From contig JAFXVN010000010.1 of NCBI GenBank assembly GCA_017524545.1, forward strand, positions 1 through 53,884: a DNA stretch of 53,884 nucleotides. Direction: 5' to 3'. Below, piece after piece: positions 1 to 53,884 of this stretch. Position 1 is the stretch's first letter. The number at the start of each line of letters is the position of its first letter. Under the pieces are notes generated by a model. That model was given only the letters and a program-made list of their open reading frames with translations, ran no database searches and was not told the origin of the DNA. Both the position numbers and the translations under genes were made by a program. The stretch is from Bacteroidaceae bacterium. GTDB lineage: Bacteria; Bacteroidota; Bacteroidia; Bacteroidales; Bacteroidaceae.

Positions 1-1162
1 AAGCGGCGAGGTTTGCTACAAGCTCAACGGCAACCAGGAGTCCATCAACTGGTTCCAGACACTTGGCGAGGATGAATATCCTGTTCTGGATGACACTCAC
101 AAGGTTGTATATCAGGCACAAGATGGCAGCTACACCAATGAATATGTCAATACTCCCGACGGCTCGAAGGAGAATCCGTTCGTGGTGAAGTCTGCCGCCG
201 ACCTCTCCAACCTGCTCTACCAGCTTGTTTCCGGCCGCATGAACTATGTGGTTATGGAAGAGGATGTGGATATGGCAGGCGTGACGGACTGGACACCTCT
301 CTTCAACATTCCCGACCAGTCTAACGGCTATCCCTTCATCGACTTCGACGGCCAGGGTCACGTTATCCGCAACCTCGCCTCCAAGACGGAAGGAGCATAC
401 GACTACTGCGGCCTCTTCGGTGTGCTCTGTGGCAACGTGCGCAATCTTGGTGTGGAGAATGCCGATGTGACATGCGCTGGCGGCACAGGCATTATAGCCG
501 GCTATCTGGGTCATTCGACCTACGGTCAGACCTGCTATGTTGAGAATGTCTGGGTAACAGGTAAGCTGGCGGCAAGCGGCTACTGCGGCGGTTTGTTCGG
601 TAATGTAGCCAACGAAAGCCACATCACCAACTGCTATGCCAACGTCGAGGTAACCGGTTCGAGCGACCTCACGGGCGGCATCATCGGTCGTGTTCGTGCA
701 AAGATTGAAATGAATCAGGTCTATGCGGCAGGCAGCATCAACCGTGGCGGTGGTATCATCGGCGGCGGTCAGCAGGATGCGACCCCCTTCGGCACCTACA
801 ACCGTGTGGCTGTATGGAACAACACGGAGAACAACTTCGGTCCCGTACGCGAAGGCGAAGTCCTGACCTCTATTCTCTTCTACGACGGCAGCAACTTTGC
901 AGACCTCCAGAGCCAGGTTGTAGCATGGGATCCTGAGGTATGGGCTTGCGATATGAAACCAGGCAGCTATCCTGTACTGAAGGCCTTCGCCGGTGTCACT
1001 GGCGACCTGAACGGCGACGGCAAGGTTGACATTGCCGATGCAGTCTCTGTCCTCGACATCATGGCCGCCAGCGGCTTCGAAGCAGCAGCCGACCTGAATG
1101 GCGACGGCAAGGTTGACATCGCCGACTTCGTCGCCATCCTCGACATCATGGCACAACAGTAG
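1..1162 (+). CDS. Secreted GLUG-repeat protein with C-terminal dockerin-like repeats (5' end outside window)
   Basis: The reading frame is open from base 2 to the stop at 1160-1162, so only the C-terminal 386 residues are present. The first residues (SGEVCYKLNG, then NWFQTLGED) match the end of the second GLUG block of the next gene, so the two are paralogues. The middle holds glycine-rich GLUG-type units (DFDGQGHVIRNL, GLFGVL, GGLFGNV, GGIIGRV), a repeat common in secreted Bacteroidetes and Firmicutes proteins. The last 53 residues are two EF-hand-like calcium loops (DLNGDGKVDIAD twice), as in type I dockerins. They are identical in protein to the tail of the next gene but differ at synonymous bases. 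The role is probably extracellular or cell-surface. The substrate or partner is unknown. Confidence 0.85.
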   Translation, partial: SGEVCYKLNGNQESINWFQTLGEDEYPVLDDTHKVVYQAQDGSYTNEYVNTPDGSKENPFVVKSAADLSNLLYQLVSGRMNYVVMEEDVDMAGVTDWTPLFNIPDQSNGYPFIDFDGQGHVIRNLASKTEGAYDYCGLFGVLCGNVRNLGVENADVTCAGGTGIIAGYLGHSTYGQTCYVENVWVTGKLAASGYCGGLFGNVANESHITNCYANVEVTGSSDLTGGIIGRVRAKIEMNQVYAAGSINRGGGIIGGGQQDATPFGTYNRVAVWNNTENNFGPVREGEVLTSILFYDGSNFADLQSQVVAWDPEVWACDMKPGSYPVLKAFAGVTGDLNGDGKVDIADAVSVLDIMAASGFEAAADLNGDGKVDIADFVAILDIMAQQ

Positions 1163-1168
1163 TAACAG

Positions 1169-1199
1169 CCTCTCCCTAACCCTCCCCAAAGGTGAGGGA
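1169..1199. repeat. REP-like C-rich palindromic element
   Basis: A C-rich run with CCTCCCC directly followed by AAAGG and G-rich sequence, seven bases after the stop codon. The same kind of element follows the next gene (6225-6255), follows rimP (29534-29565), and occurs inside cvpA, sufB and sufS. It is a dispersed intergenic repeat of unknown function. Confidence 0.7.
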
Positions 1200-1201
1200 A
1201 C

Positions 1202-1240
1202 AAAACAGCCCCTTGCGGTCATTCCGCAGGGGGCTGTTTT
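1202..1240. terminator. Strong hairpin terminator after the first GLUG gene
   Basis: AAAACAGCCCCTTGCGG (1202-1218) pairs with CCGCAGGGGGCTGTTTT (1224-1240) around a 5-base loop, with one T-G mismatch in a 17-base stem. The A run on one side and T run on the other allow function in either direction. Confidence 0.8.
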
Positions 1241-1285
1241 AGTAGTCTCAACAAACGGCTCTCGCGTCTCGCGACTGATGAGGGG

Positions 1286-1449
1286 TTTAACCACGGATTG
1301 CACGGATTAAACGGATTATTAGTGCCGGTAGCTTTGCCATTTCGCGGATTTGTCTCGGATTTAACTGATTGGCACCAGGCGGGAATCCGCTTAATCTGAA
1401 AGCAATTAGGGACACTCAAATCTGTTTAATCCGCTTAATCTGTGGTTTG
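1286..1449. repeat. Inverted pair of ACGGATT-type repeats
   Basis: The left arm (about 1286-1318) repeats CACGGATT-like units three times, and the right arm (about 1418-1448) is its approximate reverse complement (TTTAATCCGCTTAATC). Nothing coding is evident in 1241-1588. The rest of the gap holds a triple TTGCAACA stutter at about 1450-1475 and a TTTTCAAT stutter at about 1553-1575. Confidence 0.7.
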
Positions 1450-1588
1450 TTGCAACACTTGCAACAGTTGCAACAATGGGAAAACGAGCCTCTGCACCCT
1501 CGGGCGGCAGGGGCTTGTTTTGATTAAGGTGCGCTTTAATGCGCGGGGGGACTTTCAATTTTCAATTTTCAACTTTTCCCTTCTTTCC

Positions 1589-1619
1589 TTGCGCAAGTCA
1601 AAAAAAGTCACTACCTTTG
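1589..1619 (+). promoter_or_regulatory. Bacteroidetes-type promoter for the 1517-residue GLUG gene
   Basis: TTG at 1589-1591, 20 bases, then TACCTTTG at 1612-1619. This fits the Bacteroidetes primary-sigma pattern TTG-N19-21-TAnnTTTG, about 45 bases before the ATG at 1667. Confidence 0.75.
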
Positions 1620-1666
1620 CGGAGGAAACCACGAAATTATATTATTAACCCTAAACATAAACTAAC

Positions 1667-4600
1667 ATGAAACGAAGACTCTACTCTCTTCTCCTGACTG
1701 CACTGATTTGTCTGGCAGGAGGACGTATGGCAGCTATGGCACAGACACCTGAGCCTACTGCACGTTGGACTTTTGAGAATGCCGAGGACTTGATGGCTCC
1801 CCAGGTTGGCAGTCTGACCATGACACCCTGCGTGATACCGGGCAACAAGGCCATCGCGCCCTCGACCGTCAGCGAAGCCGGTATCGTCGCGGCAGCAGGA
1901 CCGGTGGAAGGTGTTCCGGCTATTGCCGTGCCCAAAGCATCCGCGCTGAAGGTGTCGCGTGCCGAAGGTGCAGAAACTTCGACTGCCTACACCATTCTGA
2001 TGGATATTATGGTGCCCAACCCCCAGCCCTTCAACGGTCTGCTCCAGATGGACGAGGCTAACCAGAACGACGGCGACCTCTTCACCAACAAGGGACAGAT
2101 AGGCATCGGCTCGATGAAGTATGCCGGCAAAATCGAGGCGGAGAAGTGGTATCGCGTCGTGCTGACCTACAACGAAGCCAACGAGAGCGGCATCGTCCGC
2201 CTCTATGTGAACGGCGAGAAGATTGCCGAGGGCGGAGCGAACCAGCGCCACATCATGCAGCCCTTCGGCTTCTATGTGCTCTGCGACGAGGACGGAGAGA
2301 AAATCGATGTCACCTATCTGTCGGAAGTGGCTTTCTGGGAGACACCGCTCACCGACGAGCAGGTGGCAGCAATGGGCAACACCATTCCGGCACACCAGCA
2401 CAACTACGTCGATTTCTTCTGTACGGTATGCGGCATCTTCCAATCCGACTACCTGACACCCAATGCCAACGGCTTCTATGAAATCGGCACGGCAAAGGGT
2501 CTCTCCTGGTTCGAGCAGAAAGTCAACAGGGGCGAACTCACAGCCAAAGCTATCCTCACCGCCGACATCGACTTCGCCGACCTAATGCCCGAAGGTGCAG
2601 AACCAGAGGAGACAGAGATTGACTGGACGCCCATTGGCGACTGGGGCCACACCCGAGGAACTGGCAGTGCCAGCTTCCAAGGTCACTTCGACGGACAGGG
2701 ACACACCATCAGGAACCTCAACACCAGCTCCAAGCAGAACTTCTTCGGTCTGTTTGGCGTCATCTCGTCGAACTGCATCATCGAGAATTTCGACATCTAC
2801 GGAACGTATAATACAAGATTCCAATACACAGGCGGTGTGGCAGCATACGCCCGCGACATCAACCCGACAATCCGTAACGTCCATAGCTTTGTGAACATCA
2901 ACAACACATGTGCAGGCGGCAGACAGGCCGGCATCCTTGGCGGTGCCCATGTCGATAATGCCAACTACAAGACCACCATCGAGAACTGCACCTATTCCGG
3001 CACGCTCGACGGCAACGATGCTGGAGGCAGCGGCAACTATGGCGGCATGGTAGGCTATGCGAACAGCAACGCCAACAACATCGTTGAGATTACCAACTGC
3101 CTGTTCGACGGCGAGGTTCTCAACCTCAACCCGACTCCTGGCGGCTGCACCTTCGGCGGCATCGTCGGCTACTGCAACACTGCCAAGGTGTTCATCAAGA
3201 ACTGCCTGTCCATTGGCACGGTCAATGCTGCGGAGAAGAAGTTCGGCCAGTTCTTCGGCGCACTCAACGGCAACAACTCCACCTTTGCCAACTGCTACTA
3301 TGTCGGCGAGTTCGTCAATGGCACAGGCGGTGCGGGCAAGGCAAGCGGCGAGACACCAGCCATGATTGACGCAGAACAGCTTGCAAGCGGCGAGGCCTGC
3401 TGGCTGCTCAACGAAGAGACATTCGTAGATGCCGCTTGGCATCAGGTTCTCGATGAGCAGGACTATCCAGTGCCTTACGGAGACAGCGGCATTGTCTATC
3501 AGACAGACGAGGGCTACGACTGCATCAATCCAGACGACTTCTCGGGCTTCCTCAGTGCCGTCATTGCAGCAGAGACAGCTTTCGTCGAGGACGAGGATTT
3601 AGTCTGCTACCATGTGCTCATCGAGGAATACAAGGCAGCAATTCAGTCTTGGCAGAGCATTGCGACGCTTCAGGAGTTCTTCGAGGCTTACAAGGCCGCT
3701 GGCGAACAGAAGGCCGCCATCAAGGCATCTGCTGCCAAGTATGCCCTGTACAGGGAGACTTGCGAAGCCGCTGCCGCCTATATCGAGGAGCATCACCTTG
3801 CAGGCGAGACGACAGACATCCTGCTCAGTTACCTTGAGGACGGCAGCATTGAGCCAGGAAACGCACTCTATCCCAACGGCAGCTATCCCTACATCATCGA
3901 GAACGGAAGCCTCGACAACGACGGCATCGATGCAGAGATTCAGTTCGTGGGCACGATGCTCAATGCCGCCATCACCGCCGACGGCATCGTCTCGGGTGTC
4001 GATGTATCGCGCTTCTTCGCCAACCCCACCTTCGCCGACGGCTTCGAGGGCTGGACGACAGAGAATGAAGCAAGTCTCGCCCTTCAAACAGGTGGCGTTC
4101 CGGAAGTGCTGCCTCTCGTCCACGGATATGGCAAAGGCACGTTCGGCGTATCGCAGACCGTGACAGGCCTGCCCAACGGCATCTACATGACAAAGACCAA
4201 CGCCCTGTTCAGTGCTAACGACAACAGCCTCCTGACCTTCTATGCTGGTCAGATCTTCATAAACAACACCGTGAACTACGTCATGTCTCCCGGTGAAGAC
4301 CTCATTCCCGAAGCAGATGCAGTGGACGGCGTCAACTGTCATATCAGCGAGGACTATCTCTATGACGATGTGTTCGGTCGCGGTTATGTGCCCAACACAA
4401 GGACTGGCTGCTCGTACGCATTCAGCAGCGGCCGCTATGTGAACTACTGCGCAGCGGAAGTGACCGACGGCTCGCTGACCGTAGGTGTCCGCAGCCTCGC
4501 CACAGGCTTGGCAAAGGACTGGCTGCCGTTCTGCAACATGCACGTCATCTATCTTGGCACAGCCGACGAAGCCAACGAATACCTCACCGACGTGCTCCAG

Positions 4601-6220
4601 GCTTATGTCGCCCGTGCCGAAGTCATCAAGGACTTCTTCTGGGACGAAAGCGATTACACCATGTATCCCAACATGTCCAACGCTCTGAAAGACCAGCTTG
4701 CGGATGCCATCAATGCCGCCGATAATGCAACAGACGGCGCAGGCAAGATGAACCTCATCAACACGTTCTCCGACCTCTTCAACAAGGTACATGCAAGTCG
4801 CATAGCCTACATCGGAATGCTGGAGGCTGCCAACAGTCTCTACGACTTCATCAACTATTTGGTTGATTTCAGGCTCCTCTCGGCAGGCTCAGAAGAATAC
4901 ACATTCTGGGAAAACGAAATCAATGCGGCAATTGAACACTACAACACCGGCGATGTCACCACCGAAGAGGCGCTTGCCATTAAGGAAGCTCTGAACAATT
5001 GCGACTTGAAGCTGGCGGCCGTTGACGGTGTTTATCAGTTGGCAAGCGTGAAAGACGTGATACTGTTCCAGATGCTGGTGAACGAGGGCAACGACAAGGC
5101 CGACGCTGTGCTTACCGCCGATATCGACTTCAGCGAGCTGATGGCCGATGGCGAGGAAGAGTTCGTTTGGACACCTATCGGCAAGTGGGGAAACAACTCT
5201 GCTGCCTACAGAGGCCACTTCGACGGACAGGGTCACACCATCAGTAACCTCAACACCTCCTCAAACCAGAACTTCTTCGGTCTGTTTGGTGTCCTCTCGG
5301 ATGGTGCTGTCGTCGAGAACTTCACCATCTACGGCAACATCAACGCCTCCGTTCAATATGTAGGCGGTGTCGCTGGCTTTTCTCGCGATACGGAAACCGT
5401 TATCCGGGGTGTCCACAGCTATGTGAACATCCATAACACGCTCGCCGGTGCACGACAAGGCGGCATTCTGGGTACTGCACAAAACGGCAAGGCAACGGTC
5501 GAGAACTGCACCTTCTCCGGCACACTCGACGGCAACGATGCTGGCGGCTCTGGCAACTATGGCGGTATCATCGGCTACATCAACAACAGTGCCTCTGCCA
5601 TCGCCACCGTCAACAACTGTCTGTTCGATGGCAATGTCGTCAACACCAACGAGACGCCCGGCAACTGCACCTTCGGCGGTATCATCGGCTACAACAACTC
5701 TGGTACTGTCACCATCAAGAACTGCCTGTCTATCGGTACTGTCCAGTCCGCAAGGTATGCTCAGTTCTTCGGAGCCATCAACGGCAACAACTCGACGTTC
5801 GAGAACAACTACTATGTGGGTGCCAACGTGAATGGTTCCGGCAGCGGCGGCACGGTGGCTGGCCCCGCACCAGTCAAGGTGGCTGACGAGCAGCTGGAAA
5901 GCGGCGAGGTTTGCTACAAGCTGAATGGCGACCAGACAGAAATCAACTGGTTCCAGACGCTTGGCGAAGACCTCTATCCTGTGCTCAACAACACCCACAA
6001 GCAGGTATTCTACAGCGAGGCCGATGGCTACACGAACGAACAGGGCGGTGGTCTCACTGGCGACCTCAATGGCGACGGCAAGGTTGACATTGCCGATGCC
6101 GTCTCTGTCCTCGACATCATGGCCGCCAGCGGCTTCGAAGCAGCCGCCGACCTGAACGGCGACGGCAAAGTTGACATCGCCGACTTCGTTGCCATCCTCG
6201 ACATCATGGCACAGCAATAA
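1667..6220 (+). CDS. Large secreted multidomain protein: LamG-like, two GLUG blocks, helical segments, dockerin-like tail
   Basis: 1517 residues. A signal peptide (about 1-26, ending AMAQ) is followed by a LamG/concanavalin-like domain (about 29-240, ending VAFWETPLTDEQVAAMG) and a short cysteine pair (CTVCG, about 254-258). A first GLUG block covers about 275-555. A helical stretch at about 630-730 leads to a probable carbohydrate-binding sandwich beginning NPTFADGFEGW (about 785-965) and then a FIVAR-like helical segment (about 965-1115). The second GLUG block (about 1138-1390) is very similar to the first. The C-terminal dockerin-like pair covers 1464-1517. Family knowledge suggests a surface or secreted glycan-binding protein. 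No catalytic domain was recognised. It has its own promoter and follows a terminator, so it is probably transcribed alone. Confidence 0.85.
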   Translation: MKRRLYSLLLTALICLAGGRMAAMAQTPEPTARWTFENAEDLMAPQVGSLTMTPCVIPGNKAIAPSTVSEAGIVAAAGPVEGVPAIAVPKASALKVSRAEGAETSTAYTILMDIMVPNPQPFNGLLQMDEANQNDGDLFTNKGQIGIGSMKYAGKIEAEKWYRVVLTYNEANESGIVRLYVNGEKIAEGGANQRHIMQPFGFYVLCDEDGEKIDVTYLSEVAFWETPLTDEQVAAMGNTIPAHQHNYVDFFCTVCGIFQSDYLTPNANGFYEIGTAKGLSWFEQKVNRGELTAKAILTADIDFADLMPEGAEPEETEIDWTPIGDWGHTRGTGSASFQGHFDGQGHTIRNLNTSSKQNFFGLFGVISSNCIIENFDIYGTYNTRFQYTGGVAAYARDINPTIRNVHSFVNINNTCAGGRQAGILGGAHVDNANYKTTIENCTYSGTLDGNDAGGSGNYGGMVGYANSNANNIVEITNCLFDGEVLNLNPTPGGCTFGGIVGYCNTAKVFIKNCLSIGTVNAAEKKFGQFFGALNGNNSTFANCYYVGEFVNGTGGAGKASGETPAMIDAEQLASGEACWLLNEETFVDAAWHQVLDEQDYPVPYGDSGIVYQTDEGYDCINPDDFSGFLSAVIAAETAFVEDEDLVCYHVLIEEYKAAIQSWQSIATLQEFFEAYKAAGEQKAAIKASAAKYALYRETCEAAAAYIEEHHLAGETTDILLSYLEDGSIEPGNALYPNGSYPYIIENGSLDNDGIDAEIQFVGTMLNAAITADGIVSGVDVSRFFANPTFADGFEGWTTENEASLALQTGGVPEVLPLVHGYGKGTFGVSQTVTGLPNGIYMTKTNALFSANDNSLLTFYAGQIFINNTVNYVMSPGEDLIPEADAVDGVNCHISEDYLYDDVFGRGYVPNTRTGCSYAFSSGRYVNYCAAEVTDGSLTVGVRSLATGLAKDWLPFCNMHVIYLGTADEANEYLTDVLQAYVARAEVIKDFFWDESDYTMYPNMSNALKDQLADAINAADNATDGAGKMNLINTFSDLFNKVHASRIAYIGMLEAANSLYDFINYLVDFRLLSAGSEEYTFWENEINAAIEHYNTGDVTTEEALAIKEALNNCDLKLAAVDGVYQLASVKDVILFQMLVNEGNDKADAVLTADIDFSELMADGEEEFVWTPIGKWGNNSAAYRGHFDGQGHTISNLNTSSNQNFFGLFGVLSDGAVVENFTIYGNINASVQYVGGVAGFSRDTETVIRGVHSYVNIHNTLAGARQGGILGTAQNGKATVENCTFSGTLDGNDAGGSGNYGGIIGYINNSASAIATVNNCLFDGNVVNTNETPGNCTFGGIIGYNNSGTVTIKNCLSIGTVQSARYAQFFGAINGNNSTFENNYYVGANVNGSGSGGTVAGPAPVKVADEQLESGEVCYKLNGDQTEINWFQTLGEDLYPVLNNTHKQVFYSEADGYTNEQGGGLTGDLNGDGKVDIADAVSVLDIMAASGFEAAADLNGDGKVDIADFVAILDIMAQQ

Positions 6221-6224
6221 ATGG

Positions 6225-6255
6225 CCTCTCCCTAACCCTCCCCAAAGGGGAGGGG
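6225..6255. repeat. REP-like C-rich palindromic element
   Basis: CCTCTCCC...CCCCAAAGGGGAGGGG starts four bases after the stop codon. It is nearly the same as the copy at 1169-1199, so the two paralogues share both their protein tail and the element behind it. Confidence 0.75.
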
Positions 6256-6284
6256 AACACAACGAGGCTGTGTCATAATTAACG

Positions 6285-6370
6285 ACAACGGATTACACGG
6301 ATTTTGCGGATTATCTTATGTGCCGATTATCAATAGCACATGAATCCGCGAAATCCGTGTAATCCGTTGT
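6285..6370. repeat. Very long hairpin made of ACGGATT units
   Basis: A 28-base left arm (6285-6312, starting ACAACGGATTACACGG) pairs with 6343-6370 with one mismatch. The loop itself contains ATGTGC and GCACAT, which extend the fold. No T run follows directly. It may act as a transcription end after the 1517-residue gene, or be a mobile repeat. The same unit occurs at 1286-1449 and 51014-51040. Confidence 0.8.
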
Positions 6371-6413
6371 TAAAAGCTATTTGATTTGTGGTTAAAAGCT
6401 TTTGTCCAATTTC

Positions 6414-6473
6414 GTTTCGCGTGCGGAAACACTTTGTTTCACGGGCGAAACAACTTGTTTCCACTGCCGAAAC
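6414..6473. repeat. Array of three GTTTC/GAAAC mini-hairpins
   Basis: Three units of GTTTC-N6/7-GAAAC are separated by 5-base linkers (ACTTT, AACTT). The same layout occurs at 16472-16564. No coding function is apparent. Confidence 0.75.
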
Positions 6474-6480
6474 ATTTTCT

Positions 6481-6524
6481 CCAAGCACAGACTTCGGCAT
6501 CACCAAGCACAGGCTACGGCATCA
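6481..6524. repeat. Two tandem copies of a 22-base repeat
   Basis: The 22-base unit starting CCAAGCACAG and ending GGCATCA occurs twice in a row with two differences, directly after the GTTTC/GAAAC array. Confidence 0.7.
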
Positions 6525-6548
6525 CAGTCCCGTTTTTCTTCGATTTCC

Positions 6549-6579
6549 TTGCATAATTCAAAGAAACTTACTACATTTG
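6549..6579 (+). promoter_or_regulatory. Promoter for the first GH2 gene
   Basis: TTG at 6549-6551, 20 bases, TACATTTG at 6572-6579. The leader up to the ATG at 6651 contains four AACCTAT heptamers in a row (about 6598-6626), an A/T-rich stutter typical of the gaps in this window. Confidence 0.75.
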
Positions 6580-6650
6580 CAGGGGAAATCGCTCAATAAC
6601 CTATAACCTATAACCTATAACCTATAACCAATAACCTTTAATAAATTAAG

Positions 6651-8510
6651 ATGAAAAGATTGTTTTTTTCGCTTCTGCTGCTTTGCATGACCGCAGGAGC
6701 TTGGGCTATGCCCAGGGCGGAGTACCCTCGCCCGCAGTTTGAACGCCAGGACTGGCTTAACCTCAATGGCGACTGGACCTACACCTTCGACTTCGTAGGC
6801 TCCGGCATGGAGAAGCGGCTCTTTGAAAGCAAGGGCTTCGATGGCAAGATTACCGTCCCCTTCTGTCCCGAGAGCAAACTTAGCGGCGTTGAGTACACCG
6901 ACTTTATTGGCAACATCTGGTATCAGCGCAGCATCCAGATGCCGCAGGAGTGGGCAGGCCGCAACGTCATGCTCAACTTCGGCGCCGTCTATTACAACAG
7001 CGAAGTGTATATCGATGGCCGTTTGGCTGGCCGTCACTTCGGCGGCAGCACCTCCTTTGCCATCGATGTGACCCGCTTCCTTGCCGACGGGAAGGGCCAT
7101 TCCCTCGTCGTCCATGCCTATAGCGACACGCGCACCACCAAGCAGCCTGCTGGCAAGCAGAACGTCCGCCTGCACCAGTTCGAGTGCATGTACACCCGCT
7201 GCACAGGCATCTGGCAGACGGTTTGGATGGAGCCGGTCGATGCCCATGCTTTGCTTCGCGCACAGGTCATCACGGACATTGACCAGAGTCAAATCATCTT
7301 GCACCCGACGTTCTACCGCGAGTCGGCCGCCACGCTGACCGTCACCCTCAAGGACGCGGGGAAGGTTGTCGCCAGCAAGACGGTCAAGGCCCAGAACAAC
7401 TCCACCATCGTCCTGCCCGTAAAGGCGCAAAAGCTGTGGAGCCCCGAGAATCCCTTCCTCTACGACCTCATCTACGAGATGAAGGATGCCAGCGGCAAGG
7501 TCATCGACCGCGTGAGCAGCTACGTCGGGATGCGCAAGATACACGTTGAAGGCAACAAGACCTACCTCAACAACGAGCCTTTCTATCAGCGTCTGGTCCT
7601 CGACCAGGGCTACTATCCCGACGGCATCTGGACGGCTCCCTCCGATGAGGCTCTCAAGCACGACATCGAGCTCTCGCTTGCAGCAGGCTTCAATGGCGCT
7701 CGCCTCCACCAGAAGGTGTTCGAGGAGCGTTTCCACTATTGGGCAGACAAGCTCGGCTACATCACTTGGGGCGAGGCCCCCTCTTGGGGCATGAACGCCA
7801 ACGACCCCGAGGTGGCACGCAACTTCCTCAGCGAATGGACGGAAGAGATTGTGCGCGACCGCAACCACCCCAGCATCGTCACCTGGACACCCATGAACGA
7901 AGAGTGGTGGCCCGACCGCGTGCAGTTCCCGCGTTTCGTCAGCGACGTGTATGACCTCAGCAAGGCACTCGACCCCACACGTCCCGTCTGCGACGTCAGT
8001 GGCGGTGTGCACATCAAGACCGACATCTGGACCACACACAACTACGAGCAAGACCCCAAGCGCCTGAAAGACATCATCTATAATGGTGAACGCTGGTTCC
8101 AGACACCCAACGAGACACGCGACGTTCCCCGCACCAACACAGGCTTCAACCGCCCGACGGATGTCAACGTCTATGACTTCCCCCGCTACGAGAAGGCCGA
8201 CAAGCCCTATCTCCTCGACGAGTTTGGTGGCATCAAGTGGGTGAAGGGGCAGGACAAGCAGACAGGCAACACGGGTGCCTCTTGGGGCTACGGCGAACCG
8301 CCACACAGCCTCGAAGAGTTCTACGCACGCCTCGAGGGTCAGGTGGATGCCCTGATGGAAATCTCCGACAATGTCTGGGGCTACACCTACACGCAGCTCA
8401 CCGATGTGGAGCAGGAGCAGAACGGCATCTACTTCTACGACCGCTCGGCGAAGTTCGACATGGCTCGCATCAAAGCCATCTTCTCCAAGAAACCAGCTTC
8501 GAGCAAGTAA
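6651..8510 (+). CDS. Secreted glycoside hydrolase family 2 (beta-galactosidase/beta-glucuronidase type)
   Basis: 619 residues with a signal peptide ending GAWA (about 1-19). GH2 order is clear: an N-terminal sugar-binding sandwich (LNGDWTYTFD; TGIWQTVWME), an immunoglobulin-like middle domain, and a TIM barrel. The general acid/base is the Glu of PMNEEW (residue 417). The nucleophile is predicted to be the Glu of LLDEFGG (residue 524). GH2 enzymes release beta-linked galactose, glucuronate, mannose or related sugars from glycans by a retaining mechanism. Exact specificity cannot be read from the sequence. It is probably periplasmic. It has its own promoter and a bidirectional terminator behind it. 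The nearby GH105 and second GH2 genes suggest pectin or hemicellulose side-chain breakdown. Confidence 0.9.
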   Translation: MKRLFFSLLLLCMTAGAWAMPRAEYPRPQFERQDWLNLNGDWTYTFDFVGSGMEKRLFESKGFDGKITVPFCPESKLSGVEYTDFIGNIWYQRSIQMPQEWAGRNVMLNFGAVYYNSEVYIDGRLAGRHFGGSTSFAIDVTRFLADGKGHSLVVHAYSDTRTTKQPAGKQNVRLHQFECMYTRCTGIWQTVWMEPVDAHALLRAQVITDIDQSQIILHPTFYRESAATLTVTLKDAGKVVASKTVKAQNNSTIVLPVKAQKLWSPENPFLYDLIYEMKDASGKVIDRVSSYVGMRKIHVEGNKTYLNNEPFYQRLVLDQGYYPDGIWTAPSDEALKHDIELSLAAGFNGARLHQKVFEERFHYWADKLGYITWGEAPSWGMNANDPEVARNFLSEWTEEIVRDRNHPSIVTWTPMNEEWWPDRVQFPRFVSDVYDLSKALDPTRPVCDVSGGVHIKTDIWTTHNYEQDPKRLKDIIYNGERWFQTPNETRDVPRTNTGFNRPTDVNVYDFPRYEKADKPYLLDEFGGIKWVKGQDKQTGNTGASWGYGEPPHSLEEFYARLEGQVDALMEISDNVWGYTYTQLTDVEQEQNGIYFYDRSAKFDMARIKAIFSKKPASSK

Positions 8511-8534
8511 GCCGACAAACGAGGCACGCCTAAT

Positions 8535-8584
8535 TGTCCAACTACACGTGCAATGTTGGGCAACTTCACACGTGTAGTTGGACA
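8535..8584. repeat. Perfect 16-base inverted repeat
   Basis: GTCCAACTACACGTG (8536-8550) is matched by its reverse complement at 8569-8583. One more T-A pair on the outside makes 16 pairs with an 18-base loop. There is no T run. It could be a secondary hairpin protecting the mRNA end, or a protein-binding dyad. Confidence 0.75.
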
Positions 8585-8644
8585 TAAGTCCACAGGATGT
8601 TGTCTGTAAGTGGATTTCAGAGGCCCAATGCACTATGCATTTTC

Positions 8645-8691
8645 GTTTGTTTCACTTCCTTCCATATATATAGGAAGGAAGTGAAACAAAC
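8645..8691. terminator. Bidirectional terminator between convergent GH2 and pyrH
   Basis: A perfect 19-base stem: GTTTGTTTCACTTCCTTCC (8645-8663) pairs with its reverse complement at 8673-8691, with an ATATATATA loop. T-rich sequence on one side and A-rich on the other suit termination from both directions. Confidence 0.85.
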
Positions 8692-8723
8692 AATAATATA
8701 AACATAGTGCTTGCGAATTATCT

Positions 8724-9431
8724 TCAATTGTGCACAAGCGTGCCGATGTCCTCACCGTCGAGGACGCGGCGCAGGTTGCCCACGATGTCCATATTGAAGA
8801 CGTAGATGGGCAGGTTGTTCTGCATACACATGGCCGTTGCGGTGATGTCCATGACCTTCAGGCCACGGGCAATGACGTCGCTGTAGGTGATGTCGTGGAA
8901 CTTGGTGGCCGTGGGGTCTTTCTCGGGGTCGGCGGTGTAGATGCCATCCACGCGGGTGCCTTTCAGCATCACGTCGGCCTCAATCTCGATGCCGCGCAGC
9001 GAAGAGCCGGTGTCGGTGGTGAAGTAGGGACTGCCTGTGCCTGCGCTGAAGATGACCACTTCGCCTTGCTCCATAGCTTCGATGGCCTTCCATTTGTTGT
9101 AGAACTCACCGATGGGCTCCATGCGGATGGCCGTCATCACACGGTTCTTCTGCCCGATGGCTCCCAAAGCGCTGCTCAGTGCCAAAGAGTTGATGACTGT
9201 GGCGCACATGCCCATCTGGTCGCCTTTCACGCGGTCGAAGCCCTTGCCGGCTCCCGTCAGGCCACGGAAGATGTTGCCGCCACCGATGACGATGCCGATT
9301 TGTACGCCCATCGCGGCGGCTTCCTTAATTTGTGTTGCGTACTCGTTGAGACGTTTCACGTCGATGCCGTAGCCTTGTTCGCCCATCAGACTTTCGCCCG
9401 AGAGCTTGAGTAGAATGCGGTTGAATCTCAT
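8724..9431 (-). CDS. pyrH: UMP kinase
   Basis: 235 residues, the usual bacterial UMP kinase length. The amino-acid-kinase fold motifs are present: LLKLSGESLMG near the N-terminus, IGIVIGGGNIFRG for phosphate binding, then GDQMGMCATVINSLAL. The enzyme phosphorylates UMP to UDP with ATP in the cytoplasm and is essential for pyrimidine nucleotide supply. It is hexameric and allosterically controlled in known family members. The ATG overlaps the birA stop codon as ATGA (9428-9431), so the two are translated from one message with birA first. The gene ends about 35 bases from the shared terminator. Confidence 0.97.
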   Translation of the reverse strand: MRFNRILLKLSGESLMGEQGYGIDVKRLNEYATQIKEAAAMGVQIGIVIGGGNIFRGLTGAGKGFDRVKGDQMGMCATVINSLALSSALGAIGQKNRVMTAIRMEPIGEFYNKWKAIEAMEQGEVVIFSAGTGSPYFTTDTGSSLRGIEIEADVMLKGTRVDGIYTADPEKDPTATKFHDITYSDVIARGLKVMDITATAMCMQNNLPIYVFNMDIVGNLRRVLDGEDIGTLVHN

Positions 9432-10198
9432 ATTATATATTTTAGTTGTTTGAACTCATAGCGTCGTCGGTTGCCTTCCGTGTCCTGAAGGATGAGATGC
9501 CCCGACTGTTCGACATCGACAATCGTGGCGCAAAACATCCCCGTGTCGTCGATGAATTTATGCTCTTCGCCCATTCGGTAGAGCCCCTCCTTATAGTGTT
9601 CGTGCAGCGCATCAAGGGCGTCGTCTTTGCCTTCGTCGAGTGCCTTCATGTAGTGCATGACACGTTCCATGAACCGCTCCAGCACCAAGTGGCGCTCTAT
9701 GTCGCGGCCCACGATGTCGGCAAGGGAACGCGGATTGGGCGCATCGCTCAGGAAGCGTCGCTGGTTGATGTTAACTCCGATGCCAATCGTAGAGCACCTG
9801 ATCTTCGCTCCCTGCAAGTCGTTCTCGATGAGTATGCCAGCCACCTTACTGTCCTCATAGTAGACGTCGTTGGGCCACTTGATGCAGAAGCCAGGGGCAA
9901 ACGCATTGAGGGCATCCCGAACGGCAAGGGCTGCCACTTCCGAGATGGCGAACATCCGTCGGGCCGGCAGGGACTTGGGCATCAGGCGAAGGCTGAAAAG
10001 GAGGTTCTTGCCCCTTTCCGATTCCCATCGATTCGTGTCGGCTCCCCTTCCAGCACTCTGGAACTCAGCCGTCACGAGCACGGGGCGTTGGTCGCCCTGC
10101 ACATCGAGCCGCCGCAGGTAGCTGTTCGTGGAGTCCACCTCGTCGAGCTCTATCAAGCGATAGCTCGGCGAATTATTCTGGCTGAAATGCATCTCCAT
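9428..10198 (-). CDS. birA: Biotin--[acetyl-CoA-carboxylase] ligase
   Basis: About 257 residues without the N-terminal DNA-binding domain, so a class I ligase only. Motifs: VDSTNSYL, QSAGRGADTNRWES (the adenylate-binding loop, here GRGAD and not the more usual GRGR), IKWPNDVYY with the catalytic lysine, and GILIEN. It activates biotin to biotinyl-AMP and attaches it to biotin carboxyl carrier protein. The frame is open further upstream to 10249. I chose the ATG at 10198 because a promoter box (TATCTTTG on this strand, 10232-10225) lies between the two candidates, so the longer form would begin before its own transcript. Its stop overlaps the pyrH start by ATGA. Confidence 0.93.
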   Translation of the reverse strand: MEMHFSQNNSPSYRLIELDEVDSTNSYLRRLDVQGDQRPVLVTAEFQSAGRGADTNRWESERGKNLLFSLRLMPKSLPARRMFAISEVAALAVRDALNAFAPGFCIKWPNDVYYEDSKVAGILIENDLQGAKIRCSTIGIGVNINQRRFLSDAPNPRSLADIVGRDIERHLVLERFMERVMHYMKALDEGKDDALDALHEHYKEGLYRMGEEHKFIDDTGMFCATIVDVEQSGHLILQDTEGNRRRYEFKQLKYII

Positions 10199-10224
10199 TG
10201 CTCTTTTGTCACGAAAGAATAGTG

Positions 10225-10232
10225 CAAAGATA
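10225..10232 (-). promoter_or_regulatory. -7 box for birA-pyrH
   Basis: TATCTTTG on the minus strand fits TAnnTTTG. It lies 27 bases from the chosen birA start. No TTG at the usual 20-base spacing is visible, so the upstream box is weak. Confidence 0.6.
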
Positions 10233-10328
10233 GTAAACTTTTCCCTCACAAGAGGTATGGCAGAAGGAAAAAGGATAAATTATAACAAGTTTTTTGTCCC
10301 TTGGCTTCATAATGTGCAAACTTTTAGC

Positions 10329-10336
10329 TATCTTTG
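10329..10336 (+). promoter_or_regulatory. -7 box for the GH105 operon
   Basis: TATCTTTG lies 23 bases before the ATG at 10360 and fits TAnnTTTG. The nearest TTG is 24 bases upstream rather than 20. Together with the birA box it marks a divergent promoter region in 10199-10359. Confidence 0.6.
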
Positions 10337-10359
10337 CGCGGATTTATTCGAAAAACGAT

Positions 10360-11472
10360 ATGAAACGACTGCTATTCACTCTCATTGCATTGCTATTTAT
10401 CTTGGCAAGCATGGCGAAGGAAGATTTGCTCAGCAATTTCCCTGCCGGCAGCACTCCGCAGGAGATTGGCCGACGCTTGGCCTACCACTTCATCGACGGC
10501 AAACACGTCTATTGGAGCGACACGAAGAACTTGGGATACCACGAGGTGTGCACTTGGAACGGAGCCCTGATGTGGGGACGTGCCATGGGCGACAACATTA
10601 TCCTACAGAAGATGAAAGACCGTTTCGACGACTTCCTGGCGAACTACAAGGAGAACATCCCCGCGAAGAACCATGTCGATTTCAACATGTTCGGTTCCCT
10701 GCCCCTGAGCCTCTACGCTTCGTTCCCGCAGGAAGAGAGCTACAAAGTGATGGGACTCGACTATGCCGATTCGCAATGGGAGCTGCCCAAGAATGCAAAG
10801 GAGAGCGAGAAGCGACTCGCCCGCCAGGGTTACACTTGGCAGACGCGCATGTGGATTGACGACATGTACATGATAACCATCGTGCAGGCATGGGCTTATC
10901 GTACGACAGGTGACCGCAAGTACATCGACCGTGCCGCCCACGAGATGGTGAAGTACCTCGACGAGCTGCAACGTCCCAACGGCCTTTTCTATCACGCCCC
11001 CGACGTGCCTTATTATTGGGGGCGCGGCGACGGCTGGATGGCTGTCGGCCTGACCGAAGTGCTGAAAGCCCTGCCCAAGGACAGCCCCTACTACAAGCGC
11101 ATTATGAAGGGCTACCGCAAGATGATGAAGAGTCTGCTTCGCTACCGCAACGACGAGGGTCTTTGGAACCAGCTCATCGACCAGCCCGACTTCTGGACCG
11201 AGACATCAGGCTCTGCCATGTTCACCTACGCCTTCATCCGAGGTGTGAAAGAGGGATGGCTGCCTGCCAAGACGTATGCTCCAGCCGCCCGCAAGGCATG
11301 GCTCGCCCTTATTCCTTATATAAACAGCAACGATGATGTCACCAACATCTGCGTCGGCACAGGCAAGAAGAACGACTTCAACTACTACCTCGACCGTCCG
11401 AAGATGACCGGCGACTATCATGGCCAAGCACCCTACCTGTGGTGTGCGGCAGCGCTGTTGGAGAAAGAATGA
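10360..11472 (+). CDS. Glycoside hydrolase family 105/88, unsaturated uronyl hydrolase
   Basis: 370 residues with a signal peptide (MKRLLFTLIALLFILASMA). The (alpha/alpha)6 barrel family is recognised by TWQTRMWIDDMYMI (Asp167 and Asp168, catalytic candidates), YYWGRGDGWM, ETSGSAMF and a final GDYHGQAPYLWC. GH105 enzymes remove the 4,5-unsaturated galacturonate left by pectate or rhamnogalacturonan lyases, by hydration of the double bond. The start at 10360 is preferred over an upstream ATG at 10294 because a promoter box lies between them and the signal peptide begins at 10360. It is followed 20 bases later by a GH2 gene, so the two are probably co-transcribed. Confidence 0.88.
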   Translation: MKRLLFTLIALLFILASMAKEDLLSNFPAGSTPQEIGRRLAYHFIDGKHVYWSDTKNLGYHEVCTWNGALMWGRAMGDNIILQKMKDRFDDFLANYKENIPAKNHVDFNMFGSLPLSLYASFPQEESYKVMGLDYADSQWELPKNAKESEKRLARQGYTWQTRMWIDDMYMITIVQAWAYRTTGDRKYIDRAAHEMVKYLDELQRPNGLFYHAPDVPYYWGRGDGWMAVGLTEVLKALPKDSPYYKRIMKGYRKMMKSLLRYRNDEGLWNQLIDQPDFWTETSGSAMFTYAFIRGVKEGWLPAKTYAPAARKAWLALIPYINSNDDVTNICVGTGKKNDFNYYLDRPKMTGDYHGQAPYLWCAAALLEKE

Positions 11473-11492
11473 AAAAATGAAAGAATGAAAAA

Positions 11493-14177
11493 ATGAGACA
11501 AGCGGTTCTTACTTTACTGGCATTCTTTGCGATGCTGCCCGCAATGGCTGGCGACGGACGCGAGTACATCAACCTCGACTCCCGCCTCCAGCATGGCGGC
11601 AGTCAGACTTGGTACATGATTCGTGACGGAGAACTCAAAGCCACTGCCGTAGAGATTTCCCGACCCGGGTTCAACACCGAAGGCTGGACAGAAGCCATCG
11701 TGCCGGCCACCGTCCTGACCAACCTCGTGGCGCAGAAGGTCTATCCCGAGCCTTACTTCGGGCAGACCAACAAGCTTGCAAACGACCTCATCCCCGACAT
11801 TGCGAAGGTGGGGCGCGAGTTCTATACCTATTGGTTCCGCACAGAGTTCGTGGTGCCGGAGGAGTTCAAGGGCAAGCGCGTATGGCTCGAACCGATGGGC
11901 ATCAACTATCGGGCAGAGATTTGGGTCAACGGCTATATGATAGGCACAATGGCTGGCATGTTCAACAGCCAGCCCTTCGACATCACCGACCGCGCAGTGC
12001 AACCAGGCAAGCCTACGGCCGTTGCTATCCGTGTCTATCCCGTTGATGTGCCAGGTACTGCCATGCCGAAGAGCTGGGGAGCTGCCGGCGAATGGCACAA
12101 CGGCGGCGACGGCTGGATAGGGCAGAACGTCACACAGCTGATGACCGTTGGCTGGGACTTCACTTACGAGGACGGCATCCGCGACCGCAACACCGGCATC
12201 TGGCGTTCCATCCGTCTCTATGCCACAGGCAATCAGCAGTTGCGCAGCCCATACGTCTCCTCGGAACTGTCTCACCCGAACTTCGACACAGCAAGCGAGA
12301 CGGTGAGTGTGGAGGTGTGGAACCCCAACACCAGTAGCGGCGAATGCACCGTGAGCGGCAGCATCGAAGGAACGGACATCAGTTTCAGTAGCAAGAAGAT
12401 GAAGCTGCAGCGCGGCGAACATGTGACCGTCACTTTCTCGCCCAAGGACTTCCCGCAGCTTGTCATCAAGAATCCCCGCCTCTGGTGGCCGAAGAACAAG
12501 GGTGAGCAGAACCTCTACACCCTCCGATTAGTTTTGAAAGACGGCAAGGGCAATGCGATGGACAGCCTCACGACACGCTTCGGCATCCGCGAGGTTATTG
12601 CCACACGCGAGACCCCCGACAAGTCGAAGCTCTTCATCGTGAACGGCCATAAGACCTTCGTGCGCGGCACCAACTGGATTCCCGAAGCCATGCTCCGCAC
12701 CAACGACCAGCGCATGGAGACCGAGCTTGCCTATACCGACCAGTGCGGCATCAACCTGCTGCGTCTTTGGGGCGGCGGCATTGCCGAGAGCGACCGCTTC
12801 TACGAGCTTTGCGACGAGTACGGCATCATGGTATGGCAGGAGTTCTGGATGACAGGCGACACACGGCATCCCTTGGACGAACCGCTCTACCTCGCCAACG
12901 TGGAGAACACCATGAAGCGCATCCGCAACCATCCCAGCATCGTCATCTATGTGTCGAGCAACGAGAGCACAGCCGTCTCGGGTGCCGAAGAGCTTATCAA
13001 GAGCCTTGCCCCCGGCGTGCCTTACCAAATGCAGAGCGAGTGCGACGGTGTGCACGACGGCAGTCCCTACAAGCAGGTCAACCCCATGCGCCACTACGAG
13101 AACACCGCTTCCGACCGTGGCAGCCGTGTGGATGGCTTCAACCCCGAATACGGCGCACCGACGCTGCCCATCGTGGAGAGCCTCTACGACATGATGCCCA
13201 GGGAAGACCTCTGGCCCATCAACAAGGCGACATGGGACTACATGGACGGCAACGGCTTCCACCTCATGACGACGCTCTACAAGGACATGGTGGACCAGTA
13301 CGGCGAATCGAAGAGCATCGAGGAGTTTGCCCGCAGGGGACAGATGGTGGGCGCCATCAACTCGAAGAGCATTTGGGAAGTGTGGAACGAGAACAAGCTT
13401 CAATATGGCGACCGCTGGTGCTCCGGTTTGCTTTTCTGGTACCACAACTGCCCCAACTGGCAGGTTTGCGCCCGCCTGTGGGACTGGTTCCTGGAACCGA
13501 CCGCTTCCCTCTATCATACGATGCACGCCTTGGAGCCAGTGCACATTCAATATGATTATCTGAAAGGCACGGTCAGTGTGAGCAATGACTACGTTGAGGA
13601 GCAGAAGGGACTCAAGGCAAAGGCAGAGGTCTATGATATGAACAGCCGCAAAGTGAATACCGTCTCGGCTCCTGTTGATGTGCCAGCCGACGGCGTGGCA
13701 AACGACATTCTTTCCGTCGCCATCCCTGACGGCATCACGCCCGTCTTTTTCATTGCTTTGGAACTGACCGATGCAAAGGGAAATGTCCTGAGCCGCAACT
13801 TCTACTGGCGTTCGACCAGCAAGTACGAGGGCAAGCAGACCGTGACTGGTCCCTGTACCAGCGGTTTTGAGCCGCTTGCCACCCTGCCCGAGGCGAAGCC
13901 CACCGTCACAGCCCGCCGCCTGCCCGACAAAGACGGATGCAATGAGTGGGAGGTAACGATAAAGAACAGCAAGCGCATCGCCTTCTTCTGCCAGCTTCTC
14001 CTCACCGATGTAGCGGGCAAGCCCATCCACGGCACCTACTACAGCGACAACTTCATCAGCCTGCTGCCAGGCCAGAAGCAAGTCATTACCATCCGCACTC
14101 CCCAGCGCGATAGCCAAAACTACCGCCTCCGCTTCTGCGAGAACATGGGGGACGTACGAACAAAACCTCTTCCATAA
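11493..14177 (+). CDS. Large secreted GH2 glycosidase (beta-mannosidase / exo-beta-glucosaminidase-like)
   Basis: 894 residues, signal peptide about 1-19 (ending PAMA). Sugar-binding domain with WYMIRDGELKATAV and VPATVLTNL. The Ig-like domain ends NPRLWWPKNKGEQNLYTL, and then comes the TIM barrel (VRGTNWIPEAMLRT, LRLWGGGIAESDRFYELCDEYGIMVWQEF). The predicted acid/base is Glu491 in SSNES and the nucleophile Glu552 in NPEYGAP. Two C-terminal Ig-like domains follow. VPATVLTNL and the long C-terminus resemble the mannosidase/exo-glucosaminidase side of GH2 rather than LacZ. The substrate is uncertain. The start lies in a stutter of GAAAAAATGAAAGAATG, where several ATGs occur; the one at 11493 begins the signal peptide. 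It lies between GH105 and the sugar kinase in one direction. Confidence 0.87.
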   Translation: MRQAVLTLLAFFAMLPAMAGDGREYINLDSRLQHGGSQTWYMIRDGELKATAVEISRPGFNTEGWTEAIVPATVLTNLVAQKVYPEPYFGQTNKLANDLIPDIAKVGREFYTYWFRTEFVVPEEFKGKRVWLEPMGINYRAEIWVNGYMIGTMAGMFNSQPFDITDRAVQPGKPTAVAIRVYPVDVPGTAMPKSWGAAGEWHNGGDGWIGQNVTQLMTVGWDFTYEDGIRDRNTGIWRSIRLYATGNQQLRSPYVSSELSHPNFDTASETVSVEVWNPNTSSGECTVSGSIEGTDISFSSKKMKLQRGEHVTVTFSPKDFPQLVIKNPRLWWPKNKGEQNLYTLRLVLKDGKGNAMDSLTTRFGIREVIATRETPDKSKLFIVNGHKTFVRGTNWIPEAMLRTNDQRMETELAYTDQCGINLLRLWGGGIAESDRFYELCDEYGIMVWQEFWMTGDTRHPLDEPLYLANVENTMKRIRNHPSIVIYVSSNESTAVSGAEELIKSLAPGVPYQMQSECDGVHDGSPYKQVNPMRHYENTASDRGSRVDGFNPEYGAPTLPIVESLYDMMPREDLWPINKATWDYMDGNGFHLMTTLYKDMVDQYGESKSIEEFARRGQMVGAINSKSIWEVWNENKLQYGDRWCSGLLFWYHNCPNWQVCARLWDWFLEPTASLYHTMHALEPVHIQYDYLKGTVSVSNDYVEEQKGLKAKAEVYDMNSRKVNTVSAPVDVPADGVANDILSVAIPDGITPVFFIALELTDAKGNVLSRNFYWRSTSKYEGKQTVTGPCTSGFEPLATLPEAKPTVTARRLPDKDGCNEWEVTIKNSKRIAFFCQLLLTDVAGKPIHGTYYSDNFISLLPGQKQVITIRTPQRDSQNYRLRFCENMGDVRTKPLP

Positions 14178-14216
14178 TCTTTACCCTTTTTACCTTTTTG
14201 TTTTTTCACCTTTTAT

Positions 14217-15386
14217 ATGAAGTGCCAAGAAAGATTCCAACAGATATACAAGCGCGAGCCGGAAGCTATTGCCTTCTGCCCCTACCGCGTATGTCCCATC
14301 GGCGCACACAGCGACGCCAACCTCGGCAAGATAACCGGCCTTGCCATTGACAAAGGCATCCACATCGCTTACAGCCCTAAGCTCAACGGCGTGGTGGAGC
14401 TTTGTTCCCTACAGTTCGACAAGCGGGCGCAGTTCCATGTGCGCGACGTGCCGCGTCGCAAGCAGGACGACTGGGCGGACTACCTGCGCGGTGCCACGCT
14501 GAAGCTTGGCGAACGCTATCCGCTCACCTACGGACTGAGCGGTGTCATCGAGGGCAGCCTTCCCATCGGTGGACTGTCGTCGTCGGCTGCTGTGGCACTC
14601 GTCTATCTCAAAGCACTTTGCCACGTCAACCTCATACATCCCGAGCCATTGGAGTTGATAATGATTTCCATGGCCGCCGAGAACGACTATGTCGGCGTGA
14701 GCAGTGGCAAGCTCGACCAGAGCTGCGAGGTCTATTCCAAGAAGAACCACCTGCTTTACCTCGATACCAAGACGGACGAGTATGAACTTATCCCCACGCA
14801 TCCGCAGATGAAGCCCTACCGCATCGCCATCTTTTTCAGCGGCATCGAGAGGACACTGGCAGGCAGCAAGTTCAATATGCGCATAGATGAAGCACGCAGT
14901 GCAGCATACGCCCTGATGGCCTACGCAGGCATGGAGTACGGCAAGTTCGGCGAAGCGAATCTGCGTGCCGTGCCGCGCGAGGTCTATGAGCAGTACAAGG
15001 AGCGTCTGCCCGAGACGTGGCGCAGACGTGCCGAGCATTGGTACACCGAGTTCGACCGCGTGGAGCAAGGAGCGGAAGCTTGGCGCAGGGGCGACCTCGA
15101 AGCCTATGGCCGCCTCAGCTTCGAGAGCGGACAGAGCAGTATATCCAACTGGGAGACAGGTTCGCCAGAGCTAAAGATGCTCTACGACATCATGCGCCAC
15201 ACCGACGGCATCTATGGCGGCCGCTTCAGCGGCGCAGGCTTCAAGGGCTGCTGCATGGCGCTCATCGACCCCGCCTTCGAAGCCGCCATCACTCGTCAAG
15301 TCACAAAAGAATATCTTGCTGCCTTCCCCCAACTCGAAGGCAAATATAGCGTCCACATCTGCGAAAGTGCAGACGGACTGCTATGA
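14217..15386 (+). CDS. GHMP-family sugar-1-kinase, galacturonokinase/galactokinase-like
   Basis: 389 residues, cytoplasmic. GHMP motifs: sugar-binding PYRVCPIGAHSD (22-33), ATP loop GGLSSSAAV (118-126), catalytic Asp167 in SGKLDQ, and a C-terminal GGRFSGAGFKGC. In galactokinase the first motif reads GRVNLIGEHTD, and its Glu contacts the sugar C6 hydroxyl. Here that position is Ala30, and the flanking PYRVCPIGAH and NLGKITGLAIDKGI resemble plant galacturonokinase. I infer a kinase for galacturonate or a related C6-modified sugar making the 1-phosphate, but galactokinase remains possible. The next gene is a sugar-1-phosphate nucleotidyltransferase, so the pair could make a nucleotide sugar directly from a salvaged monosaccharide. 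The gap to the upstream GH2 gene is 39 bases. Confidence 0.82.
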   Translation: MKCQERFQQIYKREPEAIAFCPYRVCPIGAHSDANLGKITGLAIDKGIHIAYSPKLNGVVELCSLQFDKRAQFHVRDVPRRKQDDWADYLRGATLKLGERYPLTYGLSGVIEGSLPIGGLSSSAAVALVYLKALCHVNLIHPEPLELIMISMAAENDYVGVSSGKLDQSCEVYSKKNHLLYLDTKTDEYELIPTHPQMKPYRIAIFFSGIERTLAGSKFNMRIDEARSAAYALMAYAGMEYGKFGEANLRAVPREVYEQYKERLPETWRRRAEHWYTEFDRVEQGAEAWRRGDLEAYGRLSFESGQSSISNWETGSPELKMLYDIMRHTDGIYGGRFSGAGFKGCCMALIDPAFEAAITRQVTKEYLAAFPQLEGKYSVHICESADGLL

Positions 15387-15494
15387 GAAGTTAAGAGTTA
15401 AGAATTAAGAGTTAAGAATTATTTGCTATTGCGCTGTAAATGGTAAATGGTTAAATAGTAAATAAATCGTAAATAGTAAATCGTCAAATAGTAA

Positions 15495-16235
15495 ATGATG
15501 AAGTGCCTGATTCTTGCGGCTGGCTATGCTACCCGCCTCTATCCCCTCACAGAGAACTTCCCCAAGCCGCTCCTCAAAGTGGGCGATAAGGCCATCCTCG
15601 ACTGGCTCATCGACGACATCGACGGCGCAGGTCTGGTCGATGAATATATCGTCATCTCCAATCACAAGTTTGCCCATCACTTCCAGAAGTGGGCGGCGAC
15701 GAAAGCGCAGAAAGTGACCGTCGTGGACGATGGCACATCGAGCAACGAGACCCGTCTCGGCGCAGTGCGCGACATTCAGTTTGCCATCGACCAGCTTCAT
15801 CTGGATGACGACATGCTGGTCATTGCCGGCGACAACCTCTTGGACTTCAGCCTGCAACACTTCGTCCGCTATGCCCGCGAGAAGCAGACCTCCTGCATCA
15901 TGCGTTTCTGGGAGCAGGACGAACAGCGGCTGCTCAAGTGCGGTGTCGTCACCGTTGACGAGAGCGACCGCGTCCTGCGCATGACGGAGAAGTCCCCCAC
16001 CCCCGAAACGCATTGGTGCTGCCCGCCTTTCTACTACTACACCAAGCAGGATGCCCGCCTTGTCCAGAAGGGCATCGAGAGCGGCTGCGGCGTGGATGCC
16101 CCCGGCAGCTACATCGCTTGGCTCTGCACCCAGACTCCCGTCCATGCTATGGAAATGCCCGGCCGCCGCTACGACATCGGCAACCTCCAGAGCTACGAAC
16201 AAGTGCAGCAGGACTATCGGGGCATCACCCAATAG
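15495..16235 (+). CDS. Sugar-1-phosphate nucleotidyltransferase
   Basis: 246 residues. The nucleotide-binding signature is LILAAGYATRLYPLT with FPKPLLKVGDKAILDW, followed by VIAGDNLLDF, whose aspartate matches the metal-binding position of RmlA/GlmU-type enzymes. The family joins a sugar-1-phosphate and an NTP to an NDP-sugar with release of pyrophosphate. The protein is short, with only the catalytic domain and no acyltransferase repeats. It follows the GHMP kinase by about 108 bases filled with GTTAAGAATTAAGA and TAAATAGTAAAT stutters, which suggests co-transcription and a two-step salvage path. The specific sugar and base cannot be read from sequence. A second ATG three bases later (15498) is equally possible. 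Confidence 0.88.
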   Translation: MMKCLILAAGYATRLYPLTENFPKPLLKVGDKAILDWLIDDIDGAGLVDEYIVISNHKFAHHFQKWAATKAQKVTVVDDGTSSNETRLGAVRDIQFAIDQLHLDDDMLVIAGDNLLDFSLQHFVRYAREKQTSCIMRFWEQDEQRLLKCGVVTVDESDRVLRMTEKSPTPETHWCCPPFYYYTKQDARLVQKGIESGCGVDAPGSYIAWLCTQTPVHAMEMPGRRYDIGNLQSYEQVQQDYRGITQ

Positions 16236-16297
16236 ACAAAGAATTTTCAAGACATCCAAAAACACTTGCAATTCTTCAATAGAAAAATTGCAAAGAA

Positions 16298-16718
16298 CCC
16301 TACACCCCTACACCTTTTATTGTAAAGTCCTATTTGTCTGCAACTTACAAGGTGTAGGTAGTCTTTTAGACCTACACCCAACCTACACCTTTCCCTACAC
16401 CCCCTATTCTGTTGGTCAAAAACACCACTTCCTCTGTTAGTTGATGTCCTGATATAGTGTACTTCAAACTTGTTTCCTATGCGGAAACAAGTTGTTTCCC
16501 CTGAGAAACAAAGTGTTTCTACATGGTAAACAAATTGTTTCAGAATATAATGTTGATGCGAAACAAATTGAATATAAACGGATTATAAGTGAATACTCTG
16601 CTATTTATGTCAAGTTATTTCTAAAAAGGTGTAGGTTTATCGTCATTGGTGTATGCACCCTACACCTTATATTATACATAATTTCAATAAGTTAAGTCAA
16701 AGGGTGTAGGGGTGTAGG
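16298..16718. repeat. Non-coding element bounded by perfect 16-base inverted CCTACACCCCTACACC ends
   Basis: CCTACACCCCTACACC at 16299-16314 is matched exactly in reverse complement at 16703-16718. Inside are further CCTACACC or GGTGTAGG copies (about 16355-16410 and 16628-16665) and a GTTTC/GAAAC hairpin array. No credible gene exists in 16236-17091. The whole gap is AT-rich apart from these motifs. Confidence 0.6.
16472..16564. repeat. Array of four GTTTC/GAAAC mini-hairpins
   Basis: GTTTC-N7-GAAAC, linker AAGTT, GTTTC-N6-GAAAC, linker AAAGT, GTTTC-N7-(T)AAAC, linker AAATT, then GTTTC-N18-GAAAC. Arm, spacer and linker sizes match the array at 6414-6473, about 10 kb away. Confidence 0.75.
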
Positions 16719-16986
16719 AATAAATTGAAAATTTTAAATGAAAATGTATTTGCGTTCCGAAAAAGATTAGTCCTTCATCATCGGAACCCACAAAGCAACA
16801 CAGAAGAGCATGTTAATGACAAGCTCAAAACGCTCCAAACAACAAGAAGAAAAATACGAAAAATCGTGACAACCTGCATCGTTATCTGACTGACCATAAG
16901 AATCCACTTTCGATGGCTACACAGAAGAGAATCTGTGGCAAAGGAGAAGATTTCCGACACAATAACCGCACTTTTATACGAAAAAG

Positions 16987-17018
16987 TTTGGAAGATTAGG
17001 AAATAATCTCTACTTTTG
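16987..17018 (+). promoter_or_regulatory. Promoter of hipB-hipA
   Basis: TTTG at 16987-16990, exactly 20 bases, then TACTTTTG at 17011-17018. This is a full match to TTTG-N20-TAnnTTTG, about 73 bases before the hipB ATG. Confidence 0.8.
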
Positions 17019-17043
17019 CATTCGCAAACATCCAGATTTGTAG

Positions 17044-17064
17044 TATTATAAGAAATATTATAAG
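17044..17064. promoter_or_regulatory. Possible HipB operator: two direct TATTATAAG copies
   Basis: TATTATAAG occurs at 17044-17052 and 17056-17064, on the same face 12 bases apart, in the predicted 5' leader between the promoter and hipB. HipB-type antitoxins usually repress their own promoter. The assignment as an operator is inference only. Confidence 0.35.
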
Positions 17065-17091
17065 TTAAACCATCAAAAATGTAGGATATAT

Positions 17092-17400
17092 ATGGAGGAT
17101 TATTCTGATTATTCAGCACCAGAACTGGTGAGGATGCTTGGCAGTCGATTCAAGGACTATCGGCTGAGAGCCAATATGACACAAAAAGAGGTAGCAGAGA
17201 TGGCTGGGATCTCTGTTCTGAGCGTCTATAGGTTTGAGAATGGAGCCGTGACAAGCATTTCGCTTAGCACGTTCCTGCTACTGATAAAGGCTGTGGGGTG
17301 TATCAATGATTTGAGCGAACTGATGCCAGAACAGCCAGTATCTCCATATTTGTATAAAGAAGCCAAGAAGATTCAACGTGTAAGACACAAGAAGGCATGA
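17092..17400 (+). CDS. hipB: HipB-like HTH antitoxin/regulator
   Basis: 102 residues. A Cro/C1-type helix-turn-helix occupies about 14-70 (LGSRFKDYRLRANMTQKEVAEMAGISVLSVYRFENG has the full pattern). In HipBA systems this protein binds the operator and the HipA kinase, silencing both the promoter and the toxin. Its stop codon overlaps the hipA start as ATGA (17397-17400), which indicates translational coupling and fixed stoichiometry. The basic C-terminus (KKIQRVRHKKA) is likely flexible. A full-consensus promoter lies upstream. Confidence 0.85.
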   Translation: MEDYSDYSAPELVRMLGSRFKDYRLRANMTQKEVAEMAGISVLSVYRFENGAVTSISLSTFLLLIKAVGCINDLSELMPEQPVSPYLYKEAKKIQRVRHKKA

Positions 17401-18884
17401 GAGAAGTTTTGAAAGTATTCCTATGGGGACAGGAAATAGGACGTTTGACTTGGCATGATGCCCGGAAGACTACATTCTTTGTATATAATCCGGAGTTCTT
17501 GAAAGGAACTTTGGATGTTGCTCCTTTGGCTGCTTCCATCCATCATCCATTGAGCACCCGCGCCATCTTTGGTGAGGCAGAGCGCATCTATCAGAAACTG
17601 CCTTCGTTCATCGCTGATTCTTTGCCGGACGCATGGGGCAACCTGCTTTTTGAACGATGGCAAAAGGACAAACATCTCACGGAACGAAGCGTGACTTCGA
17701 TTGAAAAACTGGCTTTCATCGGCAAGCGGGGCATGGGGGCCTTGGAGTTTGTGCCAGAGATTGAACGTGGTGCGATGATGGACAAGATTGATATCAAGGC
17801 ATTGGCAGACCTGGCTGAGAAGATAGCTATAGAGCGTGATAAGGTAAGGATTATGCCAGATGAGTCGCTTACTTTGCAATCGTTGATTGCTGTCGGCACC
17901 TCAGCAGGTGGTCGTCAGCCAAAAGGTATTATTGCCATCGATAGAGACACGGGCGCAATTCGTAGCGGACAGATTGATGTGGAACCCAATTTGGACTATT
18001 ATATTTTGAAGTTTGGCGACAAAGCTCGATCAACAGCAGAATTGGAACAGACTTACTACGAAATGGCAATAGCGGCTGGCATCTGCATGATGGAGTCGCG
18101 ACTGCTTGAGGTGGATGGGACAAAGCATTTTCTTACTAAACGATTCGACCGTAACGACGCGGGCAAATTGCATACACAGACTTTGGCAGCAATGGACCCC
18201 GATGCCGACAGTTACGAAAAGCTCTTTGCCGTATGCCGCAAACTACATCTGCCCGAGGTCGATTGTCAGGAACTCTATCGACGCATGGTGTTCAACATCC
18301 TTGCCAACAATACCGATGACCACCACAAGAACTTCACGTTTGTGATGAACCAACAAGGCATATGGCGACTGTCACCAGCCTACGATATGACCTATATCTT
18401 CGATACAGGCGGCTATCTGCCTAACAAAGAGCATTGTCTGACGATTGGCGGCAAGTTGCAAAGCATCACCCGCGAGGATGCTATCCTGTTTGCCCGTGAA
18501 AACGGCATTCGCCGACCTGATTCTATCATTCGTGACGTAGTTGCGGCCTTGAAGCAGTTCCATACCATTGCCACTAAACATGGTGTGTCGGAGCAATGGA
18601 CGGGCAGAGTCGAGACGACAATCATCAGCCATCTGAAAGCATGGGGCGAATGGAACGAAGCAGAAGCATCCGAATCAACCATCAACGGCCATTCCGTTTC
18701 CAACATCCGCGTCGAACAAGCCTACAAAGGCAATTTCCACCTGCTTGCAGAAATCGATGGCAAGGAACGCAAGTTCGTCATCGGCAAGAACAAAGAAGAA
18801 TATGCTTTGATAGAAAAGACTGGCATAGCCAACCTCACGGCTGACCAGCTTCTTGCTATGGCAGAGAAGCATTTCCAACGATAA
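17397..18884 (+). CDS. hipA: HipA-like serine/threonine kinase toxin
   Basis: 495 residues. An N-terminal HipA subdomain (VFLWGQEIGRL; SFIADSLPDAWGN) precedes the kinase core. A phosphate-binding loop GTSAGGRQPK is at about 167-176, the catalytic motif NTDDHHKNF gives Asp308 as the likely catalytic Asp, and SPAYDMT gives Asp330 for metal binding. Characterised HipA phosphorylates glutamyl-tRNA synthetase and causes growth arrest. The target here is unknown. The protein is longer than E. coli HipA (about 440) by a C-terminal part of about 70 residues that reads like an appended small domain (NGHSVSNIRVEQAYKGNFH). All key residues are present, so it should be active. Coupled to hipB by ATGA. 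Confidence 0.9.
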   Translation: MREVLKVFLWGQEIGRLTWHDARKTTFFVYNPEFLKGTLDVAPLAASIHHPLSTRAIFGEAERIYQKLPSFIADSLPDAWGNLLFERWQKDKHLTERSVTSIEKLAFIGKRGMGALEFVPEIERGAMMDKIDIKALADLAEKIAIERDKVRIMPDESLTLQSLIAVGTSAGGRQPKGIIAIDRDTGAIRSGQIDVEPNLDYYILKFGDKARSTAELEQTYYEMAIAAGICMMESRLLEVDGTKHFLTKRFDRNDAGKLHTQTLAAMDPDADSYEKLFAVCRKLHLPEVDCQELYRRMVFNILANNTDDHHKNFTFVMNQQGIWRLSPAYDMTYIFDTGGYLPNKEHCLTIGGKLQSITREDAILFARENGIRRPDSIIRDVVAALKQFHTIATKHGVSEQWTGRVETTIISHLKAWGEWNEAEASESTINGHSVSNIRVEQAYKGNFHLLAEIDGKERKFVIGKNKEEYALIEKTGIANLTADQLLAMAEKHFQR

Positions 18885-18971
18885 TACATCAAACAGAATT
18901 CTACATTTGCCGGAACAGAGGCCAGAAGGCCACGACCATAAGCCATTTTTGCCATTTCAAAAAAGATATTC

Positions 18972-19000
18972 TCCGAATCGCTTGGAGGTTCGGATTTTTC
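18972..19000 (+). terminator. Terminator after hipA
   Basis: TCCGAA (18972-18977) pairs with TTCGGA (18989-18994) and is followed by five T and then CTTTTT. Its loop contains the TTG used as the upstream box of the next promoter, so stop and start signals overlap. Confidence 0.65.
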
Positions 19001-19012
19001 TTTTTACCTTTG
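18982..19012 (+). promoter_or_regulatory. Promoter of the AT-rich five-gene operon
   Basis: TTG at 18982-18984, 20 bases, TACCTTTG at 19005-19012. Transcription would start near 19019, giving a leader of nearly 400 bases before the ATG at 19412. Confidence 0.7.
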
Positions 19013-19017
19013 CGGCA

Positions 19018-19411
19018 TCGTTGACTTATGTCAAGCTGAGGTTTGACTTACGTCGAGCTAAAGCTTCGCAAGCTCACATGTGGGCGGCGGGCGGTCTCTT
19101 ATATAAGAAAGACGTTTTCGAACGTCTGTCGTTGTGCGTCAAGAACTTCGCAAACTCTAACCTCACAACAGACAGATGACAACGAAGCGTCTGCGTGGTA
19201 CGTTCCTATATACCTTATTATATATAGTTCGTGCTGGCGTGGGCTTGCGAGCGTTGTCTATCCTGTGTGAGGTGGGCAATGCGAAGGCCTTTGACGCCAG
19301 GATAGGCTAAGAAGCAAAACACCTGCGCCTTTTTTGTATATCTGCGCGAACGATTAGCTTTAAAAGGATTGCCGACTTCGGGGTGTTTGCAGGCGGGAAA
19401 AAGGGGGAAAC
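19018..19411 (+). ncRNA. Long, highly folded 5' leader RNA (candidate new structured RNA)
   Basis: Multiple helices are visible. Tandem TTGACTTAYGTC hairpins start at 19021 and 19043. AGACGTT-TTCG-AACGTCT at 19110-19127 has a UUCG tetraloop. TCTGTC-GTTGTG at about 19125-19136 pairs with CACAAC-A-GACAGA at about 19164-19176, which is 12 pairs with one bulge and competes with the tetraloop helix. CTATATA/TATATAG lies at about 19206-19227, and CTATCCTG (19258-19265) pairs with CAGGATAG (19298-19305). A T6 run follows near 19330. It matches no riboswitch class I know. It also holds a 44-codon ORF. My recollection, not verified, is that this leader recurs in Prevotella genomes. Confidence 0.55.
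19176..19310 (+). CDS. 44-residue leader-peptide candidate
   Basis: Starts at the first ATG after an in-frame stop (TAA at 19158) and begins MTTKRLRGTFLYTLLYIVRAG. It is basic at the N-terminus with a short hydrophobic stretch, and ends DARIG-TAA. After this TAA the same frame stays open for 34 more codons and ends in TGA at 19413-19415, overlapping the ATG of the next gene as ATGA. The CTATCCTG/CAGGATAG helix falls on its last codons, so ribosome position could control the fold. No function is known. It may be a true small protein, a regulatory leader peptide, or an accident of RNA conservation. Confidence 0.4.
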   Translation: MTTKRLRGTFLYTLLYIVRAGVGLRALSILCEVGNAKAFDARIG

Positions 19412-19777
19412 ATGAAACCATGCAACTACGAACCTCTTGATTGTTGGCATAATACCAAAATTGTCATTTATTGGGTATTTATGCTTGGTAGCATTCTATT
19501 ATTCTTATGCATCACGTGTAAAGTCATGGATTACTGCAAATGTCATTGCCTGTGCAGTGCAGAGTTTGCCATATCCGTAATAATTCTGATTGCCGCCATT
19601 GGATTGCTTGTCTTATGGGGAGTCTTTATAAAAAACCTTATCCGTAACGAGTATGATAGGTATTATAAAGAAAAAGAGAGGGAAAGACATACTTGTGCTA
19701 AATACCATAAGAAAATTAAGAAAGCTAACATACAGGTGAAAGTCGAGGTGACACAACTCAAAAACTCCAGCAAATGA
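19412..19777 (+). CDS. Small membrane protein of unknown function
   Basis: 121 residues with two predicted membrane helices (about 12-36, IVIYWVFMLGSILLFLCI; about 50-75, ISVIILIAAIGLLVLWG). A short Cys-rich loop lies between them (CKVMDYCKCHCLC), and the C-terminal cytoplasmic tail is strongly charged (YYKEKERERH). I do not recognise a named family. It directly follows the folded leader, and its ATG overlaps the stop of the leader's second open stretch. Its own stop overlaps the start of the next gene as ATGA (19774-19777), so the two are probably made together. Base composition is AT-rich like the rest of this operon. Confidence 0.75.
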   Translation: MKPCNYEPLDCWHNTKIVIYWVFMLGSILLFLCITCKVMDYCKCHCLCSAEFAISVIILIAAIGLLVLWGVFIKNLIRNEYDRYYKEKERERHTCAKYHKKIKKANIQVKVEVTQLKNSSK

Positions 19778-21147
19778 GCAAGAATAGCATTAAGACAAGC
19801 ATCACGTTGGTGGATGAACTATTAGTTGACATCCTAGGTTCACTAATTCCGGGGTTTCTTTTTCTGATAACCCTCTTCTTCAGTGTGTTTATGCCCTTGT
19901 TTATTCTCAGCCGTTTCTCCATTAGTAGCTTGAAGGGGAAGGAAATACCTGGGGGGTTCTTTTGGGTTCTGTTGATAATTATACTTATACTGGCCTATGT
20001 GGTCGGTCACATTTTTTTTCGTGCAGATATTAAAGAGCCAGACGAGGTTGACATAAAAAGGGAAATTAAGAAAAGGATAAAAGACGTCCAAGAAATGTAC
20101 AAAGGTGATGATAGCGAATTTCGCGGCATGATAGAAAGGAAGCTACGGAAAACTATCATATCTCTGAACGATGCATGCATTAAAGTCCCTACTTTTCGCA
20201 TTTGGTACACTAATGGTCATTGTAATCCCCCCGCCCCATCTCCAACACGCGAAATGGCGGCCGACATATATTGGTGCTTCTGCAAATATTGCAATATGGC
20301 AGTAGAAATACTTGCCAAGAACAAACAGGGGATTCCCAAGTCAATATTACTGGGAATACTCTTTCCTGAGGAAGTATATCGCATTGAAAGAGAAAGGAAT
20401 CCAACCCAACTTTTTGACGCAAAGAACATTTGTGGAGGACTGCAATTTTATGATTTAAGTGAAGAAGTAAGAAAGATATGGAATAATGACTATAAGAATC
20501 CTTTGTCCAAGAGCAAAAGAATCGGAGAAAAGCCAATAGTCAACGAGCAGCTATTATGGATGGCCGTTTGCCTGTGTATCTTGGAGGTTCAGATAGAGAT
20601 TGGATGTATAAGTGTATCCGAAAGTTCCTTCCCATATACCTATTATTATAAATATTTGTTGAAACGCAACATCGTTAATCTGGTTGATGAGGTGAAATGG
20701 AATTCTAATGATAGCAGAAGCAAGAACATCATCAATGAATACAAGACTCACATGCAGTTGTTCGTACCAGAGAAATATGCCATCATTAACAAAAACGAAT
20801 CCCATGTTCGCATGTCATCATCTACATGGCATATGGCAAAAGTTTCAATAAAGATTGCAAGTATAATGGATGTCATTTCATTTCTTCTGATAATCTTTAT
20901 TAAGTTAAAAATATGTGAAATCCTCAACTCACAGATAAATTGCTTTAATGCTCTGTTAGCCATTGCCTTTCCTGCGTCTGTAAACGTATTCTGCATCTTT
21001 GCCAGATTCCGTATCGTTAAGTATATTCATTATCAACGCACCAGAGAAATCTTCCATGCTCTTTGTGCCTATGACCAGTGCAAGGATATAATTCAACATA
21101 GAAAATACCAACAATCAACGTCCATAGAAAACCAATTAAATGTATGA
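19774..21147 (+). CDS. Membrane protein of unknown function, partner of the preceding gene
   Basis: 457 residues. Two helices lie near the N-terminus (about 24-48, GSLIPGFLFLITLFFSVF; about 63-82) and two near the C-terminus (about 365-388, IMDVISFLLIIFIKL; about 392-412). Between them is a soluble region of about 280 residues with many charged helices (EVDIKREIKKRIKDVQEMY) and no motif I recognise. The stop is four bases before the start of the giant adhesin gene. The context suggests a role linked to the exported proteins downstream, for example assembly or signalling, but nothing in the sequence proves it. Confidence 0.75.
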   Translation: MSKNSIKTSITLVDELLVDILGSLIPGFLFLITLFFSVFMPLFILSRFSISSLKGKEIPGGFFWVLLIIILILAYVVGHIFFRADIKEPDEVDIKREIKKRIKDVQEMYKGDDSEFRGMIERKLRKTIISLNDACIKVPTFRIWYTNGHCNPPAPSPTREMAADIYWCFCKYCNMAVEILAKNKQGIPKSILLGILFPEEVYRIERERNPTQLFDAKNICGGLQFYDLSEEVRKIWNNDYKNPLSKSKRIGEKPIVNEQLLWMAVCLCILEVQIEIGCISVSESSFPYTYYYKYLLKRNIVNLVDEVKWNSNDSRSKNIINEYKTHMQLFVPEKYAIINKNESHVRMSSSTWHMAKVSIKIASIMDVISFLLIIFIKLKICEILNSQINCFNALLAIAFPASVNVFCIFARFRIVKYIHYQRTREIFHALCAYDQCKDIIQHRKYQQSTSIENQLNV

Positions 21148-21151
21148 CAAT

Positions 21152-24100
21152 ATGAAAAAAACATTTCTTTACCTTGTTTTATGCCTGCTTTGTGCTCTGA
21201 GTTACGGACAGACAGTGTATAAAACTGTCGAACCGATTAACGTTGGAGAAACGACGGTGTTGATTGGGTTGGAAAGTTCAAACCCCAACACCACTACCAC
21301 TAACTCATGGTCATGTAACAGTTCTATTGTTAGTTTAAGTAATAAAACTGGGGGGAGCTGTAAAGTGACGGGGCTTTCAGCAGGCACAGCTGAAGTGAAA
21401 TGCACAGTTACCGCTGTCAACCCTACCAGTGGAACTTCTTACCATTATTTAATTTATACGGTTACCGTTAATGACGTTCCTTTAGAACCTGGCACATGGT
21501 CGGGAAACACGCTCACCATCGGCGACAATGCCACAAGCACTACCAACAGGGCTCCGTATAATAATTACTGGACATACTCCACAAGCCAGATGCTGTACTC
21601 TCCTGCAGAAATAGGGAAAAGTGGAACTATAAACAGTATAGCATTCAAGGTGGCCAGCTCCAGCTCTTTTACGACAACAGACTTAAAGGTGTATTTGGGA
21701 CATAAATCCAGTATTTTCTCCAGCACGGGTGATTACATGACCAGCAGCAACTTGACGCTCGTCTATTCTGGTTCACCAACATTGGGGCAATCCACAGGAT
21801 GGGAAACGCTGACCTTCAATCAGGGTTCGTTCAACTATAATGGTACAGACAACCTTGTAGTTGTCGTTACCACGAAGAGCAGCAAATATAACACCTCCCT
21901 TAAATACTATTGCTATGCAGGCAGTGGCTATGTCCTTTCCCGCGGAAATGATAGTACCACAGGATATGGTGATATTACAAGCACTTCTTATGCCTATTCA
22001 GCATCGACAGAACGTCCTGCGATTCGAATGGTCTTTGCAGAGTCATCTTCTCCTACCAGCATCAACCTCAACACTACGAGTGTAAGCTTAGAAGTTGGTG
22101 GAACAAAACAATTGACTGCAACAGTTTTGCCCAGTGGAGCTTCTCAAAGTGTTACGTGGAGCGTTATCTCAGGCAGTAGTGTTGCTTCAGTCAGCTCAAC
22201 AGGCCTTGTCACAGCAAAAGCTACAGGCACAGCAACAGTTAGGGCTACATCCTCGGTTAAGAGTTCGGTATATAAAGATTGTACCGTGACAGTTACAAGT
22301 CCAATTTCTGGGGGGACAACGGTAACAATTGGAGGCAGTGCGACGAGCAGTATCATCGGTGTTCCATACGGCAGTTTATACTTTTATTCAACAGCCCAAA
22401 TGCTCTACACGCCGACCGAGATAGGAAGGAGTGGAACAATAAACGGCATTGCATTTAAGGTGGCAGACAGTAGACCTTCTTCTCATTCCAGCTCACAAGT
22501 CAAGGTGTATTTGGGCCACAAATCCAGCAACTTCTCCAGCGAAAATGACTATGTCGCAAGCAGCGATTTGACTTTGGTATATTCCGGCACTCCGAAATTG
22601 GGTCTAGCAACAGGCTGGGAGACAATTGTATTCAATCAGGGAACATTTACCTATAACGGCACCGACAATTTGGTGGTTGTTGTGACGAGGAAGAATTCCA
22701 TGTACACAAATTCTTATTATTGTTACTCAGGCAGTGGTTATACGCTTTATCGTCATAGCGATAACGATTCAACTTATGGCGACGTGACAAATACATCCAA
22801 TAGCTATAGCCCGACAACATGGCGTCCTGCCGTTCAACTGGGATTCGGAGTTTCTTATACCCCCACCATCAGCCTTAACACCACAAGCATAAGTTTGGGG
22901 GTTGGTGAGACAAAACAATTGACGGCAGCAGTTTTGCCCAATGGCATTTCACAGCAGAGCGTAACATGGAGTGTTGTCTCTGGCAGCGGTGTGGCTTCGG
23001 TCAGCTCATCAGGTCTTGTCACAGCCCAAGCTGCTGGCACGGCAACTATTCGGGCTGCTTTAACCCTGAACGGTTCTGTTTTTTATAGTGACTGTGCTGT
23101 GACAGTAAAGAATCCTCCATCTGTAGAGCCTGGCATTTGGTTCGGTGATACTCTGGTGACAATCGTTGGTGATTCTGTGGGCAATATTAATGTTGTGCCA
23201 TACGCCAATGGCTACAGATACTCAACGATACAGATGATCTATACCCCTACTGAGATAGGCAAGAGCGGAATGATAAACAGTATCGCATTTAAGGTGGCAA
23301 GCAGTTCTTCTTTTGCCACGTCAGAAGTAAAGATATATTTAGGTCACAAATCCAGCAAGTTCTCTGGCACAGGCGACTATGTAACAAGCAGCAATCTGAC
23401 TTTGGTATATTCGGGTTCTCCGACATTAGGACAGGCAACAGGTTGGGAGACATTGAAATTCAATCAGGGAACATTTACTTATAACGGCACAGACAACTTA
23501 GTTGTTGTGGTAACGAGAAAAAGCGGAGGAGATGAGTACAGTCTTAGATACAGCTATTATTATACAGGCATTGGCTATACTCTTTTACGTCGGAGCGATG
23601 GCTCTTCTGGCTATGGTGATGTGACAAATACATCATATTCCTATTCCACGTCGACATACCGTCCTGCGATACAAATGACATTATTAGGAGGAGCCATCAT
23701 CGCCATTAATTCAATCAATTTCCCCGATGTCAACTTCCGTAGCTACTTGCTCTCCCAAAGCTATGGCAGCGACGGGGTGCTGACACAAGATGAAATCAAC
23801 GGAGTTACTTCCCTGAAAGTCGGTTCCAAAAAGATAAGCAGTCTGAAAGGCATTGAGCATTTTACGGCGTTGACATACTTATCTTGCTACAGTAACCGAT
23901 TGACCACGCTGGACGTGTCAAAGAATACGGCGTTGAAAGAGTTATCTTGCTACAGTAACCAACTGACCACGCTGGACGTGTCAAAGAATACGGCGTTGAC
24001 ATCCTTATCTTGCGAGAGTAACCAACTGACCACACTGGATGTGTCAAAGAATACGGCGTTGACATCCTTATCTTGCGGGAGTAACCAACTGACCACACTG

Positions 24101-27100
24101 GATGTGTCAAAGAATACGGCGTTGACATCCTTATCTTGCTACAGTAACCAACTGACCACACTGGATGTGTCAAAGAATACGGCGTTGACATCCTTATCTT
24201 GCTACAGTAACCAACTGACCACACTGGATGTGTCAAAGAATACGGCTTTGACATCCTTATCTTGCGGGAGTAACCAACTGACCACACTGGATGTGTCAAA
24301 GAATACGGCGTTGACATCCTTATCTTGCGGGGGTAACCAACTGACCACACTGGATGTGTCAAAGAATACGGCGTTGACATCCTTATATTGCGAGAGTAGC
24401 CAACTGACCACGCTGGATGTGACAAAGAATACGGCGCTGAAGAGAATAGATTGTTCATATAATCAACTGGCCACATTAGATGTGTCAAAGAATACAGCAT
24501 TAATAGATTTAACGTGCTGCGTGAACAACATCAATGGGTTGAATATGGACAACTTGATAGCAGGACTACGTCAAAATAACACTAACAGCACCTATGAATT
24601 CAATGTCATCAGCACATATATATTTGGTAACAACAACGAAGGAAATGTCTGTACAAAAAAACAAGTGGCTGCCGTCAAGGCAAAAGGATGGATACCCAAC
24701 TACTTCAACTACAACGAGGGACTCTTTCAATTGATGTGGGATGAATATGAAGGCAGCGAAGACATAGAAAGCCTTGAAAGTATCTCATTGCCCGAAAGCA
24801 TACAGCTATCAGTTGGTGAGACGCAAACGCTGACACCGGTGTTCACACCAGCAAGTGCCGCGATGGGTGTCACATGGTCGTCAGAAGATGAGACAATCGC
24901 AACAGTTGATGAGTTTGAGGGTATCGTTACAGCTGTCAGTCCTGGTACGACAACAATCTACGTCGTGGCCGACGATGCGGAACACATGGCGTCATGCCAA
25001 GTGACTGTGACAGAGAAGGTATTGCATGATGGTGACACATTTGCGGCCAATACTGTGGAAGGAGTGAAAATGACCTATACAGTGATTAGTGCAGCGAACA
25101 AAACTTGTCTTGTTGGGACTAATAGCTATGCAAGTGCCATAAAAGATAATATCCAAGGGAGTATAACTATTCCCGAAGAAGTGTCAGGTTTCAGTGTGAC
25201 CAGCATCGGCAACTCTGCCTTCAATGGTTGCAGTGGCCTGACCTTCGTCACGATTCCCAACAGTGTGACGAGCATCGGCGAAAGAGCTTTCCGGAATTGC
25301 AGTGGCCTGACCTTCGTCACGATTCCCAACAGCGTGACGAGCATCGGCGAAAGAGCTTTCCAGAATTGCAGTGGCCTGACCTCTATAACAATCGGAAGTG
25401 GTATGACAACTATTGGCTATGATGCCTTTGCTGGATGCAGTAATTTGGCCTCTATAACAATTCCAGAGAGTGTGATTTACATGGAGAATTACACCTTCGA
25501 CGATACACCCTGGTTTGAAAACCAGCCAGATGGGTTGGTTTATGCAGGAAAAGTTCTCTATGACTATAAGGGTAGGATGCCAGAAGGAACTCATATTGAT
25601 ATCATGGAGGGAACTTTAGCAATAGCTGGATTTGCTTTTGAAAAGTGTGGAAACCTGACTTCCGTTACTATTCCCAATAGCGTGTTAGTGATAGGAAATA
25701 ATACCTTTTCTGATGGCGCAAATAATATAACATCAGTTACCATTGGAAGTGGTGTTAAAGAAATTGGAGAGGAAGCTTTTAGTAGTTGTAGAAGTCTAAC
25801 TACTGTAACCATCCCTAAGAATGTAGAGAGCATCGGTGAGAATGCCTTCTATGGCTGTAGTGGTCTGACAAGTATCACATCAGAAATAAAAGTGCCATTT
25901 GCTATTAACAAGAATGTTTTCCAATACTATGACGACAACAGCAATACTTACAAACCCCTGAATGCCACGCTTTATGTTCCATACGGTACAAAAGTCCTAT
26001 ATGAAGCCGCAAGCGGTTGGAATCAGTTCACGAACATCGTGGAGATGGAGGAAGAGTCCAGTGAGGTCATAGAGTATGACGGACTATATTACAGGATAGC
26101 CCAATCGGATGAAATAAACGCGGCAATAGGGCAGGAAGTCTTATCTGCGAATGTAGAGGTTGCGGTTGTCGTTGAAGCTCCACGAGGTCATAAGTATCAC
26201 GGCGATATAGTAATACCTGCTTCAATTACATACGAAAACAACACATACGCTGTGGTCGCTATTGATGAATGTGCATTTGCTGAATATAAGGAAATAGAAC
26301 TCACCAGCGTCATTATTCCAAACAGTGTGGTATATATCGCAGAAGAGGCATTTGTGGAAAGTTCAACACTGGAAAGGGTTGAGATACCCAACTCCGTAAA
26401 GTTCATTGGTGAAGATGTTTTTGGTGATTGTGAATCACTGAGTGAGATAGTCTCCTACATCCAAGAACCATTTGCTATAAATAACGACGTGTTCCGTAAC
26501 ATTGCAAATGATGCTACACTCTATGTGCCATTCGGAACCAAGGCATTATATGAAGCTACTGCAGGCTGGAACAGCATAGCAAACATTTTGGAGATGGAGC
26601 CTACAGAGATTGAAGTAACGGATATTTCACAGATGGATAATGTTGTGTATGTTGAAAATGTTGAAGGCTTTGCCGGTAATCAAGTAACATTGTCTGTAAG
26701 AATGAAAAATAGTGTTGCTGCTCAAGGTTTTGGATTTAACATGTATCTCCCTGATAGTATTAGTTTTGTCACAGATACAAACGGAAAGCCATTGGCAACA
26801 CTTTCTTCAGAGCGTAAAACAGAAGACATGAATGTGTTCTATATGTCTGATATCCTGCAAGATGGCTCACTAAAGGTGGCTGCTACATGTATCGGAAGTT
26901 CTTTCTTGTATAATGAAGGCGAAATTGTTTCCGTCACAGTAAAACTTTCAGATCAAATGGCTCCAGGCATCTATCCAATAATATTGAGAGAAGTTACAGT
27001 AACAGATGTAAATTCAAATGGAATCGACAATGAATTAATTGTCTCAACAATAACAATTCCTGACTATATTTTAGGTGATGTTAATGGAAGTGGAAAAGTT

Positions 27101-27307
27101 GATGTAACAGATCTAACTTCTGTTGCCAACTATATGTTTGACAATATTCCTTCTAAATTTAACTTCAAAGCAGCAGATGTATCTAAGCCTTATGAAAAGA
27201 TTAATGTATCAGACTTATCTGGAATTGCTAACATCATGTTTTATGGCACAGTAAACAGACCGTCAAATGCACGCACAAAAGTAACCAGTGAACGTGAGCC
27301 TCAATAA
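21152..27307 (+). CDS. Giant surface adhesin: Ig-like, leucine-rich, BspA, cohesin-like and dockerin-like domains
   Basis: 2051 residues. Start chosen at ATG 21152 because MKKTFLYLVLCLLCALSYGQ is a signal peptide. An ATG 12 bases upstream only adds MYDN. Order (approximate residues): Ig-like part 18-110; a beta module (YSTSQMLYSPAEIGKSGTIN type) three times at 113-295, 388-566 and 660-846, with Big_2 Ig-like domains between; ten 21-residue leucine-rich repeats 907-1116; another Big_2 1209-1288; BspA/LRR_5 units (VTIPNSVTSIGERAF) 1292-1819; a cohesin-like sandwich 1830-1969; a dockerin-like tail 1971-2033, whose first calcium loop (DVNGSGKVDVTD) is intact and second is degenerate. Family knowledge points to surface adhesion or glycan binding. 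The gene is AT-rich compared with the rest of the window. Confidence 0.88.
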   Translation: MKKTFLYLVLCLLCALSYGQTVYKTVEPINVGETTVLIGLESSNPNTTTTNSWSCNSSIVSLSNKTGGSCKVTGLSAGTAEVKCTVTAVNPTSGTSYHYLIYTVTVNDVPLEPGTWSGNTLTIGDNATSTTNRAPYNNYWTYSTSQMLYSPAEIGKSGTINSIAFKVASSSSFTTTDLKVYLGHKSSIFSSTGDYMTSSNLTLVYSGSPTLGQSTGWETLTFNQGSFNYNGTDNLVVVVTTKSSKYNTSLKYYCYAGSGYVLSRGNDSTTGYGDITSTSYAYSASTERPAIRMVFAESSSPTSINLNTTSVSLEVGGTKQLTATVLPSGASQSVTWSVISGSSVASVSSTGLVTAKATGTATVRATSSVKSSVYKDCTVTVTSPISGGTTVTIGGSATSSIIGVPYGSLYFYSTAQMLYTPTEIGRSGTINGIAFKVADSRPSSHSSSQVKVYLGHKSSNFSSENDYVASSDLTLVYSGTPKLGLATGWETIVFNQGTFTYNGTDNLVVVVTRKNSMYTNSYYCYSGSGYTLYRHSDNDSTYGDVTNTSNSYSPTTWRPAVQLGFGVSYTPTISLNTTSISLGVGETKQLTAAVLPNGISQQSVTWSVVSGSGVASVSSSGLVTAQAAGTATIRAALTLNGSVFYSDCAVTVKNPPSVEPGIWFGDTLVTIVGDSVGNINVVPYANGYRYSTIQMIYTPTEIGKSGMINSIAFKVASSSSFATSEVKIYLGHKSSKFSGTGDYVTSSNLTLVYSGSPTLGQATGWETLKFNQGTFTYNGTDNLVVVVTRKSGGDEYSLRYSYYYTGIGYTLLRRSDGSSGYGDVTNTSYSYSTSTYRPAIQMTLLGGAIIAINSINFPDVNFRSYLLSQSYGSDGVLTQDEINGVTSLKVGSKKISSLKGIEHFTALTYLSCYSNRLTTLDVSKNTALKELSCYSNQLTTLDVSKNTALTSLSCESNQLTTLDVSKNTALTSLSCGSNQLTTLDVSKNTALTSLSCYSNQLTTLDVSKNTALTSLSCYSNQLTTLDVSKNTALTSLSCGSNQLTTLDVSKNTALTSLSCGGNQLTTLDVSKNTALTSLYCESSQLTTLDVTKNTALKRIDCSYNQLATLDVSKNTALIDLTCCVNNINGLNMDNLIAGLRQNNTNSTYEFNVISTYIFGNNNEGNVCTKKQVAAVKAKGWIPNYFNYNEGLFQLMWDEYEGSEDIESLESISLPESIQLSVGETQTLTPVFTPASAAMGVTWSSEDETIATVDEFEGIVTAVSPGTTTIYVVADDAEHMASCQVTVTEKVLHDGDTFAANTVEGVKMTYTVISAANKTCLVGTNSYASAIKDNIQGSITIPEEVSGFSVTSIGNSAFNGCSGLTFVTIPNSVTSIGERAFRNCSGLTFVTIPNSVTSIGERAFQNCSGLTSITIGSGMTTIGYDAFAGCSNLASITIPESVIYMENYTFDDTPWFENQPDGLVYAGKVLYDYKGRMPEGTHIDIMEGTLAIAGFAFEKCGNLTSVTIPNSVLVIGNNTFSDGANNITSVTIGSGVKEIGEEAFSSCRSLTTVTIPKNVESIGENAFYGCSGLTSITSEIKVPFAINKNVFQYYDDNSNTYKPLNATLYVPYGTKVLYEAASGWNQFTNIVEMEEESSEVIEYDGLYYRIAQSDEINAAIGQEVLSANVEVAVVVEAPRGHKYHGDIVIPASITYENNTYAVVAIDECAFAEYKEIELTSVIIPNSVVYIAEEAFVESSTLERVEIPNSVKFIGEDVFGDCESLSEIVSYIQEPFAINNDVFRNIANDATLYVPFGTKALYEATAGWNSIANILEMEPTEIEVTDISQMDNVVYVENVEGFAGNQVTLSVRMKNSVAAQGFGFNMYLPDSISFVTDTNGKPLATLSSERKTEDMNVFYMSDILQDGSLKVAATCIGSSFLYNEGEIVSVTVKLSDQMAPGIYPIILREVTVTDVNSNGIDNELIVSTITIPDYILGDVNGSGKVDVTDLTSVANYMFDNIPSKFNFKAADVSKPYEKINVSDLSGIANIMFYGTVNRPSNARTKVTSEREPQ
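23870..24499 (+). repeat. Ten tandem 63-base units inside the adhesin gene
   Basis: Copies begin every 63 bases (23870, 23933, 23996 and so on). Each encodes a 21-residue leucine-rich unit with LTTLDVSKNTA as its constant part. Central copies are almost identical in DNA, differing mainly at the codon after the Cys (Tyr, Glu or Gly). Edge copies are more diverged, as expected for recent expansion in the middle. Confidence 0.92.
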
Positions 27308-27340
27308 ACACAAACAAATGATCTAATAAACAATATAATT

Positions 27341-28564
27341 ATGAATAAGCATTTAATTCTATTAGTCGTATACTTTCTTGGGATAGTCTTCCCATTAAAG
27401 GCAGAAGAAACTAATGCGTCCAACGCTGATAACAATGTGTACATAGAGCCAATATCGGTTCAAGCGGGGACGCAATATACTATTTCTGTGAAAATGAGAA
27501 ACTCCGTTGTAGCAATGGGATTTGGTTTTGATTTGTATTTGCCTGACGGAATTACTGTCGTGTCACACGGATTAAGCAGCAATAGGTTAACCGATGAAAA
27601 TCAAAGTTACTTTTATATGGCTGCTCCTGTGGCATCAGGAGCTTTTAAGGTTGCAGTAACAGGTTTAAATGGTGCTAAATTTACAGGAAACGACGGAGAG
27701 GTAATGACTATTACAATTGCAGTGCCAGTAGATTTTGAGCAAAAGGAATACCCAATAATGCTCAAAGACGTGACTGTCACAGATGAGAATTCAAGTGGAA
27801 TAGATTCTGATATGATAATGTCAACAATTACGGTGACAGCACCCGCCGATCCCTGCACCGTTCTTGACGAGACTTCGACCACAGTTCCAGAGTCAGCAAC
27901 AAATGTGGATGTCCGCGTGAAGCGTACCATCAAAGCCGACGAGTGGAGCACTATCTGTCTGCCGTTTTCTATGACGGAAACACAGGTAAAAGAGGCTTTT
28001 GGAGATAATGTACAACTGGGTGAATTTAATGGGGTTGATTATGAGTTTGATGGTGACGATGTGGTCGGTATTACGGTCAACTTCACGAACACACAGTCAA
28101 TAGAAGCTAACCACCCTTATATAATAAAAGTGTCGCAGCCGGTATCTGAGTTTACCCTTGATGGCGTTGACATCGTTGCGGACGAAGATGAAGCATATAT
28201 AGAGTTTGACAATGGAAAGACAGGCTCCCGTCGAGTAGTGTATAGCGGTTTTTATGGTACTTATCATGCTCAGACTGTGCTTGATAAGTTCACACTCTTC
28301 CTTAGCGACAACAAGTTTTGGTATTCAATGGGCCAGACAACAATGAAGGCTTTCCGTGCCTATTTCGAGTTCCTTGATAAACTGACAGACGTGGAGAATG
28401 CCAGCAACATTAAACTCTGGGTGAATAATGATGATGAGGATGGTCTGCAGAGCCTCTCTGGAACTCCCATAATGGGCGAGAATACGTACAACCTTGCAGG
28501 TCAGCGCGTTGGCAAGAACTATAAGGGAATCATCATTGAAAGTGGAAAGAAAACAATAAAATAA
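27341..28564 (+). CDS. Secreted protein with cohesin-like domain
   Basis: 407 residues with a signal peptide (about 1-21, ending LKA). Residues about 30-165 form a sandwich like that at the end of the preceding adhesin: both share YTISVKMRNSV/VTLSVRMKNSV, GFGFD/NxYLP, and DVTVTDENSSGI/EVTVTDVNSNGI. The middle (KRTIKADEWSTICLPFSMT, about 198-215) is a beta-rich segment common in Prevotella secreted proteins. The C-terminus (YNLAGQRVGKNYKGIIIES) resembles the last strands of Bacteroidetes C-terminal sorting tails, so export across the outer membrane is plausible but unproven. It lies 33 bases after the adhesin and 7 before a small peptide gene, within one operon. Confidence 0.8.
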   Translation: MNKHLILLVVYFLGIVFPLKAEETNASNADNNVYIEPISVQAGTQYTISVKMRNSVVAMGFGFDLYLPDGITVVSHGLSSNRLTDENQSYFYMAAPVASGAFKVAVTGLNGAKFTGNDGEVMTITIAVPVDFEQKEYPIMLKDVTVTDENSSGIDSDMIMSTITVTAPADPCTVLDETSTTVPESATNVDVRVKRTIKADEWSTICLPFSMTETQVKEAFGDNVQLGEFNGVDYEFDGDDVVGITVNFTNTQSIEANHPYIIKVSQPVSEFTLDGVDIVADEDEAYIEFDNGKTGSRRVVYSGFYGTYHAQTVLDKFTLFLSDNKFWYSMGQTTMKAFRAYFEFLDKLTDVENASNIKLWVNNDDEDGLQSLSGTPIMGENTYNLAGQRVGKNYKGIIIESGKKTIK

Positions 28565-28571
28565 GGAAGCA

Positions 28572-28757
28572 ATGAAAAAGACATATATCATCCCCTGCAC
28601 AAGCGTCAGCTTGGCTCAGCCTGAACAGATATTGGCAAGCAGCGGTGTCATAAGCAACAGCAACGACATCAATATCGGCTTTGGCGGCGTTGATACCAAC
28701 GGCGACCAAGACCCAAGCGTAAAAGAAAGCAACCATGACTTCGAATGGGATTTCTAA
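28572..28757 (+). CDS. 61-residue peptide, MKKTYIIP-type small protein
   Basis: It begins MKKTYIIPCTSVSLAQPEQI, has a central LASSG and glycine/asparagine-rich part, and ends acidic and aromatic (NHDFEWDF). Small proteins with a K-rich start, a YIxP motif, LASSG or LAGSG and an acidic Trp tail are frequent in Prevotella next to secreted-protein genes. None that I know has a defined function. It is the last gene of the operon, 7 bases after the cohesin-like gene and about 30 bases before a strong terminator. It may be exported or act as a secretion accessory. The assignment as a real gene rests on position and family resemblance. Confidence 0.65.
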   Translation: MKKTYIIPCTSVSLAQPEQILASSGVISNSNDINIGFGGVDTNGDQDPSVKESNHDFEWDF

Positions 28758-28785
28758 ATGAGCATTCGCTAACAGAACCTTTATG

Positions 28786-28815
28786 AAAAAAGCAGCCATT
28801 ATGGCTGCTTTTTTT
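28786..28815 (+). terminator. Terminator of the adhesin operon
   Basis: AAAAAAGCAGCCAT is followed by its reverse complement ending in a run of seven T. The stem AGCAGCCA/TGGCTGCT (28791-28809) closes on a 3-base loop. A rho-independent form. A second hairpin, TTTTCTAG/CTAGAAAA at 28876-28900, lies in the following gap, which is otherwise unremarkable up to the rimP promoter. Confidence 0.85.
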
Positions 28816-28952
28816 GTAAGCATTCAACCAAATGAAGGTATTGGCACCTACATTTGGGACAATTGAAGTTGCGGTTTTTCTAGTTTTGCCAGCTAGAAAA
28901 GCGTGCTTTTGCAAAAGAATACAGCACTTTATGCCTTTTTTCTGGCTTATTG

Positions 28953-28984
28953 TTTGCAGGTTTCGCAGAAAAAGCATACCTTTG
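28953..28984 (+). promoter_or_regulatory. Promoter of the rimP-nusA-infB-suf run
   Basis: TTTG at 28953-28956, exactly 20 bases, TACCTTTG at 28977-28984, matching the Bacteroidetes consensus in full. The start of transcription is expected near 28991. Confidence 0.8.
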
Positions 28985-28999
28985 CACGCAGAAAGATAT

Positions 29000-29034
29000 A
29001 AGTGAGGGGCTCCGAAAGTTCCTCACTTTTCTTT
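29000..29034 (+). promoter_or_regulatory. Leader hairpin with T-rich tail before rimP (possible attenuator)
   Basis: AAGTGAGG (29000-29007) pairs with CCTCACTT (29021-29028) and is followed by TTCTTTAA. It lies just after the predicted transcription start and about 30 bases before the rimP ATG. A conditional terminator or protein-binding site is plausible because NusA and IF2 operons are self-regulated in other bacteria. Here it is inference. Confidence 0.5.
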
Positions 29035-29062
29035 AAGTAAACCAATAAAAACACAAAAACAC

Positions 29063-29530
29063 ATGATCAGCAAAAGTGCAGTGCAGCAGGTCGTAGAAGA
29101 ATGGCTTGAGGGCAAAGAGTATTTTCTTGTCGATATCAACATCAGTCCCGATGACCGCATCGTCGTGGAGATAGACCATGCCGATGGCGTGTGGATTGAG
29201 GATTGTGCCGACCTGAGCCGCTTCATCGAGTCGCACCTGAGCCGCGACGAAGAGGACTATGAGCTGGAAGTGGGCAGTGCCGGACTGGGGCAGCCCTTCC
29301 GCGTGCACCGTCAGTATGAGATACACGTCGGCAAGGAAGTGGAGACGCAGCTGCACGACGGACACAAGTTCCGTGGCACCCTGCTCAGTGTCGGCGACGA
29401 AGGCTTCCAACTCAGCATCGTGCAGAAAGTGAAGGAAGAGGGCAAGAAGCGTCCCGTCACCAAGGATGTGCCTACAGACTTCCGCTTCGAGGATGTGGCT
29501 TACACAAAGTACCTGATTAAAGTGAAGTAG
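29063..29530 (+). CDS. rimP: Ribosome maturation factor RimP
   Basis: 155 residues, normal length. The N-terminal domain contains YFLVDINISPDDRIVVEIDHADGVWIEDCADLSR, as in RimP, with the GSAGLGQPFR motif (about 72-81) linking to the small C-terminal SH3-like domain. It binds the 30S subunit and is needed for late maturation around the central pseudoknot. It is the first gene of the transcription/translation operon, with a full-consensus promoter upstream. The gap to nusA (76 bases) holds a REP-like element and a TAAATG-type stutter. Confidence 0.93.
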   Translation: MISKSAVQQVVEEWLEGKEYFLVDINISPDDRIVVEIDHADGVWIEDCADLSRFIESHLSRDEEDYELEVGSAGLGQPFRVHRQYEIHVGKEVETQLHDGHKFRGTLLSVGDEGFQLSIVQKVKEEGKKRPVTKDVPTDFRFEDVAYTKYLIKVK

Positions 29531-29533
29531 GAG

Positions 29534-29565
29534 CCTCTCCCCAACCCTCCCCAAAGGGGAGGGGG
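29534..29565. repeat. REP-like C-rich palindromic element
   Basis: CCTCTCCCC...CCCCAAAGGGGAGGGGG, three bases after the rimP stop. Almost the same as the copies behind the two GLUG genes. Confidence 0.75.
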
Positions 29566-29606
29566 AATGGAAACAAATGGTAAATGATTAAATAGTAAAT
29601 GATATA

Positions 29607-30872
29607 ATGGCAAAGACAACAAAATCAAAAGAGGCGATAGACATGAGAGAGGTCTTCGCCGACTTCAAGGAGAAGAACAACATTGACCGCGCCACGCTGG
29701 TCAGTGTGCTCGAGGAATGTTTCCGCAATGTCATCGCAAAGATGCACGGCACCGACGAGAACTACGATATCATCGTCAATCCCGACAAGGGCGACTTCGA
29801 AATTTACCACAACCGTGTCGTTGTGCCCGACGGCGAAGTCACCGATGAGAACAAGGAAATCTCGCTGAGCGAGGCACAGCAGATTGAAGACGACTATGAG
29901 GTAGGCGAAGAGGTGAGCCAGCGCGTCAACATGTCGGAGTTCGGCCGCCGTGCCATCCTGCAGCTGCGCCAGACGCTTGCCAGCCGCATCATGGAGCTGG
30001 AGTACGACTCCCTCTACAACCAGTTCAAAGACCGCGAGGGCGAAGTCATCAGTGCTGAGGTCTATCAGACATGGAAGCGCGAGACTATGCTCCTCGACGA
30101 GGAGGGCAACGAACTACTGCTGCCCCGTACGGAGCAGATTCCCAGCGACTTCTTCCGCAAAGGCGAGACCACCCGTGCCGTCATCCTGCGTGTGGAAAAC
30201 ACCGGCGGCAAGCCCCGCATCATCCTGAGCCGCACCTCTCCCGATTTCCTGCAGCGTATGCTCGAAGCCGAAGTGCCGGAGATACAGGACGGACTCATCA
30301 CCATCCACAAGGTAGCCCGCATCCCCGGCGAACGTGCAAAAATTGCCGTCGAGAGTTACGACGACCGCATCGACCCCGTAGGAGCCTGTGTCGGCGTGAA
30401 GGGCAGTCGTCTGCGCGGCATCGTGCATGAGCTGCGCGGCGAGAACATCGATGTGGTGACATGGACGTCCAACATACAGCTTATGATTACCCGCGCCCTC
30501 AACCCCGCACGCATCAACAGCGTTGTGCTCAACGAGGAGGAACGTAAGGCAGAAGTGTTCCTCGACCCCGACCAGGTGTCGCTTGCCATCGGCAAGGGCG
30601 GTCTCAACATCAAGCTTGCCAGTATGCTCGTGGGTTACACCATCGATGTCTTCCGCGAAGTGGATAGCAACTCCGAAAACGAGGACGACGTAAGCCTCGA
30701 CGAGTTTACCGATGCCATCGAGCCGTGGATTATAGAGGAGCTCAAGAAGATTGGTTTCGAGACGGCACGCGACGTGCTCGGCGCACAGCGCGACATGATT
30801 GTGAAGAATGCCGACCTTGAGGAAGAAACAGTCGATGAAGTGCTGCGCATCCTGCAAGCAGAGTTCGAGTAG
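29607..30872 (+). CDS. nusA: Transcription termination/antitermination factor NusA
   Basis: 421 residues, the short Bacteroidetes form without the C-terminal acidic repeats of E. coli. The N-terminal RNA polymerase-binding domain (about 1-130) is followed by an S1 domain (about 135-205, GEVISAEVYQTW). KH1 begins at the IHKVARIPGERAKIAVES stretch and contains DPVGACVGVKGSRLRGIVHELRGE. KH2 contains DQVSLAIGKGGLNIKLAS. It binds RNA polymerase and nascent RNA, tuning pausing and termination. The ATG follows a TAAATGATTAAATAG stutter and not a Shine-Dalgarno site. Gene order rimP-nusA-infB is universal among related bacteria. Confidence 0.96.
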   Translation: MAKTTKSKEAIDMREVFADFKEKNNIDRATLVSVLEECFRNVIAKMHGTDENYDIIVNPDKGDFEIYHNRVVVPDGEVTDENKEISLSEAQQIEDDYEVGEEVSQRVNMSEFGRRAILQLRQTLASRIMELEYDSLYNQFKDREGEVISAEVYQTWKRETMLLDEEGNELLLPRTEQIPSDFFRKGETTRAVILRVENTGGKPRIILSRTSPDFLQRMLEAEVPEIQDGLITIHKVARIPGERAKIAVESYDDRIDPVGACVGVKGSRLRGIVHELRGENIDVVTWTSNIQLMITRALNPARINSVVLNEEERKAEVFLDPDQVSLAIGKGGLNIKLASMLVGYTIDVFREVDSNSENEDDVSLDEFTDAIEPWIIEELKKIGFETARDVLGAQRDMIVKNADLEEETVDEVLRILQAEFE

Positions 30873-30969
30873 TCCATAGTCTATAGTTCATAGTTCATAG
30901 TCCATAGTTCATAGTTTAGGGCGGTAGCAAATTGTTCACTTTTCACTTTACACTTTTCACTCTTCATAA

Positions 30970-33927
30970 ATGAGCATCAGATTAAACAAAGTAACCAAGG
31001 AGTTCAACGTCGGATTGCAGACGGCAGTTGAGTTTCTCCAAAAGAAGGGCTTCAGCGAGGTTGAGGCCAACCCCAACTATAAGATAACCGAGGAGCAGTA
31101 TGCTGCGCTGCAGATGGAATTCAGCTCCGACAAGGGATTGCGCAAGGAAGCCACACAGCTCATTCAGCAGCACTTCGGTCAGGCCAAGGAACGCAAGGAA
31201 GCCCAGAAACCCAAACAGGTGGAGGAGGTGCAGATAGAAGCGCCAAAGGTTTCGGGTCCCAAGATACTGGGTCGCATCGACCTGGGCGGGAAGCGTCCCG
31301 AAGCTCCCAAGGTAGAGCCTGCACCCGTGGCAAAGCCCGAGCCGAAGCCCGTCGTGGCGGAGGAGAAGAAGCCGGAGCCAAAGCCCGAGCCGAAGCCTGT
31401 CGTGGTGGAAGAGAAGAAGGCCGAGCCTAAGCCCGAGCCCAAACCCGAACCGAAGCCTGTCGCCGAAGAGGTGAAGGCTGCGCCCGCTCCGAAGGAGAAG
31501 CCAGCCAGGGCAAAGGAAACCCCGGCAAAGGCTACAGCTCAAAAGACCCAACCTGTTGCTCCGAAGGAGAAGCCCGCAGCACCGGCACCGAAGGCAGAGT
31601 CTGCAGCTCCCGCCCCGAAAGAGGAACCCGAAGCACCCGTTTCGGACGGGAAGCCGAAGGAAGAGGTGTTCCGCCTCACCCCGACTGCCAGTCTGGCTCC
31701 CAGCCTGACCATCAAGGGCAAGATTGACCTTGACAGCCTGAACCAGAACACACGGCCGAAGAAGAAGTCGCACGAAGAGCGCCGGCGCGAACGCAGCGAG
31801 GCTCATAGCGGCGACCGCAAGAAGCGTCTGCGTGTAGGCAAGGAGCGCGTCGATGTCAATGCCATTGCCAACCAGCAGCAGCCGCAGAGCAACCAGAGCC
31901 AGAAGAAGAAAAAGAATGGCGGCAACAATCAGCAGCAGAACCAGCAGCCGCAGAACCAGGGCGGTGGAAAGAAGAAGCAGAAGAACCAGCCCAAGCAGGC
32001 TCCCATCCAGCCCGAGGTAAGCGATGAGGAAGTGGCAAAGCAGGTACGCGAGACGCTTGCCCGCCTCACCAGCAAGGGCACCAAGATGGGCAAGGGTGCC
32101 AAGTACCGCCGCGAGAAGCGCGAAGCCATCCGCCAGGGCATGGAGGAGGAAATGGCAAACGAGGCAGCAGAGAGCAAGGTGCTCAAGCTGACCGAGTTCG
32201 TCACCGCCAACGAGCTTGCCACGATGATGAATGTGCCTGTCACGAAGATTATCGCCACCTGCATGAGCATCGGCATCATGGTCAGCATCAACCAGCGCAT
32301 GGATGCCGAGACCATCAACCTCGTGGCAGAGGAGTTCGGCTTCACCACAGAATATGTCAGCGCAGATGTCACCGCAGCCGTCAGCGAGGTGGAGGACGAC
32401 GAGGCAGACCTCGTGCCACGCGCTCCCATTGTGACCGTCATGGGTCACGTCGATCATGGTAAGACATCTTTGCTCGACTACATCCGCCAGACCAACGTCA
32501 TTGCCGGCGAGGCAGGCGGCATCACGCAGCACATCGGTGCCTACAATGTCACGCTCGACGACGGCCGCCATGTCACCTTCCTCGACACGCCTGGCCATGA
32601 GGCTTTCACCGCCATGCGTGCCCGTGGTGCACAGGTGACGGACATCGCCATCATCATCGTGGCAGCCGACGACGACATCATGCCGCAGACGAAGGAAGCC
32701 ATTGCGCACGCCACAGCTGCCGGTGTTCCCATCGTCTTTGCCATCAACAAGATAGACAAGCCCGGTGCCAACCCCGACAAGATTAAGGAGGGTCTGGCCG
32801 CCATGAACTTCCTCGTCGAGGAATGGGGCGGCAAGTACCAGAGCCAGGACATCAGTGCCAAGAAAGGTAACGGTGTGGCAGACCTTTTGGAGAAGGTGCT
32901 TCTCGAAGCCGAGATGCTCGACCTCAAGGCCAATCCCAATCGCAAGGCCACAGGTTCCATCATCGAGTCCAGTCTGGACAAGGGTCGCGGCTACGTCGCT
33001 ACGGTGCTCGTCAGCAACGGCACCTTGCGCGTGGGCGACATCGTGCTTGCCGGCACGAACTACGGCCGCGTCAAGGCGATGCTCAACGAACGCGGACAGC
33101 GTGTGCAGGAAATCGGTCCGTCGCAGGCTGCCACCATCCTTGGCCTCAACGGTGCGCCGCAGGCAGGCGACTCCTTCCACGTCATGGACTCCGACCAGGA
33201 GGCACGCGAGATTGCCAACAAGCGCGAGCAGCTGGCTCGCGAGCAGGGTCTGCGCACCATGAAGCGTCGCGGCCTGGAAGAGCTGGCACACAACATCGCG
33301 CTGGGCGGCGTGCAGGAACTCAACCTCATCGTCAAGGGCGACGTGGACGGCTCTATCGAAGCCCTCAGCGACTCGCTCATCAAGCTCTCTACGGAGAAGA
33401 TTCAGGTCAACGTCATCTACAAGGCTGTCGGCCAAATCAGCGAGAGCGATGTCAACATGGCTGCCGCCGCAGACAACTGCTTCATCGTCGGTTTCCAGGT
33501 GCGTCCCTCTGCTGCCGCAAGAAAGCTGGCCGACCAGATGGATGTCGATATCCGCCTCTACAGCGTCATCTACGATGCCATCGAGGAGGTGAAGGATGCT
33601 ATGGAAGGAATGCTTTCGCCCGAAATCAAGGAAGAGGTGACGGCACAGGTCGAGGTGCGACAAGTGTATCACATCACCAAGGTGGGTACCGTGGCCGGTG
33701 CATACGTCATCGATGGCAAGGTCAGCCGCACGAACAAGGCGCGTGTCATTCGCGACGGCATCGTGGTCTTCACGGGTGCCATCAACGCGCTGAAGCGTTT
33801 CAAGGACGACGTGAAGGAGGTCAGCACCAACTTCGAGTGCGGCATCTCGCTTGTGGGCTACAACGACCTGCGCGAGGGCGATATGATAGAGACCTTCCAG
33901 GAGATTGAAATCAAGGCAACGCTCTAA
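30970..33927 (+). CDS. infB: Translation initiation factor IF-2
   Basis: 985 residues. An N-terminal helix domain (about 1-55) precedes a long low-complexity linker rich in Lys, Pro, Glu and Ala (about 75-250) and Gln/Asn (about 300-345). The GTPase core has G1 GHVDHGKT at 492-499, DTPGHEAF as G3 and NKIDKPGA as G4. Domains II-IV follow. It brings initiator tRNA to the ribosome and hydrolyses GTP at subunit joining. The proline/lysine linker is repeat-rich in DNA as well. Its TAA stop is followed at once, in the same frame, by the GTG start of cvpA. Confidence 0.97.
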
Positions 33928-34410
33928 GTGGACATCCTCCTGCTCATCCTTCTTGCCGTTGGCTTCGTCACGGGACTCATTTCGGGAGCTGTCAGGCAGG
34001 TCATCTCGCTTGTGGCTTTTGTGATAGGCTTTGTCATAGCTTGTCTCTACTACCAGCCGTTAGGGGAGATGCTAAGTCGTGCCGTGCCTATGCCGACGTT
34101 CTGCCAGGTGGTGGCTTTCCTGCTGCTGTGGATTATTGTGCCTATCGCGGCACGGATTCTTGGCACCTTTCTCACCTCGTTGCTGGACGGACTGATTGCT
34201 TTAGGGATGCTCAACCGGCTGTTGGGCGGCATCCTTGGCGTGGCGAAGTATGCTCTCGTGCTGGGTGCGCTCATCTGGTTCCTCTCTTCCGTGAATGTGA
34301 TAAAGGAGGAGACGATGCAGGAGTCGCAGCTGTGCCAGCCGCTCAAAGCCGTGCCAGAATATATTATGAAAAGCCTCACCCTTAATCCTTTGCCAGAGAG
34401 AGGGGAGTAA
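33928..34410 (+). CDS. CvpA family membrane protein
   Basis: 160 residues with four predicted membrane helices (about 1-20, 22-43, 58-82, 98-125) and the CvpA-type pattern (GFVTGLISGAVRQVISL). CvpA in E. coli is needed for colicin V production and bile-acid or envelope stress tolerance. The exact role is unknown. The start is GTG, directly abutting the infB stop codon with no gap; no better ATG is available at the N-terminal helix. The final residues (SLTLNPLPERGE) are written by a REP-like element at 34374-34407, so the C-terminus appears to have been replaced or extended by the repeat. Confidence 0.85.
   Translation: MDILLLILLAVGFVTGLISGAVRQVISLVAFVIGFVIACLYYQPLGEMLSRAVPMPTFCQVVAFLLLWIIVPIAARILGTFLTSLLDGLIALGMLNRLLGGILGVAKYALVLGALIWFLSSVNVIKEETMQESQLCQPLKAVPEYIMKSLTLNPLPERGE
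34374..34407. repeat. REP-like element forming the end of the cvpA reading frame
   Basis: A C-rich half (CCTCACCC) and a G-rich half (GAGAGAGGGGAG), with weaker pairing than the other copies. It encodes the last residues of CvpA and is followed by a GGTAAATGGTAAATG stutter that supplies the sufB start. Confidence 0.6.
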
Positions 34411-34424
34411 ATGGTAAGTGGTAA

Positions 34425-35870
34425 ATGGTAAATGACAACAGCTTTGTGCGCGAGGTGGCGGAGAAGAAGTACGAGTACGGCTTCACCACCGACATCCAGA
34501 CAGACATCATAGAGAAGGGTCTCTCGGAGGATGTCGTGCGCCTCATTTCCCAGAAGAAAGGCGAACCCGACTGGCTTCTTGAGTTCCGCCTGAACGCCTA
34601 TCGCTATTGGCTCACGCTCGAACAGCCCACCTGGGGACACCTGAAAATGCCGCCCATCGACTACCAAGCCATCAGCTACTATGCAGCTCCAGCCTCCCCT
34701 AACCCCTCCAAAGGAGGGGGAACCATCGACCCCGAGCTGATGAAGACTTTCGACAAGCTGGGCATCCCCTTGGAGGAGCGCATGGCACTGGCAGGCACTG
34801 CCGTCGATGCCGTGATGGACTCGGTGAGCGTCAAGACGACATTCCGCGAGAAGCTCCGCGAGAAGGGCATCATTTTCTGCTCCATCAGCGAGGCGGTGCG
34901 CGAGCATCCCGACTTGGTTCGCGAGTATCTGGGCAGTGTCGTCCCCTACAGGGACAACTTCTTTGCCGCCCTCAACTCCGCAGTATTCAGCGACGGCTCC
35001 TTCGTCTATATCCCCAAGGGCGTGCGCTGCCCGATGGAACTCAGCACCTACTTCCGCATCAATGCACGCGGCACGGGACAGTTCGAGCGGACACTCATCG
35101 TGTGCGACGACGATGCCTACGTCAGCTATCTTGAAGGCTGCACGGCGCCCATGCGCGACGAGAACCAGCTTCATGCCGCCATCGTGGAGATTGTGGTGAA
35201 GGAGCGGGCAGAGGTGAAGTACAGCACCGTGCAGAACTGGTACCCGGGCGACAGCGAGGGTAGGGGCGGGGTGCTCAACCTCGTCACCAAGCGCGGTCAT
35301 CTGCGCGGAGCGAACAGCCGTCTCTCGTGGACGCAGGTCGAGACGGGCAGTGCCATCACATGGAAGTACCCCAGCTGCGTCCTCTCGGGCGACAACAGTC
35401 AGGCTGAGTTCTACAGTGTTGCCGTCACCAACAACTACCAGCAGGCCGACACGGGCACCAAGATGATACACATCGGCAAGAACACCCGCAGCACCATCAT
35501 CAGCAAAGGCATCAGCGCAGGCCGAAGCCAGAATGCCTACCGAGGCTTGGTCAAGGTGGCATCCACAGCCGACGGCGCACGCAACTACAGCAGCTGCGAC
35601 TCACTCTTGCTCGGCAGCCAATGCGGTGCGCACACCTTCCCCTACATGGATGTGCACAACGACACGGCGGTCGTAGAGCACGAGGCAACGACCAGCAAAA
35701 TTAGCGAAGACCAGCTCTTCTATTGCAACCAGCGCGGCATCAACACGGAAGAGGCAGTTAGCCTCATCGTCAACGGCTACGCAAAAGAAGTCATCAACAA
35801 GCTCCCGATGGAGTTCGCTGTCGAGGCACAGAAGCTCCTCGGCGTCAGCCTCGAAGGAGCAGTAGGATAA
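34425..35870 (+). CDS. sufB: Fe-S cluster assembly scaffold SufB
   Basis: 481 residues, family length. Core motifs: [35 protein letters not shown], and the C-terminal [28 protein letters not shown] with the cluster-linked residues. It forms the SufBC2D complex on which [Fe-S] clusters are built in the cytoplasm. Residues about 90-99 (SPNPSKGGG) are encoded by a REP-like element (34693-34720), in a loop where relatives, from memory, have a charged lysine-rich stretch. The rest of the protein reads normally, so it is probably functional. It is separated from sufC by the four rhamnose genes. Confidence 0.94.
34693..34720. repeat. REP-like element in frame inside sufB
   Basis: CCTCCCC...CCCCTCCAAAGGAGGGGG, the same element as in the intergenic gaps, read through without a frame change as SPNPSKGGG. 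It begins about 270 bases into the gene. Confidence 0.8.
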
Positions 35871-35875
35871 AGAAC

Positions 35876-37300
35876 ATGAGCACCACAACTTATTTCCTCG
35901 CCGTCGATTTGGGAGCCACAAGCGGACGTACCATTCTGGGGTCCATCTGCGACGGAAAGCTCCAGCAGCAGGAACTGACACGTTTCCCCAACCATATCAT
36001 CCAGACAGGAGGACACTTCTACTGGGACATCTATGCCCTCTACCATGAAATCATCCGAGGCCTGAAGGCTGTGGCCGACAAAGGCATCCACCTGACCAGC
36101 ATCGGCATCGATACCTGGGGCGTAGATTTCGTATGCGTAGGCGAAGACGGCGGATTGCTGCGCAATCCCTATTCCTACCGCGACCCGCATACCGAGGGGG
36201 CAATGGAGGAATACTTCAAGCAGATTCCCCGCGAGCGCGTCTATGAGAAGACCGGCATCCAGTTCATGCCCTTCAATTCGCTCTTCCAGCTCGCTGCTAT
36301 GCGCAGTCATAACGACTCTGCACTGAAGGCTGCCGACAAGATTCTCTTCATCCCCGATGCGCTGATGTATATGCTCACAGGCGAAGCCGTCTGCGAATAC
36401 ACCATCCTGAGCACCAGCCAGATGCTCGACCCACGCACAAAGCATATCGACCCCGAGCTGATAGGTGCCATTGGCCTAAAGGAAGAGCAGTTTGGCCGCT
36501 ATGTGAATCCCGGCGACATGGTGGGTACGCTCTCGCCCGAGGTACAGCGACAGACAGGGCTCGGCCCCATACCCGTAGTGGCCGTTGCCGGTCACGACAC
36601 AGCCTCTGCCGTTGCTGCAGTCCCGGCACAGGACGAACGGTTTGCCTACCTCAGCTGCGGCACCTGGAGCCTTCTTGGCATCGAGACACGCGAGGCCATC
36701 ATCAACGAGAAGAGCTACAAGTACAACTTCACCAACGAGGGCGGCATTGAGGGCACCACACGCTTCCTGAAGAACATCTGCGGCATGTGGCTCTTGGAAC
36801 GCTGCCGACAGGAATGGACAGGTGCTCCGCAAGACGTGAACCAGGTGAATCGCGATGCCATGGAGGCAGAGCCGCACCGCTCGACCATCAACCCCGACGA
36901 CCCGCGCTTTGCCAATCCGACAAGCATGGTGAAAGCCATTCAGGAATACTGCCGCGAGACGCACCAACCGGTTCCAGAAGACTACCGCCAGACAGCTCGT
37001 TGCATCTTCGAAAGTCTTGCGCTGCGCTATCGGCAGGTGGTGGATTACCTGCGAGAACTGGCACCCTTCCCCATTGAAAGGCTGCACGTCATTGGTGGCG
37101 GCACACACAACCAATACCTCATGCAGATGACTGCCGACAGCCTGCAAATGCCTGTCATAACAGGGCCTGTGGAGGGCACAGCCATCGGCAACATCATGCT
37201 GCAGGCAAAGGCAGCTGGCTTGGTGGGCGACATCTACGAGATGCGGCGCATCATTGCCCAAAGCATCGAGATGAAGACATATCTACCAAAGAAAAGTTAA
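35876..37300 (+). CDS. rhaB: L-rhamnulokinase
   Basis: 474 residues, FGGY carbohydrate kinase. The phosphate loop is AVDLGATSGR (9-18), with IDTWGVDFVC (sugar site), VAGHDTASAVAAVP and LSCGTWSLLG (ATP domain). It phosphorylates L-rhamnulose to L-rhamnulose-1-phosphate, the second step of rhamnose catabolism. It starts five bases after the sufB stop, so transcription from the suf run must pass into it. It lies with rhaA, rhaT and rhaD in pathway order. No regulator gene of the rhamnose system is in the window. Confidence 0.95.
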   Translation: MSTTTYFLAVDLGATSGRTILGSICDGKLQQQELTRFPNHIIQTGGHFYWDIYALYHEIIRGLKAVADKGIHLTSIGIDTWGVDFVCVGEDGGLLRNPYSYRDPHTEGAMEEYFKQIPRERVYEKTGIQFMPFNSLFQLAAMRSHNDSALKAADKILFIPDALMYMLTGEAVCEYTILSTSQMLDPRTKHIDPELIGAIGLKEEQFGRYVNPGDMVGTLSPEVQRQTGLGPIPVVAVAGHDTASAVAAVPAQDERFAYLSCGTWSLLGIETREAIINEKSYKYNFTNEGGIEGTTRFLKNICGMWLLERCRQEWTGAPQDVNQVNRDAMEAEPHRSTINPDDPRFANPTSMVKAIQEYCRETHQPVPEDYRQTARCIFESLALRYRQVVDYLRELAPFPIERLHVIGGGTHNQYLMQMTADSLQMPVITGPVEGTAIGNIMLQAKAAGLVGDIYEMRRIIAQSIEMKTYLPKKS

Positions 37301-37332
37301 AAGGTTAAAAGTTAAAAAGATAAAAGTTAAAT

Positions 37333-38589
37333 ATGAAAAGCGAGAACATCACAAAAGCTTACGAACTGGCGAAAGAGCGTTACGCCGAGTTTGGCATCGA
37401 TACGGAAAAGGTCTTAGCCCAGTTGCAGGACTTCCATCTGAGTATGCACTGCTGGCAGGCCGACGACGTGGCTGGCTTCGAGGTACAGGCTGGAGCACTC
37501 TCCGGCGGCATCCAGAGTACGGGAAACTACCCGGGCAAGGCCCGCAACATCGACGAATTGCGCAGTGACATCCTCAAGGCCAAGAGCCTCATCCCAGGCA
37601 ACCACCGCCTTAACCTCCACGAAATCTATGGCGACTTCAAGGGAAAGGTTGTAGATCGCGATGAAGTTACTGTAGAGTATTTCCAGAGCTGGATTGAGTG
37701 GGGCAAAGAGACGGGCACGAAGCTCGACTTCAACAGCACTTCCTTCTCCCACCCGAAGAGCGGCAACCTGTCGCTCGCCAACCCCGACAAGGGCATCCGC
37801 GACTTCTGGATAGAACACACGAAGCGTTGCCGCGAGATTGCCAACGCGATGGGCGAAGCACAGGGCGACCCCTGCATCATGAACCTTTGGGTACACGACG
37901 GCTGCAAGGACCAGAGCGTGAACCACTACCTCTACCGCCAGCTGCTAAAGGAGAGCTTAGATGAAATCTTCGCAAAGCCTCAGCCCATGATGAAGGACAG
38001 CATCGAAGGCAAGGTCTTCGGCATTGGTTTGGAGAGCTTCACAGTGGGCAGCCACGACTTCTATACTGCCTACGCAGCTAAGAACAACAAGATTCTGACC
38101 ATCGACACAGGTCACTACCACCCGACAGAAAGCCCTGCCGACAAGGTGAGCGCCGTCCTGCAGTTTGTTCCCGAGCTGATGCTGCACGTGAGCCGTCCTA
38201 TCCGTTGGGATAGCGACCACGTTACCCTGATGGACGACCCCACGGTGGAACTCTTCCAGGAAATCGTCCGCGCCAACGCTATGAACCGCGTACATTACGG
38301 CCTCGACTACTTCGACGGCAGTATCAACCGCGTTGGTGCTTACGTGACCGGCTCTCGTGCCGCTCAGAAGTGCATGACCCGCGCCCTGCTGGAGCCTACA
38401 GCACAGATTGCAAAGTACGAGCTGGAGGGCAAGGGCTTCCAGAGCCTCGCCCTGCTCGAAGAGGCAAAGGCACTGCCCTGGAATGCTGTCTATGACGAGT
38501 TCTGCCTGCGCAACGATGTACCCGTAGGCAATGCCTTCATTGCCGAAGTGGAGAGATACGAAGCCGAAGTGACAAGTAAGAGGAATTAG
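37333..38589 (+). CDS. rhaA: L-rhamnose isomerase
   Basis: 418 residues, family length. Begins with a helical stretch, then LHCW-type SMHCWQADDVAGFE, and GNHRLNLHEIYGDF. The metal site region is TIDTGHYHPTE (Asp258, His261), and LDYFDGSINRVGAYVTGSRA is near the C-terminus. It interconverts L-rhamnose and L-rhamnulose in a (beta/alpha)8 barrel with Mn/Zn. A GTTAAAAGGTTAAAAG-like stutter fills the 32 bases after rhaB. Three bases separate its stop from rhaT. Confidence 0.96.
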   Translation: MKSENITKAYELAKERYAEFGIDTEKVLAQLQDFHLSMHCWQADDVAGFEVQAGALSGGIQSTGNYPGKARNIDELRSDILKAKSLIPGNHRLNLHEIYGDFKGKVVDRDEVTVEYFQSWIEWGKETGTKLDFNSTSFSHPKSGNLSLANPDKGIRDFWIEHTKRCREIANAMGEAQGDPCIMNLWVHDGCKDQSVNHYLYRQLLKESLDEIFAKPQPMMKDSIEGKVFGIGLESFTVGSHDFYTAYAAKNNKILTIDTGHYHPTESPADKVSAVLQFVPELMLHVSRPIRWDSDHVTLMDDPTVELFQEIVRANAMNRVHYGLDYFDGSINRVGAYVTGSRAAQKCMTRALLEPTAQIAKYELEGKGFQSLALLEEAKALPWNAVYDEFCLRNDVPVGNAFIAEVERYEAEVTSKRN

Positions 38590-38591
38590 GG

Positions 38592-39617
38592 ATGATGAGT
38601 CTAATCATAGGGTTACTTATCATAGCTGTTGGGGCTTTCTGCCAGTCGAGCAGCTATGTGCCCATCAACCGTATCAAGCAGTGGAGCTGGGAGAGCTATT
38701 GGATTGTACAAGGCTTCTTTGCATGGCTCCTGTTCCCCCTGTTGGGTGCATTTCTGGCTGTGCCCGAAGGACATTCTCTCCTTGAACTGTTCACTGCCGA
38801 GCAGTCGATGGGCATTTGGATGACCATCTTCTTCGGCATCCTCTGGGGCATAGGCGGACTGACATTCGGACTTTCAATGCGCTATCTGGGCGTGGCTCTT
38901 GGGCAGAGCATTGCCTTGGGAACATGTGCCGCCCTGGGAACCATCATGGGACCAGTGCTCCTGAACACCTTCTTTCCTGAGCTGAATGCCTTGGAGTCTC
39001 TCACCTTTGCCGTCATCCTTGGTGTCGTAGTGACACTTGTCGGCATTGCTGTCATTGGTGTGGCAGGAGGTTTAAGGAGCAAGGAGCAAGGGGCAGGAAA
39101 CAGTAACAAGGACTTCAACTTCCCCAAAGGACTGGCCATCGCCCTGCTGGCAGGCTTCATGAGCGGCTGCTTCAATGTAGGGCTGGAGTTCGGAAAAGGC
39201 ATTCATTTCGCCGACACTCCGGATATGTTCAAGACCTTGCCCGCCACATTGCTGGTAACTATTGGCGGCTTCCTCACGAATGCCATCTACTGCTTCTGCC
39301 AGAATACGAGAAACAAGACGTGGAGCGACTACGGCAAGACCTCTGTATGGGCCAACAACCTGTTCTTCTGCGCACTGGCCGGAGCCTTGTGGTACAGCCA
39401 GTTCTTCGGCCTTTCGCTGGGCCGTAGCTTCTTCGAGGCCGGCGGCACGATGGACACCCTCTCCTTCTGCATCCTCATGGCACTGAATGTGACCTTCAGC
39501 AACGTCTGGGGCATCATCCTGAAGGAATGGAAGGGATGTTCCAAGAAGACTATTGCTGTGCTCGTGTGCGGCATCATCGTCCTCATCTTCAGCACCTTTG
39601 TGCCACAACTATTGTAA
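38592..39617 (+). CDS. rhaT: L-rhamnose/proton symporter
   Basis: 341 residues with ten predicted membrane helices. The family-typical opening is GAFCQSSSYVPINRIKQWSWESYWIVQGFF. It imports L-rhamnose with protons through the inner membrane. A short basic loop after helix 5 (GLRSKEQGAGNSNKDF) is low-complexity (DNA GGAGCAAGGAGCAAGG), a local stutter inside the gene. Starts two bases after rhaA; two adjacent ATGs are both possible. Confidence 0.94.
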   Translation: MMSLIIGLLIIAVGAFCQSSSYVPINRIKQWSWESYWIVQGFFAWLLFPLLGAFLAVPEGHSLLELFTAEQSMGIWMTIFFGILWGIGGLTFGLSMRYLGVALGQSIALGTCAALGTIMGPVLLNTFFPELNALESLTFAVILGVVVTLVGIAVIGVAGGLRSKEQGAGNSNKDFNFPKGLAIALLAGFMSGCFNVGLEFGKGIHFADTPDMFKTLPATLLVTIGGFLTNAIYCFCQNTRNKTWSDYGKTSVWANNLFFCALAGALWYSQFFGLSLGRSFFEAGGTMDTLSFCILMALNVTFSNVWGIILKEWKGCSKKTIAVLVCGIIVLIFSTFVPQLL

Positions 39618-39619
39618 CT

Positions 39620-40441
39620 ATGAATAGTATTCTTGATTCCCGCCCCGCCCTGTGTGCTGTCATCGACCAAGTGGCCGAAGTCACAGGCTACCTGTGGCAG
39701 AAAGGATGGGCCGAACGCAACGGCGGCAACATCACAGTGAACATCACAGAACATGTCGATGAGGAAATGGCAGCATTGCCCGCCATCGCACCCGTCGAAC
39801 AGATAGGCAAGACGCTCCCTCATCTGCAGGGCCAATACTTCTACTGCAAGGGAACGAACATGCGTATGCGCGACTTGGCGCGGCGACCCATGGAGAACGG
39901 CAGCATCATCCGCATCCTGCCCGACTGCGCTTCCTACGAAATCATTGCCGACCATCCCGTGCGCCCCACCAGCGAACTTCCCACGCATCTGGCACTGCAG
40001 AACTACCTCTTAGAGACAGGCAGCTGCTACAAGGCCACGCTCCACACTCACCCCATCGAACTGGTGGCTTTGAGCCACAACGAACGCTTCCTGTGTCCGG
40101 GCGAGCTGACCCGCGTACTCTGGTCGATGATACCCGAGACACTGGCCTTTGCACCATTAGGCATCGGCATCGTGCCGTACAAACTGCCGGGAAGTGTGGA
40201 ACTGGCGGATGCCACATTGGAACAGATAAAGGAACATGACGTGGTGCTGTGGGAGAAGCACGGCACAGTGGCTGTCGGAAAGGACATCATGGATGCCTTC
40301 GACCAGACCGACGTGCTCTGCAAAGCGGCTAACATCTACATGTGTGCCCTTTCCATGGGCTTTGAACCCGATGGCATGACCCCCAAAGCCATGCGCGAAG
40401 TGCAGCAAGTTTTCAAACTGCCTACGAAGAGACCTTGTTAA
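39620..40441 (+). CDS. rhaD: Rhamnulose-1-phosphate aldolase
   Basis: 273 residues, class II (zinc) aldolase. RNGGNITVNITE near the N-terminus binds phosphate. Zinc ligands are His142 and His144 in TLHTHP and His214 in WEKHG. It cleaves L-rhamnulose-1-phosphate to dihydroxyacetone phosphate and L-lactaldehyde. Start at 39620 (MNSILDSRPAL), two bases after rhaT ends. An upstream in-frame ATG at 39527 would overlap rhaT by 91 bases and adds an unrelated sequence. No lactaldehyde reductase gene follows, so that step is encoded elsewhere. sufC begins 16 bases later. Confidence 0.95.
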   Translation: MNSILDSRPALCAVIDQVAEVTGYLWQKGWAERNGGNITVNITEHVDEEMAALPAIAPVEQIGKTLPHLQGQYFYCKGTNMRMRDLARRPMENGSIIRILPDCASYEIIADHPVRPTSELPTHLALQNYLLETGSCYKATLHTHPIELVALSHNERFLCPGELTRVLWSMIPETLAFAPLGIGIVPYKLPGSVELADATLEQIKEHDVVLWEKHGTVAVGKDIMDAFDQTDVLCKAANIYMCALSMGFEPDGMTPKAMREVQQVFKLPTKRPC

Positions 40442-40457
40442 TATATAAAGAAAACAC

Positions 40458-41200
<743 letters not shown>

Positions 41201-41213
<13 letters not shown>

Positions 41214-41289
41214 GAAGGAAGAATTAAAAATCCGTGACTGCTTCCATGACTAACAATTCTTAATTCTTAACTCTTAATTCTTAATTAAG
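41201..41289. repeat. AATTAAGAATTAAG stutter forming an inverted repeat between sufC and sufD
   Basis: A left part (41201-41227) of AATTAAGAATTAAGAA units and a right part (41255-41289) of the reverse complement (AATTCTTAATTCTTAA), with about 28 bases of unrelated sequence between. It can fold as a long AU hairpin. No T-run terminator form. Confidence 0.7.
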
Positions 41290-41291
41290 CT

Positions 41292-42500
41292 ATGAAGCAA
41301 TACATCGATTTCTACAGCGAGGTTCGCGACACGCTTGCCGCTCGTAGCTGCGACGAGATGAACGCCTGCCGCGAGGCTGCCTTGCAGACGTTTGCCGCGC
41401 AGGGCTTCCCTTCGCCTAAGGTGGAGCGTTACCGCTATGCGAAGGTCGAGGCAGACTTCTCGCCCAACTACGGCATTGCGCTCACGCCCATCAGCGGACA
41501 GCTGCCGCCCTATTGCTTCCGCATTGCCGATGCCGACCCTCGCGCGCGCATATTATATAATAATGTAGCAGACGCAAGCGACAGCATCGTGGCCTTGAAC
41601 ACCCTGCTCTCTGTCGATACCCTCGTCGTGCATGTGCCGCAAGGCGTCAAGGTGGAGCATCCCATACAAATCAGCAACATTCTGAAAGGCGAGCACGACA
41701 CGATGGTCTGCCGCCGCATCCTCATCGTGATGGACGAGTTGGCAGAGGCCGATGTCATCATTACCGACCGCGCAGCCAGCCAGAGCCGCTTCCTGACGAA
41801 CCAAGTCATCGAGGTAGTGATGGGCGACGGCTCGCATCTCAGCCTTTATGAGATAGAGGAGACGCATCTGCTCTGCACGCGCTATGGCAGCGTCTTCGTG
41901 CGGCAGGGCAGGAACAGCAGCCTGCACCACACCAGTCTGACGCTCTTCAACGGCCATACGCGCAACCGCCTCGATGTGCAGCTGCAAGGCGAGGGAAGCG
42001 AGGTGACGGCCAACGGCTGCGTCATCGCCGACAAGATGCAGCGCGTGGATAACAACACGCTCATCGACCACCAAGTGCCTAACTGCCAGTCGAGCGAGCT
42101 GTACAAGTACGTCCTCGACGACAGTGCCATTGGTGCCTTTGCAGGCAAGGTCTTGGTGCGCGAAGGGGCGCAGAAGACGGTGAGCAAAGAGACGAACGCC
42201 AACCTTTGCGCCACACGCTCTGCCCGCATGTACACGCAGCCGATGCTCGAAATCTATGCCGATGACGTGCGTTGCAGCCACGGCAGCACCGTCGGGCAGA
42301 TAGACGAGGCGGCCCTCTTCTACATGCGGCAGCGCGGCATCGACGAGCGGGAAGCCCGCCTGCTGCTCAAGGCCGCCTTCATCACCGAAGTCATCGAAAC
42401 CATTCCCCTCGAATCGCTCCGCGACCGCCTGCATGTGCTGGTCGATAAGCGTCTGAGGGGCGAACTAAGCAAATGCGAAGGATGCAAACTATGCAAATAA
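41292..42500 (+). CDS. sufD: Fe-S cluster assembly protein SufD
   Basis: 402 residues. A variable N-terminal helical part (1-70) precedes the SufB/D beta-helix core (from about 110), with VHVPQGVKVEHPIQISNIL, and NRLDVQLQGEGSEVTANGC. The C-terminal YADDVRCSHGSTVGQIDEAALFYMRQRGI holds the histidine conserved in SufD. It is a paralogue of SufB and partner in the SufBC2D scaffold. It ends in a Cys-rich tail (KCEGCKLCK). Followed by a REP-like element four bases after the stop. Confidence 0.94.
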   Translation: MKQYIDFYSEVRDTLAARSCDEMNACREAALQTFAAQGFPSPKVERYRYAKVEADFSPNYGIALTPISGQLPPYCFRIADADPRARILYNNVADASDSIVALNTLLSVDTLVVHVPQGVKVEHPIQISNILKGEHDTMVCRRILIVMDELAEADVIITDRAASQSRFLTNQVIEVVMGDGSHLSLYEIEETHLLCTRYGSVFVRQGRNSSLHHTSLTLFNGHTRNRLDVQLQGEGSEVTANGCVIADKMQRVDNNTLIDHQVPNCQSSELYKYVLDDSAIGAFAGKVLVREGAQKTVSKETNANLCATRSARMYTQPMLEIYADDVRCSHGSTVGQIDEAALFYMRQRGIDEREARLLLKAAFITEVIETIPLESLRDRLHVLVDKRLRGELSKCEGCKLCK

Positions 42501-42503
42501 AGA

Positions 42504-42535
42504 CCCACCCCCAACCCCTCCCTTAAAGGGAGGGA
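42504..42535. repeat. REP-like element between sufD and sufS
   Basis: CCCACCCCCAACCCCTCCC, then TTAAAGGGAGGG. It is in the opposite orientation to the next copy (42594-42630), so the two can pair as a larger inverted repeat around the sufS start. Confidence 0.8.
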
Positions 42536-42553
42536 AGAAGATAGTAATTGCAA

Positions 42554-43930
42554 ATGGTTAAGGAAACAGATATTCAGTCAATGAAAGAAACTTCTCCCCT
42601 CCCTTTAAGGGAGGGGTTGGGAGAGGGTCTTTTTCCAATCTTGGACAAAGTCCTCTACGGGAAATACCCCCTTGTCTATCTCGACAATGCGGCGACGACG
42701 CAGAAGCCGCGACAGGTCGTGGAGGCCATGACGGAGGAATACTACAACGTCAATGCCAACGTGCATCGTGGCGTGCATTTCCTCTCGCAGAAGGCCACGG
42801 AGCTTCACGAGGCGTCGCGCGAGACGGTGCGCCGCTTCCTTAATGCCCGCAGCACAAGCGAGATTGTCTTTACGCGCGGCACGACCGAGAGCATCAACCT
42901 CGTGGCATCGTGCTTCGGACAGGCTTTTATGAAGGAGGGCGACGAGGTCATCCTCTCCGAGATGGAGCACCACAGCAACATCGTTTCGTGGCAGCTCCTG
43001 CAAGCCCGTCAGGGCATCCGCCTCCGTGTCGTGCCTATCACGGACGACGGCCGCCTCCGCATGGACGAATATGAGAAGCTCTTCAACGAGCGCACCCGCA
43101 TCGTCAGCATCACGCACATCAGCAATGTCCTCGGCACCATCAACCCTGTCTGCGACATCATCCGCATTGCCCACGAGCACGATGTGCCAGTCCTCATCGA
43201 TGGTGCCCAGAGCACACCCCATACACCCATCGACGTGCAGGCGCTCGACTGCGACTTCTTCGCCTTCAGCGGCCACAAGATATACGGCCCGACGGGTATC
43301 GGTGTGCTATACGGCAAAGAGCAGTGGCTCGACCGCATCCCGCCCTACATGGGTGGCGGCGAGATGATAAAGACGGTCAGCTTCGAGCGCACCACCTTCA
43401 ACGACTTGCCTTTCAAGTTCGAGGCCGGCACGCCCGACTACATCGCCTCCACCGGCCTTGCCCGCGCCCTCGACTATGTTTCTTCCGTCGGCTTCGATGC
43501 CATCGAAGCCCACGAGCGCGACCTCACCGCCTATGCCCTCCAGCGCATGAGCGAGATAGAGGGCATGACCATCTTCGGCCCGAAAGACATCGAGGAGCAC
43601 GATGCCGTGATAAGTTTCTTAATAAAGACCAACTCCAGGACCCCCTCTAACTCCCCCTTAAAGGGGGAGAACTCCAATGCCGCTGCTCAGGAAGCCTCCC
43701 CTTTAAGGGGAGGTTTGGAAGGGTCTGGCTCTTTTATCCACCACCTCGACATGGGCACCCTGCTCGACCGCCTCGGCATCGCCATCCGCACCGGCCATCA
43801 TTGTGCCGAGCCTCTGATGCGTCGCCTCGGTATCGAAGGCACCTGCCGCGCCAGCTTCGCCCTCTACAATACCCGCGAGGATGTCGATGCCCTTGTCGCT
43901 GGCATCGAGAGAGTGAGGCAGATGTTTTAG
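42554..43930 (+). CDS. sufS: Cysteine desulfurase SufS carrying two repeat-derived insertions
   Basis: 458 residues, about 50 longer than usual. Start at ATG 42554 (MVKETDIQSMK). The PLP lysine is Lys242 in SGHKIYG, and the persulfide-forming Cys417 is in RTGHHCAEP. It removes sulfur from cysteine for the SUF scaffold. The N-terminus (about 14-26, SPLPLREGLGEGL) is written by a REP-like element (42594-42630). A second insertion at about 358-395 is written by two inverted copies (43639-43670 and 43695-43728) and falls between ISFLIKT and IHHLDMGTLLDRLG, which are contiguous or nearly so in relatives as I recall them. The catalytic residues are intact, so function is likely kept. Confidence 0.93.
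   Translation: MVKETDIQSMKETSPLPLREGLGEGLFPILDKVLYGKYPLVYLDNAATTQKPRQVVEAMTEEYYNVNANVHRGVHFLSQKATELHEASRETVRRFLNARSTSEIVFTRGTTESINLVASCFGQAFMKEGDEVILSEMEHHSNIVSWQLLQARQGIRLRVVPITDDGRLRMDEYEKLFNERTRIVSITHISNVLGTINPVCDIIRIAHEHDVPVLIDGAQSTPHTPIDVQALDCDFFAFSGHKIYGPTGIGVLYGKEQWLDRIPPYMGGGEMIKTVSFERTTFNDLPFKFEAGTPDYIASTGLARALDYVSSVGFDAIEAHERDLTAYALQRMSEIEGMTIFGPKDIEEHDAVISFLIKTNSRTPSNSPLKGENSNAAAQEASPLRGGLEGSGSFIHHLDMGTLLDRLGIAIRTGHHCAEPLMRRLGIEGTCRASFALYNTREDVDALVAGIERVRQMF
42594..42630. repeat. REP-like element in frame in the sufS N-terminus
   Basis: CCCCTCCCTTTAAGGGAGGG, then GTTGGGAGAGGGTCT. It is read as SPLPLREGLGEGL. Inverted relative to 42504-42535. Confidence 0.8.
43639..43728. repeat. 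Pair of inverted REP-like elements in frame inside sufS
   Basis: Copy one (43639-43670) has CTCCCCCTTAAAGGGGGAG with its C-rich tail on the left. Copy two (43695-43728) has CCTCCCCTTTAAGGGGAGG with its tail GAAGGGTCTGG on the right. They face each other about 25 bases apart and keep the reading frame. Confidence 0.85.
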
Positions 43931-43935
43931 TATAG

Positions 43936-43971
43936 CAAATCGCCCCGAGCATTCCTGCCCGGGGCGATTTG
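43936..43971. terminator. Terminator after sufS
   Basis: CAAATCGCCCCG (43936-43947) pairs with CGGGGCGATTTG (43960-43971), a perfect 12-base stem, followed by TTT. It separates the suf run from the convergent BspA-like gene and can act both ways. Confidence 0.85.
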
Positions 43972-43974
43972 TTT

Positions 43975-44008
43975 CCCCCCCCTTACGGGGGAGTTAGAGG
44001 GGGTCTGG
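43975..44008. repeat. REP-like element between convergent genes
   Basis: CCCCCCCCTTACGGGGGAG and then a TTAGAGGGGGTCTGG tail, four bases before the stop of the minus-strand gene. Confidence 0.75.
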
Positions 44009-44012
44009 ACTC

Positions 44013-47000
44013 TTACTTCAGAATCTTCTTGCCATTCACAATGTTGATGCCCTTTTGTGTCTTGCTGAGGCGACGGCCTGCGAGGTCGTAGATTTGGTCG
44101 GACTCGTCGGACAGGTCAGACCAGTCGGACATGTCGGACATTCCATCGATGATGTCATCCTCGAAGACAAGGCTCACCTTCACGCCAGCTGCCACGAAGC
44201 TGGTGGGCAGCTGGAGGTAGGCTGTCTGAGCCAGGAGGGTTGTCCTGCCTTCGATGGGATAGAAGCCCGGGTCGCTATTCTGCTCGCCAAAGACGTAGTT
44301 GCTGTAGTTGCCTGTGGTGGCGCTGATGGTGCTCCTCTGCAGGTTGGCTACGAGGAAGTTCATGTAGATGGAGCCGGTCTCGCTGTAAGGAATCTTGTAG
44401 GTCTCGCCGGGTTCGCCAACGAGGAAGATGCCGGTGCCAGCGGGTACGTCATAGACGCGCATCAGGAGTGCCTGGTTCGTGTTCTTGTTGAAGCCCGATG
44501 CGATGTATGCGCGAAGCTCGCTGCCAGTGAAGTCGAGGTCTTGCGGGCAGCTGAAGGTTGCGTATTGGCCTGTCAAGGTGATGAACTCCTTCGTCGAGCG
44601 GAAGGTGGCCTCGACGGTCACATTGCCGCTGATGTTCTGAATGACATACTGTCCGCCCACAACCTGAGCCGTTACGTCCACACCGTTGACAACGAGGCTG
44701 ACAAGTGTGCGGTCGGGGTCATCGGCGATAGTGATGACGACGCTCTCGCCGTACTTAGGCGAATAGTTGCTGGCTGTCACGCCTGCGCCGCTGATGCTGA
44801 CGGTGTAGGTCTTCTCTGTCCAGTTGGCGGTGTAGGTGCGGTCGCCTGTGCTGCCCTTTGTGATGGTGACGGCTTGTGTCGGTGCGCTGAGGTCAGTGCC
44901 AGTCCAGCCGATGAAGTCGTAGTAGTCGCGTGTCGGGTTGTTGAGCGTGAAGGTAGCCGTCTCGACGGTGTATGTCGAGGGGTTGGTCACGCCGCTTGCC
45001 AGCTTGCCGCCTGCCAGGTCGTAGGTCAGCTTGTAGCTGATGGGAGCGAAGGTGGCAGAGAGCGTTATCGTCTCTTCACCGTCGGCGATGGCGCGTGTCT
45101 GTGCCGTGCCGAGCTGCGGCAGCGGGCTGACAGCTGTGCCGTTATCTGTCAGGGTGGTCAGTTTGTAGCCGTTGTCGGCGGTCAGCGTATAGACGATAGG
45201 CTCGTCCTTCGGCTGGTTGAAATGGATGGTGCCGTTGGTGGCAGTGCCGTACTCGGTGGCGATGGAGCCTTGACCTGTGGCTGTCAGCTTGACGATGACA
45301 GACCAAACATCAACCGTGAAGAACTTCTTCCAGACATCGGCTGTAGCGTATGCCTGCTTCGTGCCGCCTGGCACAAGGAGCTTGCCGTTCTGGTAGGTGT
45401 TGTCGCTGAAGACATTCTCCTGGATGGCGATAGGTGTCTGCCAAGGCACTTGCACAGACATCAGTATGTCGCTATTCAGTTCGTTCGGTTTCAATGAAGT
45501 CACCTCCGAGCCGATGGTTGCGTTGGTAATGTTGGAGAAGGGGCTGCTGCCTTGCTCGTCATACTGCAAGTCGCGGCCTACATAGACGGTCTTCTCGGCA
45601 TCGCTGTATGCGAAAGAACCGTTGTAGCCGTTTATGAATTTCAGCGGCTGTTCGCTGTCCTCGATGCGGATGCTGGCAAGGTCTCCACATTCGCCGAATG
45701 CTCTCATCCCGAGGCTGTCAACAGAAGCGGGGATGGTGATGCTGGTGAGGCCTGTGTTAGAGAAAGCATTGGTTTCGATGACCTTCACCGAAGAAGTCAG
45801 GCTGATAGACTTCAGCTTCTTACAGTAGTAGAAGGCTTGCTCGCTGATTTTGCTTAAGTTCTCGCCCATCGTGACTGTCAGTTCGTTTACAGAATCGTCG
45901 TGGCCGCAATTATAGAAAGCATTGTTTCCGATGGTCTTCACGCCATTGCCGATGATGATGCTGCTCAACTTGCCTTCATTATAGAGCAAATTCGGATTGA
46001 TGGTCGTCACCAAGTCGCCGAACTCCACGCTGGTGGGGCAGCTGAAAATGGTGCTGTTCTCGTTGTCTAACTGTAGGTTACGACCTATGTAGGTGGTTTT
46101 GTCTGCGAGGCTGTATGCGAAGGAACCGTAGTAGCCGTTTATGAATTTCAGCGGCTGTTCGCTGTCCTCGATGCGGATGCTGGCAAGGTCTCCACATTCG
46201 CCGAATGCTCTTATCCCGAGGCTGTCAACAGTAGCGGGGATGGTGATGCTGGTGAGGCCTGTGTTAGAGAAAGCATTGGTTTCGATGACCTTCACCGAAG
46301 AAGTCAGGCTGATAGACTTCAGCTTCTTACAGTAGTAGAAGGCTTGCTCGCAGATTTTGCTTATGTTCTCGCCCAACGTGACTGTCAACTCGTTTACAGA
46401 CTCGTCGCTGCCGCAATTATAGAAAGCGTTGCTTCCGATGGTCTTCACGCCCTTGCCGATTGTGACGCTTGCCAGCTTGCCGTTATTAAAGAACATGCTT
46501 GGATTGATGGTAGTGACATTGTCGCCGAAGGTAACGCTGGTGGGGTTGCCGAAGACGGTGGTATTGTCGTTGAGCTGCAGGTCGCGGCCCACATAGACAG
46601 TCTTCTCGGCATCGCTGTATGCGAAGGAACCATAGTAGCCGTTCCAGAGTTTCAACGCAGCGGCTTTGTTCTCGATGCGGATGTTGGTCAGGTTGCCACA
46701 TTCGCCGAAAGCTCTTTGTCCGAGGCTGTCAATAGTAGCGGGGATGCTGATGCTGGTGAAGCCTGTGTTAGAGAAAGCACTGCCTTCGATGGTCTTCACC
46801 GAAGCGGGCAGGGCGATGGACTTCAGCTTCGTACAGTAGTGGAAAGCGTCCTCGCCGATTCTGGTTGTGTTCTCGCCCAGCGAGACTGTCAGTTCGCTTA
46901 CCGTCTCGTAGTTGCCGCAATTGTAGAAAGCGGAGTATTCAATGGACTTCACGCCCTTGCCAATGGTGACGCTTGTCAATAAGGTGTTATCAGCGAACAT

Positions 47001-48014
47001 GCGTGGATTGATAACCGTCACTTTATCACCAATCTCTACACTGGTGATGGAGGTTTCAAAGGGAGTGCTATTCTCGGTAAGTATCAGGTTACGACCGAGA
47101 TAGACGGTCTTGGCAGCGCCGCAGTAGTGGAATGGGCGGTAGTATCCTTCCCTCATCCTCAGCGGTTTGTCGCTGTCCTCGATGCGGATGCTGGTCAGCT
47201 TCTGGCAACTCTCGAAGGCTGATTCCCCAATGCTGTCAATTGATTCGGGAATGACAATGCTGGTAATGCTTGCGGAAGAGAAAGCACTGCCACCAATAAG
47301 CTTCAGCGAGGAGGGGAGGGTGAGAGACTTCAACGCCTCGCAGCTGAAGAAGGCATTCTCGCCGATGGTGGTGAGGTTGTCGCTTAAGGTGAGCGTCATT
47401 TCAACCTCGTCGCTGGGGGCTCCGCAATCGTAGAAAGCATAGTTGCCAATGCTGGTCACGCTGTTGCCAATGCTGATGCTGGTCATCTTCCCCTGACCGT
47501 GGAACAGGTGGTCGGCGACCGTCGTTGCCTTTCCGCCAATCACTGCGCTGGTGACATTAGCATAGAAGGGACAACCGTCAGAAGGAGTCAGGTTACGGTT
47601 GACAATGACCTCCTTGTCAGCATCGCAGTACTGGAACGAACCGTAGTAGCCGTAAACAAGTGTAAGCGGCTGCGTGCTCTCTTCGAAGGTAATCTTTGCC
47701 AGCTTATGGCAGTCGCCAAAAGCCCTTTCGCCGAGGCTCTCCACTGTGCCGGGGATGCTGACACCGGAAATGGTCAGCCCCTCGAAGGCATAGTTTGGGA
47801 TGAGGGTCACGGTGTAGGTCGTGCCGTTGTACGTCACGGTCGATGGAATTGTCAGGTCTCCGGAAAGCGAATGGACTCCATCTTTTGCCACAGAAACGGT
47901 GTTTGAACCTGTGATAGTGTACTTCAGGTTGCCCTGAGTAAAGGTTTGTGCCCAGGCACTGCTGCCCATCAGGCAGAACAGAGCGAGCAATGAAAGTAAC
48001 AGTTTCTTTTTCAT
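44013..48014 (-). CDS. BspA-like leucine-rich surface protein with InlB-type repeats
   Basis: 1333 residues. Signal peptide 1-22 (MKKKLLLSLLALFCLMGSSAWA). LRR_5/BspA units fill about 25-860 (TSISIGNSVTSIGNYAF, KLASVTIGKGVKTIGSNAF and similar). They are arranged in modules of about 169 residues; the last two modules are nearly identical in DNA over more than 200 bases at a 507-base spacing (45634 and 46141). An unrepeated linker follows, then a Listeria-Bacteroides/InlB-type domain (about 996-1071, YDLAGGKLASGV to FIGWTG). The C-terminal tail (about 1308-1333) has DLAGRRLSKTQKGINIVNG, a frequent ending of Prevotella surface proteins that resembles C-terminal sorting strands. Such proteins bind host or microbial surfaces. 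It is a close paralogue of the gene starting at 51449, with near-identical signal peptide and leader. Confidence 0.88.
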   Translation of the reverse strand: MKKKLLLSLLALFCLMGSSAWAQTFTQGNLKYTITGSNTVSVAKDGVHSLSGDLTIPSTVTYNGTTYTVTLIPNYAFEGLTISGVSIPGTVESLGERAFGDCHKLAKITFEESTQPLTLVYGYYGSFQYCDADKEVIVNRNLTPSDGCPFYANVTSAVIGGKATTVADHLFHGQGKMTSISIGNSVTSIGNYAFYDCGAPSDEVEMTLTLSDNLTTIGENAFFSCEALKSLTLPSSLKLIGGSAFSSASITSIVIPESIDSIGESAFESCQKLTSIRIEDSDKPLRMREGYYRPFHYCGAAKTVYLGRNLILTENSTPFETSITSVEIGDKVTVINPRMFADNTLLTSVTIGKGVKSIEYSAFYNCGNYETVSELTVSLGENTTRIGEDAFHYCTKLKSIALPASVKTIEGSAFSNTGFTSISIPATIDSLGQRAFGECGNLTNIRIENKAAALKLWNGYYGSFAYSDAEKTVYVGRDLQLNDNTTVFGNPTSVTFGDNVTTINPSMFFNNGKLASVTIGKGVKTIGSNAFYNCGSDESVNELTVTLGENISKICEQAFYYCKKLKSISLTSSVKVIETNAFSNTGLTSITIPATVDSLGIRAFGECGDLASIRIEDSEQPLKFINGYYGSFAYSLADKTTYIGRNLQLDNENSTIFSCPTSVEFGDLVTTINPNLLYNEGKLSSIIIGNGVKTIGNNAFYNCGHDDSVNELTVTMGENLSKISEQAFYYCKKLKSISLTSSVKVIETNAFSNTGLTSITIPASVDSLGMRAFGECGDLASIRIEDSEQPLKFINGYNGSFAYSDAEKTVYVGRDLQYDEQGSSPFSNITNATIGSEVTSLKPNELNSDILMSVQVPWQTPIAIQENVFSDNTYQNGKLLVPGGTKQAYATADVWKKFFTVDVWSVIVKLTATGQGSIATEYGTATNGTIHFNQPKDEPIVYTLTADNGYKLTTLTDNGTAVSPLPQLGTAQTRAIADGEETITLSATFAPISYKLTYDLAGGKLASGVTNPSTYTVETATFTLNNPTRDYYDFIGWTGTDLSAPTQAVTITKGSTGDRTYTANWTEKTYTVSISGAGVTASNYSPKYGESVVITIADDPDRTLVSLVVNGVDVTAQVVGGQYVIQNISGNVTVEATFRSTKEFITLTGQYATFSCPQDLDFTGSELRAYIASGFNKNTNQALLMRVYDVPAGTGIFLVGEPGETYKIPYSETGSIYMNFLVANLQRSTISATTGNYSNYVFGEQNSDPGFYPIEGRTTLLAQTAYLQLPTSFVAAGVKVSLVFEDDIIDGMSDMSDWSDLSDESDQIYDLAGRRLSKTQKGINIVNGKKILK

Positions 48015-48069
48015 AGCTTGAACTTATTTAATGGTTAGTTTATTGTTAATTCTCACGCGAATTGTGAAG

Positions 48070-48077
48070 CAAAGTTA
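48070..48077 (-). promoter_or_regulatory. -7 box for the BspA-like gene on the minus strand
   Basis: TAACTTTG on the minus strand, about 56 bases before the ATG. The bases that follow (AATTCGCGTGAGAAT) align with those after TACCTTTA before the paralogue at 51449, which supports both assignments. Confidence 0.6.
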
Positions 48078-48111
48078 CGAATAATTATATAAAGTCCGCA
48101 CGCGCGAGCCT

Positions 48112-48166
48112 TTTTTCCACTACGATATTGTACAAAGCCTCTTTTTCCACTACGATATTGTACAAA
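48112..48166. repeat. Two direct copies of a 25-base repeat with 30-base period
   Basis: TTTTTCCACTACGATATTG then TACAAA occurs at 48112-48136 and 48142-48166. It contains the near-palindrome TTGTACAA and lies between divergent genes. The remainder of 48015-48359 holds only the two promoters and A-rich sequence. Confidence 0.75.
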
Positions 48167-48297
48167 ACTGCCGTATTTGCATCAAATTACCGCTTTTCGC
48201 CCTGCCTTATTCGCCAAATCTGCTTGATTCGGCACACGAAAAGTTGCATGGATTACAAAAAAAAGCAGCAATCCTTCGTCACATCAAGAAAAAGTTG

Positions 48298-48305
48298 TAA
48301 TTTTG
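48298..48305 (+). promoter_or_regulatory. -7 box for the AAA ATPase gene
   Basis: TAATTTTG, fitting TAnnTTTG, 54 bases before the ATG at 48360. A weak TTCG lies 19 bases upstream. Confidence 0.5.
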
Positions 48306-48359
48306 CAAGCGAAACGAACAGTTCCGAACTGGCGAGTTCGATAAAACAGGAGACACGAT

Positions 48360-49679
48360 ATGAAGTTTTTCGGCAGGGAATACGAGATTCAGAAGTTGCG
48401 GGAAACAAAGGCCCTATCGCAGCGCGCGGCACAGTTTACAGTGCTGACAGGGCGGAGACGCATAGGCAAGACTTCGCTTGTGATGAATGCGTTTGAGAAT
48501 GACGCATTCCTGTATTTCTTCGTGACAAGGAGCACGGAGAGTGTGCTGTGCGAGGAGTTTGTGGAGGAGATAACCTCGAAACTCCAGATTCCTGTTTTGG
48601 GAAAGGCAGAGCGGTTTGCAGACATCTTTGATTTTGTGATGGAGCTGTCGAAGACAAGACCCCTGACGCTTATGATAGATGAGTTCCAGGACTTCAGCCG
48701 CGTGAACGGGGCCATCTTCTCGCAGATGCAGAAGATTTGGGACCAAAAGAAGGGGGAGGCGAAGATTAACCTGATTGTCTGCGGTTCAGTGTATTCGATG
48801 ATGACCAAGCTGTTTCGCGACAAAAAGGAGCCTTTGTACGGTCGTCAGACAGAGTTTCTGAAGCTTGAGCCTTTCACTCCTTCGGTGATGAAGGAGATTT
48901 TGGAGTACTATCATCCCGGATATACCAAGGAGGATCTTCTGGCCATCTATGCCTATACGGGAGGGGTTGCGAAATACGTTGAACTGTTGATGGACGCAGA
49001 GGCCACCACATGGGACAAGATGCTCCGACGCATCGTTGCCAAAAACTCATACTTCATCTACGAAGGAAAGAACATGCTGATAGAGGAGTTCGGGCGCGAC
49101 TATGGGCGCTATTTCGACATCTTGAAGCTGATTGCCACGGGACACAACACACGGGGTGACATTGAGGGCATCCTGCACGCAGAGGTGTCTGGCTACATGA
49201 CGAGATTGGAGAATGACTATGGGCTGATAGCGAAGAACAAGCCCATGTTCCAGAAATCGGCCAACAAGAACATTGTCTATGAAGTGAACGACCTGTTCCT
49301 GCAATTCTGGTTCCGCTTTATCTACAAGTACAACCATTTCATCGAAGCGAACGCCTATGGCAAGCTGGCAGAGATTATCGAGCGCGACTATGAGACATAC
49401 ACGGGGAAGGTGCTGGAGCGTTATTTTAAGGACGTTATGCGAGAGAGCGGACAACTTACGCACATCGACAAATGGTGGGACCGCAGGGGTGAGAACGAGA
49501 TAGACATCATTGCGGCAGACGATTTGGAGAAGTGGGTGACATTCTACGAGGTGAAACGGCAGCGCAGCGAGATAGACCTGTCCGCGCTGGAGAAGAAGGT
49601 CCAGCGGTTCAAGGAGGTGACAGGGGAGTTCAAGAGGTATGAAGTGAGCCTTGCTGGGCTAAGCATGGAGGATATGTGA
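48360..49679 (+). CDS. AAA family ATPase with DUF234-like C-terminal region
   Basis: 439 residues. Begins KFFGREYEIQKL, the usual opening of this archaeal-type ATPase family. Walker A GRRRIGKTS (31-39), Walker B LMIDEFQDF (about 102-110), sensor-like VCGSVYSMM. The C-terminal third (about 330-430) contains NEIDIIAADD and FYEVKRQ, a pattern like a PD-(D/E)XK nuclease core, as seen in DUF234 domains. Members are common in Bacteroidetes and archaea, often in many copies, and their role is unknown. A DNA-related function is only inferred from the nuclease-like part. It is a single gene with its own promoter between a BspA-like gene and an AraC regulator. Confidence 0.85.
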   Translation: MKFFGREYEIQKLRETKALSQRAAQFTVLTGRRRIGKTSLVMNAFENDAFLYFFVTRSTESVLCEEFVEEITSKLQIPVLGKAERFADIFDFVMELSKTRPLTLMIDEFQDFSRVNGAIFSQMQKIWDQKKGEAKINLIVCGSVYSMMTKLFRDKKEPLYGRQTEFLKLEPFTPSVMKEILEYYHPGYTKEDLLAIYAYTGGVAKYVELLMDAEATTWDKMLRRIVAKNSYFIYEGKNMLIEEFGRDYGRYFDILKLIATGHNTRGDIEGILHAEVSGYMTRLENDYGLIAKNKPMFQKSANKNIVYEVNDLFLQFWFRFIYKYNHFIEANAYGKLAEIIERDYETYTGKVLERYFKDVMRESGQLTHIDKWWDRRGENEIDIIAADDLEKWVTFYEVKRQRSEIDLSALEKKVQRFKEVTGEFKRYEVSLAGLSMEDM

Positions 49680-49756
49680 TTCCTTTCTTTTCCGCAACAT
49701 GTTGTATAGGCTGCCGCTCCTGCATACAAAACCCTGCGGAGCAGGGAGACAAACTA

Positions 49757-49838
49757 TTTTCAAGGTTTGAAAATATATTTCCAAGGCGTGAAAATATATT
49801 ATCAAAGCTTGAAAATATATTATCAAGCCTTGAAAATA
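49757..49838. repeat. Four near-tandem TTTTCAAGG-type hairpin units
   Basis: TTTTCAAGGTTTGAAAA, then three variants (CCAAGGCGTGAAAATATA, TCAAAGCTTGAAAATATA, TCAAGCCTTGAAAATAAT) at 21-22-base spacing. Each is a short inverted repeat. It lies in the gap between the ATPase and the AraC gene (49680-49914), where I see no gene. Confidence 0.7.
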
Positions 49839-49914
49839 ATTATGTGGCGTGCCTAAAGATGTTTGTGAGCGAGCCTAAAGGGATTTTCTGGCGTGCTGGG
49901 CGGCATTTTGTGCC

Positions 49915-50997
49915 TCAGTCATTGGGGGATTGGAGCTCGTTCCGCTGCTTTTCGAGCCATGCCAAGGGCGTTGTGCCTGTGAATCTGCGGAAGTTGCGGT
50001 AGAAGGACTGCTCGTTGGTGAAGCCCACGTCCTGTGCAATGGCGGAGAATTTGCTTTCGCTGCGGTGCCGGGCATGTTGCAGCATCACCATCTTGGCGTG
50101 CTCTATGCGCAGATGGTTCACATAGTCGGAGAACGAACAGTGCAGTTCCTTGTTGATGTAATTGGAAACGTATGTGCGGCACGAGCCGACCTCACGCGCC
50201 ACTTCTGTCAGCGTGATGTTCTGGCGCAGGTAGTACGCCTGCGTCACCATCAGCGTCTCTATCTTCGCCCCCAGCTCCGAGTTTTCGGCAGGAGCGTTGG
50301 GCAGCGTTTCCTCGGGATTGTCGGCCAGGAACTGCTCCACCCGGAACGAACGCTTGTAGCCGATAAATCCCAATACGAGGAACAGGGCGGAAATGGGTGT
50401 CGCGGCAAAGGTTATCAGCTCCTCGCTGGCGAAAACAGCTTCCCGCCCCAGGATGTTCAGCACAAAGGAGTTGAGCGAAATCATCATCACGGCGAGGAGC
50501 AGGATGCGGACCGACATCACATTCTTGTCCTCTGTCTCGGCGTAGAGTTCGGACAGCTTGCGGTCGAAGGCACGCAGGCGGCCGTAGCCGAAGACCACGA
50601 CGCTGAGCACCTGAAGGGCTGTCATCGCCTGGCGCAAGGCATCGGTCGTCTTGTTGTTCCAAAGGAGGATGGCAAGGGCCAAAAGGAGTCCGGGAGCCAG
50701 CACCTCCAGCACCTTGCGGGGCGGGAGCGGGCGGGCTGTCAGCTTGCAGATATAGAGGAAGTAGATGGGATAGACAGAGAGCGAACAGGCAGCCCACAGG
50801 CCTTCCAACGGAGCGGGCAGCTTCTCACCGCCATATATATAATATAATAATGTATGGCAAAGGTAGAGCACCGAACAAACGCCGAAGAAGAGCGTCAATA
50901 TCCTCTTGGCTCCATCGGCTCGACGGTAGTGCACGGCAAACACGACGAACCAGAACAGGCAGACCAGCAACGGCAAAACTACGAAAACGGAACTCAT
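49915..50997 (-). CDS. Membrane-anchored AraC-family transcription regulator
   Basis: 360 residues. The N-terminal half has six or seven predicted membrane helices (from LPLLVCLFWFVVF at 8 to ISALFLVLGFIGY at about 210). The C-terminal AraC domain (about 245-350) has two helix-turn-helix units, ITLTEVAREVGSCRTYVSNYIN and FSAIAQDVGFTNEQSFYRNFRRFTG. This layout is common in Bacteroidales and suggests sensing at the membrane with direct control of a promoter. The ligand and target are unknown. Its neighbours are the BspA-like surface protein genes. A promoter box lies about 245 bases upstream, so the leader is long. Confidence 0.88.
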   Translation of the reverse strand: MSSVFVVLPLLVCLFWFVVFAVHYRRADGAKRILTLFFGVCSVLYLCHTLLYYIYGGEKLPAPLEGLWAACSLSVYPIYFLYICKLTARPLPPRKVLEVLAPGLLLALAILLWNNKTTDALRQAMTALQVLSVVVFGYGRLRAFDRKLSELYAETEDKNVMSVRILLLAVMMISLNSFVLNILGREAVFASEELITFAATPISALFLVLGFIGYKRSFRVEQFLADNPEETLPNAPAENSELGAKIETLMVTQAYYLRQNITLTEVAREVGSCRTYVSNYINKELHCSFSDYVNHLRIEHAKMVMLQHARHRSESKFSAIAQDVGFTNEQSFYRNFRRFTGTTPLAWLEKQRNELQSPND

Positions 50998-51013
50998 ATT
51001 ATTCTTTTCAAAA

Positions 51014-51040
51014 CCACGGATTACACGGATTTCACGGATT
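51014..51040. repeat. Single ACGGATT-type repeat
   Basis: CCACGGATTACACGGATTTC then ACGGATT. Three units without an inverted partner nearby, unlike the copies at 1286-1449 and 6285-6370. Confidence 0.7.
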
Positions 51041-51052
51041 GGTTTTTATTTA

Positions 51053-51163
51053 TCAAGAATTAGAGAATTAGGGAATTGTTTGCTTTGCAAACATCAATTC
51101 TCCTGTTCTTGTGGATTCAACCATTGTCATTTAATAGTTATTCTCAAATTCTCTAATTCTTGA
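51053..51163. repeat. Long inverted repeat with 17-base perfect arms
   Basis: TCAAGAATTAGAGAATT (51053-51069) is repeated as its reverse complement at 51147-51163. Inside is a second hairpin GTTTGC-TTT-GCAAAC (51078-51092). It lies in the predicted AraC-gene leader. Confidence 0.75.
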
Positions 51164-51240
51164 TTATACTTTATCTCGGACTCGAATCTTTCGGTAGGTT
51201 CTGGATGTGTTTAAGCGGTTCAACCTTCGTTATCTTGCTG

Positions 51241-51248
51241 CAAAGATA
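51241..51248 (-). promoter_or_regulatory. -7 box for the AraC-type regulator
   Basis: TATCTTTG on the minus strand fits TAnnTTTG. No clear TTG at 20 bases is visible. Confidence 0.5.
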
Positions 51249-51308
51249 CAATTTTCTTTGATTTCTGCGTGCGTTTGGCTGTGGGAAAAATACCGATGGA
51301 ATGGGCAA

Positions 51309-51357
51309 TTGTACGTTTTATGGGTCTTTTTGTACGAAATGACAGGACGATTTGTAC
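51309..51357. promoter_or_regulatory. Three TTGTAC motifs upstream of the BspA-like gene
   Basis: TTGTAC at 51309-51314, 51330-51335 and 51352-51357, spaced 21 and 22 bases (two helical turns). The same hexamer is in the 30-base repeats upstream of the paralogue (48112-48166). A shared regulator site is possible but not shown. Confidence 0.4.
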
Positions 51358-51389
51358 ACTTTTTGCGCGCGAACATCATATATATTTCG

Positions 51390-51397
51390 TACCTTTA
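51390..51397 (+). promoter_or_regulatory. -7 box for the second BspA-like gene
   Basis: TACCTTTA, one base from TAnnTTTG. The following AATTCGCATGAGAAT aligns with the leader of the paralogue on the minus strand. Confidence 0.55.
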
Positions 51398-51448
51398 CAC
51401 CCAAATTCGCATGAGAATAAGCATAAACTAATCTAATAACATTGAACT

Positions 51449-53884
51449 ATGAAAAAGAAACTGTTACTTTCAATGCTCGCATTCTTCTGCCTGATGAGCG
51501 GAAAAGCTTGGGCGCAGACCTTTACTCAGGGCGACCTGAAGTACACAGTGACTGATGACGAAGCCAAGACCGTTTCGGTGACAAGGGCAAGCAACGACAT
51601 CGCGGGAGCCATCGTGCTTCCCTCTACCGTGACCAACGAGGGCGTGACCTACAGCGTCACGGAGACAGCGGCAGGCGCCTTCCACAATTGTACCGGCATC
51701 ACCGCCATGACCATCCCTGCATCCGTCACGACCGTCAAGCGCGGCTTCCTGACAGGTTGCACAGGGCTGAAGACCTTCACCATTGAGGACAGTGACACAC
51801 CGCTGTACTTTGACAATGGCTATTGGAACTACACCGCAGGCGAGGACCAGCTTTGTGTGGCCGACCTGGACTATTTTTATATGGGTCGTGACATCACTAT
51901 GTATAACACAAATAAGAATGTTGTCGAGGCTGCCAAGAAGATTGTGTTAGGCGGCAAGATGACAGTCATTCCGGGCTGGTTCTCCGACGAGAACACGGCT
52001 CTGACAGAACTCACCATCGGCGGCAACATCACAAAGATAGGCCAGGAGGCTTTCGACCAGAACACCAGCTTGTCCAGTGTGACCATCACGGCTCCAGTCG
52101 ATACCATCTATCAGAGTGCCTTCTGGGGCTGCTCCAGCTTGACGGCAATCGAGCTGCCTGCCACGGTGAAGTACCTCGGCCCTGCTGTGTTCCGCAATTG
52201 CACCGCGCTGGAAGCCTTCACCATCCCCGCTGCTACGGAACAGGTGGTTCGCGGCATCTTCACGGGCTGCACGGGTCTGAAGAGCTTCATCATCGAGGAC
52301 AGCGACACACCGCTGTTCTTTGACAATGGCTATTGGAACTACACCGCAGGCAATGACCAGCTTTGTGTGGCCGAGCTGGACTATTTCTACATGGGTCGCG
52401 ACATCACCATGTATAGCACGGATTACAATGTCGTCACCTCTGCCAAGAAGATTGAGCTGGGCGGCAGCATGACGATAATCCCCAATTATTTCTCCGACGG
52501 CAACACGGCACTGACAGAACTCTCCATTGGCGGCAACATCACAAAGATAGGCCAGGAGGCTTTTGACGAAAACACCAGCCTCTCCAAAGTGACCATCACG
52601 GCTCCCGTCGATACCATCTACCAGAGCGCCTTCAATGGCTGTGCCGCATTACCAGCCATAGAGCTGCCAGCCACGACGAAGTACATCGCTGCCGCTGCTT
52701 TCAAGAACTGCTTGGCACTGGAAGCCATCACTATTCCCGCAGCTACGGAACAAGTGGTTCGCGGCATCTTCACGGGCTGCACGGGTCTGAAGAGCTTCAT
52801 CATCGAGGACAGCGACACACCGCTGTTCTTTGACAATGGCTATTGGAATGATACGGGTGGCAACAACGAGCTTTGTGTGGCCGACCTGGACTATTACTAT
52901 CAGGGACGCGATGTGAACCGCTATAACCCAGACAGCAGAATTGTCACCGCTGCCAAGAGGATTGAGGTGGCTGGCAGCACGACCATTATTCCTGCCTACT
53001 TCACCGAAGCTGACACGATACTGACAGAAGTCTCTATTCACGGCGACATGACCAAGATAGGTAGCAGCGCTTTCAATGGCTGCAAGAACCTGACCTCCCT
53101 CACCTTCGACGCTCCCATTGACACGATTTACGCCAATGCCTTCTTGGATTGTGCGGCTCTGCTGGCCATTGAACTGCCCGCCACGACGAAGTACATCGCT
53201 GCCGCTGCCTTCAAGAACTGCGCTGCACTGGAGGCTATCACCATCCCCGCTGCAACAGAACAGGTGGATCGCGGCATCTTCACGGGCTGCTCCGGTCTGA
53301 AGACCTTCACCATCGAGGACAGCGATACGCCGCTGTTCTTTGACAATGGCTATTGGAATGACACGGGCGGCAACGACGAGCTTTGCGTGGCCGACTTGGA
53401 GGAACTGTATGTTGGTCGCGACATTGACATGTATTCTACGAACCGTCTGGTCAGCACAGTGCAGAAGCTCACCTTCGGCCAGCCCGTCACCACGCTTGGC
53501 GAAACCCTCTACAACAATATCGCCGGCATTACGGAAGTGAGGGCACCATGGCAGTCTCCCATCGCCATTCCGGCTAACGCCTTCAGCACCACCACCTACC
53601 AGACCGCCACACTCCTCGTGCCGGGCGGCAAAAAGCAGGCTTATGCCGCTGCCGAGGGATGGGAGAACTTCGCGAAGATTGACGTTTGGTCTGTCATCGT
53701 CACGCTGAAAGCCTCTGCCCACGGCACCATCGCCACCGAATATGGCACAGCCGAGGCCGGCCAGACCGTCCAGTTCAACCAGCCGAAGGACGAGCCGCTC
53801 GTCTATACCCTCAGCGCCGACAACGGCTACAAGCTGAGTGCCCTGACCGACAACGGCACAGCCGTCAGCCCGCTGCCGCAGCTC
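51449..53884 (+). CDS. BspA-like leucine-rich surface protein (3' end outside window)
   Basis: 812 codons are present, open to the window edge with no stop. Signal peptide MKKKLLLSMLAFFCLMSGKAWA. LRR_5-type units (ITAMTIPASVTTVKRGFL, LTELTIGGNITKIGQEAF) are arranged in 170-residue modules; the mark LKxFxIEDSDTPL recurs at 51767, 52277, 52787 and 53297, exactly 510 bases apart. After the last module comes the same linker as in the paralogue at 44013-48014 (IATEYGTA, QPKDEPLVYTLSADNGYKL), so InlB-type repeats and the sorting-like tail probably follow outside the window. Probable surface adhesin. The two paralogues are divergent and share leader sequence. Confidence 0.87.
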   Translation, partial: MKKKLLLSMLAFFCLMSGKAWAQTFTQGDLKYTVTDDEAKTVSVTRASNDIAGAIVLPSTVTNEGVTYSVTETAAGAFHNCTGITAMTIPASVTTVKRGFLTGCTGLKTFTIEDSDTPLYFDNGYWNYTAGEDQLCVADLDYFYMGRDITMYNTNKNVVEAAKKIVLGGKMTVIPGWFSDENTALTELTIGGNITKIGQEAFDQNTSLSSVTITAPVDTIYQSAFWGCSSLTAIELPATVKYLGPAVFRNCTALEAFTIPAATEQVVRGIFTGCTGLKSFIIEDSDTPLFFDNGYWNYTAGNDQLCVAELDYFYMGRDITMYSTDYNVVTSAKKIELGGSMTIIPNYFSDGNTALTELSIGGNITKIGQEAFDENTSLSKVTITAPVDTIYQSAFNGCAALPAIELPATTKYIAAAAFKNCLALEAITIPAATEQVVRGIFTGCTGLKSFIIEDSDTPLFFDNGYWNDTGGNNELCVADLDYYYQGRDVNRYNPDSRIVTAAKRIEVAGSTTIIPAYFTEADTILTEVSIHGDMTKIGSSAFNGCKNLTSLTFDAPIDTIYANAFLDCAALLAIELPATTKYIAAAAFKNCAALEAITIPAATEQVDRGIFTGCSGLKTFTIEDSDTPLFFDNGYWNDTGGNDELCVADLEELYVGRDIDMYSTNRLVSTVQKLTFGQPVTTLGETLYNNIAGITEVRAPWQSPIAIPANAFSTTTYQTATLLVPGGKKQAYAAAEGWENFAKIDVWSVIVTLKASAHGTIATEYGTAEAGQTVQFNQPKDEPLVYTLSADNGYKLSALTDNGTAVSPLPQL
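51767..53300 (+). repeat. 510-base tandem modules in the BspA-like gene
   Basis: Equivalent positions recur every 510 bases without a single insertion or deletion over three intervals. Stretches such as the one around 52240-52345 and 52750-52850 are almost identical in DNA. Confidence 0.85.

Follow-up and report, generated by a model that had tools for sequence, protein, structure and literature searches.

A multiply pseudoknotted leader RNA of the class Bacteroidia, with features of a transcription attenuator, upstream of accessory genes

Terminator/antiterminator riboswitches and attenuators share a structured 5′ leader, an intrinsic terminator and an alternative helix that takes up the 5′ arm of that terminator. 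EAR, JUMPstart/ops with RfaH and the LoaP leaders are RNAs or elements that lie 5′ of surface and acquired genes and are linked to antitermination. A further group, the large structured bacterial RNAs ROOL, GOLLD and OLE, have loop–loop contacts and mostly stand alone. EAR (epsC) and JUMPstart/ops are listed under the Rfam numbers RF01735 and RF01707 (table in PMC2864571).

Here, we describe a leader RNA in a 53,884 nt contig of a Bacteroidaceae bacterium (JAFXVN010000010.1), the whole of which we refer to as the window. The element resembles riboswitches and attenuators in its structured 5′ leader, its terminator, the alternative helix on the terminator 5′ arm and the gene just downstream, but differs from them in that the leader matches no Rfam sensor fold, a ‘clasp’ of three helices is built into the terminator loop, and the functions encoded downstream are mixed. 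It shares with EAR, JUMPstart/ops and the LoaP leaders a position upstream of surface or acquired genes; unlike those elements, which belong to other phyla, it has no covariance-model match, its pseudoknotted fold is far larger and, by phyletic pattern, it does not require UpxY. Like ROOL, GOLLD and OLE, it is large and structured with loop–loop contacts, yet the Rfam scans gave no match to them and the present RNA is a leader. Flavo-1 (RF01705), Bacteroidales-1 (RF01693), Bacteroides-1 (RF01694) and 6S-flavo (RF01685) are structured RNAs of the same phylum, but none matched in 20 loci at the gathering threshold or in 17 further loci at E≤1.

Searches with the Rfam models gave the same picture throughout. 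Rfam 15 at curated thresholds had no matches in the window, the 20 loci at the gathering threshold yielded only two tRNAs, and ARAGORN found no tRNA in the window. One weak match, on the opposite strand, appeared at E≤5 within 18950–19500, and the 17 divergent loci (including 12 from other orders) gave nothing at E≤1 on the element strand at the element; a single sub-threshold antisense match to a miRNA model was seen at locus L271. Membership of an Rfam family, including Flavo-1, was therefore rejected, and the view in an earlier note on this DNA, that no described RNA family lies behind the leader, holds for Rfam 15 on the element strand. Among the titles and abstract openings listed in searches of open-licence PMC papers, none described such a leader, its clasp, its antiterminator or its leader role. 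The element is a real, class-wide structured leader RNA without an Rfam 15 match and, because no model matches this RNA of about 300 nt on its strand, it is invisible to routine annotation.

It is possible that part of the element has been sighted computationally before, perhaps as HMP2_1881 or the Bacteroides-2 motif. HMP2_1881 is a 108 nt candidate RNA, mostly from Bacteroidetes and near radical SAM genes, that was expressed in 13 of 13 occurrences (PMC8040213, Fremin and Bhatt 2021). Our leader has a core of similar size (about 110 nt), and CXXX-repeat radical-SAM targets lie behind some of its copies, so that identity with HMP2_1881 is only a lead. The Bacteroides-2 motif stands without an Rfam number in the table of PMC2864571.

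In the window, sequence inspection found a Bacteroidetes-type −7 promoter box (TACCTTTG; consensus TAnnTTTG) at 19005–19012 on the forward strand, in agreement with the promoter proposed earlier, and a weak −33-like TTG near 18982, about 20 nt 5′ of the box. Some 400 bases separate the box from the start of a small membrane-protein ORF at 19412 (Table 1). Among the homologues, 161 of 178 copies have the same box at a distance of 60–190 nt on the 5′ side of the P3b loop, compared with 6.7% in shuffles. Directly 5′ of the leader, on the same strand, is an HTH (HipB-like) and HipA-like gene pair (17092–18884). Both membrane ORFs downstream had Pfam matches below threshold only, the longer one having a sub-threshold likeness to SieB superinfection exclusion (E 0.018), and they are followed at 21140–27307 by a surface-type protein of 2055 aa with Big_2 Ig-like domains and LRR repeats within its first 987 aa.

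Table 1. Features of the leader and its flanks in the window (RNA letters for RNA strands)
Feature	Position	Strand	Sequence	Partner, evidence or remark
Dispersed repeat of about 25 bp	19043..19068	+	TTGACTTACGTCGAGCTAAAGCTTCG	inside leader 5′ end
AT 5′ strand (putative antiterminator)	19067..19077	+	CGCAAGCUCAC	11 bp with 19239–19249
P1 local hairpin	19072..19085	+	GCUCA:UGGGC	62/112 copies vs 53% shuffled
Local UUCG hairpin	19111..19126	+	GACGUU-UUCG-AACGUC	5′ arm also forms P2; sequence
P2 5′ strand	19111..19117	+		pairs with 19185–19191; scan z 7.8
P3 5′ strand	19126..19136	+		pairs with 19164–19175; scan z 13
N5 5′ strand	19137..19142	+	CGUCAA	pairs with 19291–19296
P3b hairpin	19143..19157	+	loop CUUCGCA (19146–19152)	kisses 19280–19286
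N6 5′ strand	19160..19167	+	ACCUCACA	pairs with 19266–19273; overlaps P3 3′ strand
P3 3′ strand	19164..19175	+	CACAACAGACAG	own-versus-other test
44-codon ORF	19176..19310	+		ends TAA; not conserved, judged fortuitous
PK 5′ strand	19178..19184	+	GACAACG	pairs with 19252–19258
P2 3′ strand	19185..19191	+	AAGCGUC	56-copy pair counts
P4 variable apical hairpin	19197..19235	+	GGUACG:CGUGCU and CUAUAUA:UAUAUAG	scan z 11 and 9.5
P5 terminator 5′ arm	19236..19243	+	GGCGUGGG	pairs with 19322–19329
AT 3′ strand	19239..19249	+	GUGGGCUUGCG	shares 5 nt with P5
PK 3′ strand	19252..19258	+	CGUUGUC	56-copy pair counts
P6 5′ strand	19258..19264	+	CUAUCCU	pairs with 19299–19305; two-sided changes at 5/6 counted pairs
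N6′ strand	19266..19273	+	UGUGAGGU	own-versus-other test
P6b hairpin	19275..19289	+	GGC-AAUGCGAAG-GCC, loop UGCGAAG	kisses P3b loop
N5′ strand	19291..19296	+	UUGACG	own-versus-other test
P6 3′ strand	19299..19305	+	AGGAUAG	56-copy pair counts
P7 5′ strand	19317..19323	+	AAACACC	overlaps 2 nt of P5 3′ arm; pairs with 19382–19388
P5 3′ arm and U-run	19322..19335	+	CCUGCGCC (19322–19329), UUUUUU (19330–19335)	intrinsic terminator
Post-terminator hairpin with P7 3′ strand	19371..19394	+	GCC...GGC; GGUGUUU (19382–19388)	own-versus-other test
Small membrane-protein ORF, 121 aa	19412..19777	+		similar ORF behind L007 leader, by eye
Second membrane ORF, 457 aa	19774..21147	+		similar ORF behind L009 leader, by eye

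The comparative evidence comes from several sets of copies. A motif that fixes part of the P6b loop picked 188 unique elements, of which 186 were usable for counting loop complements (two were too short), 179 for an ‘own-versus-other’ helix test, in which stems of at least 6 bp inside each copy are compared with those formed between copies, and 178 (114 non-redundant) for an unbiased scan. The antiterminator tests used 166 copies, 12 without a promoter box being left out, and the position of downstream ORFs was assessed in 154 copies with enough flank. In the loop-complement and own-versus-other counts, a chance CUUCGCA lying more to the 5′ side served as the anchor for the window copy (L006); in the scan that copy was placed correctly. 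Alignment A3 holds the window and 55 of 58 listed copies (L111, L123 and one of two L182 entries were left out), and alignment A4 holds L006, L233 and 76 of 79 listed copies (without L118, L230 and L231), the L006 row being short, with most of the P5 5′ arm absent. Protein set A2 comprises 99 of 101 listed ORFs from 116 non-redundant copies, two L182 entries having been left out.

Judged by covariation, the leader is a multiply pseudoknotted domain of approximately 250–330 nt in which nine or more helices covary, several pseudoknots among them. A typical copy consists of the −7 box, this domain, an intrinsic terminator and a co-directional gene start within about 100 nt. Folding of 19010–19415 as a single sequence gave z = −3.56, with none of 100 shuffles as good. 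For 35 pairs belonging to P2, PK, P5, P6 and the kissing loops, 92.4% of cells across 56 diverse copies were paired; two-sided changes occurred at 21 of these 35 pairs, beyond all 500 shuffles, and 183 cells were changed on both sides against 64.5 in shuffles. Pairing fell to 38–50% when partners were slid by one to three columns. The folded leader seen in the single sequence is thus real, and its reading as a regulatory leader with partly exclusive helices finds support.

Individual helices differ in how strongly each test speaks for them. The own-versus-other test found P2 in all 179 copies (99% between copies), P6 in 179 (92%), P5 in 176 (90%), PK in 170 (88%) and P3 in 169 against 56% between copies; where pairing between copies is high, the sequences themselves are conserved, so that this test is weak there and the counted pairs help. 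For PK, the two parts were formed in 92.5% and 86.0% of cells, with two-sided changes at five of seven pairs, while P2 showed two-sided changes in four of its seven counted pairs, its two inner pairs being formed in just 64% of cells. P4 varies in length between copies. The scan over pairs of segments, with no helix specified beforehand, picked up N5, N6, P3, P6, P4, the kissing loops, P2, P3b and P5-type signals. In the window, P3 and N6 overlap by a few bases and may therefore alternate there.

The most distinctive part of the fold is the clasp, in which covariation shows three helices linking the P3b and P6b hairpins, the loop:loop contact being flanked by N5:N5′ and N6:N6′. An N5:N5′ stem of at least 6 bp was present in 172 of 179 copies versus 23% between copies (scan z 40), and an N6:N6′ stem of that length in 175 of 179 versus 18% (scan z 29). 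The two loops contain an exact 7 nt complement in 181 of the 186 usable copies; two more have 6 nt and three, namely L118, L121 and L194 (which ends at a contig end), have none. Nine loop variants were found, each matched by its own partner loop, and the clasp sequences vary between copies yet remain complementary. As copies were chosen partly by the P6b loop, a better test of the loops is a divergent set found by models that lack the P3b strand, comprising 12 loci from other orders (10 genomes), L251 from the same family and five loci from the window's own genome. Here, loop complements of 6–8 nt, many of quite different sequence, were present in 18 of 18, with at least 6 bp of N5 in 17 of 18 (L258 has 4) and of N6 in 18 of 18, all as counts without a shuffle background. 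The terminator stem P5 encloses P6, which places the clasp on top of the terminator. To our knowledge, a fold of this kind, with two hairpins held by a loop–loop helix between two flanking helices and a terminator built around one of them, is unfamiliar.

The intrinsic terminator is conserved with compensatory changes, as a transcription attenuator calls for: of the eight P5 pairs, seven are formed by every one of the 50 genus copies in alignment A1, and the remaining pair by 49, where one gap occurs. The scan also revealed a long-range signal between the 5′ part of the RNA and the linker after the P5 5′ arm (z 7.0). Under a strict test, in which the first 45 nt, counted from the promoter box, must form 8 bp or more with the P5-arm/linker region, this helix (AT) was present in 119 of 166 copies versus 39% between copies (z 12.7), or 68 of 103 non-redundant copies versus 32%; the other 47 of 166 lack it. 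A looser test gave 145 of 166 against 68–69% between copies, a background so high that much of this pairing stems from conserved sequence. The paired strands differ widely between copies yet remain complementary, for example CAGUUAGCCCAC:GUGGGCUAACUG, CAAGCCAGCC:GGCUGGCUUG, GCAGAAGCC:GGCUUCUGC and CUCACGCCGA:UCGGCGUGGG.

Among 112 copies with a 5′-located AT, the helix overlaps the P5 arm by at least 2 nt in 94 and by at least 3 nt in 76, with no overlap in 15; an antiterminator-like helix that overlaps the terminator arm is therefore a property of most copies, not all. The predicted AT duplex was stronger than P5 in 75 of 94 copies. Pairing of the RNA 5′ end with the terminator 5′ arm and linker thus looks like an antiterminator, and as AT can form before the terminator 3′ arm is made, as an antiterminator needs to, we read the element as an attenuator in which AT and P5 would exclude one another in the cell. 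Nested folding of the window sequence produced neither AT nor P5, since a long rod containing the clasp helices is preferred, and was rejected as evidence for a switch. The P1 hairpin, considered as a competitor of AT, was not above shuffles. Beyond the terminator, a further helix, P7, was present with at least 6 bp in 131 of 179 copies versus 47% between copies (z 10.6) and, being made after the terminator, could act only in read-through RNA.

Taken together, the comparative data argue for a cis-acting leader RNA of an undescribed family that probably controls transcription by attenuation, a reading to which we assign a probability of about 0.72.

The earlier note had also raised the option of a leader peptide in this region. 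That proposal holds that translation of a 44-codon ORF, read-through of its stop codon or reinitiation switches the fold and couples the next gene. The arrangement itself is present in the window: the ORF at 19176–19310 ends in TAA, after which another 34 codons follow in frame before a TGA, and this TGA forms ATGA together with the start of the ORF at 19412. The layout recurs, with TGA for TAA, in L036, which is 88% identical and alone among 24 other aligned copies retains the 34-codon continuation to ATGA. Elsewhere it disintegrates. The 25 long aligned copies share sequence blocks, the 5′ promoter and the 3′ terminator, whereas the frame of the small ORF breaks. Its length differs from 44 codons in 22 of the 24 (range 7–66 codons; L020 and L042 have no ORF ATG), through small indels and the variable apical hairpin; 44 codons are kept solely in L007 and L036, both with TGA for TAA, and 23 of 24 interrupt the 44+34-codon arrangement on one side of the stop or the other.

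The exact ATGA joining, which had been taken as a sign of translation, is kept in just one of 24 copies, and the ORF pattern does not exceed what chance and relatedness give; many genes begin with ATGA (ATGAAA...), so the overlap by itself is weak evidence. Two observations had been named in advance as together counting against the note's reading, frame-breaking indels on both sides of the stop and helices devoid of compensatory change: the indels are there, but compensatory changes are abundant, and the sequence changes follow the base pairs. A conserved short ORF governing the fold, the mark of a leader-peptide attenuator, was thus not found in the 24 aligned copies, and we rejected leader peptide, read-through and reinitiation alike on account of the broken frames, regarding them as hardly credible. 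The earlier note had therefore picked out the right object, a folded leader RNA, and the wrong part of it.

The element is widespread in the class. A DNA search of the genus matched 54 of 139 genomes, many of the matches being merely a short repeat or core fragment. With covariance models, whose E-values are rough by the tool's own statement, R1 (the core, 115 positions) matched 110 of the 139 genus genomes and, across the order, 45 of 295; R2 (built from 78 diverse copies) matched 76 of 295 genomes, in 50 of 184 genera, of the order. In a draw of 295 genomes from the class, R2 matched 14, of which nine belong to other orders. A draw of 296 genomes from the phylum contained five matched by R1: the window's own and four with E-values close to the threshold (4e-4 to 9e-4), among which L233 is a true member by its clasp. 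L234 and L235, weak phylum matches without a clasp by eye, were left out of the counts. Named carriers among at least 115 matching stretches include Bacteroides, Phocaeicola, Paraprevotella, Prevotella and Xylanibacter; cultured examples are Phocaeicola massiliensis DSM 17679 (L169) and Paraprevotella clara YIT 11840 (L116). The family is thus not restricted to Prevotella, the genus mentioned in the earlier note, and spans Bacteroidales and other orders of the class. Four of 80 titles among the matches listed (L117, L131, L140 and L168) are of contigs named as Clostridia bins, through misbinning or transfer. A phage collection held no match and viral contigs only three stretches with the element pattern; a phage origin was accordingly rejected.

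Genomes carry up to 14 copies, and R2 found nine loci in the window's own genome. Such multiplicity, together with varied neighbours and a tandem pair in one genome (L041), would suit a mobile or recombination element, such as a DNA hairpin, MITE or attC-like site, rather than an RNA switch; so would the window and L007, which by eye share the leader and a similar downstream gene next to different upstream genes. Against this, G–U pairs occur in the helices, as in RNA, and the promoter, the terminator and the spacing to the start codon are conserved, which makes a mobile element very improbable. The two L041 leaders (G031 contig 92) are separated by approximately 1.2 kb and each is followed by a separate ORF; one of the leaders has an extra repeated hairpin insert in P4. 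The repeat of about 25 bp at the leader 5′ end is present in the window and L008 and absent from the other 23 aligned copies; it also stands alone in many genomes of the genus, and has just two occurrences in the window's own genome at up to three mismatches. The L251 copy lies approximately 1.4 kb from a match to the rteR sRNA (RF04181), an RNA familiar from conjugative transposons.

The position of the element relative to genes bears on whether it acts in cis. In 128 of 154 copies, a co-directional ORF of 80 aa or more has its ATG no further than 130 nt past the U-run, compared with 23 of 154 on the antisense upstream side and 249 of 770 at random positions; 26 of 154 copies have no such ORF nearby. 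Among the 181 of 188 copies whose ORF reaches 50 aa, the median distance from U-run to chosen ATG is 74 nt. A small RNA that acts in trans, equipped with a promoter and a terminator of its own and merely located upstream of genes, would account for the promoter, compact fold and terminator and would explain why no common function is found downstream. Yet the closeness of the co-directional gene, the P7 pairing that spans the terminator and the copy-specific clasp sequences, which suggest intramolecular use, all speak against it, and we consider it distinctly improbable beside a cis-acting leader.

Proteins encoded behind the leader are varied. By a crude rule, 62 of 99 non-redundant downstream proteins have a signal-like N-terminus, versus 106 of 306 other ORFs at the same loci (Fisher P 1e-6). 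Families among the 99 include BspA-type LRR_5 (six), CarboxypepD_reg (five), DUF3575 (three), C10 peptidases (two) and CXXX-repeat radical-SAM targets (TIGR04117; six), and there were single matches to defence models, for example BrxP, a type III methyltransferase, SspD and AbiH. By eye, Tat-like, Cys-rich CXXX-repeat peptides follow the leader at L003, L045, L129, L131, L161, L172, L177, L217 and L225, and L128 and L228 have a radical-SAM-like ORF further downstream. Three divergent leaders of the window's own genome (L269, L271 and L272; contigs 48, 40 and 76) precede restriction-modification-like proteins that read by eye like DNA methyltransferases and a restriction protein; these neighbours suggest that anti-phage genes fall within the regulon. 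As the downstream genes have no single common function, they suggest no ligand.

Mixed downstream genes of this kind, encoding surface, RiPP-precursor, polysaccharide and defence functions and in one case an UpxY-family protein itself, are also what might be expected of a processive antitermination element read by a NusG paralogue in the style of UpxY, LoaP or RfaH, licensing acquired genes; analogous elements precede acquired operons elsewhere. However, of the 76 genomes of the order that carry the leader, 25 lack an UpxY-family match at E≤1e-20, and UpxY is about as frequent in carriers (51 of 76) as in other genomes (126 of 219; Fisher P=0.17). UpxY as an obligatory partner is therefore not supported, and a NusG-paralogue element seems an unlikely description of the leader.

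Our data are consistent with a model of attenuation in which transcription would start just 5′ of the leader, at the predicted promoter. The nascent RNA would then fold so that P3/P3b clasps P6/P6b through the kissing loop and its two flanking helices, as covariation indicates, and in most copies the RNA 5′ end would pair with the terminator 5′ arm and the linker that follows. This pairing may hinder P5, allowing RNA polymerase to continue into the gene; if P5 formed instead, the U-run would end the transcript at about 19335. In read-through RNA, the hairpin before the start codon would pair with sequence beside the terminator 3′ arm, a contact supported by covariation that perhaps stabilizes the open state or shapes translation initiation. 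Candidates for what selects between the states are a small molecule, an RNA-binding or elongation protein, and the speed of co-transcriptional folding.

More tentatively, the family could form a class-wide RNA control layer for accessory genes, with one architecture in many copies per genome, copy-specific three-helix clasp codes that ensure self-only folding, and one common signal, a ligand or an elongation factor, that sets whether transcription terminates or reads through into exported, RiPP, polysaccharide and anti-phage genes. If true, such a layer would parallel, by means of RNA, the way in which RfaH and LoaP control acquired genes. The leader offers a directly testable switch, and points to an unrecognized signal that controls, in abundant gut bacteria, many genes for surface proteins, RiPP precursors and defence.
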